DNA from: an uncultured Pelagibacteraceae bacterium
Lineage (GTDB): Bacteria > Pseudomonadota > Alphaproteobacteria > Pelagibacterales > Pelagibacteraceae
NCBI GenBank assembly: GCA_902574705.1
Contig: CACGOM010000008.1
Location: 1-55,440, forward strand
DNA length: 55,440 bases
Reading direction: 5' to 3'
The stretch's first letter is position 1, and the number at the start of each line of letters is the position of its first letter. Shown piece after piece: positions 1 to 55,440 of this stretch. Position numbers and translations under genes: made by a program. Below the pieces are notes generated by a model. It ran no database searches, was not told the DNA's origin, and saw nothing but the letters and a program-made list of their open reading frames with translations.

Positions 1-1
1 G

Positions 2-652
2 TTGACTAATGCTCCTAGACCAAACGCTGATGTTATAAAATTCCTAAATAAATTAGGATTAGACAATCATAAGAGTTCTAAAGTTTATACTTCAGGACAA
101 GGATCATTAAATTATTTAAATAACGAAAAAAAAGGTTTAAAATTTTTTCACTTAGGTCCTGATAGAGATTTTGGATTATTTAAAAATTTTGAATTACTAA
201 AACAAGACAAGCCTGAAAACGCAGATTATATACTTTGTACGGGTTTGTTTGATGAATATCCAAATTTAGATTATTATAAAAATCTACTATTTTTAGTTAA
301 AGATAAAGAAATGATATGTACCAACCCAGATTTGGTAGTAGATAGAGGAATTGAAAGAGAGTACTGTGCAGGGTCTGTTGCAAAAGTTTTTGAAGAGTTA
401 GGCGGTATGGTAAAATATTTTGGAAAACCATATCCATTAGTATACGAAAAATCATCAGTTATTGAAAATAAGAGGGTTTTATGTGTTGGAGATAACTTAA
501 ATACAGATGTAAAGGGAGCAAATGCACAAAATTTTCAGTCCTTATTCATTTTAAATGGTATTCATAAAAATGAAAATCAGAGTGAACTAAATAAACTTTT
601 TGAAAAGTACCAAGTTAATGTAAATTATGTTCAAGAAAAATTGAAATGGTAA
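2..652 (+). CDS. HAD-superfamily class IIA hydrolase (TIGR01459-like), 5' end cut by window
   Basis: The reading frame is already open at the left edge, and its first residues (LTNAPRP) match the interior of class IIA HAD phosphatases, where a T/S-N-x-P motif follows the nucleophile domain. The N-terminal DxD nucleophile lies outside the window. The visible 216 residues hold the cap region and the late HAD motifs: a lysine region around GKPYPLVYEK and the metal-binding GDNLNTDVKGA near residue 163. The family is probably a sugar- or nucleotide-phosphate phosphatase; no substrate can be named. It overlaps the region before ribF. The apparent TTG start at position 2 is an artefact of the edge. 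Confidence 0.85.
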   Translation: MTNAPRPNADVIKFLNKLGLDNHKSSKVYTSGQGSLNYLNNEKKGLKFFHLGPDRDFGLFKNFELLKQDKPENADYILCTGLFDEYPNLDYYKNLLFLVKDKEMICTNPDLVVDRGIEREYCAGSVAKVFEELGGMVKYFGKPYPLVYEKSSVIENKRVLCVGDNLNTDVKGANAQNFQSLFILNGIHKNENQSELNKLFEKYQVNVNYVQEKLKW

Positions 653-654
653 AT

Positions 655-1578
655 ATGAAAATCTTTAAAGGATTTGAAGTTTCTAGAAATTACAATAACT
701 CTATAATTCTCATTGGAAATTTTGATGGAGTACACTTGGGTCATCAAAAATTGTTTAAAAAAGCTAGAGAATTTAAAAAAAAATACAAAAGCAAGATTGG
801 AGTAATAACTTTTAATCCAATGCCTAAAATGTTTTTTAATAAAAATCTTAAACACTTCAGGCTAATGAACTTATCTCAAAAAATAGAAGAATTTAAAAAA
901 CAAAAAGTTGATTTTTTAATTAATCAAAATTTCTCAAAAAGATTTTCGAAAATCAAGGCCAATATATTTATTAAAAAATATCTAAACAAAAAAATTAAAA
1001 CAAGATTTCTTTTTGTAAGTAATAATTTTAGATTTGGCAACAAAAGGGAGGGAGATATTAATTTACTTAAATTTTATGAAGAAGAATGTAATTATAAATT
1101 AATTACCCCAAAGCCATTAAAAAATAATAATAAAGTGATATCTTCAACTTTAATCAGAAAACTTTTGTCAAATGGCAATTTATCTGAAGCTAATAGTTAT
1201 TTAAGTAGAAATTGGGAAATTGAAGGTAGCATTGAAAAAGGGAGAAAATTAGGAAGAAAGATTGGCTTTGCAACATGTAATGTTGATATCAAAGATTATA
1301 TTATAGCAAAACCAGGAGTATATTCTGTGAAAGTAAAAATTAATAAAGGAACTAAAAAACTTAAAGGCATTGCAAATTTAGGATACAGACCAACTTTTAA
1401 TCAAAAAAAATTATTACTAGAGGTTAATTTATTTAATTTTAATAAAAATATATATAATCATAAAATAAAAGTTGAATTTGTTAAGTTTATAAGAAAAGAG
1501 AAAAAATTTAATAATATTAAAGAGCTGACAAATCAAATTAAAAAAGATATCAAAGTTGCGAAAAGAAGTTTGAACTAA
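655..1578 (+). CDS. ribF: Bifunctional riboflavin kinase / FMN adenylyltransferase
   Basis: RibF makes FMN and then FAD from riboflavin. The N-terminal nucleotidyltransferase domain shows IGNFDGVHLGHQ near residue 20 and the late SSTLIRKLL motif. The C-terminal flavokinase domain shows GRKLGRKIGFATCNV and GIANLGYRPTF. At about 307 residues it has the usual length. I prefer the ATG at 655 (MKIFKGFEV) over the in-frame ATG at 646, because it reproduces the N-terminus typical of the family and lies just past the upstream stop codon. ileS follows after 3 nt, so the two are probably co-transcribed. FAD is needed by several enzymes in this window, such as the monooxygenase and CrtI/CrtY-type proteins. 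Confidence 0.93.
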   Translation: MKIFKGFEVSRNYNNSIILIGNFDGVHLGHQKLFKKAREFKKKYKSKIGVITFNPMPKMFFNKNLKHFRLMNLSQKIEEFKKQKVDFLINQNFSKRFSKIKANIFIKKYLNKKIKTRFLFVSNNFRFGNKREGDINLLKFYEEECNYKLITPKPLKNNNKVISSTLIRKLLSNGNLSEANSYLSRNWEIEGSIEKGRKLGRKIGFATCNVDIKDYIIAKPGVYSVKVKINKGTKKLKGIANLGYRPTFNQKKLLLEVNLFNFNKNIYNHKIKVEFVKFIRKEKKFNNIKELTNQIKKDIKVAKRSLN

Positions 1579-1581
1579 ATC

Positions 1582-4305
1582 ATGAGTAAAGAAAACTTAA
1601 ATCTCCCCAAAACAGCTTTTTCTATGAAAGCAAATCTGCCTCAAAAAGAACCAGGTCTTATTGATTTCTGGGATAAAATTAAATTATACCAAAATTTGAG
1701 AGAAGAAAGTAAAGGCAAAGAAAAATTCATTCTTCATGATGGTCCACCTTATGCAAACGGAAACATACATATGGGTACTGCTTTAAATAAAATCTTAAAG
1801 GATATAATAACTAAATTTCATCAAATGAATGATAAAGACTCAGTTTATGTTCCAGGTTGGGACTGTCACGGTCTTCCAATAGAATGGAAAATAGAAGAGC
1901 AATATAAAAAAAACAAAAAAAATAAAAATGAGATACCTATAGTCGAATTTAGAAAAGAGTGCAGAGACTTTGCAAACAAGTGGATTAAGGTTCATAAAGA
2001 CCAATTTAAAAGACTAGGTGTAATTGGAGATTGGGAAAATTATTATTCCACAATGAGTTTTGATGCAGAGGCTCAGATAGTTAGAGAGTTAGGAAAATTT
2101 TTAAAAGAGGGAAGTCTTTATAAAGGTTATAAACCTGTTTTATGGTCAACTGTAGAAAAAACTGCATTATCAGATGCAGAAGTCGAATATATGGATCATA
2201 CTTCGGATACTATATATGTATCCTTTTTAATAAAAAAAACAGAAGTAAAAGATTTAGAAGGTTGCCAAATTGTGATTTGGACAACTACGCCATGGACAAT
2301 TCCTGCAAATAAAGCTTTGGCTTATAATGAAAGTTTAAAGTATTTAATAGTACAGATCGAAGATGATAATGAATTTAAAAGAAATAAATTAATAGTAGCA
2401 AAAGAACTTTTAGACTCTTTTATCAAAGAATGTGGTATTGAAAAATATACGATATTAAAAGAATTATCTGGGAAAATTTTTAAGGGCGTGATTTGCCAAC
2501 ACCCCTTTTTAGATATTGGCTATGATTATGATGTACCAATGTTGGAAGCTAGATTTGTTACTACAGAGCAAGGAACTGGCTTTGTTCATTGTGCACCAAG
2601 TCACGGACCTGACGATTTCAATTTATGTTTGAACAATGGCATCAAAGCATTAGAGACAGTTGATGACGATGGCAGATATACAAAACATATTTTAAAATTT
2701 GAGGGGACTCATATTTTTAAAGCAAATCCGATAGTAATTGAAAGATTAAAAGAAACGAAAAGATTACTTGCAAATGGAAAATTAAAACACTCCTATCCAC
2801 ATTCATGGAGATCAAAAGCTCCCCTAGTTCATAGAGCAACCCAGCAATGGTTTATATCAATGGAAAGTCATGGGTTGAGAAAACTAGCTTTAACAGCACT
2901 TGATGAAACAAAATTTTATCCAAGTAAAGGCAAAGAAAGAATTAAATCTATGATAGAAACAAGACCTGACTGGTGCGTATCTAGACAAAGAGTTTGGGGT
3001 GTTCCACTTCCAATTTTTATTTCAAAAAAAGATAATAAAGTTTTAATAGATGATGAAGTTTTTGAGAACATTGCAAAAATTTATGAGAAAGAAGGGTCAG
3101 ACTGTTGGTTTTCTGACGACTTTCAAAGATTTTTAGGAAGTAAGTATAAAGCAGAAGATTATATTCAATCTAAAGATATTGTAGAGGTTTGGTTTGATAG
3201 TGGATCGACACATTCTTTTGTATTAGAAAAAAGAGATGATCTAAAATGGCCTGCATCAATGTATTTAGAAGGATCAGACCAACATAGAGGATGGTTTCAT
3301 TCTTCATTATTAGAGTCATGCGGCACAAGAGGGAAAGCACCTTTTGAGTCTATTTTATCTCATGGATTTGTGGTTGATGGTAAGGGCCTTAAAATGTCTA
3401 AATCTTTAGGAAATGTTATTGCGCCAGATGAAATACTAAAAAAATATGGAGCAGATATTTTAAGAGTTTGGGTTGCAGCTTCTAATTATGCAGAGGATCT
3501 AAGAATTGATTATTCAATATTAGAGCAACACGCAGAAGCATATAGGAAAATTAGAAATACTTTCAGATATATATTAGGAAATCTTAATGATAAGTTTACA
3601 GTACATAATTTCAATAGTGTAGAAGTAAACAAACTTCCAGAATTAGAACAATACATGCTTCATAAAATATTTATTCTTAATGAAAATTTTCACAAAAATT
3701 TTGATAATTATACCTTCCATAATTTATACAAAGAATTATTAAATTTTTGTACAGTAGATCTTTCAGCATTTTATTTCGATATTAGAAAAGATGCTCTCTA
3801 TTGTGATAACTTAAATTCAGAAAAAAGAAAAAGCTGTGTAACAATTTTAAATATACTTCTAGACTGTCTACTAAAATGGTTTGCTCCAATTCTATCTTTT
3901 ACAACCGAAGAAATTTATTCATTAGTAGGTAAAAATAATAATGACAGTATTCATTTTAAAAAATTTATTAAACCACCTGAAATTTGGAAAAATAAAAGTT
4001 TAGATGAAAAGTGGGAAAAATTGAAAAAAATTAGGGATGTTGCGAATATAAGCATAGAAAGCAAAAGAACTGAGAAATTAATTGGATCAAGTTTAGAATC
4101 AAATATAAAAATTAAACTCAACAAAGAATTATATAATATTGCTAAGGATTTTGATTTTGCTGAACTTTGTATTACCTCTGCTGCTGATGTTTCACTTGAT
4201 AATAATCTAGAGGATGCAATAGCTGTAGAAACTTTCAAGGCCGAGGGAGACAAATGTAATGTTTGTTGGAAAATAAAAAAAGGTAAATGCGAGAGACACG
4301 GATAA
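1582..4305 (+). CDS. ileS: Isoleucyl-tRNA synthetase
   Basis: This class I synthetase charges tRNA-Ile and edits valine. The HIGH-type motif (GNIHMG) is at residues 60-65, the editing-domain motif TTTPWTIPAN is near 235, and KMSKS is at 604-608. The 907-residue length is near the lower end for bacterial enzymes. The C-terminal zinc knuckle is present but clipped: the protein ends KCNVCWKI...KCERHG, giving CxxC plus CxxH with few residues between and almost none after. Order ribF-ileS-lspA is the classical proteobacterial arrangement. The lspA start lies 17 nt beyond the stop. Confidence 0.97.
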   Translation: MSKENLNLPKTAFSMKANLPQKEPGLIDFWDKIKLYQNLREESKGKEKFILHDGPPYANGNIHMGTALNKILKDIITKFHQMNDKDSVYVPGWDCHGLPIEWKIEEQYKKNKKNKNEIPIVEFRKECRDFANKWIKVHKDQFKRLGVIGDWENYYSTMSFDAEAQIVRELGKFLKEGSLYKGYKPVLWSTVEKTALSDAEVEYMDHTSDTIYVSFLIKKTEVKDLEGCQIVIWTTTPWTIPANKALAYNESLKYLIVQIEDDNEFKRNKLIVAKELLDSFIKECGIEKYTILKELSGKIFKGVICQHPFLDIGYDYDVPMLEARFVTTEQGTGFVHCAPSHGPDDFNLCLNNGIKALETVDDDGRYTKHILKFEGTHIFKANPIVIERLKETKRLLANGKLKHSYPHSWRSKAPLVHRATQQWFISMESHGLRKLALTALDETKFYPSKGKERIKSMIETRPDWCVSRQRVWGVPLPIFISKKDNKVLIDDEVFENIAKIYEKEGSDCWFSDDFQRFLGSKYKAEDYIQSKDIVEVWFDSGSTHSFVLEKRDDLKWPASMYLEGSDQHRGWFHSSLLESCGTRGKAPFESILSHGFVVDGKGLKMSKSLGNVIAPDEILKKYGADILRVWVAASNYAEDLRIDYSILEQHAEAYRKIRNTFRYILGNLNDKFTVHNFNSVEVNKLPELEQYMLHKIFILNENFHKNFDNYTFHNLYKELLNFCTVDLSAFYFDIRKDALYCDNLNSEKRKSCVTILNILLDCLLKWFAPILSFTTEEIYSLVGKNNNDSIHFKKFIKPPEIWKNKSLDEKWEKLKKIRDVANISIESKRTEKLIGSSLESNIKIKLNKELYNIAKDFDFAELCITSAADVSLDNNLEDAIAVETFKAEGDKCNVCWKIKKGKCERHG

Positions 4306-4322
4306 TTTTTTAAAATGGCCTT

Positions 4323-4799
4323 ATGACAAAAAAACAATTTATCCTCAATTTCACAATAATTTTATTTATTTTTTTTTTAGACAGAATATCTAAAATTTAT
4401 ATTTTAAATATTGCCGAAAATCTAGGAATAGTCGATCTTACAATTAATTCGTTTTTAAATATAATATTAGTTTGGAATTCAGGAATTGGATTTGGACTAT
4501 TCCAACTTGAACAGGCATACACTTATAATTTATTTACGACACTAATAATTTTAATTAATATTTTAATAGTTTACTTTCTTTTTTATACAGAAAATTTAAA
4601 CAAAATTTTTTTTTCAATGATTCTTGGTGGATCTCTTGGAAATTTATACGATAGAGTCTATTATTCAGCAGTACCTGATTTTATTGACTTAAATTATAAC
4701 GGTTATCACTGGTTTGTTTTTAATGTTGCTGATATATTTATAACTACTGGAGTTTTTGCATTAATATTTTTTGAGTTACTAAAAAAAAATGAAAAATAA
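4323..4799 (+). CDS. lspA: Lipoprotein signal peptidase (signal peptidase II)
   Basis: LspA is an inner-membrane aspartyl protease that removes signal peptides from diacylglyceryl-modified prolipoproteins. The 158 residues contain four hydrophobic segments, the NSGIGFGLF motif near 55, and the two catalytic-aspartate regions GGSLGNLYDR...PDFIDL (about 98-121) and FNVADIFITTG (about 133-143). It follows ileS closely and its last 11 nt overlap the start of a small lipoprotein gene, so the processing enzyme and a likely substrate are translationally linked. Confidence 0.95.
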   Translation: MTKKQFILNFTIILFIFFLDRISKIYILNIAENLGIVDLTINSFLNIILVWNSGIGFGLFQLEQAYTYNLFTTLIILINILIVYFLFYTENLNKIFFSMILGGSLGNLYDRVYYSAVPDFIDLNYNGYHWFVFNVADIFITTGVFALIFFELLKKNEK

Positions 4800-5076
4800 A
4801 TTTTTATATTTTTTAATATTATTTATGTTTGTATCTGCTTGCTCAGGTTTTAAACCAAGATCTCAAAAATCTGAAGAATTTTTAATAGAAAAAAAAAATC
4901 CATTAGTTATGCCACCTGATATTGATGAATTGCCAATGCCCAAAAATGCATCAATAGAAAATGAGGATGACAATGAGTTTGAAAAAGTCATTAGCACCAA
5001 TACAAAAAATGACAGTTCAAATGTAAGTGATAATAATTCACTGAATAAATCTATAATTGAAAAAATAGAAGAATAA
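4789..5076 (+). CDS. Small lipoprotein, DUF3035-like
   Basis: This is a 95-residue protein with a short signal peptide and a clear lipobox (VSAC, cysteine at about residue 18), so it should be lipidated and exported. The mature part is hydrophilic, with a proline-rich stretch PLVMPPDIDELPMP that resembles the conserved part of the alphaproteobacterial DUF3035 family usually found next to lspA, followed by an Asn/Ser/Asp-rich tail. No function is known. Its start overlaps lspA by 11 nt and its stop shares one base with the pgi start (TAATG), so all three genes are probably read from one message. Confidence 0.8.
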   Translation: MKNKFLYFLILFMFVSACSGFKPRSQKSEEFLIEKKNPLVMPPDIDELPMPKNASIENEDDNEFEKVISTNTKNDSSNVSDNNSLNKSIIEKIEE

Positions 5077-6236
5077 TGTGGGGCAACATAATTTTTAAAA
5101 ACTTTAATGGTAAAATTAAAAAAAAAGATAAGATCTCATTAATTAAACTTTTATCAAAAATTAGACATAACGATGTTCCAGAATTCTTTAAAAGTTTTAA
5201 AAAAAACTATAAATATGCTTATGATTTAAAATGTATAAAAAAATATTCTAATTTTGAAAAAATTAATATTTTTGGCATGGGTGGTTCCTCCTTAGGATCA
5301 AAAGCAATTTATAATTTTTTAAATTACAAAATAAAAAAAAAGGTGACATTTTTTGAAAACTTAAAACTTAAAAAAAATAATAATGATAAAAGTTTAAATA
5401 TAATTATTTCAAAATCTGGAAATACATTAGAAACCATTGTAAATTTAAATACAAACTATAATAAAAAAAATAAAAACATATTTATCACTGAAAAAACTAA
5501 AAATTATTTACAAAAGCTAGCAAACAAACTTAAATCAGATGTAATTGAGCATCCAAACTTTATAGGTGGGAGATTTTCAGTTATGTCCGAGGTTGGCATG
5601 TTGCCGGCCCAATTAATGGGACTAGATCCAAATAAGTTTAAGAGATTTAATGATTTAATAGTTAAAAAAAAATTTTTAGATAATTTAATTAGCAATGTAA
5701 TTAATACATATTCTTTTACCAAAAAAAAAATGTGTAATTCAGTAATACTTAACTATGACGAGCACTCAGAAGATTTGTTTAAATGGTATCAGCAGCTTAT
5801 TTCTGAAAGTTTAGGAAAAAAATCAAAGGGAATATTGCCAGTCATTTCTTGCATGCCAAAAGATAATCATAGCTTGTTACAATTATACCTAAATGGTTTT
5901 AAAACAAATTTTTATACTTTTTTTATTGTAGAGGATAAAAATAGTTTAAGACTTAATTCTAAATATTTGTTGGATGATTTTAAATTTCTTAAACAAAAAA
6001 ATACTTTTGATATTTTAAATTCACAAAGAATCTCAACTCAAAATATTTTTAAAAAAAAAAATATACCTTTTAGATCTTTTTATATTAAAAAAAGAAATGA
6101 GGAAACACTTGGTGAATTATTTTGTTTTTTTACTTTAGAAACAATACTCTTGTCACATCTGTTAATGGTAAATCCATTAAATCAACCAGAAGTAGAGTCT
6201 ATCAAAAAAGAAACTTTTAGAATTCTTAAAAATTAA
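5076..6236 (+). CDS. pgi: Glucose-6-phosphate isomerase (short form)
   Basis: Pgi interconverts glucose-6-phosphate and fructose-6-phosphate. The sugar-isomerase fold is visible in GMGGSSLGSKAIYNF (about residues 68-82), the phosphate-binding SKSGNTLET (about 112) and GGRFSVMSEVGMLP (about 162). At 386 residues it is far shorter than the roughly 550-residue E. coli enzyme; N- and C-terminal extensions are missing. The C-terminus still has the ETFRILKN-type helix expected to carry a catalytic lysine. The ATG overlaps the upstream stop by one base. The 3' end overlaps the convergent rsmD by 11 nt. A related SIS-domain isomerase is a less likely reading. Confidence 0.88.
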   Translation: MWGNIIFKNFNGKIKKKDKISLIKLLSKIRHNDVPEFFKSFKKNYKYAYDLKCIKKYSNFEKINIFGMGGSSLGSKAIYNFLNYKIKKKVTFFENLKLKKNNNDKSLNIIISKSGNTLETIVNLNTNYNKKNKNIFITEKTKNYLQKLANKLKSDVIEHPNFIGGRFSVMSEVGMLPAQLMGLDPNKFKRFNDLIVKKKFLDNLISNVINTYSFTKKKMCNSVILNYDEHSEDLFKWYQQLISESLGKKSKGILPVISCMPKDNHSLLQLYLNGFKTNFYTFFIVEDKNSLRLNSKYLLDDFKFLKQKNTFDILNSQRISTQNIFKKKNIPFRSFYIKKRNEETLGELFCFFTLETILLSHLLMVNPLNQPEVESIKKETFRILKN

Positions 6237-6792
6237 AGTAGCAAAAATTAATTTTCGATAAACCATAAATTTCTTCTCTTACAATTTTAATTTCAGAACT
6301 TATTTGATCATCTGCTTTTGTGTGTCTATGTAAAATAATAAGTGTTTTGGTATTTATAGTTTTAGAATTAAATAAATTTTCTAATATTTTATTTAAATTT
6401 TTAGACTTAAATGGTGGATCAATAAAAACAAGGTTAAAGTCATAATTAAGTTTTTCAAGAGCATTATTCGACTCAATATTTATTTTGTTTACCTCAGCTT
6501 TTTTATTAAATGATAATAGATCTATATTCTTTGTTAAAAGCTTTATTGCAGGTTTATAATTTTCAAAAAAAACAACTTTTTTAGCTCCTCTAGAAATTGC
6601 TTCTAGGCCAAAGGAGCCTACTCCAGAAAAAAGATCTAGAATTGTGCAATCTTCTAAATTTTTATCTAATAGGCTTGAATGATCTAAAATGTTAAAAATA
6701 GATTCCCTAACCATGTCCTTAAGAGGCCTTGTATTTTTATCTTCTGGAGTATGAATTTTCTTCCCTTTTGCAGTTCCTGAAATAATTCTCAT
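6226..6792 (-). CDS. rsmD: 16S rRNA (guanine966-N2)-methyltransferase
   Basis: RsmD methylates G966 of 16S rRNA on the small subunit. The 188-residue protein begins MRIISGTAKGK, typical of the family. It carries the SAM-binding motif ILDLFSGVGSFGLEAISRG at about residues 51-69 and the catalytic DPPF motif near residue 125, the amino-methyltransferase signature for exocyclic N2. Its ATG shares its first base with the purD stop codon (TAATG), which suggests a purD-rsmD transcript. It converges on pgi with an 11-nt overlap. Confidence 0.93.
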   Translation of the reverse strand: MRIISGTAKGKKIHTPEDKNTRPLKDMVRESIFNILDHSSLLDKNLEDCTILDLFSGVGSFGLEAISRGAKKVVFFENYKPAIKLLTKNIDLLSFNKKAEVNKINIESNNALEKLNYDFNLVFIDPPFKSKNLNKILENLFNSKTINTKTLIILHRHTKADDQISSEIKIVREEIYGLSKINFCYFNF

Positions 6793-8057
6793 TAATTATC
6801 TATAACTTTGTAACCAATATCTTTTCTAAAATGTCCATTCTTCCAATTAATTTTTTTAATTAAATCAATAGATTTTTTTCTAGCACTCTTAAAATTTTCA
6901 TCCAGTGAAACAATGTTTAAAACTCTACCTCCAGAGGAATAAAAATTGTTATCTCTAATTTCTGTTCCAGCATGAAATATATATTGATCATTACTTATTT
7001 TTATATCTTGTAGATTCTCTATTATAATTCCTTTTTCGAATTTATCAGGATAGCCTTTTGATGCAAGAACAACACAAACACTTTTTTTATTTTTCCAATT
7101 AAGTTTTATTTTTGCTAATTTACCTTCCATACAATTATTTAAAACATCAACAAAATCATTTTCTAGAATAGGTAAAATTGTTTGACATTCAGGATCTCCC
7201 ATTCTTACATTATATTCAATCAAGTATGGTTCATTGTCTTTAATCATCAGTCCAGCATATAAAAATCCAATGTATGTCCCTCTTTGTTTCTTTAAATATC
7301 CAAGGGTGGGTTTAATAATTTTATTTATAATTTTTTCCTCAAGCTCAGAGTCGCGTAATCTTGATGGACAATAAGCTCCCATCCCACCTGTGTTTTTACC
7401 AATATCTCCTTCAAATACTCTTTTGTGATCTTGTGCTGTATTAAAAACTTTAAATGAATAATTGTCATATAATATAAAAAAACTCATCTCTTCACCGCTT
7501 AAGAATTCCTCAACTAATAAATCTTTTGCTGTTCCAAATTTTCCTTCAAATATTTCATCAACTGCCTTTTCTGCATCTGAAAAATTTTCACAAATATACA
7601 CCCCCTTTCCTGCAGCTAATCCATCAGCTTTGACAACTAGAGGATATAATTGATTTTTTAAATACTTTTTTGAATCTTCAATGTTATTTAAAATTTTAAA
7701 TTTTGCTGTAGGAATATTTTCAATTTCGCAAATTTTTTTAGTAAATATTTTTGAGCCCTCTAATTGAGAGCAAAATTTATCTGGTCCAAAAACTTTAATT
7801 TGCTTATCATTTAAATAGTCTACTATACCATCGACCAAGGGTTCCTCTGGTCCAACTATTGTTAAATCAATTTTATTATTTTTTAAAAAATTACTTATTT
7901 CATCAAAATTTTTTATATTTATTTTAATATTTTCTGCAATTTGACTTGATCCTCCATTACCCGGTATACAATAAATTTTTTCAACTTTTTTTGACTCATA
8001 AATTTTTTGGCAAATCGAGTGTTCCCTTCCTCCACTACCAATAATAGCAATTCTCAT
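6792..8057 (-). CDS. purD: Phosphoribosylamine-glycine ligase
   Basis: PurD catalyses the second step of de novo purine synthesis, joining glycine to phosphoribosylamine with ATP. The 421-residue ATP-grasp enzyme shows the N-terminal MRIAIIGSGGREHSI motif, the ATP-grasp loop VVKADGLAAGKGVYI (about 138-152), DHKRVFEGDIGKNTGGMGAY (about 211-230) and the metal-binding EYNVRMGDPECQ near 285. The gene is divergent from a DUF2093 gene with only 17 bp between the start codons, so the promoter must sit in that gap or inside the neighbour, leaving little or no leader. Confidence 0.96.
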   Translation of the reverse strand: MRIAIIGSGGREHSICQKIYESKKVEKIYCIPGNGGSSQIAENIKINIKNFDEISNFLKNNKIDLTIVGPEEPLVDGIVDYLNDKQIKVFGPDKFCSQLEGSKIFTKKICEIENIPTAKFKILNNIEDSKKYLKNQLYPLVVKADGLAAGKGVYICENFSDAEKAVDEIFEGKFGTAKDLLVEEFLSGEEMSFFILYDNYSFKVFNTAQDHKRVFEGDIGKNTGGMGAYCPSRLRDSELEEKIINKIIKPTLGYLKKQRGTYIGFLYAGLMIKDNEPYLIEYNVRMGDPECQTILPILENDFVDVLNNCMEGKLAKIKLNWKNKKSVCVVLASKGYPDKFEKGIIIENLQDIKISNDQYIFHAGTEIRDNNFYSSGGRVLNIVSLDENFKSARKKSIDLIKKINWKNGHFRKDIGYKVIDN

Positions 8058-8074
8058 GTATACTTATTTATATA
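8058..8074. promoter_or_regulatory. Ultra-short divergent promoter gap between purD and DUF2093
   Basis: Seventeen bases separate the two start codons. On the plus strand TATACT at 8059-8064 fits a -10 hexamer that would place transcription start only a few bases before the ATG at 8075. On the minus strand TATAAA within the same gap fits a -10 for purD. There is no Shine-Dalgarno sequence on either side. This suggests leaderless or near-leaderless mRNAs from two overlapping promoters; no clear -35 boxes are seen. Confidence 0.35.
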
Positions 8075-8266
8075 ATGGAAGAAAAAATAGCCAGATTAAA
8101 ATATTTGAATAACTCATTTGAAATAATAGAAAATGGCACACATGTTATATGCGCAATATCTGGAAAAAAAATTTTTTTAGAAAATTTAAACTATTGGAAT
8201 GTAGATCTTCAAGAACCATATTATTCTTATATTGAAGCCAATTTAAAAAGAAATAAGGAAAAATAA
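8075..8266 (+). CDS. DUF2093 family small protein
   Basis: This 63-residue protein (MEEKIARLKYLNNSFEII...) matches the layout of DUF2093, a short conserved alphaproteobacterial family with a central VxCAxxGxxIxLxxLxYWNVxxQExY pattern, seen here around residues 24-50. The last part is basic. The function is unknown. It is divergent from purD (17 bp) and convergent with the lpxL-like gene (1-nt gap), so it is boxed in with no room for separate regulatory DNA. Confidence 0.78.
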   Translation: MEEKIARLKYLNNSFEIIENGTHVICAISGKKIFLENLNYWNVDLQEPYYSYIEANLKRNKEK

Positions 8267-8267
8267 T

Positions 8268-9131
8268 TTATTTCCACCTGTTATGGGTTAATATCCATTG
8301 GGCAGGATTTTTAACAATCATATCCTCTAATATTTGATTTAACTGGGACGTAATCTCAACATCACTTAATTTATTATGAAATTTAATAGGTTTATTAATC
8401 GTCAATTTAAATTTAATTTTACCATATCTTTCAACATAGACCGGGACTATTTCACAATCATATTTTTTTAAAATTTGAGCTGGTATTGTTGTTGTAAATG
8501 CGGGTCTGCCAAAAAAATTACACTTTATCCCTTCGCTTACTCTCTGGTCTATCATTAGGGCTATAGAATAATTTTTTTTTAAAAAACTAATTAACTCTTT
8601 AGTACCACTTTTCCCTTTTTTAATTTGATTTTTGCAAATATGTTTCACTCTTATATTTTCCATAGTTTTGTTCAAATAGATATTATTTAGCGGTCTATAA
8701 ATTGCCGCAAGATTGATACCTGACATATCTATTATCATTGCCATTAATTCAAAATTATTAAAATGACCTGATATAAAAATAGCTTTTTTATTTTCTCTTC
8801 TCAATTGATCTAAATATTCTTTTCCTTGCACAGTGATATATTCATTTAATTTACCTTGCCTAAATTTATACAAGTAATTATATTCTGCTAAAATCCTACC
8901 ATAATTTGAAAATACTTCTGAAACAATTTCACTTTCATTAATTTTCAATTTTGAGAACTCTTTAATATACGAAAGATTTTTAATTATTATTTTTTTCGAT
9001 CTAATAAACTCTCCAAAAGTTCTTCCAATTAATGCACCAAAATTTGACGCATTTTTATAACCTATAATATTAAATATTATGAATAGGAATTTTATAATTA
9101 AAAACTGAATTAAATAAATTATTTTTTTCAT
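8268..9131 (-). CDS. Lipid A acyltransferase, LpxL/HtrB-like
   Basis: The enzyme is predicted to transfer an acyl chain to Kdo2-lipid IVA at the inner membrane. The 287 residues start with a membrane-anchoring hydrophobic stretch (about 1-30), then carry the acyltransferase HX4E motif in SGHFNNFE (about 120-127) and the later MIDQRVSEGIKCNFFGRPA region. LpxL-type late acyltransferases share this layout; whether the substrate position is that of LpxL, LpxM or another paralogue cannot be told. The start overlaps lpxK by 4 nt. This is the last gene of the ubiA-msbA-waaA-lpxK-lpxL-like run. Confidence 0.85.
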   Translation of the reverse strand: MKKIIYLIQFLIIKFLFIIFNIIGYKNASNFGALIGRTFGEFIRSKKIIIKNLSYIKEFSKLKINESEIVSEVFSNYGRILAEYNYLYKFRQGKLNEYITVQGKEYLDQLRRENKKAIFISGHFNNFELMAMIIDMSGINLAAIYRPLNNIYLNKTMENIRVKHICKNQIKKGKSGTKELISFLKKNYSIALMIDQRVSEGIKCNFFGRPAFTTTIPAQILKKYDCEIVPVYVERYGKIKFKLTINKPIKFHNKLSDVEITSQLNQILEDMIVKNPAQWILTHNRWK

Positions 9132-10051
9132 AGAGATTTTAATATATGACTAATAAAAGCTTTTTCGTTAAAAATTTTTAATTCTATTTTGGTAAAATTT
9201 ATATTTTTTTTTAACCTCATTGGTAATCTTGTATAATTTTTTTCGGTTGTTATTAATTTTAATTTTTCCAATTTTGCTATTTTTTTAAAATTCATAATCT
9301 CCTTTAAAGAAAATTTGTAATGATCGGGATATTTAAAAGACCTAGTAATATTAATTTTATTGTTAATAAGTAATCTTTCAAAGTCGTTAGGGTTCCCTAT
9401 CCCAGAAAATATTAAATTATTATTATTTTGTTTTAATTCTTTTAAATTTTTTAAGATAAATTCTCCTCTAAAAACTTTAATTGTTTTATTAAATTTTTTA
9501 ATTTGTTTAATAAGTTGATTATTTTTTTTACCATTAATAAATACCATATTATATTTGTTTAAGTTTTTAAGACTTTCCCTCATAGGTCCAGCAGGAATGA
9601 CTAATTTATTTCCCAAACCAACTCTTGAATTAAAACAGACTATAGAAAAATCATAAATTAAATTTGGATCTTGAAGACCGTCATCAAATAATGCCAATTT
9701 AAAATTTTTTTCTGCTAATCTAACTGAACTAAGTCTATTTTTGCTTGTAATTAATTTTCCGTATTTCTTTAATAACTCTATTTCATCCTCATGCTCTGGA
9801 TAGTATTTTTTAATTAAAACAGTTTTATATTTTTTGGACAGCAATTGTTTTAGTTTAATTGTTAAAGGAGTTTTGCCTGTCCCTCCTAAATAAATATTTC
9901 CTATACAGATAGTTTTTATTTTAGATTTTACTTTTTTTTTATTTTTTCTTAAGAAATTAAATACATGGGCAATTAAAGTTAAGGGCAATAAAACAAAAGA
10001 TAAAAAACTTAGTCTTTCTTGATCCCAAAATTTTGGCTTTATTAAATTCAC
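9128..10051 (-). CDS. lpxK: Tetraacyldisaccharide 4'-kinase
   Basis: LpxK phosphorylates the 4' position of the lipid A disaccharide, using ATP at the inner membrane. The 307-residue protein has an N-terminal hydrophobic helix (about 15-35) and a Walker A loop GNIYLGGTGKTPLT at 51-64. Further marks are the DDGLQDPNL segment that holds conserved acidic residues and the VPAGPMRESL motif typical of the family. It lies 1 nt from waaA and overlaps the lpxL-like gene by 4 nt, a complete late lipid A module. Confidence 0.93.
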   Translation of the reverse strand: MNLIKPKFWDQERLSFLSFVLLPLTLIAHVFNFLRKNKKKVKSKIKTICIGNIYLGGTGKTPLTIKLKQLLSKKYKTVLIKKYYPEHEDEIELLKKYGKLITSKNRLSSVRLAEKNFKLALFDDGLQDPNLIYDFSIVCFNSRVGLGNKLVIPAGPMRESLKNLNKYNMVFINGKKNNQLIKQIKKFNKTIKVFRGEFILKNLKELKQNNNNLIFSGIGNPNDFERLLINNKINITRSFKYPDHYKFSLKEIMNFKKIAKLEKLKLITTEKNYTRLPMRLKKNINFTKIELKIFNEKAFISHILKSL

Positions 10052-10052
10052 T

Positions 10053-11306
10053 TTAAATTATGTTTTTTAACACTTTTTTATGGACATCTTTTAACACTTT
10101 ATTTCCATATTTTATTAATTTCCTAGAATTATTACCTTTTTTGGACGTTCTCAAACTTTTTTCAACTAAGTTAAAACCTTGCTGATATGTGATAAATTTT
10201 GAACTTAACTGAATTTTTTTTAAAGTCTTAAAAATATCATTGAAGTTTCCTACGTCTGGTCCATGAATAACTTTGCAATCTAATTTTACAGCTTCAAGAG
10301 GGTTTTGACCTCCATGATTTATCAAAGATCCCCCAATAAATACTAAACTTGATATTTGATAAAATTTTTTTAAATCACCGTATGTGTCAACAATATAAAC
10401 CTCTGTATTTAATGGTACTTTCGATTTTTTACTATGAAGATGATAATTAAGTTTTAATTTATCAGCTCTACTTATAATTTCCTTAACTCTCTCAATGTGT
10501 CTTGGAACTATAATTGATATAGGGTTTTTTATTTTTAATTTTTTCGATATGTGCATATGATTTAGCAAAGAAAAATCAATTTCATTTAAATGTATACTTG
10601 CCGAGGTAAGTAGAATTTTTTTTTTATTAAAATAATTTATCAAATTTTTATTTAATTTTTCACTAAAATAAGATTTACTAGTAGCGTATTTTAAATTTCC
10701 TAAATTAAAAATATTTTTTGCGCCTAGCATTTTTAAATATTTTTCTGTTTCATAGTTTTGAGATAAGCAAATATCGATTTTACCAAAAATATTTTTTGCG
10801 AATGATGAAATTTTATTCCAATTTTTAAATGCTTTTGGTGTAATTCTTGCATTTATCAATATTAATTTAATTTTTCTTTTTTTTATATTATTTATTAAAT
10901 TCGGCCATATTTCAGATTCACATAAAATTAATGCAGATGGTTTCCAATAATTTAGAAATCTATTGATAACCAGATTTGTGTCTAAAGGAAAAAACTGATG
11001 AATAGTTTTTTTAAGTTTAAGTTTTTCAACTAGTTTAGCTGAACTTAAAGTATTTGTAGTAATTAATATTGATCCGATATTTTTATTTTTTTGAAATTTC
11101 TCAATTAAGGGCAACATACTATTGAATTCTCCAATACTTGATGCATGGATCCAAATTAATCTTTTATTAGGTTTGTTTTTAAAACTTAATGCATATCTTT
11201 CTGAAATTCTTAAATAGTTTTCTTTACCTTTTAAAATTCTATAAATAATTATAATGGGAGATAGTATAAAAATAAAATTAATTAAACATCGATATATAAA
11301 ATACAT
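10053..11306 (-). CDS. waaA: 3-deoxy-D-manno-octulosonate (Kdo) transferase
   Basis: WaaA adds Kdo to lipid IVA, using CMP-Kdo. The 417 residues begin with a membrane anchor, followed by IHASSIGEFNSMLPLI (about 53-68), whose SxGE contains the presumed catalytic glutamate. INARITPKAF (about 151) and the C-terminal GGSLINHGGQNPLEA donor-binding motif (about 332) follow, both hallmarks of the family. The ATG shares its first base with the msbA stop (TAATG), as at many joints in this run. Confidence 0.93.
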   Translation of the reverse strand: MYFIYRCLINFIFILSPIIIIYRILKGKENYLRISERYALSFKNKPNKRLIWIHASSIGEFNSMLPLIEKFQKNKNIGSILITTNTLSSAKLVEKLKLKKTIHQFFPLDTNLVINRFLNYWKPSALILCESEIWPNLINNIKKRKIKLILINARITPKAFKNWNKISSFAKNIFGKIDICLSQNYETEKYLKMLGAKNIFNLGNLKYATSKSYFSEKLNKNLINYFNKKKILLTSASIHLNEIDFSLLNHMHISKKLKIKNPISIIVPRHIERVKEIISRADKLKLNYHLHSKKSKVPLNTEVYIVDTYGDLKKFYQISSLVFIGGSLINHGGQNPLEAVKLDCKVIHGPDVGNFNDIFKTLKKIQLSSKFITYQQGFNLVEKSLRTSKKGNNSRKLIKYGNKVLKDVHKKVLKNII

Positions 11307-13045
11307 TAATCTTTCTTAAGTTGTTTTTCATAAAAATTTTTATAGGTTTCTGAAGAATCTAATAAGCTTTTGTGATTTCCTTTTGCTGCAACGGATCCTT
11401 TATTTATAACATATATATTTTTAGAATTGACAACAGTTGATAGTCTATGAGCAATTACTAAAGTGGTTCTGTTTTTTGTTAATAAGCTCATTGCAGATTG
11501 AATTTTACTTTCTGTTTCGGCATCTAAAGAAGAAGTAGCCTCATCTAATAAAATAATTTTTCCTTTTTTAAGCATAGCCCTTGCTATTGAAAGTCTTTGT
11601 TTTTCTCCTCCAGATAATCTGTAACCATTTTCTCCTATAATTGTATCAAATTTTTGAGGTAAATTTTCTATGAATTCTAAACAATGTGATAGTTTAGCCA
11701 CTTCATAAACCTCTTCATCTGAAGCATTCAAATTTGCATATAAAATATTATTTTTGATTGTATCATCAAATAAAGTAACTTCTTGATTAACAATTGAAAT
11801 ATTTGATCTTAAAGAAGATAAACTTGTTTTGTAGATTGATTGGTTATCAATTTTAATATCCCCGCTATTACAATCATAAAATCTTGGGATTAAATTCATA
11901 ATTGTACTCTTACCAGCTCCACTATGTCCAACAAGTGAAGTCATTTCTCCACCTTCTAACTCCAAATTAATATTGTCTAAAATTATTAATTCTTTAGAGT
12001 GATATTTAAATCCAACATTTTCAAAAGTAACTTTACCATTTTGAATTATAAGATTATCAGATCCTCTTTTTTCATTTATTTCATTTTCTACATCAATTAT
12101 TGGTAATACTCTTGATGCTGCGGATAGGCCTTGGTTTATACCCATATTTAATGTAGCAAGAGCTCTAACAGGTTGATAAGCCAACATCATAGCTGCTAAA
12201 AAAGAAAAAAAATTATTTACATTCAATTGACCATCAGAAATCAAAATACCAGAATAGAAAATTAATCCAGCAATCATAAAACCAGTAAGGGTTTCCATAA
12301 TAGGAGATGCTCTATTAAGTATCGTATCGAATTTAATTCCTCTATTTTTTTGTATTTCTAGGTAATTATCAGTTCTCTTGAATTCGTATTCTTCTCTTTG
12401 AAAAATTTTTATTAATTTATGATTTTTAAATAATTCCAAAACGTGGCTAGTTGTTTGACCAGCACTTAAAGCCGCATTAGTTGTAGCTTTACCAATTCTT
12501 TTACCAAGACTTCTTGCAGCAAAGGATGCCAGAGGTATCATAATCAAAGCAAAAATACTTAAACGCCAATTTTGATAAAACATAACGCCTACTAGTCCGA
12601 TTAAAGTCAATAAATCTTTAGTTAAATTTAAAATTACGTTGCTAGAGAAATTTTTTATTAAACCCACATCAAATTCAAGGTTTGTGATAAACTTGCCAGA
12701 ATGTTTTTTTTCAACATAATCAGTGTCAGCAAGAACAAGTGATTTGAGAATATCTGATTTTAAAGATTTAGTAATTTCATTACTTACTGTTAACAATATA
12801 ACTCTAGCAAAATAAATAGATATTCCTTTTATCGCAAATGCTAATATTACCGCTCCAGGAATTATAAATATGAGAGTTTTATCTTGTTCTATAAAAAGCT
12901 TTTTTATAGCTGGATCAAGTAACCAAGCAATACTTGAAGTACTACCAGCAACAATAATAGAAAATAAAACGGATATTAATATTTTAGGAATATGTTTTTT
13001 TGTATAATCTTTATATAATCTCTTTAATGTATTGTAATTTGACAT
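11306..13045 (-). CDS. msbA: MsbA-type lipid A export ABC transporter (membrane + ATPase fusion)
   Basis: A half-size ABC exporter of 579 residues: an N-terminal six-helix membrane domain (about 1-320) and a C-terminal ATPase. The ATPase shows Walker A GHSGAGKST near 365, the signature YRLSGGEKQRLSIARA near 470, Walker B KIILLDEATSSLD near 493 and the switch histidine in VIAHRLSTV. Position between waaA and ubiA, within the lipid A genes, supports flipping of lipid A-core across the inner membrane. A generic multidrug exporter of the same fold cannot be excluded by sequence alone. Confidence 0.87.
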   Translation of the reverse strand: MSNYNTLKRLYKDYTKKHIPKILISVLFSIIVAGSTSSIAWLLDPAIKKLFIEQDKTLIFIIPGAVILAFAIKGISIYFARVILLTVSNEITKSLKSDILKSLVLADTDYVEKKHSGKFITNLEFDVGLIKNFSSNVILNLTKDLLTLIGLVGVMFYQNWRLSIFALIMIPLASFAARSLGKRIGKATTNAALSAGQTTSHVLELFKNHKLIKIFQREEYEFKRTDNYLEIQKNRGIKFDTILNRASPIMETLTGFMIAGLIFYSGILISDGQLNVNNFFSFLAAMMLAYQPVRALATLNMGINQGLSAASRVLPIIDVENEINEKRGSDNLIIQNGKVTFENVGFKYHSKELIILDNINLELEGGEMTSLVGHSGAGKSTIMNLIPRFYDCNSGDIKIDNQSIYKTSLSSLRSNISIVNQEVTLFDDTIKNNILYANLNASDEEVYEVAKLSHCLEFIENLPQKFDTIIGENGYRLSGGEKQRLSIARAMLKKGKIILLDEATSSLDAETESKIQSAMSLLTKNRTTLVIAHRLSTVVNSKNIYVINKGSVAAKGNHKSLLDSSETYKNFYEKQLKKD

Positions 13046-13911
13046 TAATTTATTTTACTCACTAATATTGATACAAGGACAATTGCACCAAGTATATTAT
13101 TACTTTTAAATATTCTTAAACAGTTTTCTGGATTAAGCATATCAAACTTAGAGATCTGAAAGTAAAATAAATGGATACCTAATGCAATCATTACAATAAA
13201 ATATAACTTACTTAATCCTAAAAATATTCCACCAGCCAAAAAACATATTATAAATAATGAATAACATATTGATAAAAACAATTTAGGACTATTCTTAAAC
13301 TTTATTGAAGTAGATTTAACACCTATTATCTCATCGTCCACAATATCCTGAAATCCATAAATAGTGTCGTAACCTAATGTCCAAAATATGGCACCTAAAT
13401 AAAATATAATAATTTCAATATTTATACTTGAATAAATGCTTGTCCAACCCAAGATTATTCCATAGTTAAATGTTATACCTAAAAATAATTGGGGCCAGTA
13501 AGTAAATCTTTTCATCAATGGGTAAGTAAATGCTAAAGGCATGGATCCTAGAGCTAATAAAATTGTTAAATTATTAAAATTAATTAAAACTAGAAAAGCA
13601 AAAAAACATAAGACAATAACATAAATTATAGCGAGCTTTACTGAGATTGATCCTGATGCTAACGGTCTATTTTTTGTTCTTTCAACATTTTTATCAAAAT
13701 CTCTGTCGATTATATCATTAACAATACATCCAGCTGATCGCATTAAGATTGATCCAAATAAAAATAATAAGATATAAAACAAATATAGACCAATTCCGTT
13801 TTGAAACCCATAAGCTAATGATAGCCCCCAAGAACAAGGCCAAAACAATAACATATAACCAATGGATTTTTTAAACCTTGTTAATTCAAGGAAGATACTT
13901 ATATGAGACAT
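13045..13911 (-). CDS. ubiA: 4-hydroxybenzoate polyprenyltransferase
   Basis: UbiA attaches the polyprenyl tail to 4-hydroxybenzoate in ubiquinone synthesis. The 288-residue integral membrane protein has about eight hydrophobic segments and two Asp-rich prenyl-diphosphate motifs: NDIIDRDFD at 65-73 and YDTIYGFQDIVDD near 180-192. A family relative, heme O synthase CtaB, is encoded at 20.7 kb. Here the neighbours are msbA and the lipid A genes, and the residues following motif 1 (RTKNRPLASG) fit UbiA. It is first of the minus-strand run, with 48 bp to the divergent DUF2721 gene. Confidence 0.92.
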   Translation of the reverse strand: MSHISIFLELTRFKKSIGYMLLFWPCSWGLSLAYGFQNGIGLYLFYILLFLFGSILMRSAGCIVNDIIDRDFDKNVERTKNRPLASGSISVKLAIIYVIVLCFFAFLVLINFNNLTILLALGSMPLAFTYPLMKRFTYWPQLFLGITFNYGIILGWTSIYSSINIEIIIFYLGAIFWTLGYDTIYGFQDIVDDEIIGVKSTSIKFKNSPKLFLSICYSLFIICFLAGGIFLGLSKLYFIVMIALGIHLFYFQISKFDMLNPENCLRIFKSNNILGAIVLVSILVSKIN

Positions 13912-13959
13912 ATAAAATACTAAATAACAAAGATTTTTTATTAAGCAAATTTAATCGTA

Positions 13960-14367
13960 ATGAACATTGATTACACAGTAGTAGCACTAATGTTTCCAGC
14001 TATTCCTTTAATTATGAACGTATATTCAACAAGATTTCATACTTTGAGTGCGCTAATTAGAAAAATTCATGATGAGTATGTTTTTGAAAAGCATACACCA
14101 CCTGAATGGAAAGATCAGCTTAACAATTTAAATGATAGAATTGATGTATTAAAATACTCCATAATGTTTGGTGCGTTCGGTTTTTTATTTAATATGGTTA
14201 CAGTATTTGCTCTGTATTTAGATGAATTATTTATAGCTAGAATAATATTTGGATCGTGTTGTTTATCAGTAATGATATCAATTATTTTTTTTATAAGAGA
14301 AATTCAAATTTCTACGAAAGCCTTAAGACTTCATATATCTGATATGGATCAACAGTTTAAGGAATAA
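13960..14367 (+). CDS. DUF2721-like membrane protein
   Basis: This 135-residue protein has hydrophobic segments at about 5-22, 68-88 and 93-115. It has a conserved-looking PLIMNVYSTRFHTLSALIRKIHDEY stretch that matches the pattern of DUF2721 (a membrane segment followed by an Arg-rich amphipathic helix). The function is unknown. It is divergent from ubiA, and its 3' end overlaps the convergent quinone oxidoreductase gene by 11 nt. The family call is from memory of the pattern, so it is held at moderate confidence. Confidence 0.65.
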   Translation: MNIDYTVVALMFPAIPLIMNVYSTRFHTLSALIRKIHDEYVFEKHTPPEWKDQLNNLNDRIDVLKYSIMFGAFGFLFNMVTVFALYLDELFIARIIFGSCCLSVMISIIFFIREIQISTKALRLHISDMDQQFKE

Positions 14368-15328
14368 TAACCGCAGGTCCTAATATTTTTCTTCCTTCTA
14401 GATCTTTATGTGCATCGACAGAATTTTCAAGTTTGTACTCTTTAAAAATTTCTATTTTAACTTTTCCAGAAGTCACTTTTTCAAATAGTACTTTGGATGC
14501 CTCATTAATTTCCTCTTTTGTACTTAGATATTGTTGCATAGATGGTCTAGTTAAATAAAGCCCTTTTGGTTGAATTAATTTTGGAACATTAATATCTGAC
14601 AAAGGACCAGATGCATTTCCAAACGAAACCATCATTCCTCTTATACTTAAACATTCCAGAGAACCTTCGAGTGTATTTTTCCCTACACCATCATAAACAA
14701 CTGGCACTCCTTTATTGTTTGTAATTTCCAAAACTTTTTTTGCAAAATTTTCTTTATTATAGTTAATGACATGGTCGTAACCATTACTTTTAGCATTTTC
14801 TAATTTATTGTCTGAACCAACTGTTCCTATAACCACACACCCCAAACTTTTAGCCCATTGACCAAAGATTTGTCCAACACCTCCCGCAGCAGCATGAAAT
14901 AAAACTGTTTCGCCTTTTTTTACTGGGTATGTTTTGTGCAATAAATAAAAAGTAGTCAAACCTTTTGTCATTAAAGTTGCAGCTACTTTAAAATCAACAC
15001 TGTCAGGAATTTTTACTAAATTTTTAGTTGGGTAATTTCTATGTGTAGAATAAGATCCCAAAGGTATTCCGGCGTATGAAACTCTATCACCAACTTTAAA
15101 ATCTTTTATATTTGAACCGACATCAGTAATTACTCCAGCTCCTTCGGCTCCAATTCCTGCTGGGAGTTTCAAAGGATACAATCCTGATCTATGATAGGTA
15201 TCAATATAGTTTAAACCAATTGCTTTATGCTCAATTGTTACTTCATCTGATTTTGGTTTCTCGAGGGAAATATCTTTTAATTCTAATACTTCAGGCCCCC
15301 CATTTTTTAAAATCTGTATTGCTTTCAT
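14357..15328 (-). CDS. NADPH:quinone oxidoreductase (zinc-free MDR family)
   Basis: The 323-residue protein is a medium-chain dehydrogenase/reductase of the QOR type. The N-terminal GroES-like domain has GIGAEGAGVITDVG (about 79-92), and the Rossmann domain has LFHAAAGGVGQIFGQWAKSLG (about 144-164). Zinc-ligand cysteines of the alcohol dehydrogenase branch are absent, as expected for quinone reductases. The physiological substrate is unknown. It is directly followed upstream (on the minus strand) by a pirin gene with no spare base, so both are probably expressed together. Confidence 0.88.
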   Translation of the reverse strand: MKAIQILKNGGPEVLELKDISLEKPKSDEVTIEHKAIGLNYIDTYHRSGLYPLKLPAGIGAEGAGVITDVGSNIKDFKVGDRVSYAGIPLGSYSTHRNYPTKNLVKIPDSVDFKVAATLMTKGLTTFYLLHKTYPVKKGETVLFHAAAGGVGQIFGQWAKSLGCVVIGTVGSDNKLENAKSNGYDHVINYNKENFAKKVLEITNNKGVPVVYDGVGKNTLEGSLECLSIRGMMVSFGNASGPLSDINVPKLIQPKGLYLTRPSMQQYLSTKEEINEASKVLFEKVTSGKVKIEIFKEYKLENSVDAHKDLEGRKILGPAVIIP

Positions 15329-16165
15329 TTATTTTACAAATGTGCCACTATGGTAATCTTCAATAGCTTGAAGTATCTCTTGTTTTGTATTCATTACAAA
15401 TGGTCCACCCCTAGCAATTTGTTCACCAATTGGTTTTCCAGAAATTAATAGAAATTTTGCATTTGATAAAGCCGAAACTTTCAAATTTTCTCCTTTTGTT
15501 AACAATATCAAGGTCGAGTCAGTAACTTTATCGTGAGTTTTGTCTCCAATTTTTATTTCACCTTCAATTAAGTATATAAATGAGTTGTGACTAGATGGAA
15601 TTTCAAAAGTAAATTCTTTCCCTTTTTTTAGTTCGATATCAAAATATACTGGCTCTACATTATGTCCTCTAATAGGGCCTTCTGCTTTTTCAAACTTGCC
15701 CGCTATCACTTTAATTTGTTTATCAGCATCTTTGTGTACTGCCATTTGGTCAGCATCAATGTAATGATATTCTGGTTTGCTCATTTTCATTTTAGCTGGC
15801 ATGTTAATCCACAGTTGGAAACCGTGAAGCTTTCCTTCTTTCATAGCAGGCATTTCTGAATGAATAATTCCACTTCCCGTTTTCATCCACTGAACATCTC
15901 CCGCTGTCATTCTTCCTTCTCCCCCCGTACTATCTTTATGTTCAAAATCTCCAGCTAACATATATGTAACTGTTTCAATTCCTCTATGCGGGTGGGAAGG
16001 AAAACCTGCAATATAATCATCTTTATTTTCAGATCCAAATTCATCTAACATTAAAAATGGATCATAATAATTTGGTTCTACACCAATGCTTCGTTTTAAT
16101 TTTACACCTGCACCATCTGTTGCGGTAATTGGATCAATAATTTGATTTACTTGAATCTCAGACAT
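15329..16165 (-). CDS. Pirin family protein (cupin)
   Basis: A 278-residue two-cupin protein. The first cupin carries the iron-binding pattern of pirins: HPHRGIETVTYML (about 57-69), the DVQWMKTGSGIIHSEMP segment with a histidine (about 88-104), and an HGFQLWINMP motif (about 114-123). Several bacterial pirins act as quercetinase-like dioxygenases or redox sensors; no specific role can be assigned. It abuts the quinone oxidoreductase gene, which hints at a shared role in quinone or electrophile metabolism. This is inference. Confidence 0.88.
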   Translation of the reverse strand: MSEIQVNQIIDPITATDGAGVKLKRSIGVEPNYYDPFLMLDEFGSENKDDYIAGFPSHPHRGIETVTYMLAGDFEHKDSTGGEGRMTAGDVQWMKTGSGIIHSEMPAMKEGKLHGFQLWINMPAKMKMSKPEYHYIDADQMAVHKDADKQIKVIAGKFEKAEGPIRGHNVEPVYFDIELKKGKEFTFEIPSSHNSFIYLIEGEIKIGDKTHDKVTDSTLILLTKGENLKVSALSNAKFLLISGKPIGEQIARGGPFVMNTKQEILQAIEDYHSGTFVK

Positions 16166-16203
16166 GGCCTTTATATAATTCCTTATATTATTTAATCAAG
16201 ACT

Positions 16204-16770
16204 TTGAATATGAATTCTAGGGCAAAAACTATTATAGACTTTTGGTTTATAAAAACCTCATCTGAGAAAAGATTTAAAAAGGATGAAGCTTTTGATCTTG
16301 AAATAAAAAATAATTTTATGGAAGATCATAATTTAGCTAAATCTGGTGAATATGAAGATTGGCTAAATACTCCAAAAGAATGTCTGGCCTTAATTATACT
16401 GCTTGATCAGTTTTCAAGAAATTTGTTTAGAGATAAAAAAGAGGCATTCGATCAGGACCACAAAGCTAGATTAGCTGTAAATCAAGGAATATATTTAGGT
16501 CACTTACAAGAGCTCAATGAAACAGAAAGATTATTTTTTCTTTTACCTCTAATCCACAGCGAAGAATTAATTGATCATGAAAGAGCATATGCTTTGTCAG
16601 ATAAATATTTAAAAAACCATCCAGATATCAAAAATATTAAAAAATTTTGGGTTGATCATACACGGGCAATTGAAAAATTTAGAAGGTATCCACATCGAAA
16701 TAAAATCTTAGGAAGACAATCAACTGATGAAGAAATTAAGTTTTTAAACGGTCCAAACTCTTCTTGGTAA
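16204..16770 (+). CDS. DUF924 family protein
   Basis: This 188-residue all-alpha protein has the DUF924 hallmarks: an N-terminal IIDFWF motif (about 10-15), LIILLDQFSRNLFRDKKEAFDQD (about 62-84) and a late RRYPHRNKILGR motif (about 160-171). The family has a TPR-like helical fold and no established activity. It is divergent from pirin (38 bp) and directly abuts the convergent dehalogenase gene with zero spare bases. A second in-frame ATG two codons in is an equally possible start. Confidence 0.87.
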   Translation: MNMNSRAKTIIDFWFIKTSSEKRFKKDEAFDLEIKNNFMEDHNLAKSGEYEDWLNTPKECLALIILLDQFSRNLFRDKKEAFDQDHKARLAVNQGIYLGHLQELNETERLFFLLPLIHSEELIDHERAYALSDKYLKNHPDIKNIKKFWVDHTRAIEKFRRYPHRNKILGRQSTDEEIKFLNGPNSSW

Positions 16771-17433
16771 TTAAAGCAAATTATTTAGATCACTTAAAAT
16801 ATTAATTTCTGTTATTGGTCTATAATCTAAATTATCAAATATATTTTTATTCCTATTTACCCAAATTGCATTAAATCCAAAGTTACCAGCGGCAGATACA
16901 TCCCATGTGTTTGAGCTTAAATATACAAATTGATTTTTTTCAATCTGATATTTTTTAATTGGAATGTTATAAACATCTGGATGAGGTTTATATATCTTTA
17001 CTTCCTCAATAGATAAAACATCATCAAAAATACTTTCTAAATTATTATTACTGACTAACTGCTTTAACAAAGACGGCGTTCCATTTGAAAGAATGGCAAG
17101 TTTATATTTTTTTTCTTTAAGTTTTTTTAAAGTTTCCTCGACTTCAGGAAAAGTTGATAGAACTTTATAAAGATCTAATAATTTATCCCTCATAGATATA
17201 TCAATTTTAAAAACTTTCATTGATTTATCCAAACTTTGTTCAGTAATTTCCCAAAAATCTTCGTGTCTCCCCATTAGACTTCTTAGCCATGTGTATTCAA
17301 GCTGAGTTGTTCTCCAATAATCTGCAAATGGCTCCCATTTTTCTCCAATTTTATTTTTACATTTTTCTGCAGCTGAATTAACATCAAAAAGTGTTCCATA
17401 TGCATCAAAAATAATTGCTTTGATATTTTTCAT
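16771..17433 (-). CDS. HAD-superfamily type II haloacid dehalogenase-like hydrolase
   Basis: The 220-residue protein shows HAD motif I DAYGTLFD with the nucleophile near residue 10, motif II LAILSNGTPS near 115, a conserved lysine (EEVKIYKPHPDVY near 145-156) and motif IV region YLSSNTWDVSAAGNFGF. The arrangement DAYGTLFD...SSNxWDxxGA is that of (S)-2-haloacid dehalogenases, which attack via Asp. Many relatives have other substrates, so the chemistry is not assured. It is divergent from rsmE with only 20 bp between start codons. Confidence 0.85.
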   Translation of the reverse strand: MKNIKAIIFDAYGTLFDVNSAAEKCKNKIGEKWEPFADYWRTTQLEYTWLRSLMGRHEDFWEITEQSLDKSMKVFKIDISMRDKLLDLYKVLSTFPEVEETLKKLKEKKYKLAILSNGTPSLLKQLVSNNNLESIFDDVLSIEEVKIYKPHPDVYNIPIKKYQIEKNQFVYLSSNTWDVSAAGNFGFNAIWVNRNKNIFDNLDYRPITEINILSDLNNLL

Positions 17434-17453
17434 AAAACTTTTAATTTAATTAT

Positions 17454-18155
17454 ATGTCTAATATTAGATTATTTTATTCAGAAAGTTTATCCAATAATTT
17501 TAGTGGAAAATTAAATAAAGATCAGTCTAGATATTTAACTTCAGTAATGCGTCTAAAAACCAATCAAGAATTTTCTCTTTTTAATAAATCAGGTGAATGG
17601 AATACAAAAATCTTATCAATAAATAAAGGGATTGTGGAATTTGAAGTTCAAAATCAATTGAGAAAATCAATTCAAGAAAGAGAAATATGGTTAGTGTTTG
17701 CACCTATTAAATCAAATTATTTTAATTTTATGTTGCAGAAGGCAACTGAAATTGGAGTAACAAAACTTTTCCCAATAACTACTGAGAGAACAATAGTAAG
17801 AAAAATTAACGAAGATAGATCAAATAAAATTTTAATTGAGGCTGCAGAACAAAGTAACAGATTAACTGTTCCATCAATTGAAAAAATTCAAAAGTTAGAA
17901 AAATTTTTAATTGAGAATAAAAATATTAATTTGGTATTTGGAGATCTAAATACTGAAAATAAAAAAATTGAATTAAATGATCCTTTTAAACCAATTGCTG
18001 TATTAATTGGTCCAGAGGGAGATTTCTCTGAAGCAGAGAGAACAAAGATTCTTGAATTTAATGGAGTTCAATCGATTAAGTTGAATAATAATATTTTAAG
18101 ATCAGAAACTGCCGTAATATCCTCGTTATCTATTATAAATTATCTGATAAATTGA
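17454..18155 (+). CDS. rsmE: 16S rRNA (uracil1498-N3)-methyltransferase
   Basis: RsmE is a SPOUT-class enzyme that methylates U1498 in the decoding region. The 233 residues have a small N-terminal PUA-like domain (about 1-70) and a C-terminal knotted domain. The knotted domain carries the motifs EQSNRLTVP (about 142), IGPEGDFSEAE (about 184-194) and LNNNILRSETAVISSLSII (about 209-227), which form the SAM-binding knot. It precedes the cytochrome oxidase operon by 60 bp. Confidence 0.93.
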   Translation: MSNIRLFYSESLSNNFSGKLNKDQSRYLTSVMRLKTNQEFSLFNKSGEWNTKILSINKGIVEFEVQNQLRKSIQEREIWLVFAPIKSNYFNFMLQKATEIGVTKLFPITTERTIVRKINEDRSNKILIEAAEQSNRLTVPSIEKIQKLEKFLIENKNINLVFGDLNTENKKIELNDPFKPIAVLIGPEGDFSEAERTKILEFNGVQSIKLNNNILRSETAVISSLSIINYLIN

Positions 18156-18215
18156 TAAATTGTCGCGAATATTAAAGTGTATTTTTTCTAAATTGGTCAT
18201 ATATAAGTTTTAGAA

Positions 18216-20671
<2,456 letters not shown>

Positions 20672-20699
20672 ATCTAGTTAAAAAGATAAAATTGGTAAA

Positions 20700-21608
20700 A
20701 TGTCTACAGTCTTTACAAAATCAAAAAAATCATCTTTTGATCTAGGAATTATTCCTGAACTTTTAAAGTTAATGAAACCAAGAGTTATGTCTCTGGTGAT
20801 ATTTACATGTGCTGTTGGGTTATTAACTGCACCAAATTCAGTTTCATTTACAACTTCAGCATTAGGTATTTTGATAGTTGCAGTTGGAGCCGGAGCAGCT
20901 GGTGCATTAAATATGTGGTATGAGGCTGATGTTGATAAACTGATGACTAGAACATGTCTAAGACCGATACCGAGAGGTAGTTTACAAAAAAATCAAGCCT
21001 TATATTTTGGAACAGCTTTATCTATACTATCTGTAATTACTCTTTATTATTTTACAAACTTACTTTCAGCCTCATTGTTATTATTTACAATATTATTTTA
21101 TGTATTTGTTTATACGATTTGGTTAAAAAGAAAAACTCCACAAAATATTGTAATAGGTGGTGCAGCAGGTGCTTTACCCCCAGTAATTGGATGGACAATA
21201 GCAACAAATAGTATTTCTATAGAGCCTATCACATTCTTTATAATTATATTTTTTTGGACTCCATCTCATTTCTGGGCTCTCAGCTTGTACAAAGTTCAAG
21301 ATTATAAAAAAGCAAATATCCCAATGATGCCAATTACAAATGGTATCGAAACCACAAAGAAAAATATATTTATATATTCATTACTAATGGTGCCAGCTAT
21401 TGCTTTGCCATACTATGTTGGTTTTGTTAAGGAAATATTTTTGGTAGCTGGTTTGGTTTTGACTTTTTATTATAACTACCTTTGTTACCAACTTTATCGT
21501 TTTAAAAAAAATAAATTTGAAATAAAAAAGGCGCAGCAAATATTTGGATATTCAATTTTGTATTTATTTTTGGTATTTGTATTATTTTTAGTAGATAGAT
21601 TAGTATAA
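20700..21608 (+). CDS. ctaB: Protoheme IX farnesyltransferase (heme O synthase)
   Basis: CtaB attaches a farnesyl group to heme b to give heme O, the precursor of heme A for the oxidase. The 302-residue polytopic protein belongs to the UbiA fold. It carries NMWYEADVDKLMTRTCLRPIPRG (about 71-93), with the Asp-rich prenyl site, and the second motif WTPSHFWALSLYKVQDYKKANIPMMP (about 183-208). The latter is diagnostic for heme O synthase over UbiA. It sits 28 bp after ctaD, and a 40-residue CoxF-like gene begins 2 nt after its stop. Confidence 0.96.
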   Translation: MSTVFTKSKKSSFDLGIIPELLKLMKPRVMSLVIFTCAVGLLTAPNSVSFTTSALGILIVAVGAGAAGALNMWYEADVDKLMTRTCLRPIPRGSLQKNQALYFGTALSILSVITLYYFTNLLSASLLLFTILFYVFVYTIWLKRKTPQNIVIGGAAGALPPVIGWTIATNSISIEPITFFIIIFFWTPSHFWALSLYKVQDYKKANIPMMPITNGIETTKKNIFIYSLLMVPAIALPYYVGFVKEIFLVAGLVLTFYYNYLCYQLYRFKKNKFEIKKAQQIFGYSILYLFLVFVLFLVDRLV

Positions 21609-21610
21609 TA

Positions 21611-21733
21611 ATGTTTAAAGACGATAAAATGAAAAAGAGGAATTTGAAGACAGCCTTAGGATTAATTATTTTTATAGTTTTTTTATTTATATTTACACTT
21701 TATAACGTAGGAGTATTCGACAGGCCCTTATGA
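21611..21733 (+). CDS. CoxF-like 40-residue single-span membrane protein
   Basis: A short open frame of 40 codons fills the gap between ctaB and ctaG exactly: it starts 2 nt after the ctaB stop and its TGA overlaps the ctaG ATG (ATGA). It reads MFKDDKMKKRNLKTAL, then about 18 hydrophobic residues, then ends YNVGVFDRPL. Alphaproteobacteria commonly have a small CoxF protein at this spot with a basic N-terminus, one membrane helix and an RPL-type ending, so the call rests on position and layout. The role in oxidase assembly is not established. A start at the internal ATG (21629) is possible. Confidence 0.7.
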   Translation: MFKDDKMKKRNLKTALGLIIFIVFLFIFTLYNVGVFDRPL

Positions 21734-22278
21734 TCAAAAAAAAAATATTAACCCCACTGATATTATCAGGAATATTTGTTTTTATGTTAGGCTTATCTTT
21801 TGCAGCTGTTCCGTTGTATGATCTATTTTGTAGAGTAACTGGATTTGGTGGAACAACACAAATATCAAAAGAAGCACCAAAAATAGTATTAGATGAAACA
21901 ATAAACGTAAGGTTAGATACAAATGTTAATTCACAATTGGATTGGAAGTTTGAGTCAGAGGCAAATACGATGGAAGTTAAGCCAGGTAAAGTTTATAAAA
22001 TTAAATTTAATGTTGAAAACCTAGGTAGCGAACCATCATCAGGCGTTGCAAGTTATAATGTTTCACCCTCTTCTTTTGGTGCATATTTCAATAAAATCGG
22101 TTGCTTTTGTTTCGAAAAACAAACATTAAATCCTGGAGAAAAAGCCAGCTATGATTTGGTTTTCTATTTAGATCCAGAACTGGTAAAAGATCCTAAAACT
22201 GCGAGAGTAGAGGATGTAACTATGTCCTATACTTTTTTCTCGTCAGATTATTATAAACAAAGTAAAAAGGTTAATTAA
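21730..22278 (+). CDS. ctaG: Cytochrome c oxidase assembly protein CtaG/Cox11
   Basis: Cox11 delivers copper to the CuB site of subunit I. The 182 residues have an N-terminal membrane anchor (about 8-28) with VPLYDLFCRVTGFGGTTQ just after it, then a periplasmic domain with the copper-binding CFCFEKQTLNPGE (about 117-129) and a PVxFFLDPE-like segment (VFYLDPEL). The length is typical. Its start overlaps the CoxF-like gene by 4 nt (ATGA) and ctaE follows after 1 nt. Confidence 0.95.
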   Translation: MIKKKILTPLILSGIFVFMLGLSFAAVPLYDLFCRVTGFGGTTQISKEAPKIVLDETINVRLDTNVNSQLDWKFESEANTMEVKPGKVYKIKFNVENLGSEPSSGVASYNVSPSSFGAYFNKIGCFCFEKQTLNPGEKASYDLVFYLDPELVKDPKTARVEDVTMSYTFFSSDYYKQSKKVN

Positions 22279-22279
22279 T

Positions 22280-23071
22280 ATGTCGGCTGGTGAAAAAAAA
22301 CATGATTATCATCTTGTAGACCCGAGTCCTTGGCCGATTTATACTTCATTTGCAACTTTAGTTTTAGCTATTGGATCTATTTACTATTTTCACTCAAAAG
22401 TAATGTGGGCAATGATTCTTGGTTTGGCTCTTGTCTGCTATGGAGCTTTTATGTGGTTTAGAGATGTAGTAATTGAAGCAGAACATCAAGGTCATCACAC
22501 TCCAGTTGTCCAAATCCATCACAGATATGGAATGACTTTATTCATTGCATCTGAGGTAATGTTTTTTGTTGCTTGGTTCTGGGCTTATTTTGATGCTAGT
22601 CTGTTTCCGAGTGAATTCACTGGAAATGTTTGGCCTCCAAAAGATATAGAAGTTTTTGATCCTTGGGATATTCCATTAATAAATACATTGGTATTATTAT
22701 TATCAGGAACTACAGTAACGTGGGCCCATCATGCTCTGCTAGAGGATGATAGGAAAGGTTTTATCCAAGGTTTATCATGGACAGTCTTTCTAGGTGTATG
22801 TTTCACTGCGCTACAAGCCTATGAATATCAACATGCAACATTTGGATTTTCTAATCATATTTATGGTGCTACTTTTTATATGGCAACTGGCTTCCACGGT
22901 TTCCATGTGATCATAGGAACTATTTTCTTAGCAGTTTGCTTGTGGAGAGGAAGATTAGGTCATTTTAACAAAGACCATCACTTTGGATTTGAGGCTGCTG
23001 CTTGGTACTGGCATTTTGTTGATGTAGTATGGCTATTCTTATTTGCAGCCATATATGTTTGGGGTAGTTAA
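22280..23071 (+). CDS. ctaE: Cytochrome c oxidase subunit III
   Basis: Subunit III stabilises subunit I and supports proton uptake. The 263 residues begin HDYHLVDPSPWPI, followed by seven hydrophobic helices. Conserved patches are EVMFFVAWFWAYFDASLFP (about 92-110), GTTVTWAHHALL (about 147) and the closing AAAWYWHFVDVVWLFLF (about 238-254). This is the last structural gene of the operon; SURF1 follows after 11 bp. Confidence 0.96.
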   Translation: MSAGEKKHDYHLVDPSPWPIYTSFATLVLAIGSIYYFHSKVMWAMILGLALVCYGAFMWFRDVVIEAEHQGHHTPVVQIHHRYGMTLFIASEVMFFVAWFWAYFDASLFPSEFTGNVWPPKDIEVFDPWDIPLINTLVLLLSGTTVTWAHHALLEDDRKGFIQGLSWTVFLGVCFTALQAYEYQHATFGFSNHIYGATFYMATGFHGFHVIIGTIFLAVCLWRGRLGHFNKDHHFGFEAAAWYWHFVDVVWLFLFAAIYVWGS

Positions 23072-23082
23072 AACATACTAAT

Positions 23083-23736
23083 TTGAAACATAAACTTTCT
23101 TTTTCAATATTTGTCTATACCTTCATTCTAATATTTATCACATTAGGGGTTTGGCAACTATATAGACTTGAATGGAAACTCAATCTAATTTCAGAAATAA
23201 ACAATGCAATTTCAAGCGAACCCATTGAATTTAATTCAAATAAAATTAAAAACTTTCAAAAGGTTAGTTTTAAAGGAAAGATTGATAACGAAAAGATAAT
23301 ATACTTATATAGTTTAAACGAAGAAGGTGAGCCTGGCTTTGATATTATCAATCCAATAAATATACAAAACAGAAATTATCTTATAAACAGGGGATGGGTA
23401 AAAATGGATGATAAAAACAAACCTTTTATTACTAACAGTGAAAATTTTATAGGAATTCTAAGAGAAAAATCAAAATCAAGCTATTTTAAGCCCGATAATG
23501 ATTTACCAAATAATTATTGGTTTAAGTTGGAAGATAATGATTTGGAGAAATATACTGGGTTAATATTTTCAAAGTATATTATTTATTTAAACGACTCAAA
23601 CTTAACAAAAATTCCTAAACCAAAAAATATTTCAGCAAATTTATCAAATAATCATTTAAAATACGCACTAACATGGTTTTCATTAGCGATTTCAATTTTT
23701 TTAATATATTTATATTTTAGAAAAAAAAATTACTAA
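23083..23736 (+). CDS. SURF1-family oxidase assembly protein
   Basis: SURF1 proteins help insert heme A into subunit I. The 217 residues have two membrane helices, one at each end (about 6-24 and 193-210), with the domain between them in the periplasm. Family motifs are the GVWQLYRLEWKLNLI stretch (about 22-36), INRGWV (about 102-107) and the terminal HLKYALTWFSLAIS. The frame starts with TTG at 23083, which is acceptable; no nearby ATG fits better. Its stop shares one base with the thrC ATG. Confidence 0.88.
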   Translation: MKHKLSFSIFVYTFILIFITLGVWQLYRLEWKLNLISEINNAISSEPIEFNSNKIKNFQKVSFKGKIDNEKIIYLYSLNEEGEPGFDIINPINIQNRNYLINRGWVKMDDKNKPFITNSENFIGILREKSKSSYFKPDNDLPNNYWFKLEDNDLEKYTGLIFSKYIIYLNDSNLTKIPKPKNISANLSNNHLKYALTWFSLAISIFLIYLYFRKKNY

Positions 23737-25109
23737 TGAATTATATAAGCACAAGAAATAACCAAAAAAACTTCACTTTTAAGGAGGTTTTTCTTAAAGG
23801 TTTGGCAGATGATGGGGGTCTTTTTGTACCAAAATCAATTAAATCATTTAATAAACAGGAATTAAATAATCTAAAAAGTCTTAATTACAATGATTTAGCA
23901 GCTGAAATAATTTATCCCTTTATTGGAGATTTCATGTCCAAAGATGAATTAATCTCTACAATATCAAAATCTTACTCAAATTTTAGATCTAATGATGTTG
24001 TAAAAATCTCTGATTTAGGAAATTTAAAAATTTTAGAACTATTTCATGGGCCAACACTCGCCTTCAAAGATATTGCAATGCAATTAATAGGCAATTTCTA
24101 TCAATATCATTTAGCACACAATCAAAAAAAAATTAATATAATAGTGGCAACGTCAGGTGATACCGGTGCAGCCGCTATTGATGCATTGAAAGGAAAAAAT
24201 AATTTAAATGTGTTTGTGTTACATCCAAATAATAGAATTTCACCAGTACAAAGAAAACTAATGACAATACACGAGGACAGCAATGTATTTAATATTGCAG
24301 TAGAGGGTAACTTTGATGATTGTCAAAATTTGGTTAAAGCAATGTTTAATGACGAAAAATTTTCTAAAACAATTAATATGTCAGGTGTAAATTCAATCAA
24401 CTGGGCAAGAATTATTGCTCAGGCTGTTTATTATTTTTATGCTTACTTTAAAGTTGGAAACGGCCAGCCTATATCTTTTTCTGTTCCAACAGGAAACTTT
24501 GGAGATATTTATGCAGGTTATTTAGCAAAAAAATTAGGTCTTCCGATTGATAAATTAATCGTAGCTACAAATAAAAATGACATACTTCACAGAGCAATAT
24601 CTGGAGGAGATTATAGTCAAAAGAAAGTTGAGGAAACAAATACACCAAGTATGGATATTCAGATAGCAAGTAACTTTGAAAGGCTTTTATATGATGTAAA
24701 AGATTGCAATTCAGAGGTTACAAAGGATGTAATGAGTAAAATTAAAAACAATACATACAAAATCGACAAAAGTGATTTAGATGAGATAAAAAAAAATTTT
24801 ACATCCGAGATGCTTGATGAAAATGAAACTATTGAAATGATAAAGACAATTAATAATGAAAACCAAATAGTAGTTGATCCTCATACTGCAGTTGGTATTG
24901 GTGCTGTAAGAAAACTTGGATTAGAAAAAAATTGCGTTGTATTGTCAACCGCGCATCCTTGCAAATTTCCAAAAGCAATAGAGGATGCAATTTCAAAAAC
25001 TGAGAATTTACCAGATAGTCTAAAATATGTTAATGATCGAGAAGAAAAATTTGAAGTTCTTCCAAACGATCTAGAAAAAGTAAAAAACTACGTAATGAAT
25101 TCAATATGA
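23736..25109 (+). CDS. thrC: Threonine synthase
   Basis: ThrC is a PLP enzyme that turns O-phosphohomoserine into threonine. The 457-residue protein shows the PLP lysine in HGPTLAFKDIAMQ (about 104-116), the phosphate-binding ATSGDTGAAAI (about 137-147) and the late VDPHTAVG motif (about 381). Length and N-terminus (MNYISTRN) match the enteric-type long form. The homoserine kinase thrB lies on the other side of the accessory island at 29.1-30.0 kb on the opposite strand, so the pathway genes are near but not co-transcribed. Confidence 0.96.
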   Translation: MNYISTRNNQKNFTFKEVFLKGLADDGGLFVPKSIKSFNKQELNNLKSLNYNDLAAEIIYPFIGDFMSKDELISTISKSYSNFRSNDVVKISDLGNLKILELFHGPTLAFKDIAMQLIGNFYQYHLAHNQKKINIIVATSGDTGAAAIDALKGKNNLNVFVLHPNNRISPVQRKLMTIHEDSNVFNIAVEGNFDDCQNLVKAMFNDEKFSKTINMSGVNSINWARIIAQAVYYFYAYFKVGNGQPISFSVPTGNFGDIYAGYLAKKLGLPIDKLIVATNKNDILHRAISGGDYSQKKVEETNTPSMDIQIASNFERLLYDVKDCNSEVTKDVMSKIKNNTYKIDKSDLDEIKKNFTSEMLDENETIEMIKTINNENQIVVDPHTAVGIGAVRKLGLEKNCVVLSTAHPCKFPKAIEDAISKTENLPDSLKYVNDREEKFEVLPNDLEKVKNYVMNSI

Positions 25110-25591
25110 AACTAAAAATAAAAGACCAAATACCAAATACTGATATTTTTCATTTAATTGATGGAGAACCAAAACAAAATAAATTAAGTGAGATTTTAGG
25201 CAATGGTAAAATTATTTTGTTTGGATTACCAGGAGCATTTACATCAACCTGCTCAAAACTTCATCTTCCAGGATTTGTCAAAAACGCTGATAAAATTAAA
25301 GAAAGAGGAATAGAAAATATATTTTGTATATCGGCAAATGACCCTTACGTAATGAGTGCTTGGGGAGATGCTAATAATACAGAAGATAAAATCAAAATGT
25401 TATCTGACCCATATTTATTATTCACAAAAGCAATTGGTGCAGAAGTTGATAGAAATTCAAAAGGAATGGGTATTAGATCAAATCGTTATGCAATGGTCAT
25501 TGAAAATTTAGAAGTTCTAAAAATTCAAGTTGAAAAAGAAACTAAACAATGCAGCCTGACTTCAGCAGAAAGCATTTTAGATATCCTTTAA
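25106..25591 (+). CDS. Peroxiredoxin of the Prx5 family
   Basis: The 161-residue thioredoxin-fold peroxidase reduces peroxides through a cysteine. The Prx5 hallmark LPGAFTSTCSKLHLPGF is at 41-57 with the peroxidatic cysteine at 49. The later AISANDPYVMSAWG-type segment is also typical (here CISANDPYVMSAWG, about 90-103). It overlaps the thrC stop by 4 nt (ATGA). It ends 15 bp before a convergent small gene, the left border of the accessory island. Confidence 0.93.
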   Translation: MKLKIKDQIPNTDIFHLIDGEPKQNKLSEILGNGKIILFGLPGAFTSTCSKLHLPGFVKNADKIKERGIENIFCISANDPYVMSAWGDANNTEDKIKMLSDPYLLFTKAIGAEVDRNSKGMGIRSNRYAMVIENLEVLKIQVEKETKQCSLTSAESILDIL

Positions 25592-25606
25592 TTTAATATT
25601 TCAAAT

Positions 25607-25903
25607 TTAAAGTTTAACTGGGCTCAATTCATACATTTGAACTATTTCGATACATTCATCAAAAATAGGTTTTGCTATAGGATTATTGCCCGAAGCAAAT
25701 TTCTTCATTTCTTCTTCATTATGAACTGAAACTTTAAACATAACATAGCTTTTATCTGGCGCCATTCCAGGAACTGTTTTTTCAACATGGGCAATTGTTT
25801 TTCTTACTGCCATTCCCTCTTCTGACTGCATAAATCCCATAAACTTTTCAAATTTTCCTTCACCAGACTTTATTCTCGCTATTGCAAGCATTTCTTTTTC
25901 CAT
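25607..25903 (-). CDS. Small alpha/beta protein, dimeric-barrel-like, function unknown
   Basis: This is a soluble 98-residue protein, MEKEMLAIARIKSGEGKFEKFMGFM..., with a strand-helix-strand pattern. The YVMFKVSVHNEEEMKKFA segment resembles the ferredoxin-like ABM/DUF3764-type dimeric barrels. No catalytic residues can be assigned. An AAAGGAG Shine-Dalgarno sits 5 nt before the ATG (25909-25915). Just upstream of that in the leader lies a hairpin built on element R1. It is convergent with the peroxiredoxin. It may be a small stress- or metabolite-linked protein, but that is only a guess. Confidence 0.72.
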   Translation of the reverse strand: MEKEMLAIARIKSGEGKFEKFMGFMQSEEGMAVRKTIAHVEKTVPGMAPDKSYVMFKVSVHNEEEMKKFASGNNPIAKPIFDECIEIVQMYELSPVKL

Positions 25904-25920
25904 TTTTACTCCTTTCTTTA

Positions 25921-25943
25921 GGGGCGTTCTATTTCACGCCCTC
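25921..25943 (-). repeat. Element R1, divergent copy of the island repeat; hairpin in a 5' leader
   Basis: The plus strand reads GGGGCGTTCT followed by a different right half. GGGCG at 25922-25926 pairs with CGCCC at 25937-25941 around a 10-nt loop. The first ten bases are identical to elements R2-R4. On the minus strand the hairpin ends 5 nt before the AAAGGAG of the gene at 25607-25903. A possible promoter for that gene (TTCAAA, 16 bp, TACTAT on the minus strand near 25951-25978) would place the hairpin at the very 5' end of the mRNA. Confidence 0.6.
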
Positions 25944-26066
25944 GGTCAGATAGTACCATGAAATATAACTTTTTGAAAAGGTATATAGTTAGGTACATAG
26001 TAATTTAGTAGTATTTTGGTTTCAGCTTGCTTTACTTAATTCAATTTATAAATTAAAAATTTAATT

Positions 26067-26432
26067 ATGCTAATATTTATGCTGATTGTGGGAGTCGTGC
26101 TTATAATTACTGGGACTTCCGTGTTAGGAATTTTTATTTCAAGAAAAAACAAATTAATAAAAAATTTTACATCCAAAACACCTACATTAATATTTGTAAT
26201 AATTTTGACAATTTTTGCATTTTTCTTTACTTATGCAAATACTAAGGACATTGCTTATTCAGTGGGTGGTGCTTTTGGATATGTTTATGTTTGGTCTACT
26301 CTTTGTGCTCTGTTTGGGGTGTTGGCAATGAATAAGTTTAAATTTAATAAAAAAGAATTTTGGAATAGTTGGTTTTTTTCTCTTATTTGGATTTTTTTAA
26401 TTTTGATTACTCAAGAAATACTTAAAATTTAA
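26067..26432 (+). CDS. Unrecognised small membrane protein, first island module
   Basis: This 121-residue protein is not recognised. It has about four hydrophobic segments, near 3-24, 40-58, 64-88 and 102-118, joined by short Lys-rich loops (SRKNKLIKNFTSK, NKFKFNKKEF), a topology with positive loops inside. No motif is seen. There is no Shine-Dalgarno before the ATG. The stop codon is 7 nt from the left flank of element R2, so the repeat is at the 3' end of the gene. Confidence 0.6.
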   Translation: MLIFMLIVGVVLIITGTSVLGIFISRKNKLIKNFTSKTPTLIFVIILTIFAFFFTYANTKDIAYSVGGAFGYVYVWSTLCALFGVLAMNKFKFNKKEFWNSWFFSLIWIFLILITQEILKI

Positions 26433-26439
26433 CTTATTT

Positions 26440-26472
26440 AATGAGAAGGGGCGTTCTGTTGCCAGGTGCCCC
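26440..26472 (+). repeat. Element R2, island repeat with full stem
   Basis: The core GGGGCGTTCTGTTGCC is at 26448-26463, continuing AGGTGCCCC to 26472. GGGGCG pairs with TGCCCC (one G-U pair), and inside it CTG pairs with CAG around TTGC; the opposite strand would have a GCAA tetraloop there. The left flank 26440-26447 (AATGAGAA) is shared with R3; the right flank through GTGCC is shared with R4. Confidence 0.75.
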
Positions 26473-26540
26473 GAACTTTGTTTCAAAAATCCTTATATTG
26501 CAACACTTAGCAATAATCAAATTACGTAAATTATAGAATA

Positions 26541-26577
26541 ATTCCGAATAGATTCCGAACAAAATAACGTTCGGAAT
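26541..26577. promoter_or_regulatory. Inverted and direct ATTCCGAAC/T motifs before the GIY-YIG gene
   Basis: ATTCCGAAC at 26552-26560 and GTTCGGAAT at 26569-26577 form a perfect 9-bp inverted repeat with an 8-nt spacer. A further direct copy, ATTCCGAAT, is at 26541-26549. The arrangement looks like an operator for a dimeric repressor with an accessory half-site, 48 nt before the gene start. The same motif returns three times just beyond the end of this module (27686-27720). Confidence 0.5.
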
Positions 26578-26624
26578 AGATCAATATTTTAGACTCATGG
26601 TTCATGATTTGATAATCTTGGATC

Positions 26625-27215
26625 ATGAAAACTGTATACATCTTAACCAATCAAGCAATGCCTGGAATAATTAAGATTGGTTTCACTGACAACTCAGTAG
26701 AGCAAAGGATGAGAGAATTAGACAAAACTTCAACACCTATTCCATTTGAGTGTTATTACGCAAAACGTATAGATAAAGCTGAATTTGTAGAAAAGAAAAT
26801 GCATGAGGCGTTTGATGAATTTAGAATAAGAGACAATAGAGAATTTTTTAGAATGTCTCCCGAACAAGCAAAAGCAGCACTAGATATTGCTGAAGGAGAA
26901 GACGTAACTCCAAGGGAAGACGTAGTTGAAAACACAAGTGATAAAACAGCATTAGATAAAGAGAGAAATAGAAATCGATTTAATTTTGCCCAAATAGGTA
27001 TTGAAGTAGGTGAGGAGTTAGAATTTAAAAAAGATAAATCAATAAAAGCTAAAGTTTTAGAAAATGATTTAATTGAATTTAAAGGAAGACCCATGTCGCT
27101 TTCGCAATCAGCTTTAGAAATTGTTCAAGAGATGGGATATACGTGGAATAAAATAGCAGGCCCTCAATTTTGGATGTATAAAGGAAAGACGCTATACGAA
27201 TTAAACAATCAATGA
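26625..27215 (+). CDS. GIY-YIG (T5orf172/MUG113-like) nuclease with C-terminal RAMA-like domain
   Basis: The 196-residue protein begins with a GIY-YIG domain of the T5orf172 type. VYILTN (4-9) and IIKIGF (15-20) replace the GIY and YIG strands, EQRMREL (26-32) supplies the arginine, the metal-ligand glutamate would be in AEFVEKKMHEAF (52-63), and NREFF closes at 71-75. A charged linker (about 90-120) leads to a C-terminal domain (about 125-193) ending in QSALEIVQEMGYTWNKI, then FWMYKGKTLYEL. That ending follows the layout of RAMA domains found in adenine methyltransferases, including CcrM of this window. Together this suggests cleavage or sensing of modified DNA; this is inference. Its end overlaps the next gene (ATGA). 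Confidence 0.78.
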   Translation: MKTVYILTNQAMPGIIKIGFTDNSVEQRMRELDKTSTPIPFECYYAKRIDKAEFVEKKMHEAFDEFRIRDNREFFRMSPEQAKAALDIAEGEDVTPREDVVENTSDKTALDKERNRNRFNFAQIGIEVGEELEFKKDKSIKAKVLENDLIEFKGRPMSLSQSALEIVQEMGYTWNKIAGPQFWMYKGKTLYELNNQ

Positions 27216-27682
27216 AAAAACTTTTAGGGATCTTAGTTCTAAGCTTGTTATTAAATGGAAACGCTTTTGGGGAAACCATTATGTTAGAATGTGTTTTGAT
27301 AGATGAAGGAAAACTATCGAGATATAAAAACAACAAGGTTGTGAAAGTTGAGAAGCCTTCATTAACAAGTTGGCGCAAAGAATATGATATCAGAGTAAAT
27401 CCAGAATTAAAAAAGATGATTAAAGGACCTGATATTGGTTCTTACCCACCAGCAAAAGTATATTGGACAGATGATAGCATTATGTGGACTAATGAAATTG
27501 AGGCTACAATAGGTTATAGAACTGAGTCAAAATATATTTTAGACAGAGTAGAAGGCTATATTTCTTCAGAAATCAAAAGTTACGATGTCAAATATTTTAA
27601 TGATGGGAGCAAACCTAAAAAAACATTAAGTTATATTATTGAACTTAAGCATAAGTGTAAGGTTAATAAAAAATTATTTTAA
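27212..27682 (+). CDS. Unrecognised secreted protein coupled to the GIY-YIG gene
   Basis: This 156-residue protein has a cleavable-looking signal peptide (MKKLLGILVLSLLLNGNAFG, about 1-20), then a soluble, Lys-rich domain starting ETIMLECVLIDEG. Two cysteines remain after the signal, at about residues 26 and 151, and could pair in the periplasm. Many SAR11 exported proteins of unknown role share this kind of N-terminus. The start overlaps the nuclease gene by 4 nt (ATGA), so the two are translated together although one is cytoplasmic and the other exported. No function is proposed. Confidence 0.65.
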   Translation: MKKLLGILVLSLLLNGNAFGETIMLECVLIDEGKLSRYKNNKVVKVEKPSLTSWRKEYDIRVNPELKKMIKGPDIGSYPPAKVYWTDDSIMWTNEIEATIGYRTESKYILDRVEGYISSEIKSYDVKYFNDGSKPKKTLSYIIELKHKCKVNKKLF

Positions 27683-27683
27683 T

Positions 27684-27738
27684 AACCGAATATTAGTTTT
27701 ATTCCGAACACAGGCCGAATCCCTCGGTTGTATTTTTT
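27684..27738 (+). terminator. Possible weak terminator and CCGAAY motif cluster after the GIY-YIG module
   Basis: CCGA at 27715-27718 pairs with TCGG at 27724-27727 around ATCCC, followed by a T-rich run ending in six T (27733-27738). AACCGA at 27684-27689 could pair instead with TCGGTT at 27724-27729. The stem is short, so termination is uncertain. CCGAAT or CCGAAC occurs at 27686, 27704 and 27715, echoing the motif upstream of the module. Confidence 0.35.
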
Positions 27739-27770
27739 AAATAACGTTGATACTGCAAACTAAATTAACA

Positions 27771-27798
27771 AATGAGAAGGGGCGTTCTGTTGCCCGGC
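27771..27798 (+). repeat. Element R3, island repeat
   Basis: The core GGGGCGTTCTGTTGCC is at 27779-27794 and is identical to R2, as is the 8-nt left flank at 27771-27778, for 24 matching bases. The right half differs after GCC (CGGCATT), so the long outer stem of R2 is lost; only GGGC with GCCC (27780-27783 with 27792-27795) remains possible. It separates the nuclease module from the small-protein module. Confidence 0.72.
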
Positions 27799-27839
27799 AT
27801 TAGATTTGAAAATAGCATAATTGCTTACTTATTAAAACT

Positions 27840-27906
27840 ACTTCGTTGAAAACTTCGTTGAGAGATCTCCTTATTTTGTCCAAGGTTTGCCTTTGGACTT
27901 CGTTGA
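27840..27906. repeat. Three ACTTCGTTGA repeats around a short hairpin
   Basis: ACTTCGTTGA occurs at 27840-27849, 27852-27861 and 27897-27906. Between the second and third copies lie the palindrome GAGATCTC (27862-27869) and a hairpin, GTCCAAGG (27878-27885) with CCTTTGGAC (27890-27898), with one bulged base. The cluster is in the leader region of the strongly ribosome-bound gene at 27949. No role is known; a regulatory leader or a recombination scar are both possible. Confidence 0.5.
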
Positions 27907-27936
27907 AAAATTATAGGTGTTCGACTAAACTTAATT

Positions 27937-27943
27937 AAGGAGG
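27937..27943 (+). promoter_or_regulatory. Strong Shine-Dalgarno AAGGAGG
   Basis: AAGGAGG sits 5 nt before the ATG at 27949. Most genes in this window lack a recognisable site; the same sequence at the same spacing precedes atpE, which is made in many copies per complex. High translation of the small His-rich protein is therefore expected. Confidence 0.75.
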
Positions 27944-27948
27944 TTTAT

Positions 27949-28203
27949 ATGGATAAATATTCTAAATTTGTTTTATCAGTTATAGCGGTTTGTTTAATTG
28001 GAATAAATGTTCATTTATTCAAAAATAGTTTTATTAGTATTGCAAACGCAATTGAAAGTCATACTCATTATTTAAGCGATGTACCTCATTCACATTTTGC
28101 AGAACATTTACCTATCAATTTGGATGGTGATCAAAAAAAACTTGGTGAAATAATTAAAATTTTAATGAAAAATAATCATAATCACTTTTGGCAGAATGAT
28201 TGA
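27949..28203 (+). CDS. Small His-rich membrane-anchored protein, unknown
   Basis: An 84-residue protein with one N-terminal hydrophobic segment (about 7-24, likely an uncleaved anchor) and a hydrophilic tail rich in histidine: eight in total, including SHTHYLSDVPHSHFAEH (37-53) and NHNHF (76-80). The clusters could bind divalent metal; this is inference from composition only. It has the strong AAGGAGG site 5 nt upstream. The end overlaps the next gene by 8 nt (28196-28203), so translation is likely coupled. I do not recognise a named family. Confidence 0.68.
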   Translation: MDKYSKFVLSVIAVCLIGINVHLFKNSFISIANAIESHTHYLSDVPHSHFAEHLPINLDGDQKKLGEIIKILMKNNHNHFWQND

Positions 28204-28369
28204 TCAATTTTTTTGGTGGTGTGTTGGTGTATTGCAGTATATCGGTACTGTTACGGGTATGGGATACAATTTGGCAAATATTGTTATCTTCGTAATATTG
28301 CAACCAGCATTAATTCTCTTATTTTTTATTCTTTGGAGAATAGAAAAGAAAAAAAATAGAAATAAATAA
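28196..28369 (+). CDS. 57-residue membrane protein, unknown
   Basis: The frame starts with ATG at 28196, overlapping the end of the His-rich gene by 8 nt. It reads MIDQFFWWCVGVLQYIGTVT, then GYNLANIVIFVILQPALILLFFIL, and ends in a basic tail WRIEKKKNRNK. One clear membrane helix lies at about 28-47, and a second weaker aromatic segment at the start. The pattern of a Tyr/Asn entry followed by NIVIFVILQPALILL recalls short uncharacterised proteins common in marine bacteria, but no family name can be given with confidence. Confidence 0.55.
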   Translation: MIDQFFWWCVGVLQYIGTVTGMGYNLANIVIFVILQPALILLFFILWRIEKKKNRNK

Positions 28370-28387
28370 ATGGATGATATTTAAATA

Positions 28388-28600
28388 ATGGAAACAATTC
28401 TTATTTATATTTTTTGGTTTGTATGTCTTCTCATTTTTTATGGTATTTTCTTTTATGTTATTAAACCAGGTATTTATATTGGTCTAGAATATATGTACCG
28501 AAAAGTTTTTAAAGTATCTCCCAATAAACCTGTTTCTAGATGGATTCTCTATGCAATTTTAATGTCAATAATTTTTTTGATTGCCTGGATATTTGCATAA
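28388..28600 (+). CDS. 70-residue two-span membrane protein, unknown
   Basis: The protein reads METILIYIFWFVCLLIFYGIFFYVIKPG, then a basic loop (YMYRKVFKVSPNKPVSRW, about 36-53), then a second hydrophobic helix up to the C-terminus. No motif is recognised. No Shine-Dalgarno is seen; the gene starts 18 nt after the previous stop and probably shares its message. Its stop codon is 9 nt before element R4, again putting an R element at the 3' end of a module. Being short and hydrophobic it could be a chance frame, but length and position argue for a gene. Confidence 0.52.
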   Translation: METILIYIFWFVCLLIFYGIFFYVIKPGIYIGLEYMYRKVFKVSPNKPVSRWILYAILMSIIFLIAWIFA

Positions 28601-28609
28601 AACTATTTA

Positions 28610-28634
28610 GGGGGCGTTCTGTTGCCAGGTGCCT
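28610..28634 (+). repeat. Element R4, island repeat at the right border
   Basis: The core GGGGCGTTCTGTTGCC is at 28611-28626, with AGGTGCC shared with R2 up to 28633. GGGGC pairs with GCCTC (one G-U pair), and CTG with CAG around TTGC. The left side TTTAG-GGGG resembles the left side of R1 rather than R2/R3. It lies between the last island gene and the end of rnhA on the opposite strand. Confidence 0.75.
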
Positions 28635-28637
28635 CAC

Positions 28638-29060
28638 TTACAAGTTTGCAGCTCCTCTAGCAATTAAATCAACTTCGTTGTTTAACTTATCAGTTGAATG
28701 CGCTTTTACCCAACTCCATTTAATATCAAATTCATTTGAAAGCAAATCTAACTCCACCCAAAGATCTTTATTTTTAACTTTTTGTTTACTAGCAGTTTTC
28801 CATCCATTTTTTTTCCAACTGTGAATCCATTCTGTTATTCCTGATTTTACATACTTAGAGTCTGTAAAAATTTGAACCTTGCTGCCTTTAGGAATTTTTT
28901 TTAGAGCTTTAATAGGTGCCAATAATTCCATTTGATTATTTGTTGTATCTTTTTTGCTTCCTTTTATTTCAATCTTTTTTCCATCATTTATTATTATTGC
29001 TGCCCAACCTCCTTTACCTGGATTTCCTATACATGAACCGTCTGTATAAATTTTTATCAT
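28638..29060 (-). CDS. rnhA: Ribonuclease HI
   Basis: RNase HI cuts RNA in RNA-DNA hybrids. The 140-residue protein shows the DEDD active site: IYTDGSCIGNPG (Asp near 6, with the conserved glycine loop), the Glu in NNQMELLAPIKAL (near 45), the Asp in VQIFTDSKYVKSGI (near 67) and the terminal Asp near VDLIARGAA (about 131). It shares a base with the thrB stop (TAATG). It is the last gene of the long minus-strand train and borders the island at element R4. Confidence 0.95.
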   Translation of the reverse strand: MIKIYTDGSCIGNPGKGGWAAIIINDGKKIEIKGSKKDTTNNQMELLAPIKALKKIPKGSKVQIFTDSKYVKSGITEWIHSWKKNGWKTASKQKVKNKDLWVELDLLSNEFDIKWSWVKAHSTDKLNNEVDLIARGAANL

Positions 29061-30028
29061 TATTTCAGATAATCCTTAAAATTGTTTATGTTCTGATGAT
29101 ACTTTAATTTTTGAATATACTCTCTTGGATCTTTAATTTTTATATAAGCATCTTTTGGAGTATTTAAATAATCATATGCTCTTGTTAATAAATATCTCAG
29201 CGCCGAACCCCTACAAAGTATATTAAAATGTTTTTTCTCGTTATTATTTAGCTTCCGAATACTTTCATACCCTTTAATCAAATTTGTAGATTTACTTTTA
29301 TTTAAAAAATATTTTCTTCCTTTTTTAGTAAAACATAAAGCATTAATACAAATCGCAAGTTCATAAGCTAAAAAATCGTTTGCAGAAAAATAGAAATCTA
29401 TAAATCCATAATATTTTCTTTTATAGAAAAAAATATTATCAATAAATAAATCACAGTGAATTATTCCAGAATTTAGATTTTTAGGCCAAGTTTTTCTTAA
29501 AAATTTATATTCATTTCTCATATCAGATAAAATATTTTTTTGAACTTTGTCTATTCTTTTATTGATACTAAAGAGAAGTTTATTTAATTTAGGTACTGCC
29601 AAAGCATTTTTTCTATAAAGTTTAAGTTTTTTTGATGCATTATGTAATTTAGCTATATTTTTTCCAACAATGTAGCAATCTTTAGGTGATAAATTTTTTT
29701 TATCTTTTCCATTTAGAAAGCTAACGATGCAAGCATTTTTATTTTTTAGTTTTATAAGATGTTTTCCATTAATTGATTTTACTGGCTCCGGGCATTTAAT
29801 TTTCAACTTTGACAATCCATACATTAACTTCATAAAAAAAGGCAAATCTTTTGAGTCCACTCGCTTTTCAAAAATTGTTAAAATATATTTTTTTTTTTTA
29901 GTTTTTATAAGATAATTTGTATTCTCAATTCCCTTTTTAATTCCTGAAAAACTTAAAATTTTACCAATGTTAAAATTATTTTCTATTATACTTATTTCAG
30001 TTTGAGTTACTTTTGTATAAACAGCCAT
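29060..30028 (-). CDS. thrB: Homoserine kinase (choline-kinase-like fold)
   Basis: The kinase phosphorylates homoserine for ThrC. The 322-residue protein is of the APH/choline-kinase type used by many alphaproteobacteria: MAVYTKVTQTEISIIENNFNIG opening, a lysine in KYILTIFEKR, the catalytic loop SGIIHCDLFIDNIFF (about 188-202) and the metal-binding GFIDFYFSAND (about 209-219). It starts on the ispH stop (TAATG). Its partner thrC is encoded 4 kb away across the accessory island in the opposite direction. Confidence 0.93.
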   Translation of the reverse strand: MAVYTKVTQTEISIIENNFNIGKILSFSGIKKGIENTNYLIKTKKKKYILTIFEKRVDSKDLPFFMKLMYGLSKLKIKCPEPVKSINGKHLIKLKNKNACIVSFLNGKDKKNLSPKDCYIVGKNIAKLHNASKKLKLYRKNALAVPKLNKLLFSINKRIDKVQKNILSDMRNEYKFLRKTWPKNLNSGIIHCDLFIDNIFFYKRKYYGFIDFYFSANDFLAYELAICINALCFTKKGRKYFLNKSKSTNLIKGYESIRKLNNNEKKHFNILCRGSALRYLLTRAYDYLNTPKDAYIKIKDPREYIQKLKYHQNINNFKDYLK

Positions 30029-30969
30029 TAATTTAATTTTTTTGGAATTTTAAAAGTTATGTCTTCCTTTATAATTTCTACTTCTTCAATTTCTACTTCA
30101 TATTTTTCTCGAAGACTATTTATAAAATTATTTACTAAAATTTCAGGCGCAGACGCCCCTGATGAGACTCCAATAGTGTGACATTTATCAATTTCATCAA
30201 ATGGAATTGTACTTTCAGAATGTATTAAAGTTGATTTCTCACAACCAGAATTCTTTGCTACTTCGACTAATCTTACAGAATTCGACGAATTTCTACTTCC
30301 TATAACAAAAAACATCTCACATAATTTAGCAATATTTTTTACTGCGCTTTGTCTATTTGTTGTTGCATAACAAATATCGTCTTTTTTTGGTTCTTTAATT
30401 TCAGGAAATTTATTTTTTAACTTTTTAATAATATCTTTTGTGTCATCAACAGATAAAGTTGTTTGTGTCACATAAGCGATATTTTCTTCTTGATTATCGT
30501 ATTTGTCCACATCCTCAATAGACTCAATAAGATCAATAGAGCCTTCTGGCAATTGCCCTATTGTTCCAATAACCTCTGGATGATTTTTATGACCAATTAA
30601 CAAAATATGATTACCTGCTTTATGTAAGTTTTCCGCTTCACGATGAACCTTTGATACCAAAGGGCATGTTGCATCTACATAAGTCATATTTAAACCTTGA
30701 GCTTCAGCAGGTACCGATTTTGGTACACCGTGAGCTGAAAAAACCACTGGTCTAGACTTGTCTTTTATCTCACTTAATTCTTCCACAAAAATAGCTCCAA
30801 TTTTTTTTAAACTTTCAACTACATGTTTGTTATGAACTATTTCATGTCTCACATAAACTGGTGCTCCAAACTTATCTATACTTTTTTTTACAATTTCAAT
30901 TGCTCTATCTACTCCAGCACAAAAACCTCTTGGGGCAGCTAGTAGTATTTTTATTTTATGCTTATTCAT
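30028..30969 (-). CDS. ispH: 4-hydroxy-3-methylbut-2-enyl diphosphate reductase
   Basis: IspH is the [4Fe-4S] enzyme that gives IPP and DMAPP in the MEP pathway. The N-terminal LLAAPRGFCAGVDRAIEIV carries the first cluster cysteine, YVDATCPLVSKVHREA the second, and DDICYATTNRQSAV the third; the HGVP and SSNSVRL motifs are also present. I choose ATG at 30969 (MNKHKIKI) rather than the TTG three codons earlier, since it overlaps the blh stop as ATGAATAA. Its place directly behind the carotenoid genes links precursor supply with retinal synthesis. Confidence 0.95.
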   Translation of the reverse strand: MNKHKIKILLAAPRGFCAGVDRAIEIVKKSIDKFGAPVYVRHEIVHNKHVVESLKKIGAIFVEELSEIKDKSRPVVFSAHGVPKSVPAEAQGLNMTYVDATCPLVSKVHREAENLHKAGNHILLIGHKNHPEVIGTIGQLPEGSIDLIESIEDVDKYDNQEENIAYVTQTTLSVDDTKDIIKKLKNKFPEIKEPKKDDICYATTNRQSAVKNIAKLCEMFFVIGSRNSSNSVRLVEVAKNSGCEKSTLIHSESTIPFDEIDKCHTIGVSSGASAPEILVNNFINSLREKYEVEIEEVEIIKEDITFKIPKKLN

Positions 30970-31855
30970 TTTTCTCAATTAAATATTCAAGCAATATATG
31001 TGGAAATGTCAGGGACGCCAAACCAATAAATATCACTTTTGATATAGCACTATCTATAAAGAAATAATTTTTTAAAAATAATAAAGATATTATGAATAAA
31101 ATAGCAGTTAAAATTGTTAATGGCATTGCTTTTATTATAAATTCTTTAAATCCCTTAACAAAATTATTTCTATTAAGTTCATTTGACAACTTAAATGAAT
31201 GTCTAATTGAATGTAGAAAGCAAAAATAAAACGAAAATGCTAGAATTGGGTTAAAAAAATAGTTTAACAGTAAGATAGATATAAAATCCATCATAAGAAG
31301 TGATTTGATATCAATTTTTCTGTTAGATGAAATAAAAATATTTGCAATAAAACTAATCATTACTAAAAAATATAAAAACTCATCATAGATTAATAAGCTT
31401 TGTGAAATATTAAAGTTCAAATTGTTAAAAATTTCCAAAGTTTCGGCTTTATGGAACAGCAATGGAGCTGTAATTACAATAGAACCTTTAAAAAAGTAAA
31501 TTAGTTCTTGATTTGGTTTTTCATTAATAAACTCAGAGTCTTCTTTTCCAAAATGAAAAGATGCAACAATCAAGAAAGTGAACAGTAAAACTTTAGGAAA
31601 AATTAGCCATAAAAGAATTACACTAAACCCAACTAATATATATAAAATATAAAATGCTATAATTGACTTATAATTAAGTATTTTTATCAATTTTTGTCCC
31701 TTGATATGGTCTAGTGCCCCATGTGATATTCCTAAGCTTAATATCAAGAATAAAGATAAAATAAGAAAGTTGTTATTCCTAAAATATTCAAAAGCAGATA
31801 AAAATATACATGAATTAAAAAAAATAAGTGAATGATAAAGATTAATTTTATTCAT
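30962..31855 (-). CDS. blh: Beta-carotene 15,15'-dioxygenase, Brp/Blh family
   Basis: Blh cleaves beta-carotene into two retinal molecules, the chromophore of proteorhodopsin. The 297-residue polytopic protein shows the conserved histidines of the family in LSLGISHGALDHIKG (about 40-54), VASFHFGKEDSEF (about 97-109), FLHSIRHSFKLS (about 214-225) and the late LTFPHILLEY (about 282-291), which would bind iron. It is placed right after crtY (5-nt gap) and overlaps ispH. No rhodopsin gene lies in this window, so the user of retinal must be encoded elsewhere. Confidence 0.9.
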   Translation of the reverse strand: MNKINLYHSLIFFNSCIFLSAFEYFRNNNFLILSLFLILSLGISHGALDHIKGQKLIKILNYKSIIAFYILYILVGFSVILLWLIFPKVLLFTFLIVASFHFGKEDSEFINEKPNQELIYFFKGSIVITAPLLFHKAETLEIFNNLNFNISQSLLIYDEFLYFLVMISFIANIFISSNRKIDIKSLLMMDFISILLLNYFFNPILAFSFYFCFLHSIRHSFKLSNELNRNNFVKGFKEFIIKAMPLTILTAILFIISLLFLKNYFFIDSAISKVIFIGLASLTFPHILLEYLIEKNE

Positions 31856-31860
31856 AAAAA

Positions 31861-32925
31861 TTAAAATATATTTTTAATAAAGATCCATTTTGGCATTTTA
31901 AAAATAATTCTTAAGTCCTCAAAAATATTACTTTTGTTAGATAGAAATTTTATAACTGTTTTAGAAGGTGCTTTAAACATATTTAAGAATATTTGTGGCA
32001 TTTTATCTGGATGGTTTTTCAAAACATTTAAAAATACATTATCAAGAAATTCGTATTTTCTTCTAATATGATATGGTTTTGAACTTTGAATTATCTCTAA
32101 ATTATTAACTATATATTTACTGTGATCTTGTATATTAAGAAAAGTATACCCAGTACTTAAACGTGTCATACCTCCCGCAGATCCAATATTAATTTTATTT
32201 TTTTCGTTTTTACTTATTTGATAGAATAAGGGAATTGCACCATTTTCTTGATAAATAATTCTGTAATTTTTTATTTTAAGAGTTTCCTTAATATATTTTT
32301 CTAATTGAATATCGTAATCTCTTAATGTTTTATCATTCATTTTAGATAGCCAAGTGGTCTCAATCAAAGCCTTATTTTTTGAAAAAGGCAAAGTATAAAA
32401 AAAGTGAACGTTATCTCTTTGATCACAATCAAAGTCCATTAAATTAAAAATTTTGTCATCAAAAATATTGTCAGGGGTTTCAATTTCTATACCTTTGAAG
32501 TGCTGCCAAAGTTTACCTTCGTAATTTTCTTTTACAGGGATACTATTAAATACAATTGAATTTTCTAAATTTAATTGATCTATACTTTTAAAAAACTCAA
32601 TATTCTTATTTTGTTTTAATTGATTTAAAATTTTTCTATAAAATAAACCACTATCTATTGTTTGGTATGGATATTCTTTGTTTAAAACTTCATAAGATCC
32701 AGATTTAGAATTTATAGAAAAATTATGCCAACTTTTAATTATACAATCATCAAAATTATGATCATTAACTTTCCAAAAAGACCATGTTTTATCTCTTTTG
32801 TATTCGTCTCTTTTTTCGATAATTGCTAATGATTTATTTTCAATTTTTTTATTAATATCTAATTCATAGGCCAAAGATAAGCCAGCACAACCACCACCTA
32901 AAATTACGTAATCAAATTCTTTCAT
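31861..32925 (-). CDS. crtY: Lycopene beta-cyclase
   Basis: CrtY closes both ends of lycopene to give beta-carotene. The 354-residue flavoprotein shows an N-terminal Rossmann motif DYVILGGGCAGLSLAYEL (about 4-21), the RDKTWSFW motif (about 44-51), an ALIETTWLS segment typical of the family (about 186-194) and GSAGGMTRLSTGYTF (about 247-261). It overlaps crtB by 14 nt and lies just before blh, in the order expected for retinal synthesis. Confidence 0.93.
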   Translation of the reverse strand: MKEFDYVILGGGCAGLSLAYELDINKKIENKSLAIIEKRDEYKRDKTWSFWKVNDHNFDDCIIKSWHNFSINSKSGSYEVLNKEYPYQTIDSGLFYRKILNQLKQNKNIEFFKSIDQLNLENSIVFNSIPVKENYEGKLWQHFKGIEIETPDNIFDDKIFNLMDFDCDQRDNVHFFYTLPFSKNKALIETTWLSKMNDKTLRDYDIQLEKYIKETLKIKNYRIIYQENGAIPLFYQISKNEKNKINIGSAGGMTRLSTGYTFLNIQDHSKYIVNNLEIIQSSKPYHIRRKYEFLDNVFLNVLKNHPDKMPQIFLNMFKAPSKTVIKFLSNKSNIFEDLRIIFKMPKWIFIKNIF

Positions 32926-33805
32926 CTAGATTTATATCCTCACTTATAATTTCATGTTCCTTAATTCTTTGATGGGACTCCATATCTTTTAAATAAAGTA
33001 ATATTAAATCAAAAAAAGATAAAAATGTTTGATACATTTTTCCGAAATTATTTACATAAATTTTCCCTGATTTTTCATATGTTTTCATATTTTTTTTTTT
33101 CATAATTTTTCTACCAATCTGTCTGTAGACCCTTCTAGCTACAAGAATTGCAAATTTGTATCTAAAAGGAATATTTTTAATAGAACTAAACGAGCTATCA
33201 TAAAACATGTCAGCAAGTTTTAAGGTTGCATTAATATTTTCGAAATCTGGCTTGATATATTGTCTGTTCATTTTTTTATCTTCAATTACATCTCGTGCTA
33301 TATTTGTAAGTTGCATTGCGATACCTAGGTCAATGGCTCCCTTTAAAGATCTTGTATCATTTACATTTAGTATTTTAGCCATCATTAAACCAACAGTTCC
33401 AGCTACTCTATATGAATAGACGAGCAAATCTTTAACTGATCTTAAATAAACTTTTGATTTTAAATCTGAACCAATTCCCTCTATAAGATCGTCCAAAATA
33501 ATTTTTTTTATACTATTTTTATCTGCAACAACAATCATTTCATTTACAATTAAATTATATTCATTTTGATTTGATAATTTTTTATCGAAATTGGGTTGTT
33601 GATAACTCCTTTCAAAATAATTTCTAATTTTGTTAAATCTTTCTGTTCTTAATTCTAAACTTATATGTTCATCAACTAGATCATCTAATACTCTGCAAAA
33701 TGCATATAATTTTGAACAATCGCTATAAATATTTTTAGGTAAAAAAAAACCAGCCCAATTAAAAGATTTCGCAAAAAGTGCTAAATAGTTTTTATTTTTC
33801 ATCAA
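32912..33805 (-). CDS. crtB: Phytoene synthase
   Basis: CrtB joins two geranylgeranyl diphosphates into phytoene. The 297 residues carry the two Asp-rich prenyl-diphosphate motifs, FCRVLDDLVDEH (about 31-42) and LTNIARDVIEDKKMNRQYIK (about 157-176), characteristic of squalene/phytoene synthases. The start overlaps the crtI stop by 4 nt (ATGA), and the end overlaps crtY by 14 nt. The GGPP synthase (crtE) that feeds it is not in the window. Confidence 0.94.
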   Translation of the reverse strand: MMKNKNYLALFAKSFNWAGFFLPKNIYSDCSKLYAFCRVLDDLVDEHISLELRTERFNKIRNYFERSYQQPNFDKKLSNQNEYNLIVNEMIVVADKNSIKKIILDDLIEGIGSDLKSKVYLRSVKDLLVYSYRVAGTVGLMMAKILNVNDTRSLKGAIDLGIAMQLTNIARDVIEDKKMNRQYIKPDFENINATLKLADMFYDSSFSSIKNIPFRYKFAILVARRVYRQIGRKIMKKKNMKTYEKSGKIYVNNFGKMYQTFLSFFDLILLYLKDMESHQRIKEHEIISEDINLDERI

Positions 33806-35262
33806 ATTATTTTGTCCAAAACTTTAGCTGACGAGAGAACACCAGGAACTCCTGCACCGGGATGCGTCCCGGCACCAACAAAATATAGTCCATCATAAAT
33901 TTCTGATTTGTTATGAAATCTAAAATAAGCAGACTGAGAAAATTTTGGCTGAATTGAAAATCCTGAACCAAATTTTGTATTTAGATCATTTTCAAAATAA
34001 TTTGGGGTTAAATAAAAATCTTCTACAATATTCTCTCTAAGATTTGGCATTAAGTCATTTTGCATTTTATCAATAACTAAATTTCTCATTTTTTCCCCTT
34101 CAATCTTCCAATCGATGTTAGATTGATTATTAGGAACAGGAACGAGAACATAAAAACAATCGTGACCATCGGGAGCCATTGATTTATCGGTTGCTGATGG
34201 TCTATGTAAATAATAACTTATATCATTATTTAATTTTTTATTATTAAAGATATCTTCTAAATGCTCTTTGTACTTATTTCCAAACTTAATTGTATGGTGC
34301 TCAATTTCATTATAAATTTTTTTTGTTCCAAAATAATAGACAAATAATCCCATCGAGTATTCCATTCTATTTTTTTTCCAATTAAATAAAAAAGAATTAT
34401 TCTGACTTCCATCTAATAATTTTTCATAAACAGCTGGAGGGTCAGCATTACAAACAATATAATTTGAATTTATAATTTCATTATTATCTAATTCTACACC
34501 AGTAATTTTTTTATTATTTAAAACTATTTTTTTTACTTCGTGCCCTTTGATAATTTCTACTCCAACCTCTTTCATTAATTTTTCTAGTCCATTTATAATA
34601 TTCCCCGTTCCACCCATTGAATAATGAATTCCCCATTTTTTTTCCAAATATAAAATTAATCCATAAATTGATGTAGTTGTGAACGGATTGCCCCCAACTA
34701 ATAGAGGATGCATACTTAAAATTCTCCTTAATTTTTCATTTTTAACAAAAGAAGAAACCAAAGAGTATACTGATTTGTAACTTTTTAATTTTAATAAAGC
34801 TGGTAGTTGTTGGATCATTACTAATGGTTTATCAAATGGTACATCAGATAGCTCAGTAAAACCTTTATCAAAAATTTTTTTAGTAAAACTGACTAATTTT
34901 TTATATCCTTCAACATCTTTTTGATCAATATTCTCAATTTGATTTTTCATTTCATTTTCGTTGCCAGAATAGTTAAATTTAGATTTATCCTCGAATACAA
35001 ACTGGTACCAAGTGTCAAGTGGTTTTAAGTTAATATAATTTTTTGGATCTTTTTGAAATAATTCGAATAATTCATTAATAAGATATGGAGCTGTTATTAC
35101 CGTCGGTCCTCCATCAAAGATAAAACCATTTTTTTTAAATACCCTTGCTCTACCACCGAGATCATGATGTTTTTCAACTAATGTAACATTATGTCCTTTT
35201 GCTTTTAGACGGAGTGCAGCTGCAATACCTCCAAAACCAGAACCTATAATTATTGAATTCAT
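33802..35262 (-). CDS. crtI: Phytoene desaturase (to lycopene)
   Basis: CrtI introduces four double bonds to make lycopene, using FAD. The 486 residues have the N-terminal dinucleotide motif MNSIIIGSGFGGIAAALRLKA (about 1-21), VEKHHDLGGRAR (about 29-40), and the C-terminal LYFVGAGTHPGAGVPGVLSSAK (about 454-475), the carotenoid-dehydrogenase signature. It is the first of crtI-crtB-crtY-blh and starts 32 nt after atpF. That gap is filled by a 20-bp dyad with a -10-like core, so crtI may have its own promoter as well as read-through from the ATP synthase genes. Confidence 0.95.
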   Translation of the reverse strand: MNSIIIGSGFGGIAAALRLKAKGHNVTLVEKHHDLGGRARVFKKNGFIFDGGPTVITAPYLINELFELFQKDPKNYINLKPLDTWYQFVFEDKSKFNYSGNENEMKNQIENIDQKDVEGYKKLVSFTKKIFDKGFTELSDVPFDKPLVMIQQLPALLKLKSYKSVYSLVSSFVKNEKLRRILSMHPLLVGGNPFTTTSIYGLILYLEKKWGIHYSMGGTGNIINGLEKLMKEVGVEIIKGHEVKKIVLNNKKITGVELDNNEIINSNYIVCNADPPAVYEKLLDGSQNNSFLFNWKKNRMEYSMGLFVYYFGTKKIYNEIEHHTIKFGNKYKEHLEDIFNNKKLNNDISYYLHRPSATDKSMAPDGHDCFYVLVPVPNNQSNIDWKIEGEKMRNLVIDKMQNDLMPNLRENIVEDFYLTPNYFENDLNTKFGSGFSIQPKFSQSAYFRFHNKSEIYDGLYFVGAGTHPGAGVPGVLSSAKVLDKII

Positions 35263-35272
35263 AAAATGTAAA

Positions 35273-35292
35273 TTTAACCTATATAGGCTAAA
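35273..35292. promoter_or_regulatory. 20-bp dyad in the atpF-crtI gap
   Basis: TTTAACCTATATAGGCTAAA is symmetric except for one base pair. It fills most of the 32-nt gap before crtI, with TATATA at its centre. It may be an operator overlapping a -10 box, giving a leader of about ten bases for crtI. As RNA it could instead form a 7-8 bp hairpin that attenuates or processes the message from the ATP synthase genes. Confidence 0.5.
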
Positions 35293-35294
35293 TT

Positions 35295-35792
35295 TTAAGA
35301 ATTAATTTTTTTTAATTCAGCTTTAGTTTCTTCTAAATTTTTATCAAAAAGATTGTCGAGTTTTGATTTATCCACCGAAGTCGAGATGATTTTTTTCACC
35401 GACTCTACTGCAATTTTAATTGATGCGTTTTTTATATCTTTGATAGCATTTTCTTTCATTTGATTGATTTTTTGTTGAGCAACATTTTTCTTGATTTCAG
35501 AGGAAATATGAAATTTTTCATTCATTTCTAGCACAAGCTTTTCGCTATCGTCTTTTGCTTGTTTTAAAATCTTGTTTACCTCTTTATCTGCCGATTCCAA
35601 TTTCTTTTGAGCTTCATCTAATATAATTTTTGTTTCTGCTCTTAACTTTTCACTTTCATCAATTTCCTTTTTAATACCTGTAATCATATTAGCTAATAAC
35701 TCATTTATTTTACCTGGAACTTTTAAATAGATTAATGCTCCAAAAAAAATAAAAAATGATACAGCTACCCAGAATGTTGCGTCAAAAGTCAT
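35295..35792 (-). CDS. atpF: F0 ATP synthase subunit b
   Basis: Subunit b forms part of the peripheral stalk that holds F1 against rotation. The 165-residue protein has one N-terminal membrane helix (about 5-25) and a long charged helix to the C-terminus (KKEIDESEKLRAETK and onwards) for coiled-coil pairing. It overlaps the b' gene by 4 nt. Alphaproteobacteria encode two unlike b subunits, as here. The F1 genes are not in this window. Confidence 0.92.
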   Translation of the reverse strand: MTFDATFWVAVSFFIFFGALIYLKVPGKINELLANMITGIKKEIDESEKLRAETKIILDEAQKKLESADKEVNKILKQAKDDSEKLVLEMNEKFHISSEIKKNVAQQKINQMKENAIKDIKNASIKIAVESVKKIISTSVDKSKLDNLFDKNLEETKAELKKINS

Positions 35793-36367
35793 GTGTTTTT
35801 ATTTTTACTGGCGATGTCACTAACAATTGCAGTAATACTACTGTTATTAACATTAGCACCAATTAATTGATTAATTAAATCTGAAGAAGTTTCAATTGCA
35901 ATCTTATTTATTTTTTCTGGAGATTTCTTTTTTAACTCCTTGATTTCAGACTCTACTATTTTTACCTCTCTATCTATTTCCTCTTCAAGTTTTTGTCTTT
36001 TATTATTGATTTCTTCTAATAATTTCTTTCTAGACTCATTAAATAGATTTTTTGCATCAATTTTTGATTTTAAAATAATATTATCAAACTCCTTTAGTTT
36101 TGCCTCACTTTCATTTCTTTGTTTTTCAGCAAGCTCCAAATTATCTAATACTTGAGACTTTCTGGTTTCAAGATTATCACTGATTTTGGGAAGAATTAAT
36201 TTAGACAAAACTAAATACAAAATTCCAAAGGTAATAACCAACCAAAATATTTGTGAAAACCAAAATTCTGGATCAAGCTGAGGCATGCCTCCACTTTCGG
36301 CTGCTTGTATAAAATTTATTGATAAAAAATATACAGCTAAAGTTTTTAGTATTATTTTTTTTAGCAT
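35789..36367 (-). CDS. atpG: F0 ATP synthase subunit b'
   Basis: The second stalk subunit b' (192 residues) has an N-terminal hydrophobic leader (about 1-20, possibly a signal sequence), a membrane helix in PEFWFSQIFWLVITFGILYLVL (about 33-54) and a long helical Lys/Glu-rich domain. PQLDPEFWFSQIFWL is the family hallmark. It lies 3 nt after atpE and overlaps atpF. It would pair with AtpF in the stalk. Confidence 0.9.
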   Translation of the reverse strand: MLKKIILKTLAVYFLSINFIQAAESGGMPQLDPEFWFSQIFWLVITFGILYLVLSKLILPKISDNLETRKSQVLDNLELAEKQRNESEAKLKEFDNIILKSKIDAKNLFNESRKKLLEEINNKRQKLEEEIDREVKIVESEIKELKKKSPEKINKIAIETSSDLINQLIGANVNNSSITAIVSDIASKNKNT

Positions 36368-36370
36368 TAA

Positions 36371-36598
36371 TTAAAATGCAAATAAAATAATTAATGCAAC
36401 AACTAATCCAAATAAACCTGTGGCTTCTGCTAATGCGAAACCTAGCAGTAGGTTTGGAAATTGTTTTTGTGCTGCTGAGGGGTTTCTCATCGCTCCAGAT
36501 AGGTAATTACCAAAAATAATTCCTATTCCTACTCCTGCACCAGCTAGAGCTATAGCTGCCAAGCCTGCTCCAATCATTTTTGCTGCTTCTAGTTCCAT
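36371..36598 (-). CDS. atpE: F0 ATP synthase subunit c
   Basis: The 75-residue hairpin protein builds the rotating c-ring. Helix one has the glycine-rich AAIALAGAGVGIGIIFG (about 15-31), the loop has RNP(S), and helix two has the proton-carrying glutamate in LLGFALAEATGLFGLVVALI. The carboxylate is Glu, fitting a proton- rather than clearly sodium-driven ring. A strong AAGGAGG (36604-36610) sits 5 nt before the ATG, in line with the need for many copies. Confidence 0.96.
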   Translation of the reverse strand: MELEAAKMIGAGLAAIALAGAGVGIGIIFGNYLSGAMRNPSAAQKQFPNLLLGFALAEATGLFGLVVALIILFAF

Positions 36599-36603
36599 TA
36601 TAT

Positions 36604-36610
36604 CCTCCTT
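36604..36610 (-). promoter_or_regulatory. Strong Shine-Dalgarno AAGGAGG before atpE
   Basis: The full AAGGAGG lies 5 nt before the c-subunit start codon. It is one of the few perfect sites in the window and explains the high yield needed for the c-ring relative to the other F0 subunits read from the same message. Confidence 0.75.
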
Positions 36611-36617
36611 TATTATC

Positions 36618-37352
36618 TTAATGGTGTAAATTTAATGCATCATTTAAATAGATGCATGTTAATATTGCAAATACATATGCTTGAAGAAATGCTACTAATA
36701 TTTCTAAACCAGTAAGTGCAACTGAAAAACTAAGCGGAAGCCATCCTCCCACTATTCCTAAGCTTACAACAAAGCTTCCGAATACTTTCATCATTGTGTG
36801 ACCCGCCATCATGTTGGCAAATAATCTTACCGAAAGACTTATCGGTCTACTTAAATATGAAATTATCTCTATAACTACTATTAATGGTAATAATACCATT
36901 GGGACACCACTCGGTACAAATAATTTTAAATAACCTAGACCATGTTTAATAAATCCTATTATGGTTACACCTACAAAAATAAATGATGCTAATACAAATG
37001 TTACGATAATATGGCTAGTTACAGTAAATGTATAAGGTATCATTCCTAACATGTTACAAAACAAGACAAACATAAAGAGTGAAAATATAAATGAGAAATA
37101 AGGTTTTGCCTTTGAGCCCGCTGTATCACTTATCATTTTCGATATAAAAGAATAACTTAGTTCGCCTAGCAACTGTATTTTTGTTGGAATAATAGAATTT
37201 TTTTTTGCTCCTAAATTAAATATTAAAAGGATTGTAATTGTACTAATTACCATAAACAAACTTGCATTTGTGAACGAAATATCTATTTCACCTATTTTGA
37301 TTTCAGGTCCAATTCTATAAACATTGAATTGGGACATTGGATTTGCTGCCAT
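36618..37352 (-). CDS. atpB: F0 ATP synthase subunit a
   Basis: Subunit a forms the two half-channels for protons next to the c-ring. The 244-residue membrane protein has five to six hydrophobic helices and the essential arginine in SLSVRLFANMMAGHTMM (about 172-188). The N-terminal MAANPMSQFNVYRIGPEI is typical of alphaproteobacteria. It is 6 nt after atpI and 19 nt before atpE. Confidence 0.96.
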   Translation of the reverse strand: MAANPMSQFNVYRIGPEIKIGEIDISFTNASLFMVISTITILLIFNLGAKKNSIIPTKIQLLGELSYSFISKMISDTAGSKAKPYFSFIFSLFMFVLFCNMLGMIPYTFTVTSHIIVTFVLASFIFVGVTIIGFIKHGLGYLKLFVPSGVPMVLLPLIVVIEIISYLSRPISLSVRLFANMMAGHTMMKVFGSFVVSLGIVGGWLPLSFSVALTGLEILVAFLQAYVFAILTCIYLNDALNLHH

Positions 37353-37358
37353 GTTTAT

Positions 37359-37643
37359 TTAGTCTTTCTGCATTTTTTTTGCTGATCTGATCACATTTAT
37401 TATTCCTGCAGCCACACCAATAAAAAAAAATATTATTATTAACCACGGTTTAGTATCAAACCAATTGTCTAAAATAAACCCTATAATTGTGGCTACTAAT
37501 ACCGCAGATACTAGCTCAGTACTCAGTTGAAAAGCCTTACCAAAGCTAGATTTTTTGTCATCCTCATCGGAAGGGTTCTTTTTTTTAAACTTTGATTTTG
37601 CAATCTTTAAGCGAGTTTTTAGGTCATTCGACATTTTAAGCAA
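37359..37643 (-). CDS. atpI: ATP synthase accessory protein AtpI
   Basis: AtpI helps assemble the c-ring. The 94 residues contain a charged N-terminal half (KKKNPSDEDDKKSSFGKAF) and two membrane helices (about 40-58 and 66-84) ending in GVAAGIINVIRSAKK, the family pattern. It opens the F0 operon. Its start overlaps the end of smc by 8 nt, so the operon may be read from an smc transcript. Confidence 0.88.
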   Translation of the reverse strand: MLKMSNDLKTRLKIAKSKFKKKNPSDEDDKKSSFGKAFQLSTELVSAVLVATIIGFILDNWFDTKPWLIIIFFFIGVAAGIINVIRSAKKMQKD

Positions 37644-40209
37644 CTAAGCTTTCGGCTTTTTGCAAATCCACTGAAACAAGCTGGCTTATACCTTTCTCAG
37701 GCATTGTTACTCCGTAAAGCCTATCCATTTTGGACATAGTTAATGCATGGTGAGTTACAATAATAAATTTAGTTGTTGTTATTCTTGTTAATTCGTCAAG
37801 CAAATTACAAAATCTTGTAACATTCGCATCATCTAACGGAGCATCAACCTCATCTAGAACACAAATAGGAGCTGGATTAGTTAAGAATACGGCAAAAATC
37901 AGTGATAAAGCAGTCAAAGCTTGTTCGCCTCCAGATAAAAGTGTGATTGATTGAAGTCTTTTTCCAGGTGGACTTACTAACAAATCTAATCCAGCATCTA
38001 AAGGATCTTCCGAGTCAACAAGCTCTAGTTTTGCACTACCACCATTAAAAAGTTTTGTATAAACTTCATTAAATTTTCTATTTACTTTTTCGAAGGCATC
38101 TAAAAGTCTTTCCCTTCCTTTTTGATTTAATTCATTAATACTATCTTTAAGCTTGGTAATAGCTGAAACAATATCCTCTCTATCTTTTTCCATTTTTATA
38201 ATTTCATCTTTATATTTACCAGTTTCCTCATCAGCTCTGAGGTTAACTGATCCTAAATTATCTCTATCTCTCTTTTTTTTATCTAATAACTCTTCTTGAG
38301 TAACAGTGTCAGGGAATTCATCTTCTTTTTCTAAATTAGAAAATTCTAAAAGATTTGCTTCTTTGATACTTAATTCATTTTCAACTCTTTCAATTAAGTC
38401 ACTTTTCCTTTTATTTAATCCAACTATAGTGGCATTTGCACTTGCTCTTTTTTCTCTTACACTAATTGAACTCTCTTTAATTTCATTTAATTTAATTTTG
38501 TTTTCTTCAAGTTGTTTTTCCAAAGCATTTATTTTGTTTTCATTATTTATTTTTTCGTTTTCAGATATTCTTAGGTTTTCAGAAATTTGACCTTTTTTTT
38601 CAGCATTAAGATTAGGTTGTTTCTCTAAATCTATTAATTTTTTATTTAAATTTTCTTTTCTGTCAGCTAATTGAATTATCATTTTTTCAGAATTAACAAG
38701 TAAATTTTTCCAACTTTCAATTTCAGTATCAATATTATTAATTCTTTCTTTTCTTTTTGAGGATTCTTCCTTAATGCTTTGATTTTTACTATAGGTTACC
38801 GTGTACTCATGTTGTAATTTTTTTACAGTTTCATTCCTTGAAGTTATTTTAGTAATCCCTTCATCATCATTTCCTTCTGATATTTTTTGAATTACATAAG
38901 ATAAATTTACATTAATATTATTCAAATTTTCTCTTGCTTGCTGTAATTGATTTTTATCAATACATTCAATTGACTCATTTAGAATTTTTCTCATCTCTTC
39001 AAGAGAATTTTTATGTTCTATTATTTTTCCTGCACTTAAAGATTTTAGCAAAGTATCAATTTTTTCTTGTTCATTTTTTAAATTAATTTTTGCTACATCC
39101 AGATCCTGATCTGACTTTTTTTCTGTTTCATAATATTTTGAGTCTATCTCTACTAATTTAATTTTTTCATCATTTAATCTATTTTGGTTAGAATTAGCAT
39201 CAATAACTATACTTTTTTCCCTATCCTCATCTTCATCAATAGTTTTTAGTGATATTTTTGTTGTTTTAATCTCATTAATCATTCTATCTGTTTCTTCATC
39301 TAGATTTTGTAATTCTAAATTTAATCTTTGAACTCTTGAGATAAGTTCTAAATTAATATCCCTAATTGGGAGAAGTTCATCTTCTATTTTTTTAATAGTG
39401 TTTTCTAAGTCTAAAATTTTATTATTAAATAACGAAAATTCTTTTTCAGCATCTGCATTTATTTCATTTTCAACCTTAATTTCATTTTCTATTTCTCTGA
39501 CTTTTAAGAAGAACAAACCAGCCTCAACTTGTTTTATTTCATCAGATATACTTTTATATTTTGTAGCTTCTTCAGCTTGTTTTTCGAGACTAGTTAATTG
39601 TTTCTCAAGTTGTCTTCTTAACTCATCTGCTCTTTTTAAATTATTTTCTGCAGCATTTAACCTTAATTCTGCTTCGTGTCTTCTTGCATGTAATCCCGAA
39701 ATTCCGGCTGCCTCTTCTAATATTGCTCTTCTGTCTTGTGGTTTTGCTGTAACTAAGGATCCAATTCGTCCTTGGCTGATAATAGAAGGAGAATGTGCAC
39801 CTGTCGAAAGATCTGCAAAAAACATCTGAGCATCTTTTGCCCTAACTTCCTTTTCGTTTAAAAAAAAACGAGAACCCTTGTCTCTTTCAATCTTTCTTCT
39901 AATTTCAATTTCCTCCATTTCTTTAAATTGAAATGATCCAGATTTTTCTGGGTTTGAAATATTTATACTTACCTCAGCAATGTTTTTAGATGGTTTATTA
40001 GATGTTCCTGAAAAGATAACATCTTCCATTCCAGAACCTCTCATGCTTTTTGCCGAAGTTTCTCCCATGCACCATCTTAAAGACTCAACTATATTTGATT
40101 TACCACAACCATTCGGACCTACAATACCAGTTAATCCTTTCTCAATTAAAAAGGTTGTTTTTTCTGAAAATGATTTAAATCCATTTAATTGGATTTTTTT
40201 AAACTCCAT
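37636..40209 (-). CDS. smc: Chromosome segregation protein SMC, unusually short
   Basis: SMC ATPases compact and segregate the chromosome. The 857 residues have an N-terminal head with Walker A GPNGCGKSN at 31-39 and the Q-loop SQGRIG near 145, and a C-terminal head with LSGGEQ at 758-763 and Walker B VLDEVDAPLDD at about 784-794. Usual bacterial SMCs are about 1,150-1,200 residues. Here the middle (about 170-690) is nearly all heptad-like coiled coil, and around residues 390-460, where a globular Gly-rich hinge should be, I see only short helical text. It may be a reduced, hinge-poor SMC. The ATPase parts look intact. Confidence 0.92.
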   Translation of the reverse strand: MEFKKIQLNGFKSFSEKTTFLIEKGLTGIVGPNGCGKSNIVESLRWCMGETSAKSMRGSGMEDVIFSGTSNKPSKNIAEVSINISNPEKSGSFQFKEMEEIEIRRKIERDKGSRFFLNEKEVRAKDAQMFFADLSTGAHSPSIISQGRIGSLVTAKPQDRRAILEEAAGISGLHARRHEAELRLNAAENNLKRADELRRQLEKQLTSLEKQAEEATKYKSISDEIKQVEAGLFFLKVREIENEIKVENEINADAEKEFSLFNNKILDLENTIKKIEDELLPIRDINLELISRVQRLNLELQNLDEETDRMINEIKTTKISLKTIDEDEDREKSIVIDANSNQNRLNDEKIKLVEIDSKYYETEKKSDQDLDVAKINLKNEQEKIDTLLKSLSAGKIIEHKNSLEEMRKILNESIECIDKNQLQQARENLNNINVNLSYVIQKISEGNDDEGITKITSRNETVKKLQHEYTVTYSKNQSIKEESSKRKERINNIDTEIESWKNLLVNSEKMIIQLADRKENLNKKLIDLEKQPNLNAEKKGQISENLRISENEKINNENKINALEKQLEENKIKLNEIKESSISVREKRASANATIVGLNKRKSDLIERVENELSIKEANLLEFSNLEKEDEFPDTVTQEELLDKKKRDRDNLGSVNLRADEETGKYKDEIIKMEKDREDIVSAITKLKDSINELNQKGRERLLDAFEKVNRKFNEVYTKLFNGGSAKLELVDSEDPLDAGLDLLVSPPGKRLQSITLLSGGEQALTALSLIFAVFLTNPAPICVLDEVDAPLDDANVTRFCNLLDELTRITTTKFIIVTHHALTMSKMDRLYGVTMPEKGISQLVSVDLQKAESLVA

Positions 40210-40217
40210 GCATTAAC

Positions 40218-40799
40218 TTATAACAGTTTTTCTAGAGTTTTTTCTAAATTTTTGTATGTTAATGGTTTTTCAAACTTTTCTTCGTTGATTATAATAGTTG
40301 GAGTAGCGCTCACGTTGTATTTTTTTACTCCTTCGATTCGATCCTCTAAAACGAAATCTTCAATGTTTTTATCTTCTATGCACTTATTATAATCTATGCC
40401 AAAGTTTTGAGAATTTAATATAGTTTTTAAATTATTATTTAATTCTTCAATGGAATTTCCCTTTACCCAGTCACTTTGATTTTTATACAAAAAATGTAAT
40501 ATTTCTTCACCATTGCTAGTTCTACAGTGAGCAGCTTTCGCGGCATTAAAAGCTGCCAAATCTAATGGAAAGTTTCTATATTCTAATTTTACTAAACCTT
40601 TATCAATAAAATTTTTTTTAATTTTAGGGTAAATATCCTTATGAAAAGTTGCGCAATGTGAACATGTTAAGGACTCAAATACCAAAATTGTTATTTTTGA
40701 GTCTAATTTACCTTCATAAATTCTTTTAATATTAGTTTCTGCGCTTAGATTACTGAAGGATAGTACAAAAATTAAAAGTGTAAATAATAGTTTTTTCAT
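40218..40799 (-). CDS. DsbA-like thiol-disulfide oxidoreductase, exported
   Basis: The 193-residue protein has a signal peptide (about 1-20) and a thioredoxin-fold active site FESLTCSHCATFH with CSHC at 46-49, followed by a long helical insert and the cis-proline region VSATPTIIINEEKF (about 163-176). It belongs to the DsbA/Thioredoxin_4 group that forms or rearranges disulfides in the periplasm. It overlaps the DUF721 gene by 4 nt and is followed by smc after 8 nt. Confidence 0.9.
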   Translation of the reverse strand: MKKLLFTLLIFVLSFSNLSAETNIKRIYEGKLDSKITILVFESLTCSHCATFHKDIYPKIKKNFIDKGLVKLEYRNFPLDLAAFNAAKAAHCRTSNGEEILHFLYKNQSDWVKGNSIEELNNNLKTILNSQNFGIDYNKCIEDKNIEDFVLEDRIEGVKKYNVSATPTIIINEEKFEKPLTYKNLEKTLEKLL

Positions 40800-41281
40800 T
40801 TTTTTTTAAATACTTTGCTTAATTCTAGTAATGAATTTTTTATTTTATCATTTTTAATGTCAGAAATTTGTTTTTTATATTTATTTTTTGTCACATCATT
40901 TAAATTTTGCTTTTGTTTGTATTCCTCATTTTTTTCTTCAAAAGATACTAATTTTATATTTTGGACTGCATCATAACCAAAAAAGGAATTAATTTTTTCA
41001 ATAATTAAATTCTTTGAATATTCAAAATTGACCTCATTACCCCTTTTTACCATAACGGTCAGACAACTAGATCCAAGCTTATTTTCATTTTTAAAGGATT
41101 TTGGAAAACTGATATCAAATAAATCATTTCCAACGAAATATCTCCAATTATCTAACGTTTCAGAATAAATTTGACCTTTCTTATTTATCAATTTTTTTAA
41201 TTTAGAAGGTAAAATGTCTTTAAATGATCTAAGACCTTGTATAAATTTTCTGTTATTCTTGTTATAATTTTTTGAATTCAT
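40796..41281 (-). CDS. DciA-like DUF721 protein
   Basis: The 161-residue protein has a DUF721-type N-terminal domain: a helical opening (FIQGLRSFKDILPSKLKKLI), the TLDNWRYFVGNDLFDISFPKSF segment (about 42-63) and a strand-rich LTVMVKRGNEVNFEYSKNLIIEKINSFFG (about 74-102). The tail is Lys-rich. DciA proteins help load the replicative helicase in bacteria without DnaC, which fits an alphaproteobacterium. Its ATG abuts the divergent mutY ATG (CATATG) with no base between. Confidence 0.8.
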   Translation of the reverse strand: MNSKNYNKNNRKFIQGLRSFKDILPSKLKKLINKKGQIYSETLDNWRYFVGNDLFDISFPKSFKNENKLGSSCLTVMVKRGNEVNFEYSKNLIIEKINSFFGYDAVQNIKLVSFEEKNEEYKQKQNLNDVTKNKYKKQISDIKNDKIKNSLLELSKVFKKK

Positions 41282-42268
41282 ATGCGAGAATCAAACATAT
41301 CAAATAAAATTTTAAAATGGTACGATAATAATAAAAGAAAACTCCCTTGGAGAAAAAAAACATCAACTAAAAATAGAGAATATTTTACTTTAGTAAGTGA
41401 GTTTATGCTTCAACAAACACAAGTAAAAACTGTAATTCCTTATTTTGAAAACTTTATAAAAAATTTTCCAAACTTAAAATCATTGGCTACATCAAGTGAA
41501 CAAAAAGTTTTAAAATATTGGGAAGGCCTTGGTTATTATTCTAGAGCAAGAAATTTGAAAAAAACTGCAATTAAACTACTAAAAGAGTTTGAGGGTAAGT
41601 TGCCAAAAGATATTGAAAAACTGAAATCTCTGCCAGGAATTGGTGAATACACTTCAAGATCAATTTTAGCAATTGCACATAATAAACCCTATATACCAAT
41701 GGATGGTAATGTTGAGAGAATCCTTAAAAGAATTTTTTTACTTAAAACAAATGATGAGATTTCAAAAGATAACCTTTATAAAAAAAAATCTTTTTTTGGA
41801 TTTTCTAAAAGATCGAGTGATTATGCCCAAGCCATTATGGAGATAGGAGCATTAATTTGTAAACCTTCATTACCATCTTGCACCTCCTGTCCACTTACAG
41901 ATAACTGCAAAGCTTTTAAGAGAAAAGACTTTTTAATTAGGTCAAAAAATAAATTAAATAAAACAAAATACTTCGAGGCAAGTATATATAGTTATAAAAA
42001 TAAGTTTTTATTGGTAAAAAATAAAAAATTTAATTTTTTAAAAAATTTGGTGATTTTTCCAATGATAGAAATTAACCAAAAAAAATTTCAATATTCAGTA
42101 TATAAAAAAATAAATGTAAAAATGTCTAATATGAATATGAAAATTATCATCAATAAAAATAATAAAATAAAAAAAATAAAGGATAGTCTTTTGCTGGATA
42201 AATCCAATATTAATAAATATATTTTACCATCATTTACAAAAAAAATATTTAATTCGATATCACAATAA
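41282..42268 (+). CDS. mutY: A/G-specific adenine glycosylase
   Basis: MutY removes adenine mispaired with 8-oxoguanine. The 328 residues show WRKKTSTKNREYFTLVSEFMLQQTQVKTVIPYF (with the catalytic glutamate), the helix-hairpin-helix LKSLPGIGEYTSRSIL (about 117-132), MDGNVERIL with the catalytic Asp (about 140-148) and the [4Fe-4S] cysteines in CKPSLPSCTSCPLTDNC. The C-terminal NUDIX-like domain is short and Lys-rich, so recognition of 8-oxoG may be weaker or divergent. The start abuts the DUF721 start on the other strand. Confidence 0.93.
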   Translation: MRESNISNKILKWYDNNKRKLPWRKKTSTKNREYFTLVSEFMLQQTQVKTVIPYFENFIKNFPNLKSLATSSEQKVLKYWEGLGYYSRARNLKKTAIKLLKEFEGKLPKDIEKLKSLPGIGEYTSRSILAIAHNKPYIPMDGNVERILKRIFLLKTNDEISKDNLYKKKSFFGFSKRSSDYAQAIMEIGALICKPSLPSCTSCPLTDNCKAFKRKDFLIRSKNKLNKTKYFEASIYSYKNKFLLVKNKKFNFLKNLVIFPMIEINQKKFQYSVYKKINVKMSNMNMKIIINKNNKIKKIKDSLLLDKSNINKYILPSFTKKIFNSISQ

Positions 42269-42269
42269 A

Positions 42270-43403
42270 ATGAAAAGTATTGCAATTGTTGGCGCAGGAA
42301 TTTCAGGTTTGTTTCTTGCAAATCTTTTAGAAAAAAATTCATCTTTCTCTTATAAAATTTTTGAAAAAAAATCTTCACTAGACCTAAGCGATGGATATGG
42401 AATACAATTATCTATAAATAGCATTAACCTATTAAATAAAATCGGCTTTCAAAATATGAACGTAAGCGATGTTTATTTTCCAAAAAAAGTAAACTTCTTT
42501 GATGCAAAAATGCTAAAAAAGATATGTGATATTGATTTATCCCAATTTAACTTTGAGAATAATAGATATACAACATTAAAAAGGTCTAAACTAATTGAAT
42601 TTTTATTGGACAATATTCCTAAAGAAAAAATAATTTTTAATTCAGATCTTATTAAAATTAATGAACAAGAGAAATTAACTTTATCATTTAGAGATAATAA
42701 CAAAGAGGAATTTGATTATTTAGTAGCTGCAGATGGAGTTTATTCTAGAACAAAAGAAATTTTATTTAAACAAGATGGTCTACCTAAATACTTCAATTCA
42801 ATAGCTTTAAGAGGCGCTATTAATAACTTTAAAAATTTAGATATTTCATTGTATTTAGGACCAAATTTTCACTTTGTTATTTATCCTATTAATCAAAATA
42901 AGGAGTTTAATTTTATATCGATAATAAGAAAAGAATTAATTGAAACTGAGATTTCAAATAGAAATTTGTTTAATGACAAGACTTTTACAAATAATTTGAT
43001 AAGTCAGATTTCTTCAAAATCTAATTTAAATTTAACAGATATTGTTAAAGAAATTAAATGCTTTCCAATCTTTGTAAGCAAAAAAATATCAATACCAAAG
43101 TCTAGAAATATTTTTTTAACTGGTGATGCATTTTTTTCATTTTCACCCTCACTTGCACAAGGAGCATCTCAATCAATCGAAGCTGCAAACGATCTTTTTA
43201 TCCATTTAAAAGATAATTCATCAAATTATTATAAAAAAAGAATTTTAAGGACAAAACAAATTAATTCTAGATCTTCAATTAATCATTTTGCTTTTCATTT
43301 ATCTAATCCATTAGGTGTTTTTTTTAGAAATATTTTTTTGAGGCGTATGTCTAAAAATAAAAGTTTTTTAGGAAATTATTTGGGTAAAATCTATAATTAC
43401 TAA
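42270..43403 (+). CDS. FAD-dependent monooxygenase (UbiH/PHBH family)
   Basis: The 377-residue flavoprotein has the N-terminal FAD motif SIAIVGAGISGLFLANLL (about 3-20), the middle DYLVAADGVYSRTKEIL (about 147-163) and the second FAD motif FLTGDAFFSFSPSLAQGASQSIEAAN (about 284-309). It belongs to the aromatic hydroxylase group that includes UbiH and salicylate hydroxylases. Ubiquinone ring hydroxylation is plausible but unproven. It starts 1 nt after mutY and ends in a 4-nt overlap with convergent ccrM. Confidence 0.83.
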   Translation: MKSIAIVGAGISGLFLANLLEKNSSFSYKIFEKKSSLDLSDGYGIQLSINSINLLNKIGFQNMNVSDVYFPKKVNFFDAKMLKKICDIDLSQFNFENNRYTTLKRSKLIEFLLDNIPKEKIIFNSDLIKINEQEKLTLSFRDNNKEEFDYLVAADGVYSRTKEILFKQDGLPKYFNSIALRGAINNFKNLDISLYLGPNFHFVIYPINQNKEFNFISIIRKELIETEISNRNLFNDKTFTNNLISQISSKSNLNLTDIVKEIKCFPIFVSKKISIPKSRNIFLTGDAFFSFSPSLAQGASQSIEAANDLFIHLKDNSSNYYKKRILRTKQINSRSSINHFAFHLSNPLGVFFRNIFLRRMSKNKSFLGNYLGKIYNY

Positions 43404-44473
43404 GTTTCTGGTCTTAAGCGTTGTCTAAGCTCATCAATAGGTTTCAAACTATTTCCCACTTGATAATGCCAATAGGTCCAACCATTACAGCTTTCAGCTC
43501 CTAATATTTGAGCTGCAACTTTGTGAATAGAACCTTCATTTTGTTTGTGTTTGATACTTCCGTCAATCATTACTTTTGCAAAAACTTTCTTTTTTTGATC
43601 ATAAATTTCTGTTCCAGGTTTAATTACTCCTAATTCAATTAATGAACCAAAAGGTATTCTAGGTTTTGCTTTATTATTTTGAACTACATCTAAAAACTCA
43701 TCTTTAATTATATGGGTATTTTTTAATCTTTTGTTTGCAGCCTCAAAATATTTTTTTTCTTTTTCTATACCAAAATAGGATCGTCCTAATTTTTTTGAAA
43801 CTACAGCAGTTGTCCCCGACCCTAAAAAAGGATCTAAAATAAAATCATTTTTATTTGAAGATGCCAATACTATTCTATGCAGTAATGCCTCTGGCTTTTG
43901 AGTTGAATGAACTTTTGTTCCATTATCTTTAAGCCTTTCTTTTCCATTGCATATCGGTAAGTTCCATGTAGATCTCATTTGCAAATCATCATTAAAAGAT
44001 TTCATTGATTGATAATTGAAAGTGTATTTAGATTTTTTATTTTTTGATGCCCAAATTAATGTTTCATGAGCATTTGTAAATCTGGTGCCTCTGAAATTCG
44101 GCATTGGGTTATTTTTATTCCAGATTACATCATTTAAAATCCAAAAACCAAGGTCTTGAATTATTTTACCGACTCTAAAAATATTATGATAGCTGCCTAT
44201 TACCCAAATCGATCCATCCTTTTTTAATATTCTTTTACATTGTTCTAACCATTCATAAGTAAATTTGTCATAAGATTGAAAACTTTCAAATTGGTCCCAT
44301 TTATCATTAACAGCATTAACTTTTGATCTATCTGGCCGGATTAAGCTATTTTGTAATTGTAAATTATATGGTGGATCAGCAAAAATTAGATCAAATGTTT
44401 CATTAGGAATCTTTTTTAGTTCTTTTAAGCTATCGCCATTAATAATTTTATTGTTTAAATTTTTTGTAATCAT
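43400..44473 (-). CDS. ccrM: Cell-cycle adenine DNA methyltransferase CcrM (GANTC)
   Basis: CcrM methylates adenine in GANTC, usually late in replication, and acts as a cell-cycle clock in alphaproteobacteria. The 357 residues are of the beta class: motif IV DPPYNLQL at 33-40 comes before the SAM-binding DPFLGSGTTAV at 214-224. The C-terminal domain (about 270-357) has HKVAAQILGAESCNGWTYWHY and ends SLKPIDELRQRLRP, the RAMA-type DNA-reading domain of this family. The 81-bp upstream gap is dense in GANTC sites. A second RAMA-like domain is in the island nuclease. Confidence 0.93.
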   Translation of the reverse strand: MITKNLNNKIINGDSLKELKKIPNETFDLIFADPPYNLQLQNSLIRPDRSKVNAVNDKWDQFESFQSYDKFTYEWLEQCKRILKKDGSIWVIGSYHNIFRVGKIIQDLGFWILNDVIWNKNNPMPNFRGTRFTNAHETLIWASKNKKSKYTFNYQSMKSFNDDLQMRSTWNLPICNGKERLKDNGTKVHSTQKPEALLHRIVLASSNKNDFILDPFLGSGTTAVVSKKLGRSYFGIEKEKKYFEAANKRLKNTHIIKDEFLDVVQNNKAKPRIPFGSLIELGVIKPGTEIYDQKKKVFAKVMIDGSIKHKQNEGSIHKVAAQILGAESCNGWTYWHYQVGNSLKPIDELRQRLRPET

Positions 44474-44490
44474 TTTTAAAAAATTAATTA

Positions 44491-44567
44491 GACTCCAGCC
44501 AAGATTCTACGTCAACCAGAGATTGAAATAAATGGACTCTTCTTGTTATATGATTTAGTTTGGACTC
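44491..44567. promoter_or_regulatory. Four GANTC sites before ccrM
   Basis: GACTC at 44491-44495, GATTC at 44503-44507, GACTC at 44535-44539 and GACTC at 44563-44567 lie in 77 bp directly upstream of ccrM. Each is a substrate for CcrM, so methylation state could feed back on the gene, as known for Caulobacter ccrM. By eye this is much denser than the genome average for an AT-rich sequence. Confidence 0.6.
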
Positions 44568-45127
44568 AAGATGTTGTGTATTGGACCGAAGGTTTTTCGA
44601 TGATGTTTGGTTATTCCAAATTTCTTAATGGCTTTTAAATGCTGTTTAGTTCCGTATCCCGCATTTTTATCCCAAGCATATTTTTTAAAATTTTTTGACA
44701 TTTTTGTAATTAGTTTATCCCTTGCAACCTTTGCAATTATTGATGCTGCAGAAATTTCTGAAATTTTTTGGTCACCTTTAATTACAAACTTAAGATTGTA
44801 ACCACTTAAGTTCGGTAACTTATTTCCATCTATTAAGGTTATTGAGGGTTTTAATTTTAACTTTTTAATAGATCTTTTCATTGCTAATAAACTTGCATTT
44901 AAAATATTTAATTTTTCAATTTCTTTTGTTGAGGCTGAGCCAATACTCCAGATGGAGTTTTTTTTAATATATTTTTCTAGATCATCTCTTTTTTCCTTTG
45001 AAAGCTGTTTAGAGTCTTTTATTTTATTTTTATCAATTTTTTTTTTGAATATCACAGCTGCAGCAAAAACTGGGCCAACTAGACTTCCTCTTCCTACTTC
45101 ATCTACTCCAGCAATAATTTTTTTCAT
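44555..45127 (-). CDS. rnhB: Ribonuclease HII
   Basis: RNase HII removes single ribonucleotides and hybrid RNA. The 190-residue protein shows the family signature IIAGVDEVGRGSLVGPVFAAAV (about 3-24, catalytic Asp-Glu), the later Asp in TLIDGNKLP (about 97-105) and KVARDKLI (about 133-140). With rnhA at 28.6 kb, both RNase H types are in this window. It overlaps the uracil-DNA glycosylase gene by one base (TAATG). Confidence 0.95.
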   Translation of the reverse strand: MKKIIAGVDEVGRGSLVGPVFAAAVIFKKKIDKNKIKDSKQLSKEKRDDLEKYIKKNSIWSIGSASTKEIEKLNILNASLLAMKRSIKKLKLKPSITLIDGNKLPNLSGYNLKFVIKGDQKISEISAASIIAKVARDKLITKMSKNFKKYAWDKNAGYGTKQHLKAIKKFGITKHHRKTFGPIHNILSPN

Positions 45128-45831
45128 TATATGGTTATTTTTAGATCATCTAGTTTTTTTCTAATTGTCTTAAGATCACTCCAGGAATATTTTTTTTGGT
45201 CTGGCTGCCTTAACAGATAAGCTGGATGAAAAGTTAAAATTGTCTGATATGTTTTTTGATTAACAATTAATTCTTTCCATTTTCCTCTCTCTTTAGAAAT
45301 TTTCAAGGTTTGTCCAAATAGAGCCTCCATAGCAGTGCTTCCCATAAGTATTAATATTTTAGGATCAATTATATTTATATGTTCTCTTAAATATAAAGCA
45401 TATCTATTTATCTCTGAGGTTTCTGGCTTTCTATTATTTGGCGGTCTAAAGTTTACTACATTAGTTATATAAACTTTAGGTCTTTTAATATTAATTGCAT
45501 CTAGCATTTTATTTAGAAGTAAACCAGCATCTCCAACGAAAGGTTTTCCTACTTCGTCTTCTTTCTGACCAGGACCTTCACCTATAATCATTACCGGGCT
45601 TTCAGGATTACCATCACTGAATACTATTTGTTTCGCGTTTTCTTTTAGTTCACAATTAGAAATTTCTGAAATTTTTGTCTTTAATTTTTCTAGTAAAGAT
45701 TGTCTATCTTTTAAACTAGGCTTATTAAAACTTCTTTTTATAGGCTGATTTTCATAAACATATTCAATTTCAAATAAATCTTTAGCATCCTTAAGAATAT
45801 TGTAGTTTTGATTTTTATGTTCTATTTCCAT
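45127..45831 (-). CDS. Uracil-DNA glycosylase, family 4/5-like
   Basis: The enzyme starts base-excision repair by removing uracil from DNA. The 234 residues contain a single-cysteine region NCELKENAKQIVFSDGNPESPVMIIGEGPGQKEDEVGKPFVGDAG (about 56-101), a VNFRPPNNRKPE segment and the late TFHPAYLLRQPDQK (about 199-212), the family-4 pattern. The GEGPGQxEDxxGxPF motif holds the catalytic region. Only one of the usual iron-sulfur cysteines is obvious here. The gene is divergent from the TPR gene with 11 bp between start codons. Confidence 0.88.
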   Translation of the reverse strand: MEIEHKNQNYNILKDAKDLFEIEYVYENQPIKRSFNKPSLKDRQSLLEKLKTKISEISNCELKENAKQIVFSDGNPESPVMIIGEGPGQKEDEVGKPFVGDAGLLLNKMLDAINIKRPKVYITNVVNFRPPNNRKPETSEINRYALYLREHINIIDPKILILMGSTAMEALFGQTLKISKERGKWKELIVNQKTYQTILTFHPAYLLRQPDQKKYSWSDLKTIRKKLDDLKITI

Positions 45832-45842
45832 ATATTAAAATT

Positions 45843-47501
45843 ATGTTTCTTAAAATTCTAAAAGTTTTAATTATATCCTCTATCTTTTTATATCATTCAT
45901 TAGCTTATTCAAAAACTGTAGAAAATAAAAATTTCAACCATAGATATTTATCCAATTATTTTTCTGCTCTGGTATCACATAAAAATGGTGATAATAATTT
46001 AGCAATAAAATATTTTGGCAAAACAAAAAGTATACTTAGAGATTATCCTAATTATTTTGATCAATATATTAAAAGTCTTGTTTTGAGTGGAAACATAAAC
46101 GAGGCTATCAATCAAATTAAATTTTTTAAATCAAATAATAAAGTTGATAACTTTCAAACAACTTTATTATTAATTGTGGATGGATTTAAAAAAAATAATT
46201 TTAAACAAATAAATAATCAATTAACTAATATGAATAGGGTATTAATCCCGAGTACATACGAGCAAATTATTTTTCAAATTTTAAAGTCTTATAATGATTT
46301 ATTTATGACAAAAAAAATTTCTGAAATAGAAAATTATGGTCAATTAAGTAAAATTCTTTTAGCTTTTCAATATTGTTATTTAGACAACGAAGAAACCAAT
46401 AAATACTTTGCTGACTTAATAAATGTAGATGGTGTAGACTATTCAAGATATCTATTTTTTTATTTATCAAATTTAATTAATAATAAAGAATTTGAATTAG
46501 TTAAAAAAATATCCTTAAAAATAGAACCTATTACCAGTACTCTTTTAATATTACAGTCTAAAAGCTGGATCGATCAATCAAATTTTGAAAATTTCTCAAA
46601 AATTTTTTCTTGTAAATCTGAAAATGATATTTTAGCTGAAATATTTTTTTTACTTGCAAATCTTTATTCTTCTCAAGAGGATTATGAAGCTTCTAATTTT
46701 TATTTAAACATTTCTAATTATCTAAATCCGAAATTTAAATTTAATTTGTCTTTAGTTTCTGAAAATTATGATTTAATGAATAAAAAAATAGAGTTAGAAA
46801 AAATATTAAAAAATTTTAACGAAAAAGACGGAATTTATTATTGGTATAGAATTAAAAAAGAAGGAAAAGAATTATCTTTAATTTTTTTAGAATCAAATAT
46901 TAAAAATTTAAAAAATAAAGATTCAAAGATATATTTTGATCTAGGAAATATTTACAAGAGTTTTAAAGAATATGAAAAGTCAATTGAAAATTACAACATA
47001 GCTCTTAAAAAGATAAGTAAAGAATCCGACTCTTATGCAGATATTCTTTATAGAAGAGGAGGAAGCTATGAGCGAATGCAGGCTTATGAAAAAGCTGATA
47101 AGGATTTACAATTATCATTGGAATTGAGTCCTAATCAACCTTATGTACTAAATTATTTAGCATACAGTTGGTTAGAGAGAAAAATAAAAATTAATGAGTC
47201 AATGGAAATGTTATTAAAAGCATATAATCAAAGACAAGATGATCCCTATATTATTGACTCAGTAGGGTGGGCTTATTATTTAACCGAAGATTATTTATCT
47301 GCAGAAAGATATTTAAAAAATGCATTATTAATTATGCCGGAAGATCCAATTGTAAATGACCATTATGGTGATGTACTCTGGAAATTAAATATGAAATTAC
47401 AAGCAAATTATTATTGGAGGGCGGCACTATCTTCAAATGAAGCAGAAGAGAGTTTAAAACATGATATTAGTAATAAATTAATATTTGGATTAAAAAATTA
47501 G
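45843..47501 (+). CDS. Exported TPR-repeat protein
   Basis: The 552-residue protein has a signal peptide (about 1-22) and then many helical TPR-like repeats. They are clearest in the last third: KIYFDLGNIYKSFKEYEKSIENYNIAL (about 360-386), ADILYRRGGSYERMQAYEKADKDLQLSLELSPNQPYVLNYLAYSWL (about 399-444) and DSVGWAYYLTEDYLSAERYLKNALLIMPEDPIVNDHYGDVLW (about 477-518). Alphaproteobacteria often have such a gene next to ispE. It probably scaffolds envelope proteins; the partner is unknown. It is followed by ispE after 5 nt. Confidence 0.85.
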   Translation: MFLKILKVLIISSIFLYHSLAYSKTVENKNFNHRYLSNYFSALVSHKNGDNNLAIKYFGKTKSILRDYPNYFDQYIKSLVLSGNINEAINQIKFFKSNNKVDNFQTTLLLIVDGFKKNNFKQINNQLTNMNRVLIPSTYEQIIFQILKSYNDLFMTKKISEIENYGQLSKILLAFQYCYLDNEETNKYFADLINVDGVDYSRYLFFYLSNLINNKEFELVKKISLKIEPITSTLLILQSKSWIDQSNFENFSKIFSCKSENDILAEIFFLLANLYSSQEDYEASNFYLNISNYLNPKFKFNLSLVSENYDLMNKKIELEKILKNFNEKDGIYYWYRIKKEGKELSLIFLESNIKNLKNKDSKIYFDLGNIYKSFKEYEKSIENYNIALKKISKESDSYADILYRRGGSYERMQAYEKADKDLQLSLELSPNQPYVLNYLAYSWLERKIKINESMEMLLKAYNQRQDDPYIIDSVGWAYYLTEDYLSAERYLKNALLIMPEDPIVNDHYGDVLWKLNMKLQANYYWRAALSSNEAEESLKHDISNKLIFGLKN

Positions 47502-47506
47502 TTTTG

Positions 47507-48343
47507 ATGAAAAGCAAACTATTAAAATCTTATGCAAAAATTAATCTGTCATTAGATATTTTGGGACGAAATAAAAATAATTTACATAATATACAAAGTA
47601 TAATTTCTTTCATAAACTTACACGACAGAATTTTTATAAAAAACATAAAAAGCAAAAAACATATTATTAAATTTAACGGTCTTTTTTCAAAAAACCTCAA
47701 GAATAATACTATTTTAAAATTGATACGCATCTTAGATAAAAAAAAATTATTAAAAAACAAATATAAAATTCAAGTTACAAAAAATATTCCACAAAAATCT
47801 GGTCTTGGAGGCGGCTCTATGAACGCGGCAACTATATTAGTATATCTTTTGAGAAGGGAGCAAATCTATTTGCAAGAAAATGAAATTTTAAGTATTTGCA
47901 ATCAAATTGGCTCAGACGTAATGCTTGGTTTAGCTCCAAAAAATTTGATTTTAAAAAATAATGTTATTAAAAAGTTTAATAATAAGCTGGGTTTGCATAC
48001 AGTTTTAATTAAACCTAAAATAGGCTGTTCAACTAAGAAAATATATGGAAAATTCAAAATTTTTTCTAAAAATAGAATAAAATTATCTAAAGGATCATTT
48101 AAAATACAATCACTTCAAAATGCTCAAAATGATTTAGAAAAACCAGCATTTAAACTTTATCCAATTTTAAGAAAATTGAAGACTTATTTATTATCTATTG
48201 AACAAGTCAAATTTGTAAGAATGACGGGCTCTGGATCAGCTATTGTTGCTTATTTTTCAAACAAAAAATCTGCTAAAAATGCGTTAAAATTATTAAAGAC
48301 AAAGTTTAAAAATTATTGGAGTATTTTATCAAAAACTATATAA
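47507..48343 (+). CDS. ispE: 4-diphosphocytidyl-2-C-methyl-D-erythritol kinase
   Basis: IspE is the ATP-dependent GHMP kinase of the MEP pathway. The 278 residues start MKSKLLKSYAKINLSLDILG and carry the GHMP loop PQKSGLGGGSMNAATIL (about 93-109) and the MTGSGSAIVAYF motif (about 239-250). I prefer ATG at 47507 over the TTG one codon before. Together with ispH in this window it supplies IPP for the carotenoid, quinone and heme O routes. A run of nine T follows the gene but has no real stem. Confidence 0.93.
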   Translation: MKSKLLKSYAKINLSLDILGRNKNNLHNIQSIISFINLHDRIFIKNIKSKKHIIKFNGLFSKNLKNNTILKLIRILDKKKLLKNKYKIQVTKNIPQKSGLGGGSMNAATILVYLLRREQIYLQENEILSICNQIGSDVMLGLAPKNLILKNNVIKKFNNKLGLHTVLIKPKIGCSTKKIYGKFKIFSKNRIKLSKGSFKIQSLQNAQNDLEKPAFKLYPILRKLKTYLLSIEQVKFVRMTGSGSAIVAYFSNKKSAKNALKLLKTKFKNYWSILSKTI

Positions 48344-48376
48344 AGCTTTTTTTTTGTGATATATCAAAAATAATTT

Positions 48377-48451
48377 TGGGGCGTAGCCAAGTGGTAAGGC
48401 AGCGGTTTTTGGTACCGCCATTCCTAGGTTCGAATCCTAGCGCCCCAGCCA
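48377..48451 (+). tRNA. trnQ: tRNA-Gln (anticodon TTG), CCA encoded
   Basis: The cloverleaf folds fully: acceptor TGGGGCG with CGCCCCA, D-stem GCC/GGC, anticodon stem GCGGT/ACCGC around the loop TTTTGGT (anticodon TTG, glutamine), and T-stem CCTAG/CTAGG around TTCGAAT. The discriminator base is G and the terminal CCA is encoded (48449-48451). The cca gene starts only 3 nt later, so the tRNA and that mRNA are almost certainly one transcript. Confidence 0.97.
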
Positions 48452-48454
48452 GTT

Positions 48455-49738
48455 ATGATTAAATTTTTAAAAAATTTACTTAAATCAAAAAACAATACAT
48501 TTATAGGTAAAGCTAATTTTCAAAAATTTATTTCAAGTAACGAGATACAGCAATTATTTGAGTCATTTAATTCTTACTCCAATGAAGCAGAAATCCGTTT
48601 TGTTGGAGGTTGTGTAAGAAAATTAATTGTTGATGAAGAAGTTGATGATATTGATTTATCAACAAATCTCAAACCACAAGATATAATTGAAGTATTAAAG
48701 AAAAATAATATTAACTTTCATGAAACAGGAATTAATCATGGCACAATCACAGCAGTTGTTAACAAAAAAATTTTTGAAATAACCTCTCTAAGAAAAGATA
48801 TAAAAACTGACGGCAGACACGCCCAAGTGGAGTATACAAACGACTGGCTAGAAGATGCATCTAGAAGAGACTTCACTATAAATGCTATTTATTTAGATAA
48901 ACATGGAAACCTCTTCGATCCATTTAATGGAAAAAAAGATTTAATAGATGGTTCAATTAATTTTATTGGTGATCCAACAAAAAGAATAAAAGAGGATTAC
49001 CTAAGAATTTTGAGATATATAAGATTTTTCTTAGGGTACAGTAAAAAACAACATAACAAAAATGTTTTTAAAATAATAAAACAAAATCTGATTGGCTTAA
49101 TACATGTATCAAAGAACAGGCAACTACAAGAATTAAAAAAGATTATCTCTATTAAAAATTTTAATAAAATAAATTCTGATAAGGTATCTAAGGAGCTATT
49201 TTTATTAATTTTCCCAGAACTCAAGCACATTAGCAGAATAGCAAAGCTGGATAATATTAGTTCTAAAATTTTAGCTGAGAAAAAGTTTGAATTTATTATT
49301 TCTTTATTTTTAATTGATAAAAGTGAAGATTGTGACTATTTTATTTATAAATATAACCTATCCAATAAAGAAAAAGATAAAATTAATTTTTTAAAATCAA
49401 TATTTACTCAAGAGCTTAAAAAAGATTATTTTACTAGAGAAAATTTGTTAAAAGTTATTTTTAAACATGGAAAAGAAAATCTAATTGATATTTTAGACTT
49501 CAAAATTTTAACAAGCCTTAAAAATAAAAATATTTTTATCGATTTAAAAAATTTTTTTACTAATTTTGAAATACCAGTTATGCCAGTCAAAGCTAAAGAT
49601 TTAAAAGATAAATTTAATTTAAAAGAGGGCAAGTTATTAGGGTCAATTTTAAATGAAATAGAGGAACAATGGACAAATAACAACTTTGAAATATCAAATG
49701 ATCAAATTGAAATTATAGTTAAATCTAAACGTACTTAA
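48455..49738 (+). CDS. cca: CCA tRNA nucleotidyltransferase / poly(A) polymerase family
   Basis: This enzyme builds or repairs the CCA end of tRNAs. The 427 residues show [26 protein letters not shown] (about 45-70, with the catalytic DxD), [37 protein letters not shown] (about 112-148) and [16 protein letters not shown] (about 175-190), the class II family signatures. A C-terminal helical domain follows. The ATG lies 3 nt after the tRNA-Gln CCA, so no Shine-Dalgarno can exist outside the tRNA; processing would leave a leaderless message. The 3' end overlaps greA by 14 nt. Confidence 0.93.
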
Positions 49739-50201
49739 CGTCGTATATTTCAAAATTTTTTATACCATTTGGTGTTGATATTTCAGCAAGATCATTTTTA
49801 TTTTTTCCAATTAATCCTTTTCCAATTGGTGATTTAAAATAAATTAATTTTTGCTTAAGATCTGCTTCATCTTTACCAACTATTTTATATATAATTTTTT
49901 CATTAGTATCCAAATTTTTTAAATATACTGTTGAACCAAATATAACTTTCCCATCGTTATCTAATTTTGTTACATCAACAACATTTGCAGTAGCAATACT
50001 ATTTTCTATTTCTTGAATTCTTCCTTCATTATGAGACTGTTGTTCTTTAGCGGCATGATATTCTGCATTTTCTTTTAGATCACCGTGGGATCTGGCTTCA
50101 GCAATTGCACTAACTATTTCTGGTCTTTTTTTTTCCTTTAAAAATTTTAGTTCCTCTTTTAATTTCTCTAGACCTATAGTTGTAATTGGCTCTTTATCCA
50201 T
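49725..50201 (-). CDS. greA: Transcription elongation factor GreA
   Basis: GreA rescues backtracked RNA polymerase by promoting transcript cleavage. The 158 residues have the N-terminal coiled-coil ([49 protein letters not shown], about 7-55) with the [13 protein letters not shown] tip acidic motif, and the C-terminal FKBP-like domain ending with [15 protein letters not shown]. It is typical in length and shares the strand with hemF upstream. Confidence 0.95.
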
Positions 50202-50208
50202 ATCTATT

Positions 50209-51036
50209 TCAATTCCATTTAGCTAAAGGAGGCAAAGACATTAAAATCGCATCTATATTGCCACCCGTTTGTATTCCAAATTTTGTTCCTCTATCATATA
50301 AAAGATTGAACTCAACATATCTTCCTCTTTTTAAGAATTGGGTTTCTTTATCCATTTTAGTCCATTTAATTTTATTTTTTTTATCGATAATTTCATTAAA
50401 TAATTTTATAAATTCTAATCCTACATCTTTTACAAAATTAAAATCTTTATTCCAATTATCTTTTTTATAATCAAAAAATATTCCACCGATGCCCCTCATT
50501 TCTTTTCTATGTGGTAAATAAAAATATTCATCGCACCATTTACTGTAATTTTTAAAATACTTTTTGTTATGTCTATCACACATAGTTTTAAGATTTTTAT
50601 TAAGCCATTTTTTTAATTTATTATCTTTAAAACAGGGAGTTACATCCATACCCCCTCCAAACCATCCATGATTGGTTATTATATATCGAGTATTGAAATG
50701 CATAGCAGGCACATGAGGGTTACGCATATGCATTACAATAGAGACACCAGTCGCCCAAAATTTTGTATTTTCTTTAGTTCCTGGAATTTTACCTTTTAGT
50801 TCATTAGGAAATTTTCCATATACCTCAGAAAAATTTACTCCGACTTTATCAAAAATTTTTCCATTTTTTAATAACTTAGATACTCCACCACCTTCATTTT
50901 TTTTTTTATTTCGTAACCAGTTTTTGCTTTTAAATAAAACTTTATTATTTTCAATCTCTTCAATATTTTTACAAATAATTATTTGAAGGTTTTTAAACCA
51001 TTGAGTTACAAGCTCTTGTTTTAAATTGATTTTCAT
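50209..51036 (-). CDS. hemF: Oxygen-dependent coproporphyrinogen III oxidase
   Basis: HemF converts coproporphyrinogen III into protoporphyrinogen IX with oxygen, in heme synthesis. The 275 residues show the family patches [21 protein letters not shown] (about 94-114), [12 protein letters not shown] (about 122-133) and the C-terminal [29 protein letters not shown] (about 242-270). The oxygen-dependent form fits the aerobic respiratory genes in this window. It lies 7 nt from greA and 2 nt from trmL. Confidence 0.96.
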
Positions 51037-51038
51037 TT

Positions 51039-51509
51039 TTAATATATGGTTTGTCTTAATGTTTCTGAAATAATTATAGCTGCTGATGTTGCAAGATTCA
51101 AAGACCTTTTATTTTCTATCATTGGTATTTTAATTTTATAATTAATAGTTTTATGTAAATTATCAGGAACACCATAGCTTTCTCTACCAAATAATAAAGT
51201 ATCATTTTTCTTATATTTAAAATTAGTATAAATTTCTGTTGCCTTAGTTGTTGCTAGAATAATTCTTTGATTTTTCTTAGCTCCCTCAAAATCCTCATAA
51301 CTTTTATAGAATTTAATCGAAGATATATCCATGTAATCCATAACAATTCTTTTAAACCTTGGATCTGATAAAAAAAAGCCACAAGGTTCTATAATTTCAA
51401 GTTTAACGCCAAGACATGAGCATGTCCTAATTATTGCTGCGGTATTTTGAGGTATATCTGGTTGATAAAGGGCTATTTTTGGGCCTATATAACTTGCTTT
51501 ATGTGTCAT
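51039..51509 (-). CDS. trmL: tRNA (cytidine/uridine-2'-O)-methyltransferase TrmL
   Basis: TrmL is a SPOUT enzyme that methylates the wobble ribose of some tRNA-Leu species. The 156-residue protein shows [19 protein letters not shown] (about 12-30), the knot motifs [11 protein letters not shown] (about 110-120) and the late [22 protein letters not shown] (about 133-150). It is divergent from petA. Its start is 31 bp from the longer petA start or 67 bp from the preferred one. Confidence 0.92.
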
Positions 51510-51576
51510 TTCTGCAATAGAAAAATATATTTTTTATTATATGAAATCATGTATTAGTCAAAAGATAAAACATTTA

Positions 51577-52089
51577 ATGTCAGATAAAAAACCAAAAAAT
51601 AGAAGAGATTTTATATTTACAGCAACTGCAGCAGCAGGAGCCGTAGGAGTGGGAGCAGCAGTTTGGCCATTAGTAGACCAAATGAATCCAGATGCATCTG
51701 TAAAAGCTTTAGCAAGTACAGAAGTAGATATTAGCTCAGTTAAACCTGGACAATCAATTACAGTTGTCTGGAGAGGAAAGCCAGTTTTTATTAAAAGAAG
51801 AACCAAAGAAGAAATTGACAAAGCAAGATCAGTATCTTTAGATCAATTAAAACATCCTGAAAAAGATGAAGATAGAGTTAAAAACCCAGAGTGGTTGGTT
51901 ATGCTTGGTATTTGTACACATCTTGGATGTGTTCCTTTATCCGATAAAGGTGAATATGATGGTTGGTTTTGTCCATGTCATGGATCACATTATGATACCT
52001 CTGGAAGAATAAGAAAGGGTCCAGCACCTATAAATATGGAAATTCCAGAGTATGTTTTTTTAAATGAGAGCACAATTAAGATTGGATAA
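51577..52089 (+). CDS. petA: Ubiquinol-cytochrome c reductase Rieske iron-sulfur subunit
   Basis: The Rieske protein carries a [2Fe-2S] cluster that takes electrons from ubiquinol. Counted from the chosen start, it has 170 residues: a twin-arginine signal-anchor [25 protein letters not shown] (about 8-32) and cluster motifs CTHLGC (about 109-114) and CPCHGS (about 130-135). The frame opens at 51541, but [12 protein letters not shown] at 51577 is the usual start in the family, and TATTAT at 51535-51540 looks like the -10 box, which would put transcription start between the two. petB follows after 11 nt. Confidence 0.9.
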
Positions 52090-52100
52090 AAAATATTCAT

Positions 52101-53381
52101 ATGAGCGATAATAATTACACACCAAACTCAAAAATAGGAAAGTGGTTTAACGACAGGTTGCCATTATTAACGCTTGCGAACCATTTAACAGATTATCCAA
52201 CTCCCAAAAATTTAAACTATTGGTGGACATTTGGAGGGATATTAACTTTTTGTCTTATAACGCAAATTATAACAGGACTTGTCTTGGCTATGCATTATAT
52301 TGCTGACACCAAGTTAGCTTTTGCCAGCGTTGAACATATTATGAGAGATGTAAACTACGGATGGTTAATTAGGTACGTTCATGCAAATGGTGCATCAATG
52401 TTTTTCTTAGCAGTTTATATCCATATCTTTAGATCTTTATTTTATGGATCGTATAAATCTCCAAGAGAAATTATTTGGATACTAGGTATAATTATCTATC
52501 TCTTGATGATGGCAGCAGCGTTTATGGGTTATGTTCTTCCTTGGGGTCAAATGAGTTATTGGGGAGCAACAGTTATTACTAATTTGTTTAGTGCAATCCC
52601 ATTTATTGGGGAAGGGATTACGACTTGGCTATGGGGAGGCTACTCAGTTGATAATCCAACTCTAACAAGATTTTATGCCCTTCATTATTTAATTCCATTT
52701 TTAATATTAGGTTTAGTGGTACTTCATATTTGGGCATTACACGTTCCAGGAAATAATAATCCAGCGGGAATTGAAATAAAAAAACCATCTAATGATACTG
52801 TGCCATTCCATCCGTACATAGTAGTAAAGGATGCATTCGCACTATTGCTATTTCTAATAGTATTTGCATTTTTTGTTTTTTATACACCAAATATTTTAGG
52901 ACATGCAGATAATTATATTGAGGCAAATCCACTTGTAACTCCAGCACATATAGTTCCTGAATGGTATTTGCTACCTTTTTATGCAATACTAAGATCAGTG
53001 CCAGACAAATTAATGGGTGTAATTGCAATGTTTTCTGCAATTTTAATTCTAGCAGCTTTACCTTGGCTTGATACTTCTAAGGTTAGATCTGCAATATTTA
53101 GACCGCTTTACAAGCAGTTCTATTGGATCCTTGTGATTGACGTTTTAATTCTAGGTTACGTGGGAGCAATGCCCGCAGAGGGATTGTATTTACTTATAGC
53201 TAGAATAGCTACTGCATATTATTTTATACATTTTTTAATAATTCTTCCAGTTTTGGGTTTAACAGAAAAAACCAATCCAATCCCTTTGAGTATTTCGGAA
53301 CCAGTTTTGGCAGGATCAGCAATGGCAACAAAAAGTTTAGAGAAAGATAAAATTGAAAATAATTTAAAGAGTCTTGGGTGA
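52101..53381 (+). CDS. petB: Cytochrome b of the bc1 complex
   Basis: Cytochrome b holds two b hemes and both quinone sites. The 426-residue protein has eight hydrophobic helices. Heme ligand histidines are seen in [31 protein letters not shown] (about 91-114) and [23 protein letters not shown] (about 196-218); the PEWY quinol-site motif is at about 296-299. A C-terminal extension follows the last helix. It overlaps petC by 4 nt (GTGA). Confidence 0.97.
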
Positions 53382-54157
53382 AAAAAATAGCAAATATATT
53401 AATATTAATTATATCAATATTACTAATTCAAAATCATTCATTTTCGGCAGAAACACACAAATTTTTAAAAACGGAGTGGACATTCAAAGGTCTTTTTGGA
53501 AAATACGACAGAGCTTCTTTACAAAGAGGATATCAGGTTTATACAGAAGTTTGCGCAGCTTGCCATTCGATGCAATACTTGAGTTATAGAAATCTTGCTG
53601 AACCAGGTGGGCCTGAGTTTTCAGAACAAGAAGTAAAAGTCATAGCTGCAAGTTTCGAAGTACTAGATGGTCCAAATAGTGATGGAGAAATGTTTATGAG
53701 ACCTGCTAAATTATCTGATAAATTTGTTATGCCATATGATAACGTTGAAGCTTCAAAGGCTGCAAACGGAGGAGCTTATCCACCAGATATGTCAGTTTTG
53801 GCAAAAGCTAGAAAGGGCGGAGCAGATTATATTTATTCTCTTCTTCTAGGATACGACGACCCTCCAGCTGACATCAAATTAGATGATGGGGTGTATTATA
53901 ATAAATATATGTATGGAAATAAAATAAAAATGTCAGCACCTCTATCGGATGACCTAATTGAATATAGTGATGGAACTAAAGCTACAAAAGAACAAATGGC
54001 AAAAGATATAACAACCTTTTTAATGTGGTCTGCGGAACCTCATTTAGAAACAAGACATAAAACCGGTTTTAGAGTTATTGTTTATTTAATTATACTTTCA
54101 ATACTTGTATATTTTACTATGAAAAAGATATGGTCACGTGTTGAAACGAAAGTTTAA
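53378..54157 (+). CDS. petC: Cytochrome c1 of the bc1 complex
   Basis: Cytochrome c1 passes electrons from the Rieske protein to soluble cytochrome c. The 259 residues start with GTG overlapping the petB stop, then a signal peptide (about 1-22), the heme site [21 protein letters not shown] (about 57-77, CAACH) and a C-terminal membrane anchor (about 229-248). The C-terminus overlaps the convergent ychF gene by 24 nt, the largest convergent overlap seen here. Confidence 0.96.
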
Positions 54158-55207
54158 CACATCACCATCTTTAACAATATATTCTTTACCTTCTAATCTC
54201 ATTTTGCCATTATTTTTTGAATTCAACCATCCCTCGTTGTCTATAAAGTCTTGATATGAAATAGTTTCTACTTTTATAAATCCTTTTTCAAAGTCAGTAT
54301 GAATCTTCGCTGCAGCTTTGGGAGCCAAACATTGTTTATTAATAGTCCAGGCTCTAGACTCCTCAGGACCTGAGGTAAAAAATGTCTCAAGATTTAATAA
54401 ATTATACCCTTTTTTTGCGAGTGTTTTTATACCAGCTTCTTTTATTCCAAGTAGATCCATAAAATTTTTCTTTTCTTGATCACCTAATGAGTTGAGTTGA
54501 TTTTCAATTTCTGCTGAAATAATTATTGTATCTTTGTCACTAAACTTTTCGATAAATTTCTGTGTATATTTATTTCCGTTTGCAATACTTTCTTCATCTA
54601 CATTACAAACATATAAATTTGGTTTTAAAGACAATAATCCACTCATTTCTATTTCTTTCTTTTCATATAAATTCCATATTTCATAAATATTTTTTTCATT
54701 ATTGATATAATTTAACGCTGTTTCCAATAATTGAATTTGTTCGTCAGAAATATTTTTTTTATTTTTTTTGTCCAACCTTTTTTGAATAGATTCAATATCA
54801 GCCAATTTCATTTCAGTTTGAATAATTTCTAAATCTCTAATTGGATCTACATTGTCATTAACATTTTGTATATCATCAGAGTCAAAACAACGTAGCATAT
54901 GGATAATTGCATCTACCTCCCTAATATGCGATAAAAATTTATTCCCTAATCCCTCTCCCTTAGAAGCTCCTTTAACCAAACCAGCTATGTCAACAAAAGA
55001 AATTGTAGTATAAATTTTTTTTTTTGAGTTTGATATATTTGTTAAGTTATCCAATCTTTCATCAATCACAGGAACAATTCCTAAATTGGGATCAATTGTA
55101 CAAAATGGAAAATTTTCTGCTTGAGCTTTGTTAGAGTTTGTTAGAGCATTGAACAAAGTTGATTTACCAACATTTGGCAATCCAACTATTCCACATTTAA
55201 AACCCAT
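54134..55207 (-). CDS. ychF: Ribosome-binding ATPase YchF
   Basis: YchF is an Obg-like P-loop protein that binds the ribosome and prefers ATP. The 357 residues show the P-loop GIVGLPNVGKSTLFNALT (about 6-23), SFVDIAGLVKGASKGEGLGNKFLSHIREVD (about 69-98), a coiled-coil hairpin and a C-terminal TGS domain (about 275-357). It is next to pth, a common pairing, 2 nt after its stop. Confidence 0.96.
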   Translation of the reverse strand: MGFKCGIVGLPNVGKSTLFNALTNSNKAQAENFPFCTIDPNLGIVPVIDERLDNLTNISNSKKKIYTTISFVDIAGLVKGASKGEGLGNKFLSHIREVDAIIHMLRCFDSDDIQNVNDNVDPIRDLEIIQTEMKLADIESIQKRLDKKNKKNISDEQIQLLETALNYINNEKNIYEIWNLYEKKEIEMSGLLSLKPNLYVCNVDEESIANGNKYTQKFIEKFSDKDTIIISAEIENQLNSLGDQEKKNFMDLLGIKEAGIKTLAKKGYNLLNLETFFTSGPEESRAWTINKQCLAPKAAAKIHTDFEKGFIKVETISYQDFIDNEGWLNSKNNGKMRLEGKEYIVKDGDVLNFRFNT

Positions 55208-55209
55208 GG

Positions 55210-55440
55210 TTAATTATTTATCTTACTTGAAAATAAATCGAGTTTTTTGTCAATTAACAAGCTTAAAGACTCAACTATTTTTTTTGAAATTTCTTTGAGT
55301 TGAATTTTTTCATCGTCGCTAAAATCACCTAAAACAAAATCATTAACTTTAATTTTGTCTGGCTTTCCAATTCCGATTCTTACTCTTGAGTATTCTTTTC
55401 CAATAAACTTATCTAATGATTTAATTCCGTTATGTCCAGC
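55210..55440 (-). CDS. pth: Peptidyl-tRNA hydrolase, C-terminal part (gene runs off the right edge)
   Basis: The frame is open from the right edge to a TAA at 55210-55212 and reads AGHNGIKSLDKFIGKEYSRV, then RIGIGKPDKIKVNDFVLGDFS and a helical tail. GHNGIKS and RIGIGKP are hallmarks of Pth, which releases peptides from tRNAs that drop off the ribosome. The N-terminal half with the catalytic histidine lies outside the window. It sits 2 nt from ychF. Confidence 0.9.
   Translation of the reverse strand, partial: AGHNGIKSLDKFIGKEYSRVRIGIGKPDKIKVNDFVLGDFSDDEKIQLKEISKKIVESLSLLIDKKLDLFSSKINN

Follow-up and report, generated by a model that had tools for sequence, protein, structure and literature searches.

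Probable integrase-less cassettes with the 3' end of the tmRNA gene as attachment site in SAR11 genomes

Integrons carry small cassettes in arrays; most cassettes have one or two ORFs, and one orientation predominates. Additive flexible islands with direct repeats of tRNA fragments have been described in Ca. Actinomarinales (PMC7771536) and at tRNA-Lys in Ca. Methylopumilus, where the cassettes are reported to range from 330 bp to 42 kb (PMC10872708). The ssrA islands of Dehalococcoides are described as multiple and tandem, bounded by direct repeats, 20 bp long, of the 3' end of ssrA (PMC3146451). Cis-mobilizable elements (CIMEs) and tandem accretion are described as giving integrase-less elements that are bounded by attL and attR and stacked at the 3' end of a gene (PMC5704250). 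Tycheposons are given as elements of 4–200 kb with a tyrosine recombinase (PMC10872708). The SAR11 bacteria belong to the most abundant bacterial groups of the ocean. Little is known about the movement of their accessory genes. Prophages are said to be rare in SAR11 (PMC7771536), and attC sites are reported as not found at its hypervariable regions (HVRs; PMC2217521).

The window, that is, the whole 55,440-nt stretch of an uncultured Pelagibacteraceae contig that was analysed, contains an island at the 3' end of rnhA (Table 1). A preliminary description had recognized three copies of a GC-rich core (R) and a diverged copy at 25921, all in the same orientation, and no further core in the window. 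A pattern search agreed in full. The exact core GGGGCGTTCTGTTGCC occurs on the plus strand at 26448, 27779 and 28611, R1 at 25921 is the core with three mismatches, and these four are the only matches at up to three mismatches on either strand (0.02 expected; four reached by no shuffle). Outside the window, the source genome has the exact core twice more: copy C1 lies in ssrA and copy C13 at the 3' end of a PNPase-like gene. The reversed control pattern gave one match in this genome at up to three mismatches and none at up to two.

The gene layout described earlier also held: cassette 1 has a membrane-type ORF, cassette 2 a T5orf172-type nuclease together with a 156-aa ORF, and cassette 3 three small ORFs. 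The spacing did not: the distances of 7–9 nt (R2, R4) and about 90 nt (R3) from gene stop to R were corrected to 15 nt for R2, 10 nt for R4 and 96 nt for R3, counted from the end of the stop codon. The nuclease-type protein matches the PADLOC candidate defence family PDC-S57 (E 2.3e-70), and T5orf172-type nucleases are GIY-YIG-like. As previously stated, no integrase was seen in the island, and the single PF00589 match of the genome sits on another contig. The names ABM, prx, thrC, thrB, pnp and HVR2 integrase were assigned by eye; among these, a family match was obtained for the redoxin domain of prx and for the integrase domain only.

Table 1. Features of the rnhA island, by position in the window.
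Feature	Coordinates	Strand	Remarks
98-aa gene flanking the site on the left	25607..25903	-	99% identical in empty-site relative; no Pfam match
R1, diverged copy	25921..25945	+	outer left junction of island; left flank as in empty-site relative
Cassette 1, 527 bp	25921..26447	+	R1 to R2
Arm-like direct repeat, cassette 1	25980..26000	+	GGTAYATAG at 25980 and 25992
Cargo, 121-aa membrane-type ORF	26067..26432	+	no Pfam family above cut-off
R2, exact core and right half AGGTGCCCC	26448..26472	+	RF01849 match on minus strand, below gathering
Cassette 2, 1331 bp	26448..27778	+	R2 to R3
Arm-like direct repeat, cassette 2 left end	26541..26559	+	ATTCCGAA at 26541 and 26552
Cargo, T5orf172/MUG113 nuclease-type protein	26625..27215	+	family match
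Cargo, 156-aa ORF	27212..27682	+	secreted-type start by eye; no family
ATTCCGAA again, cassette 2 right end	27701..27708	+	matches left-end repeat
R3, exact core, divergent right half CGGCATTAG	27779..27803	+	putative element-derived side
Cassette 3, 832 bp	27779..28610	+	R3 to R4
Arm-like direct repeat, cassette 3	27840..27906	+	ACTTCGTTGA at 27840, 27852, 27897
Cargo, 84-aa ORF	27949..28203	+	no family
Cargo, 57-aa ORF	28196..28369	+	no family
Cargo, 70-aa ORF	28388..28600	+	no family above cut-off
R4, exact core	28611..28635	+	starts 27 nt before rnhA stop codon; putative resident site
rnhA	28638..29060	-	RNase H-like by eye; 3' end a putative secondary attachment locus

R corresponds to the final ~25 nt of the permuted SAR11 tmRNA gene (ssrA; Rfam RF01849), read in antisense. 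ARAGORN placed a permuted tmRNA over R at 27 of 39 loci scanned, and RF01849 alignments extended to the last position of the model over R in five of seven sources. In the window, R2 (29.7 bits, E 4.4e-6) and R4 (18.4 bits, E 0.011) match this family below its gathering threshold of 50 bits, and R3 gave no match to it. Direct repeats of the 3' part of an RNA gene stand at the cassette borders. The arrays beside ssrA adjoin the intact RNA gene, whereas the array of the window stands instead at rnhA, a secondary site. The preliminary description had considered that R might be an ordinary part of a known RNA unrelated to gene turnover. R is part of such an RNA, but it is not unrelated to turnover; because integration at tmRNA genes is known (PMC4383910, PMC11915505), the identity does not refute the cassette model.

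The conservation of the 16-mer among the copies comes partly from selection, the copies having been chosen by matching it. At the loci examined, the local allele was A in seven of eight non-ssrA copies of genomes whose ssrA has TTACC, against 8 of 145 elsewhere, in a test that comprises two genomes (G056, G102) and in which the copies of one array are not independent. A further G056 copy (C32), which is not TTACC, would make the count seven of nine. Counting it weakens the allele test and leaves the best reading unaffected, since the main evidence includes R-to-R transfer.

Across the genus, R is present in 68 of 81 genomes, with at least two copies in 35, and the reversed control pattern in none. 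The R-bounded segments (n = 109, median 800 bp, range 0.09–5.8 kb) stand in direct arrays; these adjoin ssrA, the 3' end of rnhA or the 3' end of pnp, or lie at other places. From a set of 295 R copies, 18 whose flanks have at least 42% G+C were set aside before counting. At all 54 loci with at least two copies, R lies on one strand, and the strand of R carries 116 of 139 cargo ORFs, as counted from 107 segments, with those of 4.6 and 5.2 kb left out. The cargo includes restriction-modification and other defence genes and many genes of unassigned function. A second R was found within the examined stretch at only 15 of 54 ssrA loci, and thus many insertions beside ssrA have no recognisable outer R. 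Comparison of loci across the genus bore out two expectations of the preliminary description, namely that R is conserved while the genes between copies vary, and that R-flanked elements occur at other loci, here ssrA and pnp. Its cassette model is supported by both.

The same sites are empty in some relatives and variously filled in others. Where the window has ~2.7 kb, the closest relative by rnhA shows a single R without any cassette. The left flank of this single R is that of R1 (40 bases shown) and its right side is the rnhA flank of R4; thus R1 and R4 are real copies. In L161, one R stands in place of the island; the alignments of the two flanks, at 94.5% and 89.1%, share 17 bp at R. A single R without a cassette was found at the rnhA site in 7 of 42 relatives, and it is absent there in the six most distant by rnhA; at ssrA, a tRNA-Leu gene starts 104–115 bp from R at 10 of 54 loci. 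In addition, a 661-bp element is found at rnhA in L187 and in an ssrA array in L229. The two copies are 99.6% identical over 685 bp from R to R, the ssrA genes of the two genomes being 88.7% identical, and the junctions fall at R in both. This element was transferred from R to R between loci and between lineages. Against a fixed block of R and genes, a possibility raised at the outset, relatives of the nuclease gene of the window have no R within the examined stretch at 12 of 15 loci, which indicates that cargo also moves otherwise. Composite elements without an internal R also exist.

Many elements have conserved ends of ~100 bp, one on each side, with swapped interiors. Both ends are common at 70% or more in 49 element pairs, and 29 of 40 pairs listed have no blastn match between their interiors. 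The ends of cassette 2, for example, match those of a 754-bp ssrA element (L034; 0.89 left, 0.93 right), and the interiors do not align. Left-end cluster CR1 (64 members) is mixed, comprising 20 rnhA flanks and 44 element ends, as counted by eye. Lambda-type attP sites consist of a core flanked by arm-type sites. The two ends of an element match each other above chance and carry short direct repeats, and in this they resemble the attP of a tyrosine integrase. Left arms share 2.42 8-mers with their own right arms, against 0.62 when permuted (p 2e-4, 95 elements), and 27 of the 95 elements have at least three 8-mers common to their two arms, where 6.0 were expected. Of the 95 elements, 44 have a repeated 8-mer in the left arm and 31 in the right arm, compared with 22 in the middle. 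The repeats are absent from some elements and form several families that differ among elements. The match between cognate arms does not extend to every element.

The reading preferred here, with a probability of about 85%, is that the elements are minimal integrase-less integrative cassettes, with the ssrA 3' end as attachment site, that are moved in trans. R would be the attachment site, with its original home at the ssrA 3' end. Each element would bring the last 12–16 nt of the tmRNA gene (GGGGCGTTCTGT..) and so rebuild the gene upon insertion, and the other side of the outer R would derive from the element. An R-to-R segment would typically comprise an arm of ~100 bp on each side, arm-type repeats, R where the arms join, and cargo that can be exchanged, and would carry no gene for a recombinase. 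We infer a tyrosine recombinase that would act in trans, integrating and excising elements at R, together with a circular intermediate and the place of the crossover. Insertion into an existing R would stack elements as direct arrays, the 3' ends of rnhA and pnp would serve as second homes for some elements, and the window would hold three elements stacked at the rnhA site.

The preliminary description had left homologous and site-specific recombination side by side. Site-specific recombination is favoured, because the mapped boundaries lie at R, ends of ~100 bp are kept on both sides, and the repeats match between the ends. Exchange by homologous recombination alone, with SAR11 cells swapping segments through R repeats and shared arms and no site-specific enzyme, is improbable. 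SAR11 is described as recombining heavily (PMC12374537). The ~100-bp arms do give some homology, and the composite elements lacking an internal R fit such exchange, but new loci received elements at a single R, with no homology beyond its 16–25 bp, and the orientation is single at 54 of 54 loci. Homologous recombination usually needs more than homology that ends at a repeat of this size. A further explanation, that R came from ssrA as a copied RNA element or transcription terminator, is fixed and has nothing to do with mobility, would account for its position after genes and for the pairing of GGGGC with GCCCC, seen by eye. This pairing is broken by the divergent right half of R3, there is no T-run, and sites are found empty; R-precise transfer between loci leads us to reject this explanation, barring assembly error.

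Contigs were compared by eye in fragmentary genomes, which makes the result weak. Among the 29 and 81 genomes searched, the only one with a PF00589 gene and R on the same contig was the one-contig genome G040, where the gene lies 339 kb away. Similarly, an integrase next to an att site, as in a self-integrating island, was not found in these fragmentary genomes. Within the preferred cassette reading, an infecting helper has slightly less than an even chance. The elements would then be satellites or deletion derivatives of another mobile element, such as a temperate pelagiphage, and the integrase of that element, equipped with an arm-binding domain, would provide recombination in trans on infection. 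The arm-like repeats at both ends, like those of lambda-type attP, the several repeat families, as if there were several helpers, and the defence genes among the cargo all point this way. Against it, R and arm patterns gave nothing relevant in viral contigs (one contig matched inside an ORF, without R), two arm queries returned no phage record, and no R-like site at up to four mismatches was found in 11 stretches around PF00589 matches (ten of other length and one of HVR2 type, G040), the integrase ORFs of which were not confirmed by a motif filter. tRNA genes are present in 6 of these 11 stretches. The 16-mer itself occurs in 14 viral stretches, eight of which (L008-L011, L014, L015, L017, L020) have ssrA-type context after R; the remaining six look chance-like by context.

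It is less likely that the cassettes are moved, as by a chromosomal integron integrase, by a resident tyrosine recombinase of ~304–318 aa at a glycosyltransferase cluster, which is equated here with the HVR2 integrase SAR11_0551 of PMC2217521 (label by eye). This enzyme is the sole PF00589 protein found in many array genomes, and, of the 14 genus genomes that are at least 90% complete, 10 have a clear relative of it. The only PF00589 protein of the source genome falls far below the NCBIfam cut-offs for XerD (73.4 bits, cut-off 329.6) and XerC (64.8, cut-off 335.15). However, no R at up to three mismatches lies nearby among the loci listed, where only chance-like sites with four or five mismatches were seen, and L272 has none at up to four. 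The weak SAM-like N-domain match starts as early as residue 18, so that an arm-binding domain would hardly fit in front of it, and G024, a genome with an R array, gave no match.

With a recognisable site and conserved ends, movement becomes searchable and testable: R-bounded cassettes can be identified in sequence data, their transfers can be compared, and what they carry (restriction systems, candidate defence genes and many unknowns) can be catalogued. The question of the missing recombinase is thereby sharply posed. A wider proposal, tentative and on balance doubtful, is that of a SAR11-own genome-wide cassette system, in which attP shells of ~200 bp would carry any cargo to the 3' ends of ssrA, rnhA and pnp by one resident recombinase or by integrases of passing phages. 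If this is true, streamlined genomes trade defence and other genes in an integron-like manner, without an integrase in the array.

Cassette islands bounded by fragments of RNA genes are already known elsewhere; the ssrA form in SAR11 is new. A literature search of titles and the beginnings of abstracts, with most subscription journals and preprints outside its range, returned no report of ssrA-bounded cassette arrays in SAR11. As described, the additive islands are alike in that small cassettes are piled up next to an RNA gene and carry repeats of its end, in streamlined aquatic bacteria. They differ in that SAR11 has ssrA as the gene, with secondary sites at rnhA and pnp; the conserved two-sided arms and swapped interiors of the SAR11 elements may be a further difference. 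The Dehalococcoides islands are likewise tandem and bounded by direct repeats of the ssrA 3' end, but 16 of the 31 reported carry a serine recombinase integration module (PMC3146451), whereas PF00239 was found in 0 of 81 SAR11 genomes, and the SAR11 ssrA is permuted, unlike that of Dehalococcoides. Tycheposons, as described, are also cargo elements at RNA genes in marine oligotrophs; the SAR11 elements are of 0.09–5.8 kb, and no tyrosine recombinase was found with them. Xer/dif modules differ in that the recombinase of the source genome lies under both Xer cut-offs. As in the CIMEs described, attL and attR are kept in the SAR11 elements and the integration genes are lost, but no accompanying ICE or IME was seen, the SAR11 elements share shells with different cargo, and one was seen alone at another locus. 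The integron integrase model gave 29.8 bits with the only PF00589 protein of the source genome (cut-off 265), and the SAR11 site is the tmRNA 3' end with arms on both sides; as in integrons, however, the SAR11 arrays consist of small cassettes, mostly of one or two ORFs and mainly in one orientation.

The alphaproteobacterial permuted tmRNA ends with the repeat R, read on the minus strand. ARAGORN placed a tmRNA over an R copy in 27 of the 39 loci scanned (one from the own genome and 26 of 38 others), and the RF01849 alignment reached the last model position across ...GGCAACAGAACGCCCC in five of seven sources. Of the window copies, R2 and R4 scored 29.7 and 18.4 bits against RF01849, under the gathering score of 50 bits, and R1 and R3 gave no match, as expected since R is a 25-nt fragment. 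The four copies described preliminarily in the window were recovered at the same positions and exceed chance (four matches at ≤3 mismatches against 0.02 expected); the spacing from gene stop to R, first given as 7-9 and 90 nt, was corrected to 15, 96 and 10 nt. Two more exact copies lie elsewhere in the own genome, where the reversed control pattern matched once at ≤3 mismatches and never at ≤2.

Features in the window and in fetched loci
Feature	Location	Coordinates	Strand	Remark
R1	window	25921		
R2	window	26448		
R3	window	27779		
R4	window	28611		
Cassette 2	window	26448..27778		carries the window nuclease
Window nuclease	window	26625..27215		T5orf172/MUG113-type
bablM sRNA (Rfam RF01784)	window	44470-44539	-	56.3 bits, over gathering
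PF00589 protein	L258, own genome	1979-2935	+	318 aa
Nuclease relative	L274	1501		98% identical

The exact R pattern was found in at least 119 stretches of genome contigs. Among the 80 matches listed, 68 were titled Pelagibacteraceae, Pelagibacterales or Pelagibacter, and the remaining 12 were other Alphaproteobacteria or chance. At ≤2 mismatches, R was present in 68 of 81 genus genomes, with two or more copies in 35, and the reversed control in none of the 81. A deduplicated set, which leaves out same-flank copies and 18 GC-rich rows, held 277 copies at ≤3 mismatches, 124 of them in ssrA. The 109 segments between neighbouring copies measured 88-5810 bp (median 800 bp; 104 were ≤3 kb), and in all 54 loci with at least two copies at ≤2 mismatches the copies were on one strand. 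The identified homes are the 3' ends of ssrA, rnhA (17 copies) and pnp (three copies; named by eye from the sequence). Further arrays, such as L065, L127 and L257, are not counted under these homes; L257 (genome G056, contig C12) has five R, all with the TTACC allele of the G056 ssrA.

Insertion is visible at the rnhA locus. The closest of 80 other genomes by rnhA (L161, 93%) has a single R at the site of the window island; its flanks are 94.5% and 89.1% identical to those of the window and overlap by 17 bp at R, where the island sits. The left flank up to R is common to four genomes, namely L161 (empty), L063 (one 1414-bp segment), L117 and the window. Among 42 relatives fetched from 58 other genomes with an rnhA match, R lay ≤35 bp from the rnhA stop in 13 (seven with nothing between R and the left gene), lay only at a greater distance in one, and was absent in 28, among them the six with the lowest rnhA identity (63-70%). 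Gene content differs among the filled sites, and no window cargo protein of ≥70 aa matched another occupant in that comparison. Cargo at this locus is nevertheless partly shared, since relatives of the window nuclease occur at thrC-rnhA in L278 (58%; also with an R3-like end) and L288 (37%).

At ssrA, a tRNA-Leu starts 104-115 bp from R in 10 of 54 loci, its end some 20-30 bp from R, and lies 245-3175 bp away in another 10, with a diverged outer R near the tRNA in L217 and L228; the other 34 showed no tRNA within the fetched stretch, some stretches being short. In the own-genome ssrA locus (L252), tRNA-Leu starts 1514 bp from R with no second R at ≤3 mismatches, so about 1.4 kb seems to have been inserted there without a second R. 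Movement is recorded by a 661-bp element limited by R on both sides, which is 99.6% identical over 685 bp between an rnhA locus (L187) and an ssrA array (L229) of genomes whose ssrA genes are 88.7% identical (275 bp); it also occurs at ssrA in L033 (96%). Unless one contig is misassembled, these alignments indicate transfer both between loci and between lineages.

The elements resemble shells with exchangeable cargo. Both ends are shared at ≥70% in 49 element pairs; 29 of the 40 listed pairs, whose ends are 0.72-0.98 identical, gave no blastn match between their interiors. Cassette 2, for example, shares its ends (0.89 and 0.93) but no interior with a 754-bp ssrA element of L034, and the smallest segments, of about 0.1 kb (e.g. 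128 bp in L026), are hardly more than two arms. Short direct repeats mark the ends: ACTTCGTTGA, for instance, occurs three times following R3, and cassette 2 has ATTCCGAA at each end. In 95 elements, a few of them near-identical, 8-mers common to both ends of one element numbered 2.42 against 0.62 for ends of different elements (p 2e-4), and 27 elements had at least three against 6.0 expected. Repeated 8-mers were found in 44 left arms, 31 right arms and 22 middles of the 95. End repeats and matching ends together form the pattern of an attP with arm sites.

Crossover would take place inside GGGGCGTTCTGT; the right side would come from the element in the outer R and remain that of ssrA in the inner R. 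Conservation among non-ssrA copies (≤2 mismatches) fits such a crossover: positions 1-13 are conserved at 94-100%, position 14 at 79%, and the right half is variable, the 16-mer conservation being partly a selection effect because copies were picked by 16-mer. In genomes with TTACC in ssrA, the A was found in seven of eight other fetched copies against 8 of 145 elsewhere; the Fisher value (1.4e-7) overstates the case, since the seven copies stem from two genomes and one more, unfetched G056 copy lacks the A.

Two sources of the recombinase may be considered, and both would complete the explanation by R-bounded shells rather than compete with it. A PF00589 match occurs in 59 of 81 genomes, usually as one protein of about 305-326 aa. 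The only one in the own genome adjoins glycosyltransferase-like genes, falls far under the XerC/XerD cut-offs and is taken to be the HVR2 integrase named in PMC2217521; canonical XerCD may be absent from SAR11. This HVR2-type recombinase is a candidate mover. It has no R nearby among the loci listed and no visible arm-binding domain, and by-eye comparison of 29 and 81 genomes, with often short contigs, placed no PF00589 gene on an R contig except in G040, a single contig with the gene 339 kb from R. Around other SAR11 PF00589 matches, tRNA-Leu(TAG) or tRNA-Thr was present and R absent (L262, L264, L265; L263, L266). No serine recombinase was found in the 81 genomes, and a SAR11 recombinase profile, a narrow test, matched no ORF among 1412 of ≥160 aa from fetched loci. 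The HVR2-type candidate is no more likely as a mover than a phage integrase acting in trans; searches of viral contigs with R and arm patterns, together with two separate arm queries, found no phage with R and arms. Eight viral-filed contigs (L008-L011, L014, L015, L017, L020) have ssrA-type context after R and could represent either host DNA or a tmRNA carried by phage; L008, the single one scanned, encodes the tag ADENLALAA.

The cargo, counted on 107 segments before the recount to 109, comprised 139 ORFs of ≥75 aa in 90 families, with 116 ORFs on the R strand (p 4e-16). Representatives include a Tsp45I-type restriction enzyme and methylase, a type I system, an MrcB-N/NOV-C protein, MADS-like proteins, acetyltransferases and methyltransferases, part of this annotation covering the first 25 of the 90 families listed. 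The window nuclease matches candidate defence family PDC-S57. Counting the own genome, 16 of 250 genus genomes hold a relative of this nuclease, with R in the fetched stretch at three of the 15 other loci and without R at 12. The L274 relative stands in a different context, with homology limited to the gene and 34 bp upstream; a 43-bp upstream stretch is repeated downstream, as if the gene had been carried by another short-repeat route.

No attC sites are reported at SAR11 hypervariable regions (PMC2217521), cassettes bounded by RNA-gene fragments are described in Actinomarinales and Methylopumilus (PMC7771536, PMC10872708), and tandem islands with ssrA repeats in Dehalococcoides (PMC3146451). 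Compared with the systems of these three groups, the SAR11 elements are new in being two-arm shells, some 1 kb long, that lack an integrase and have three known homes.
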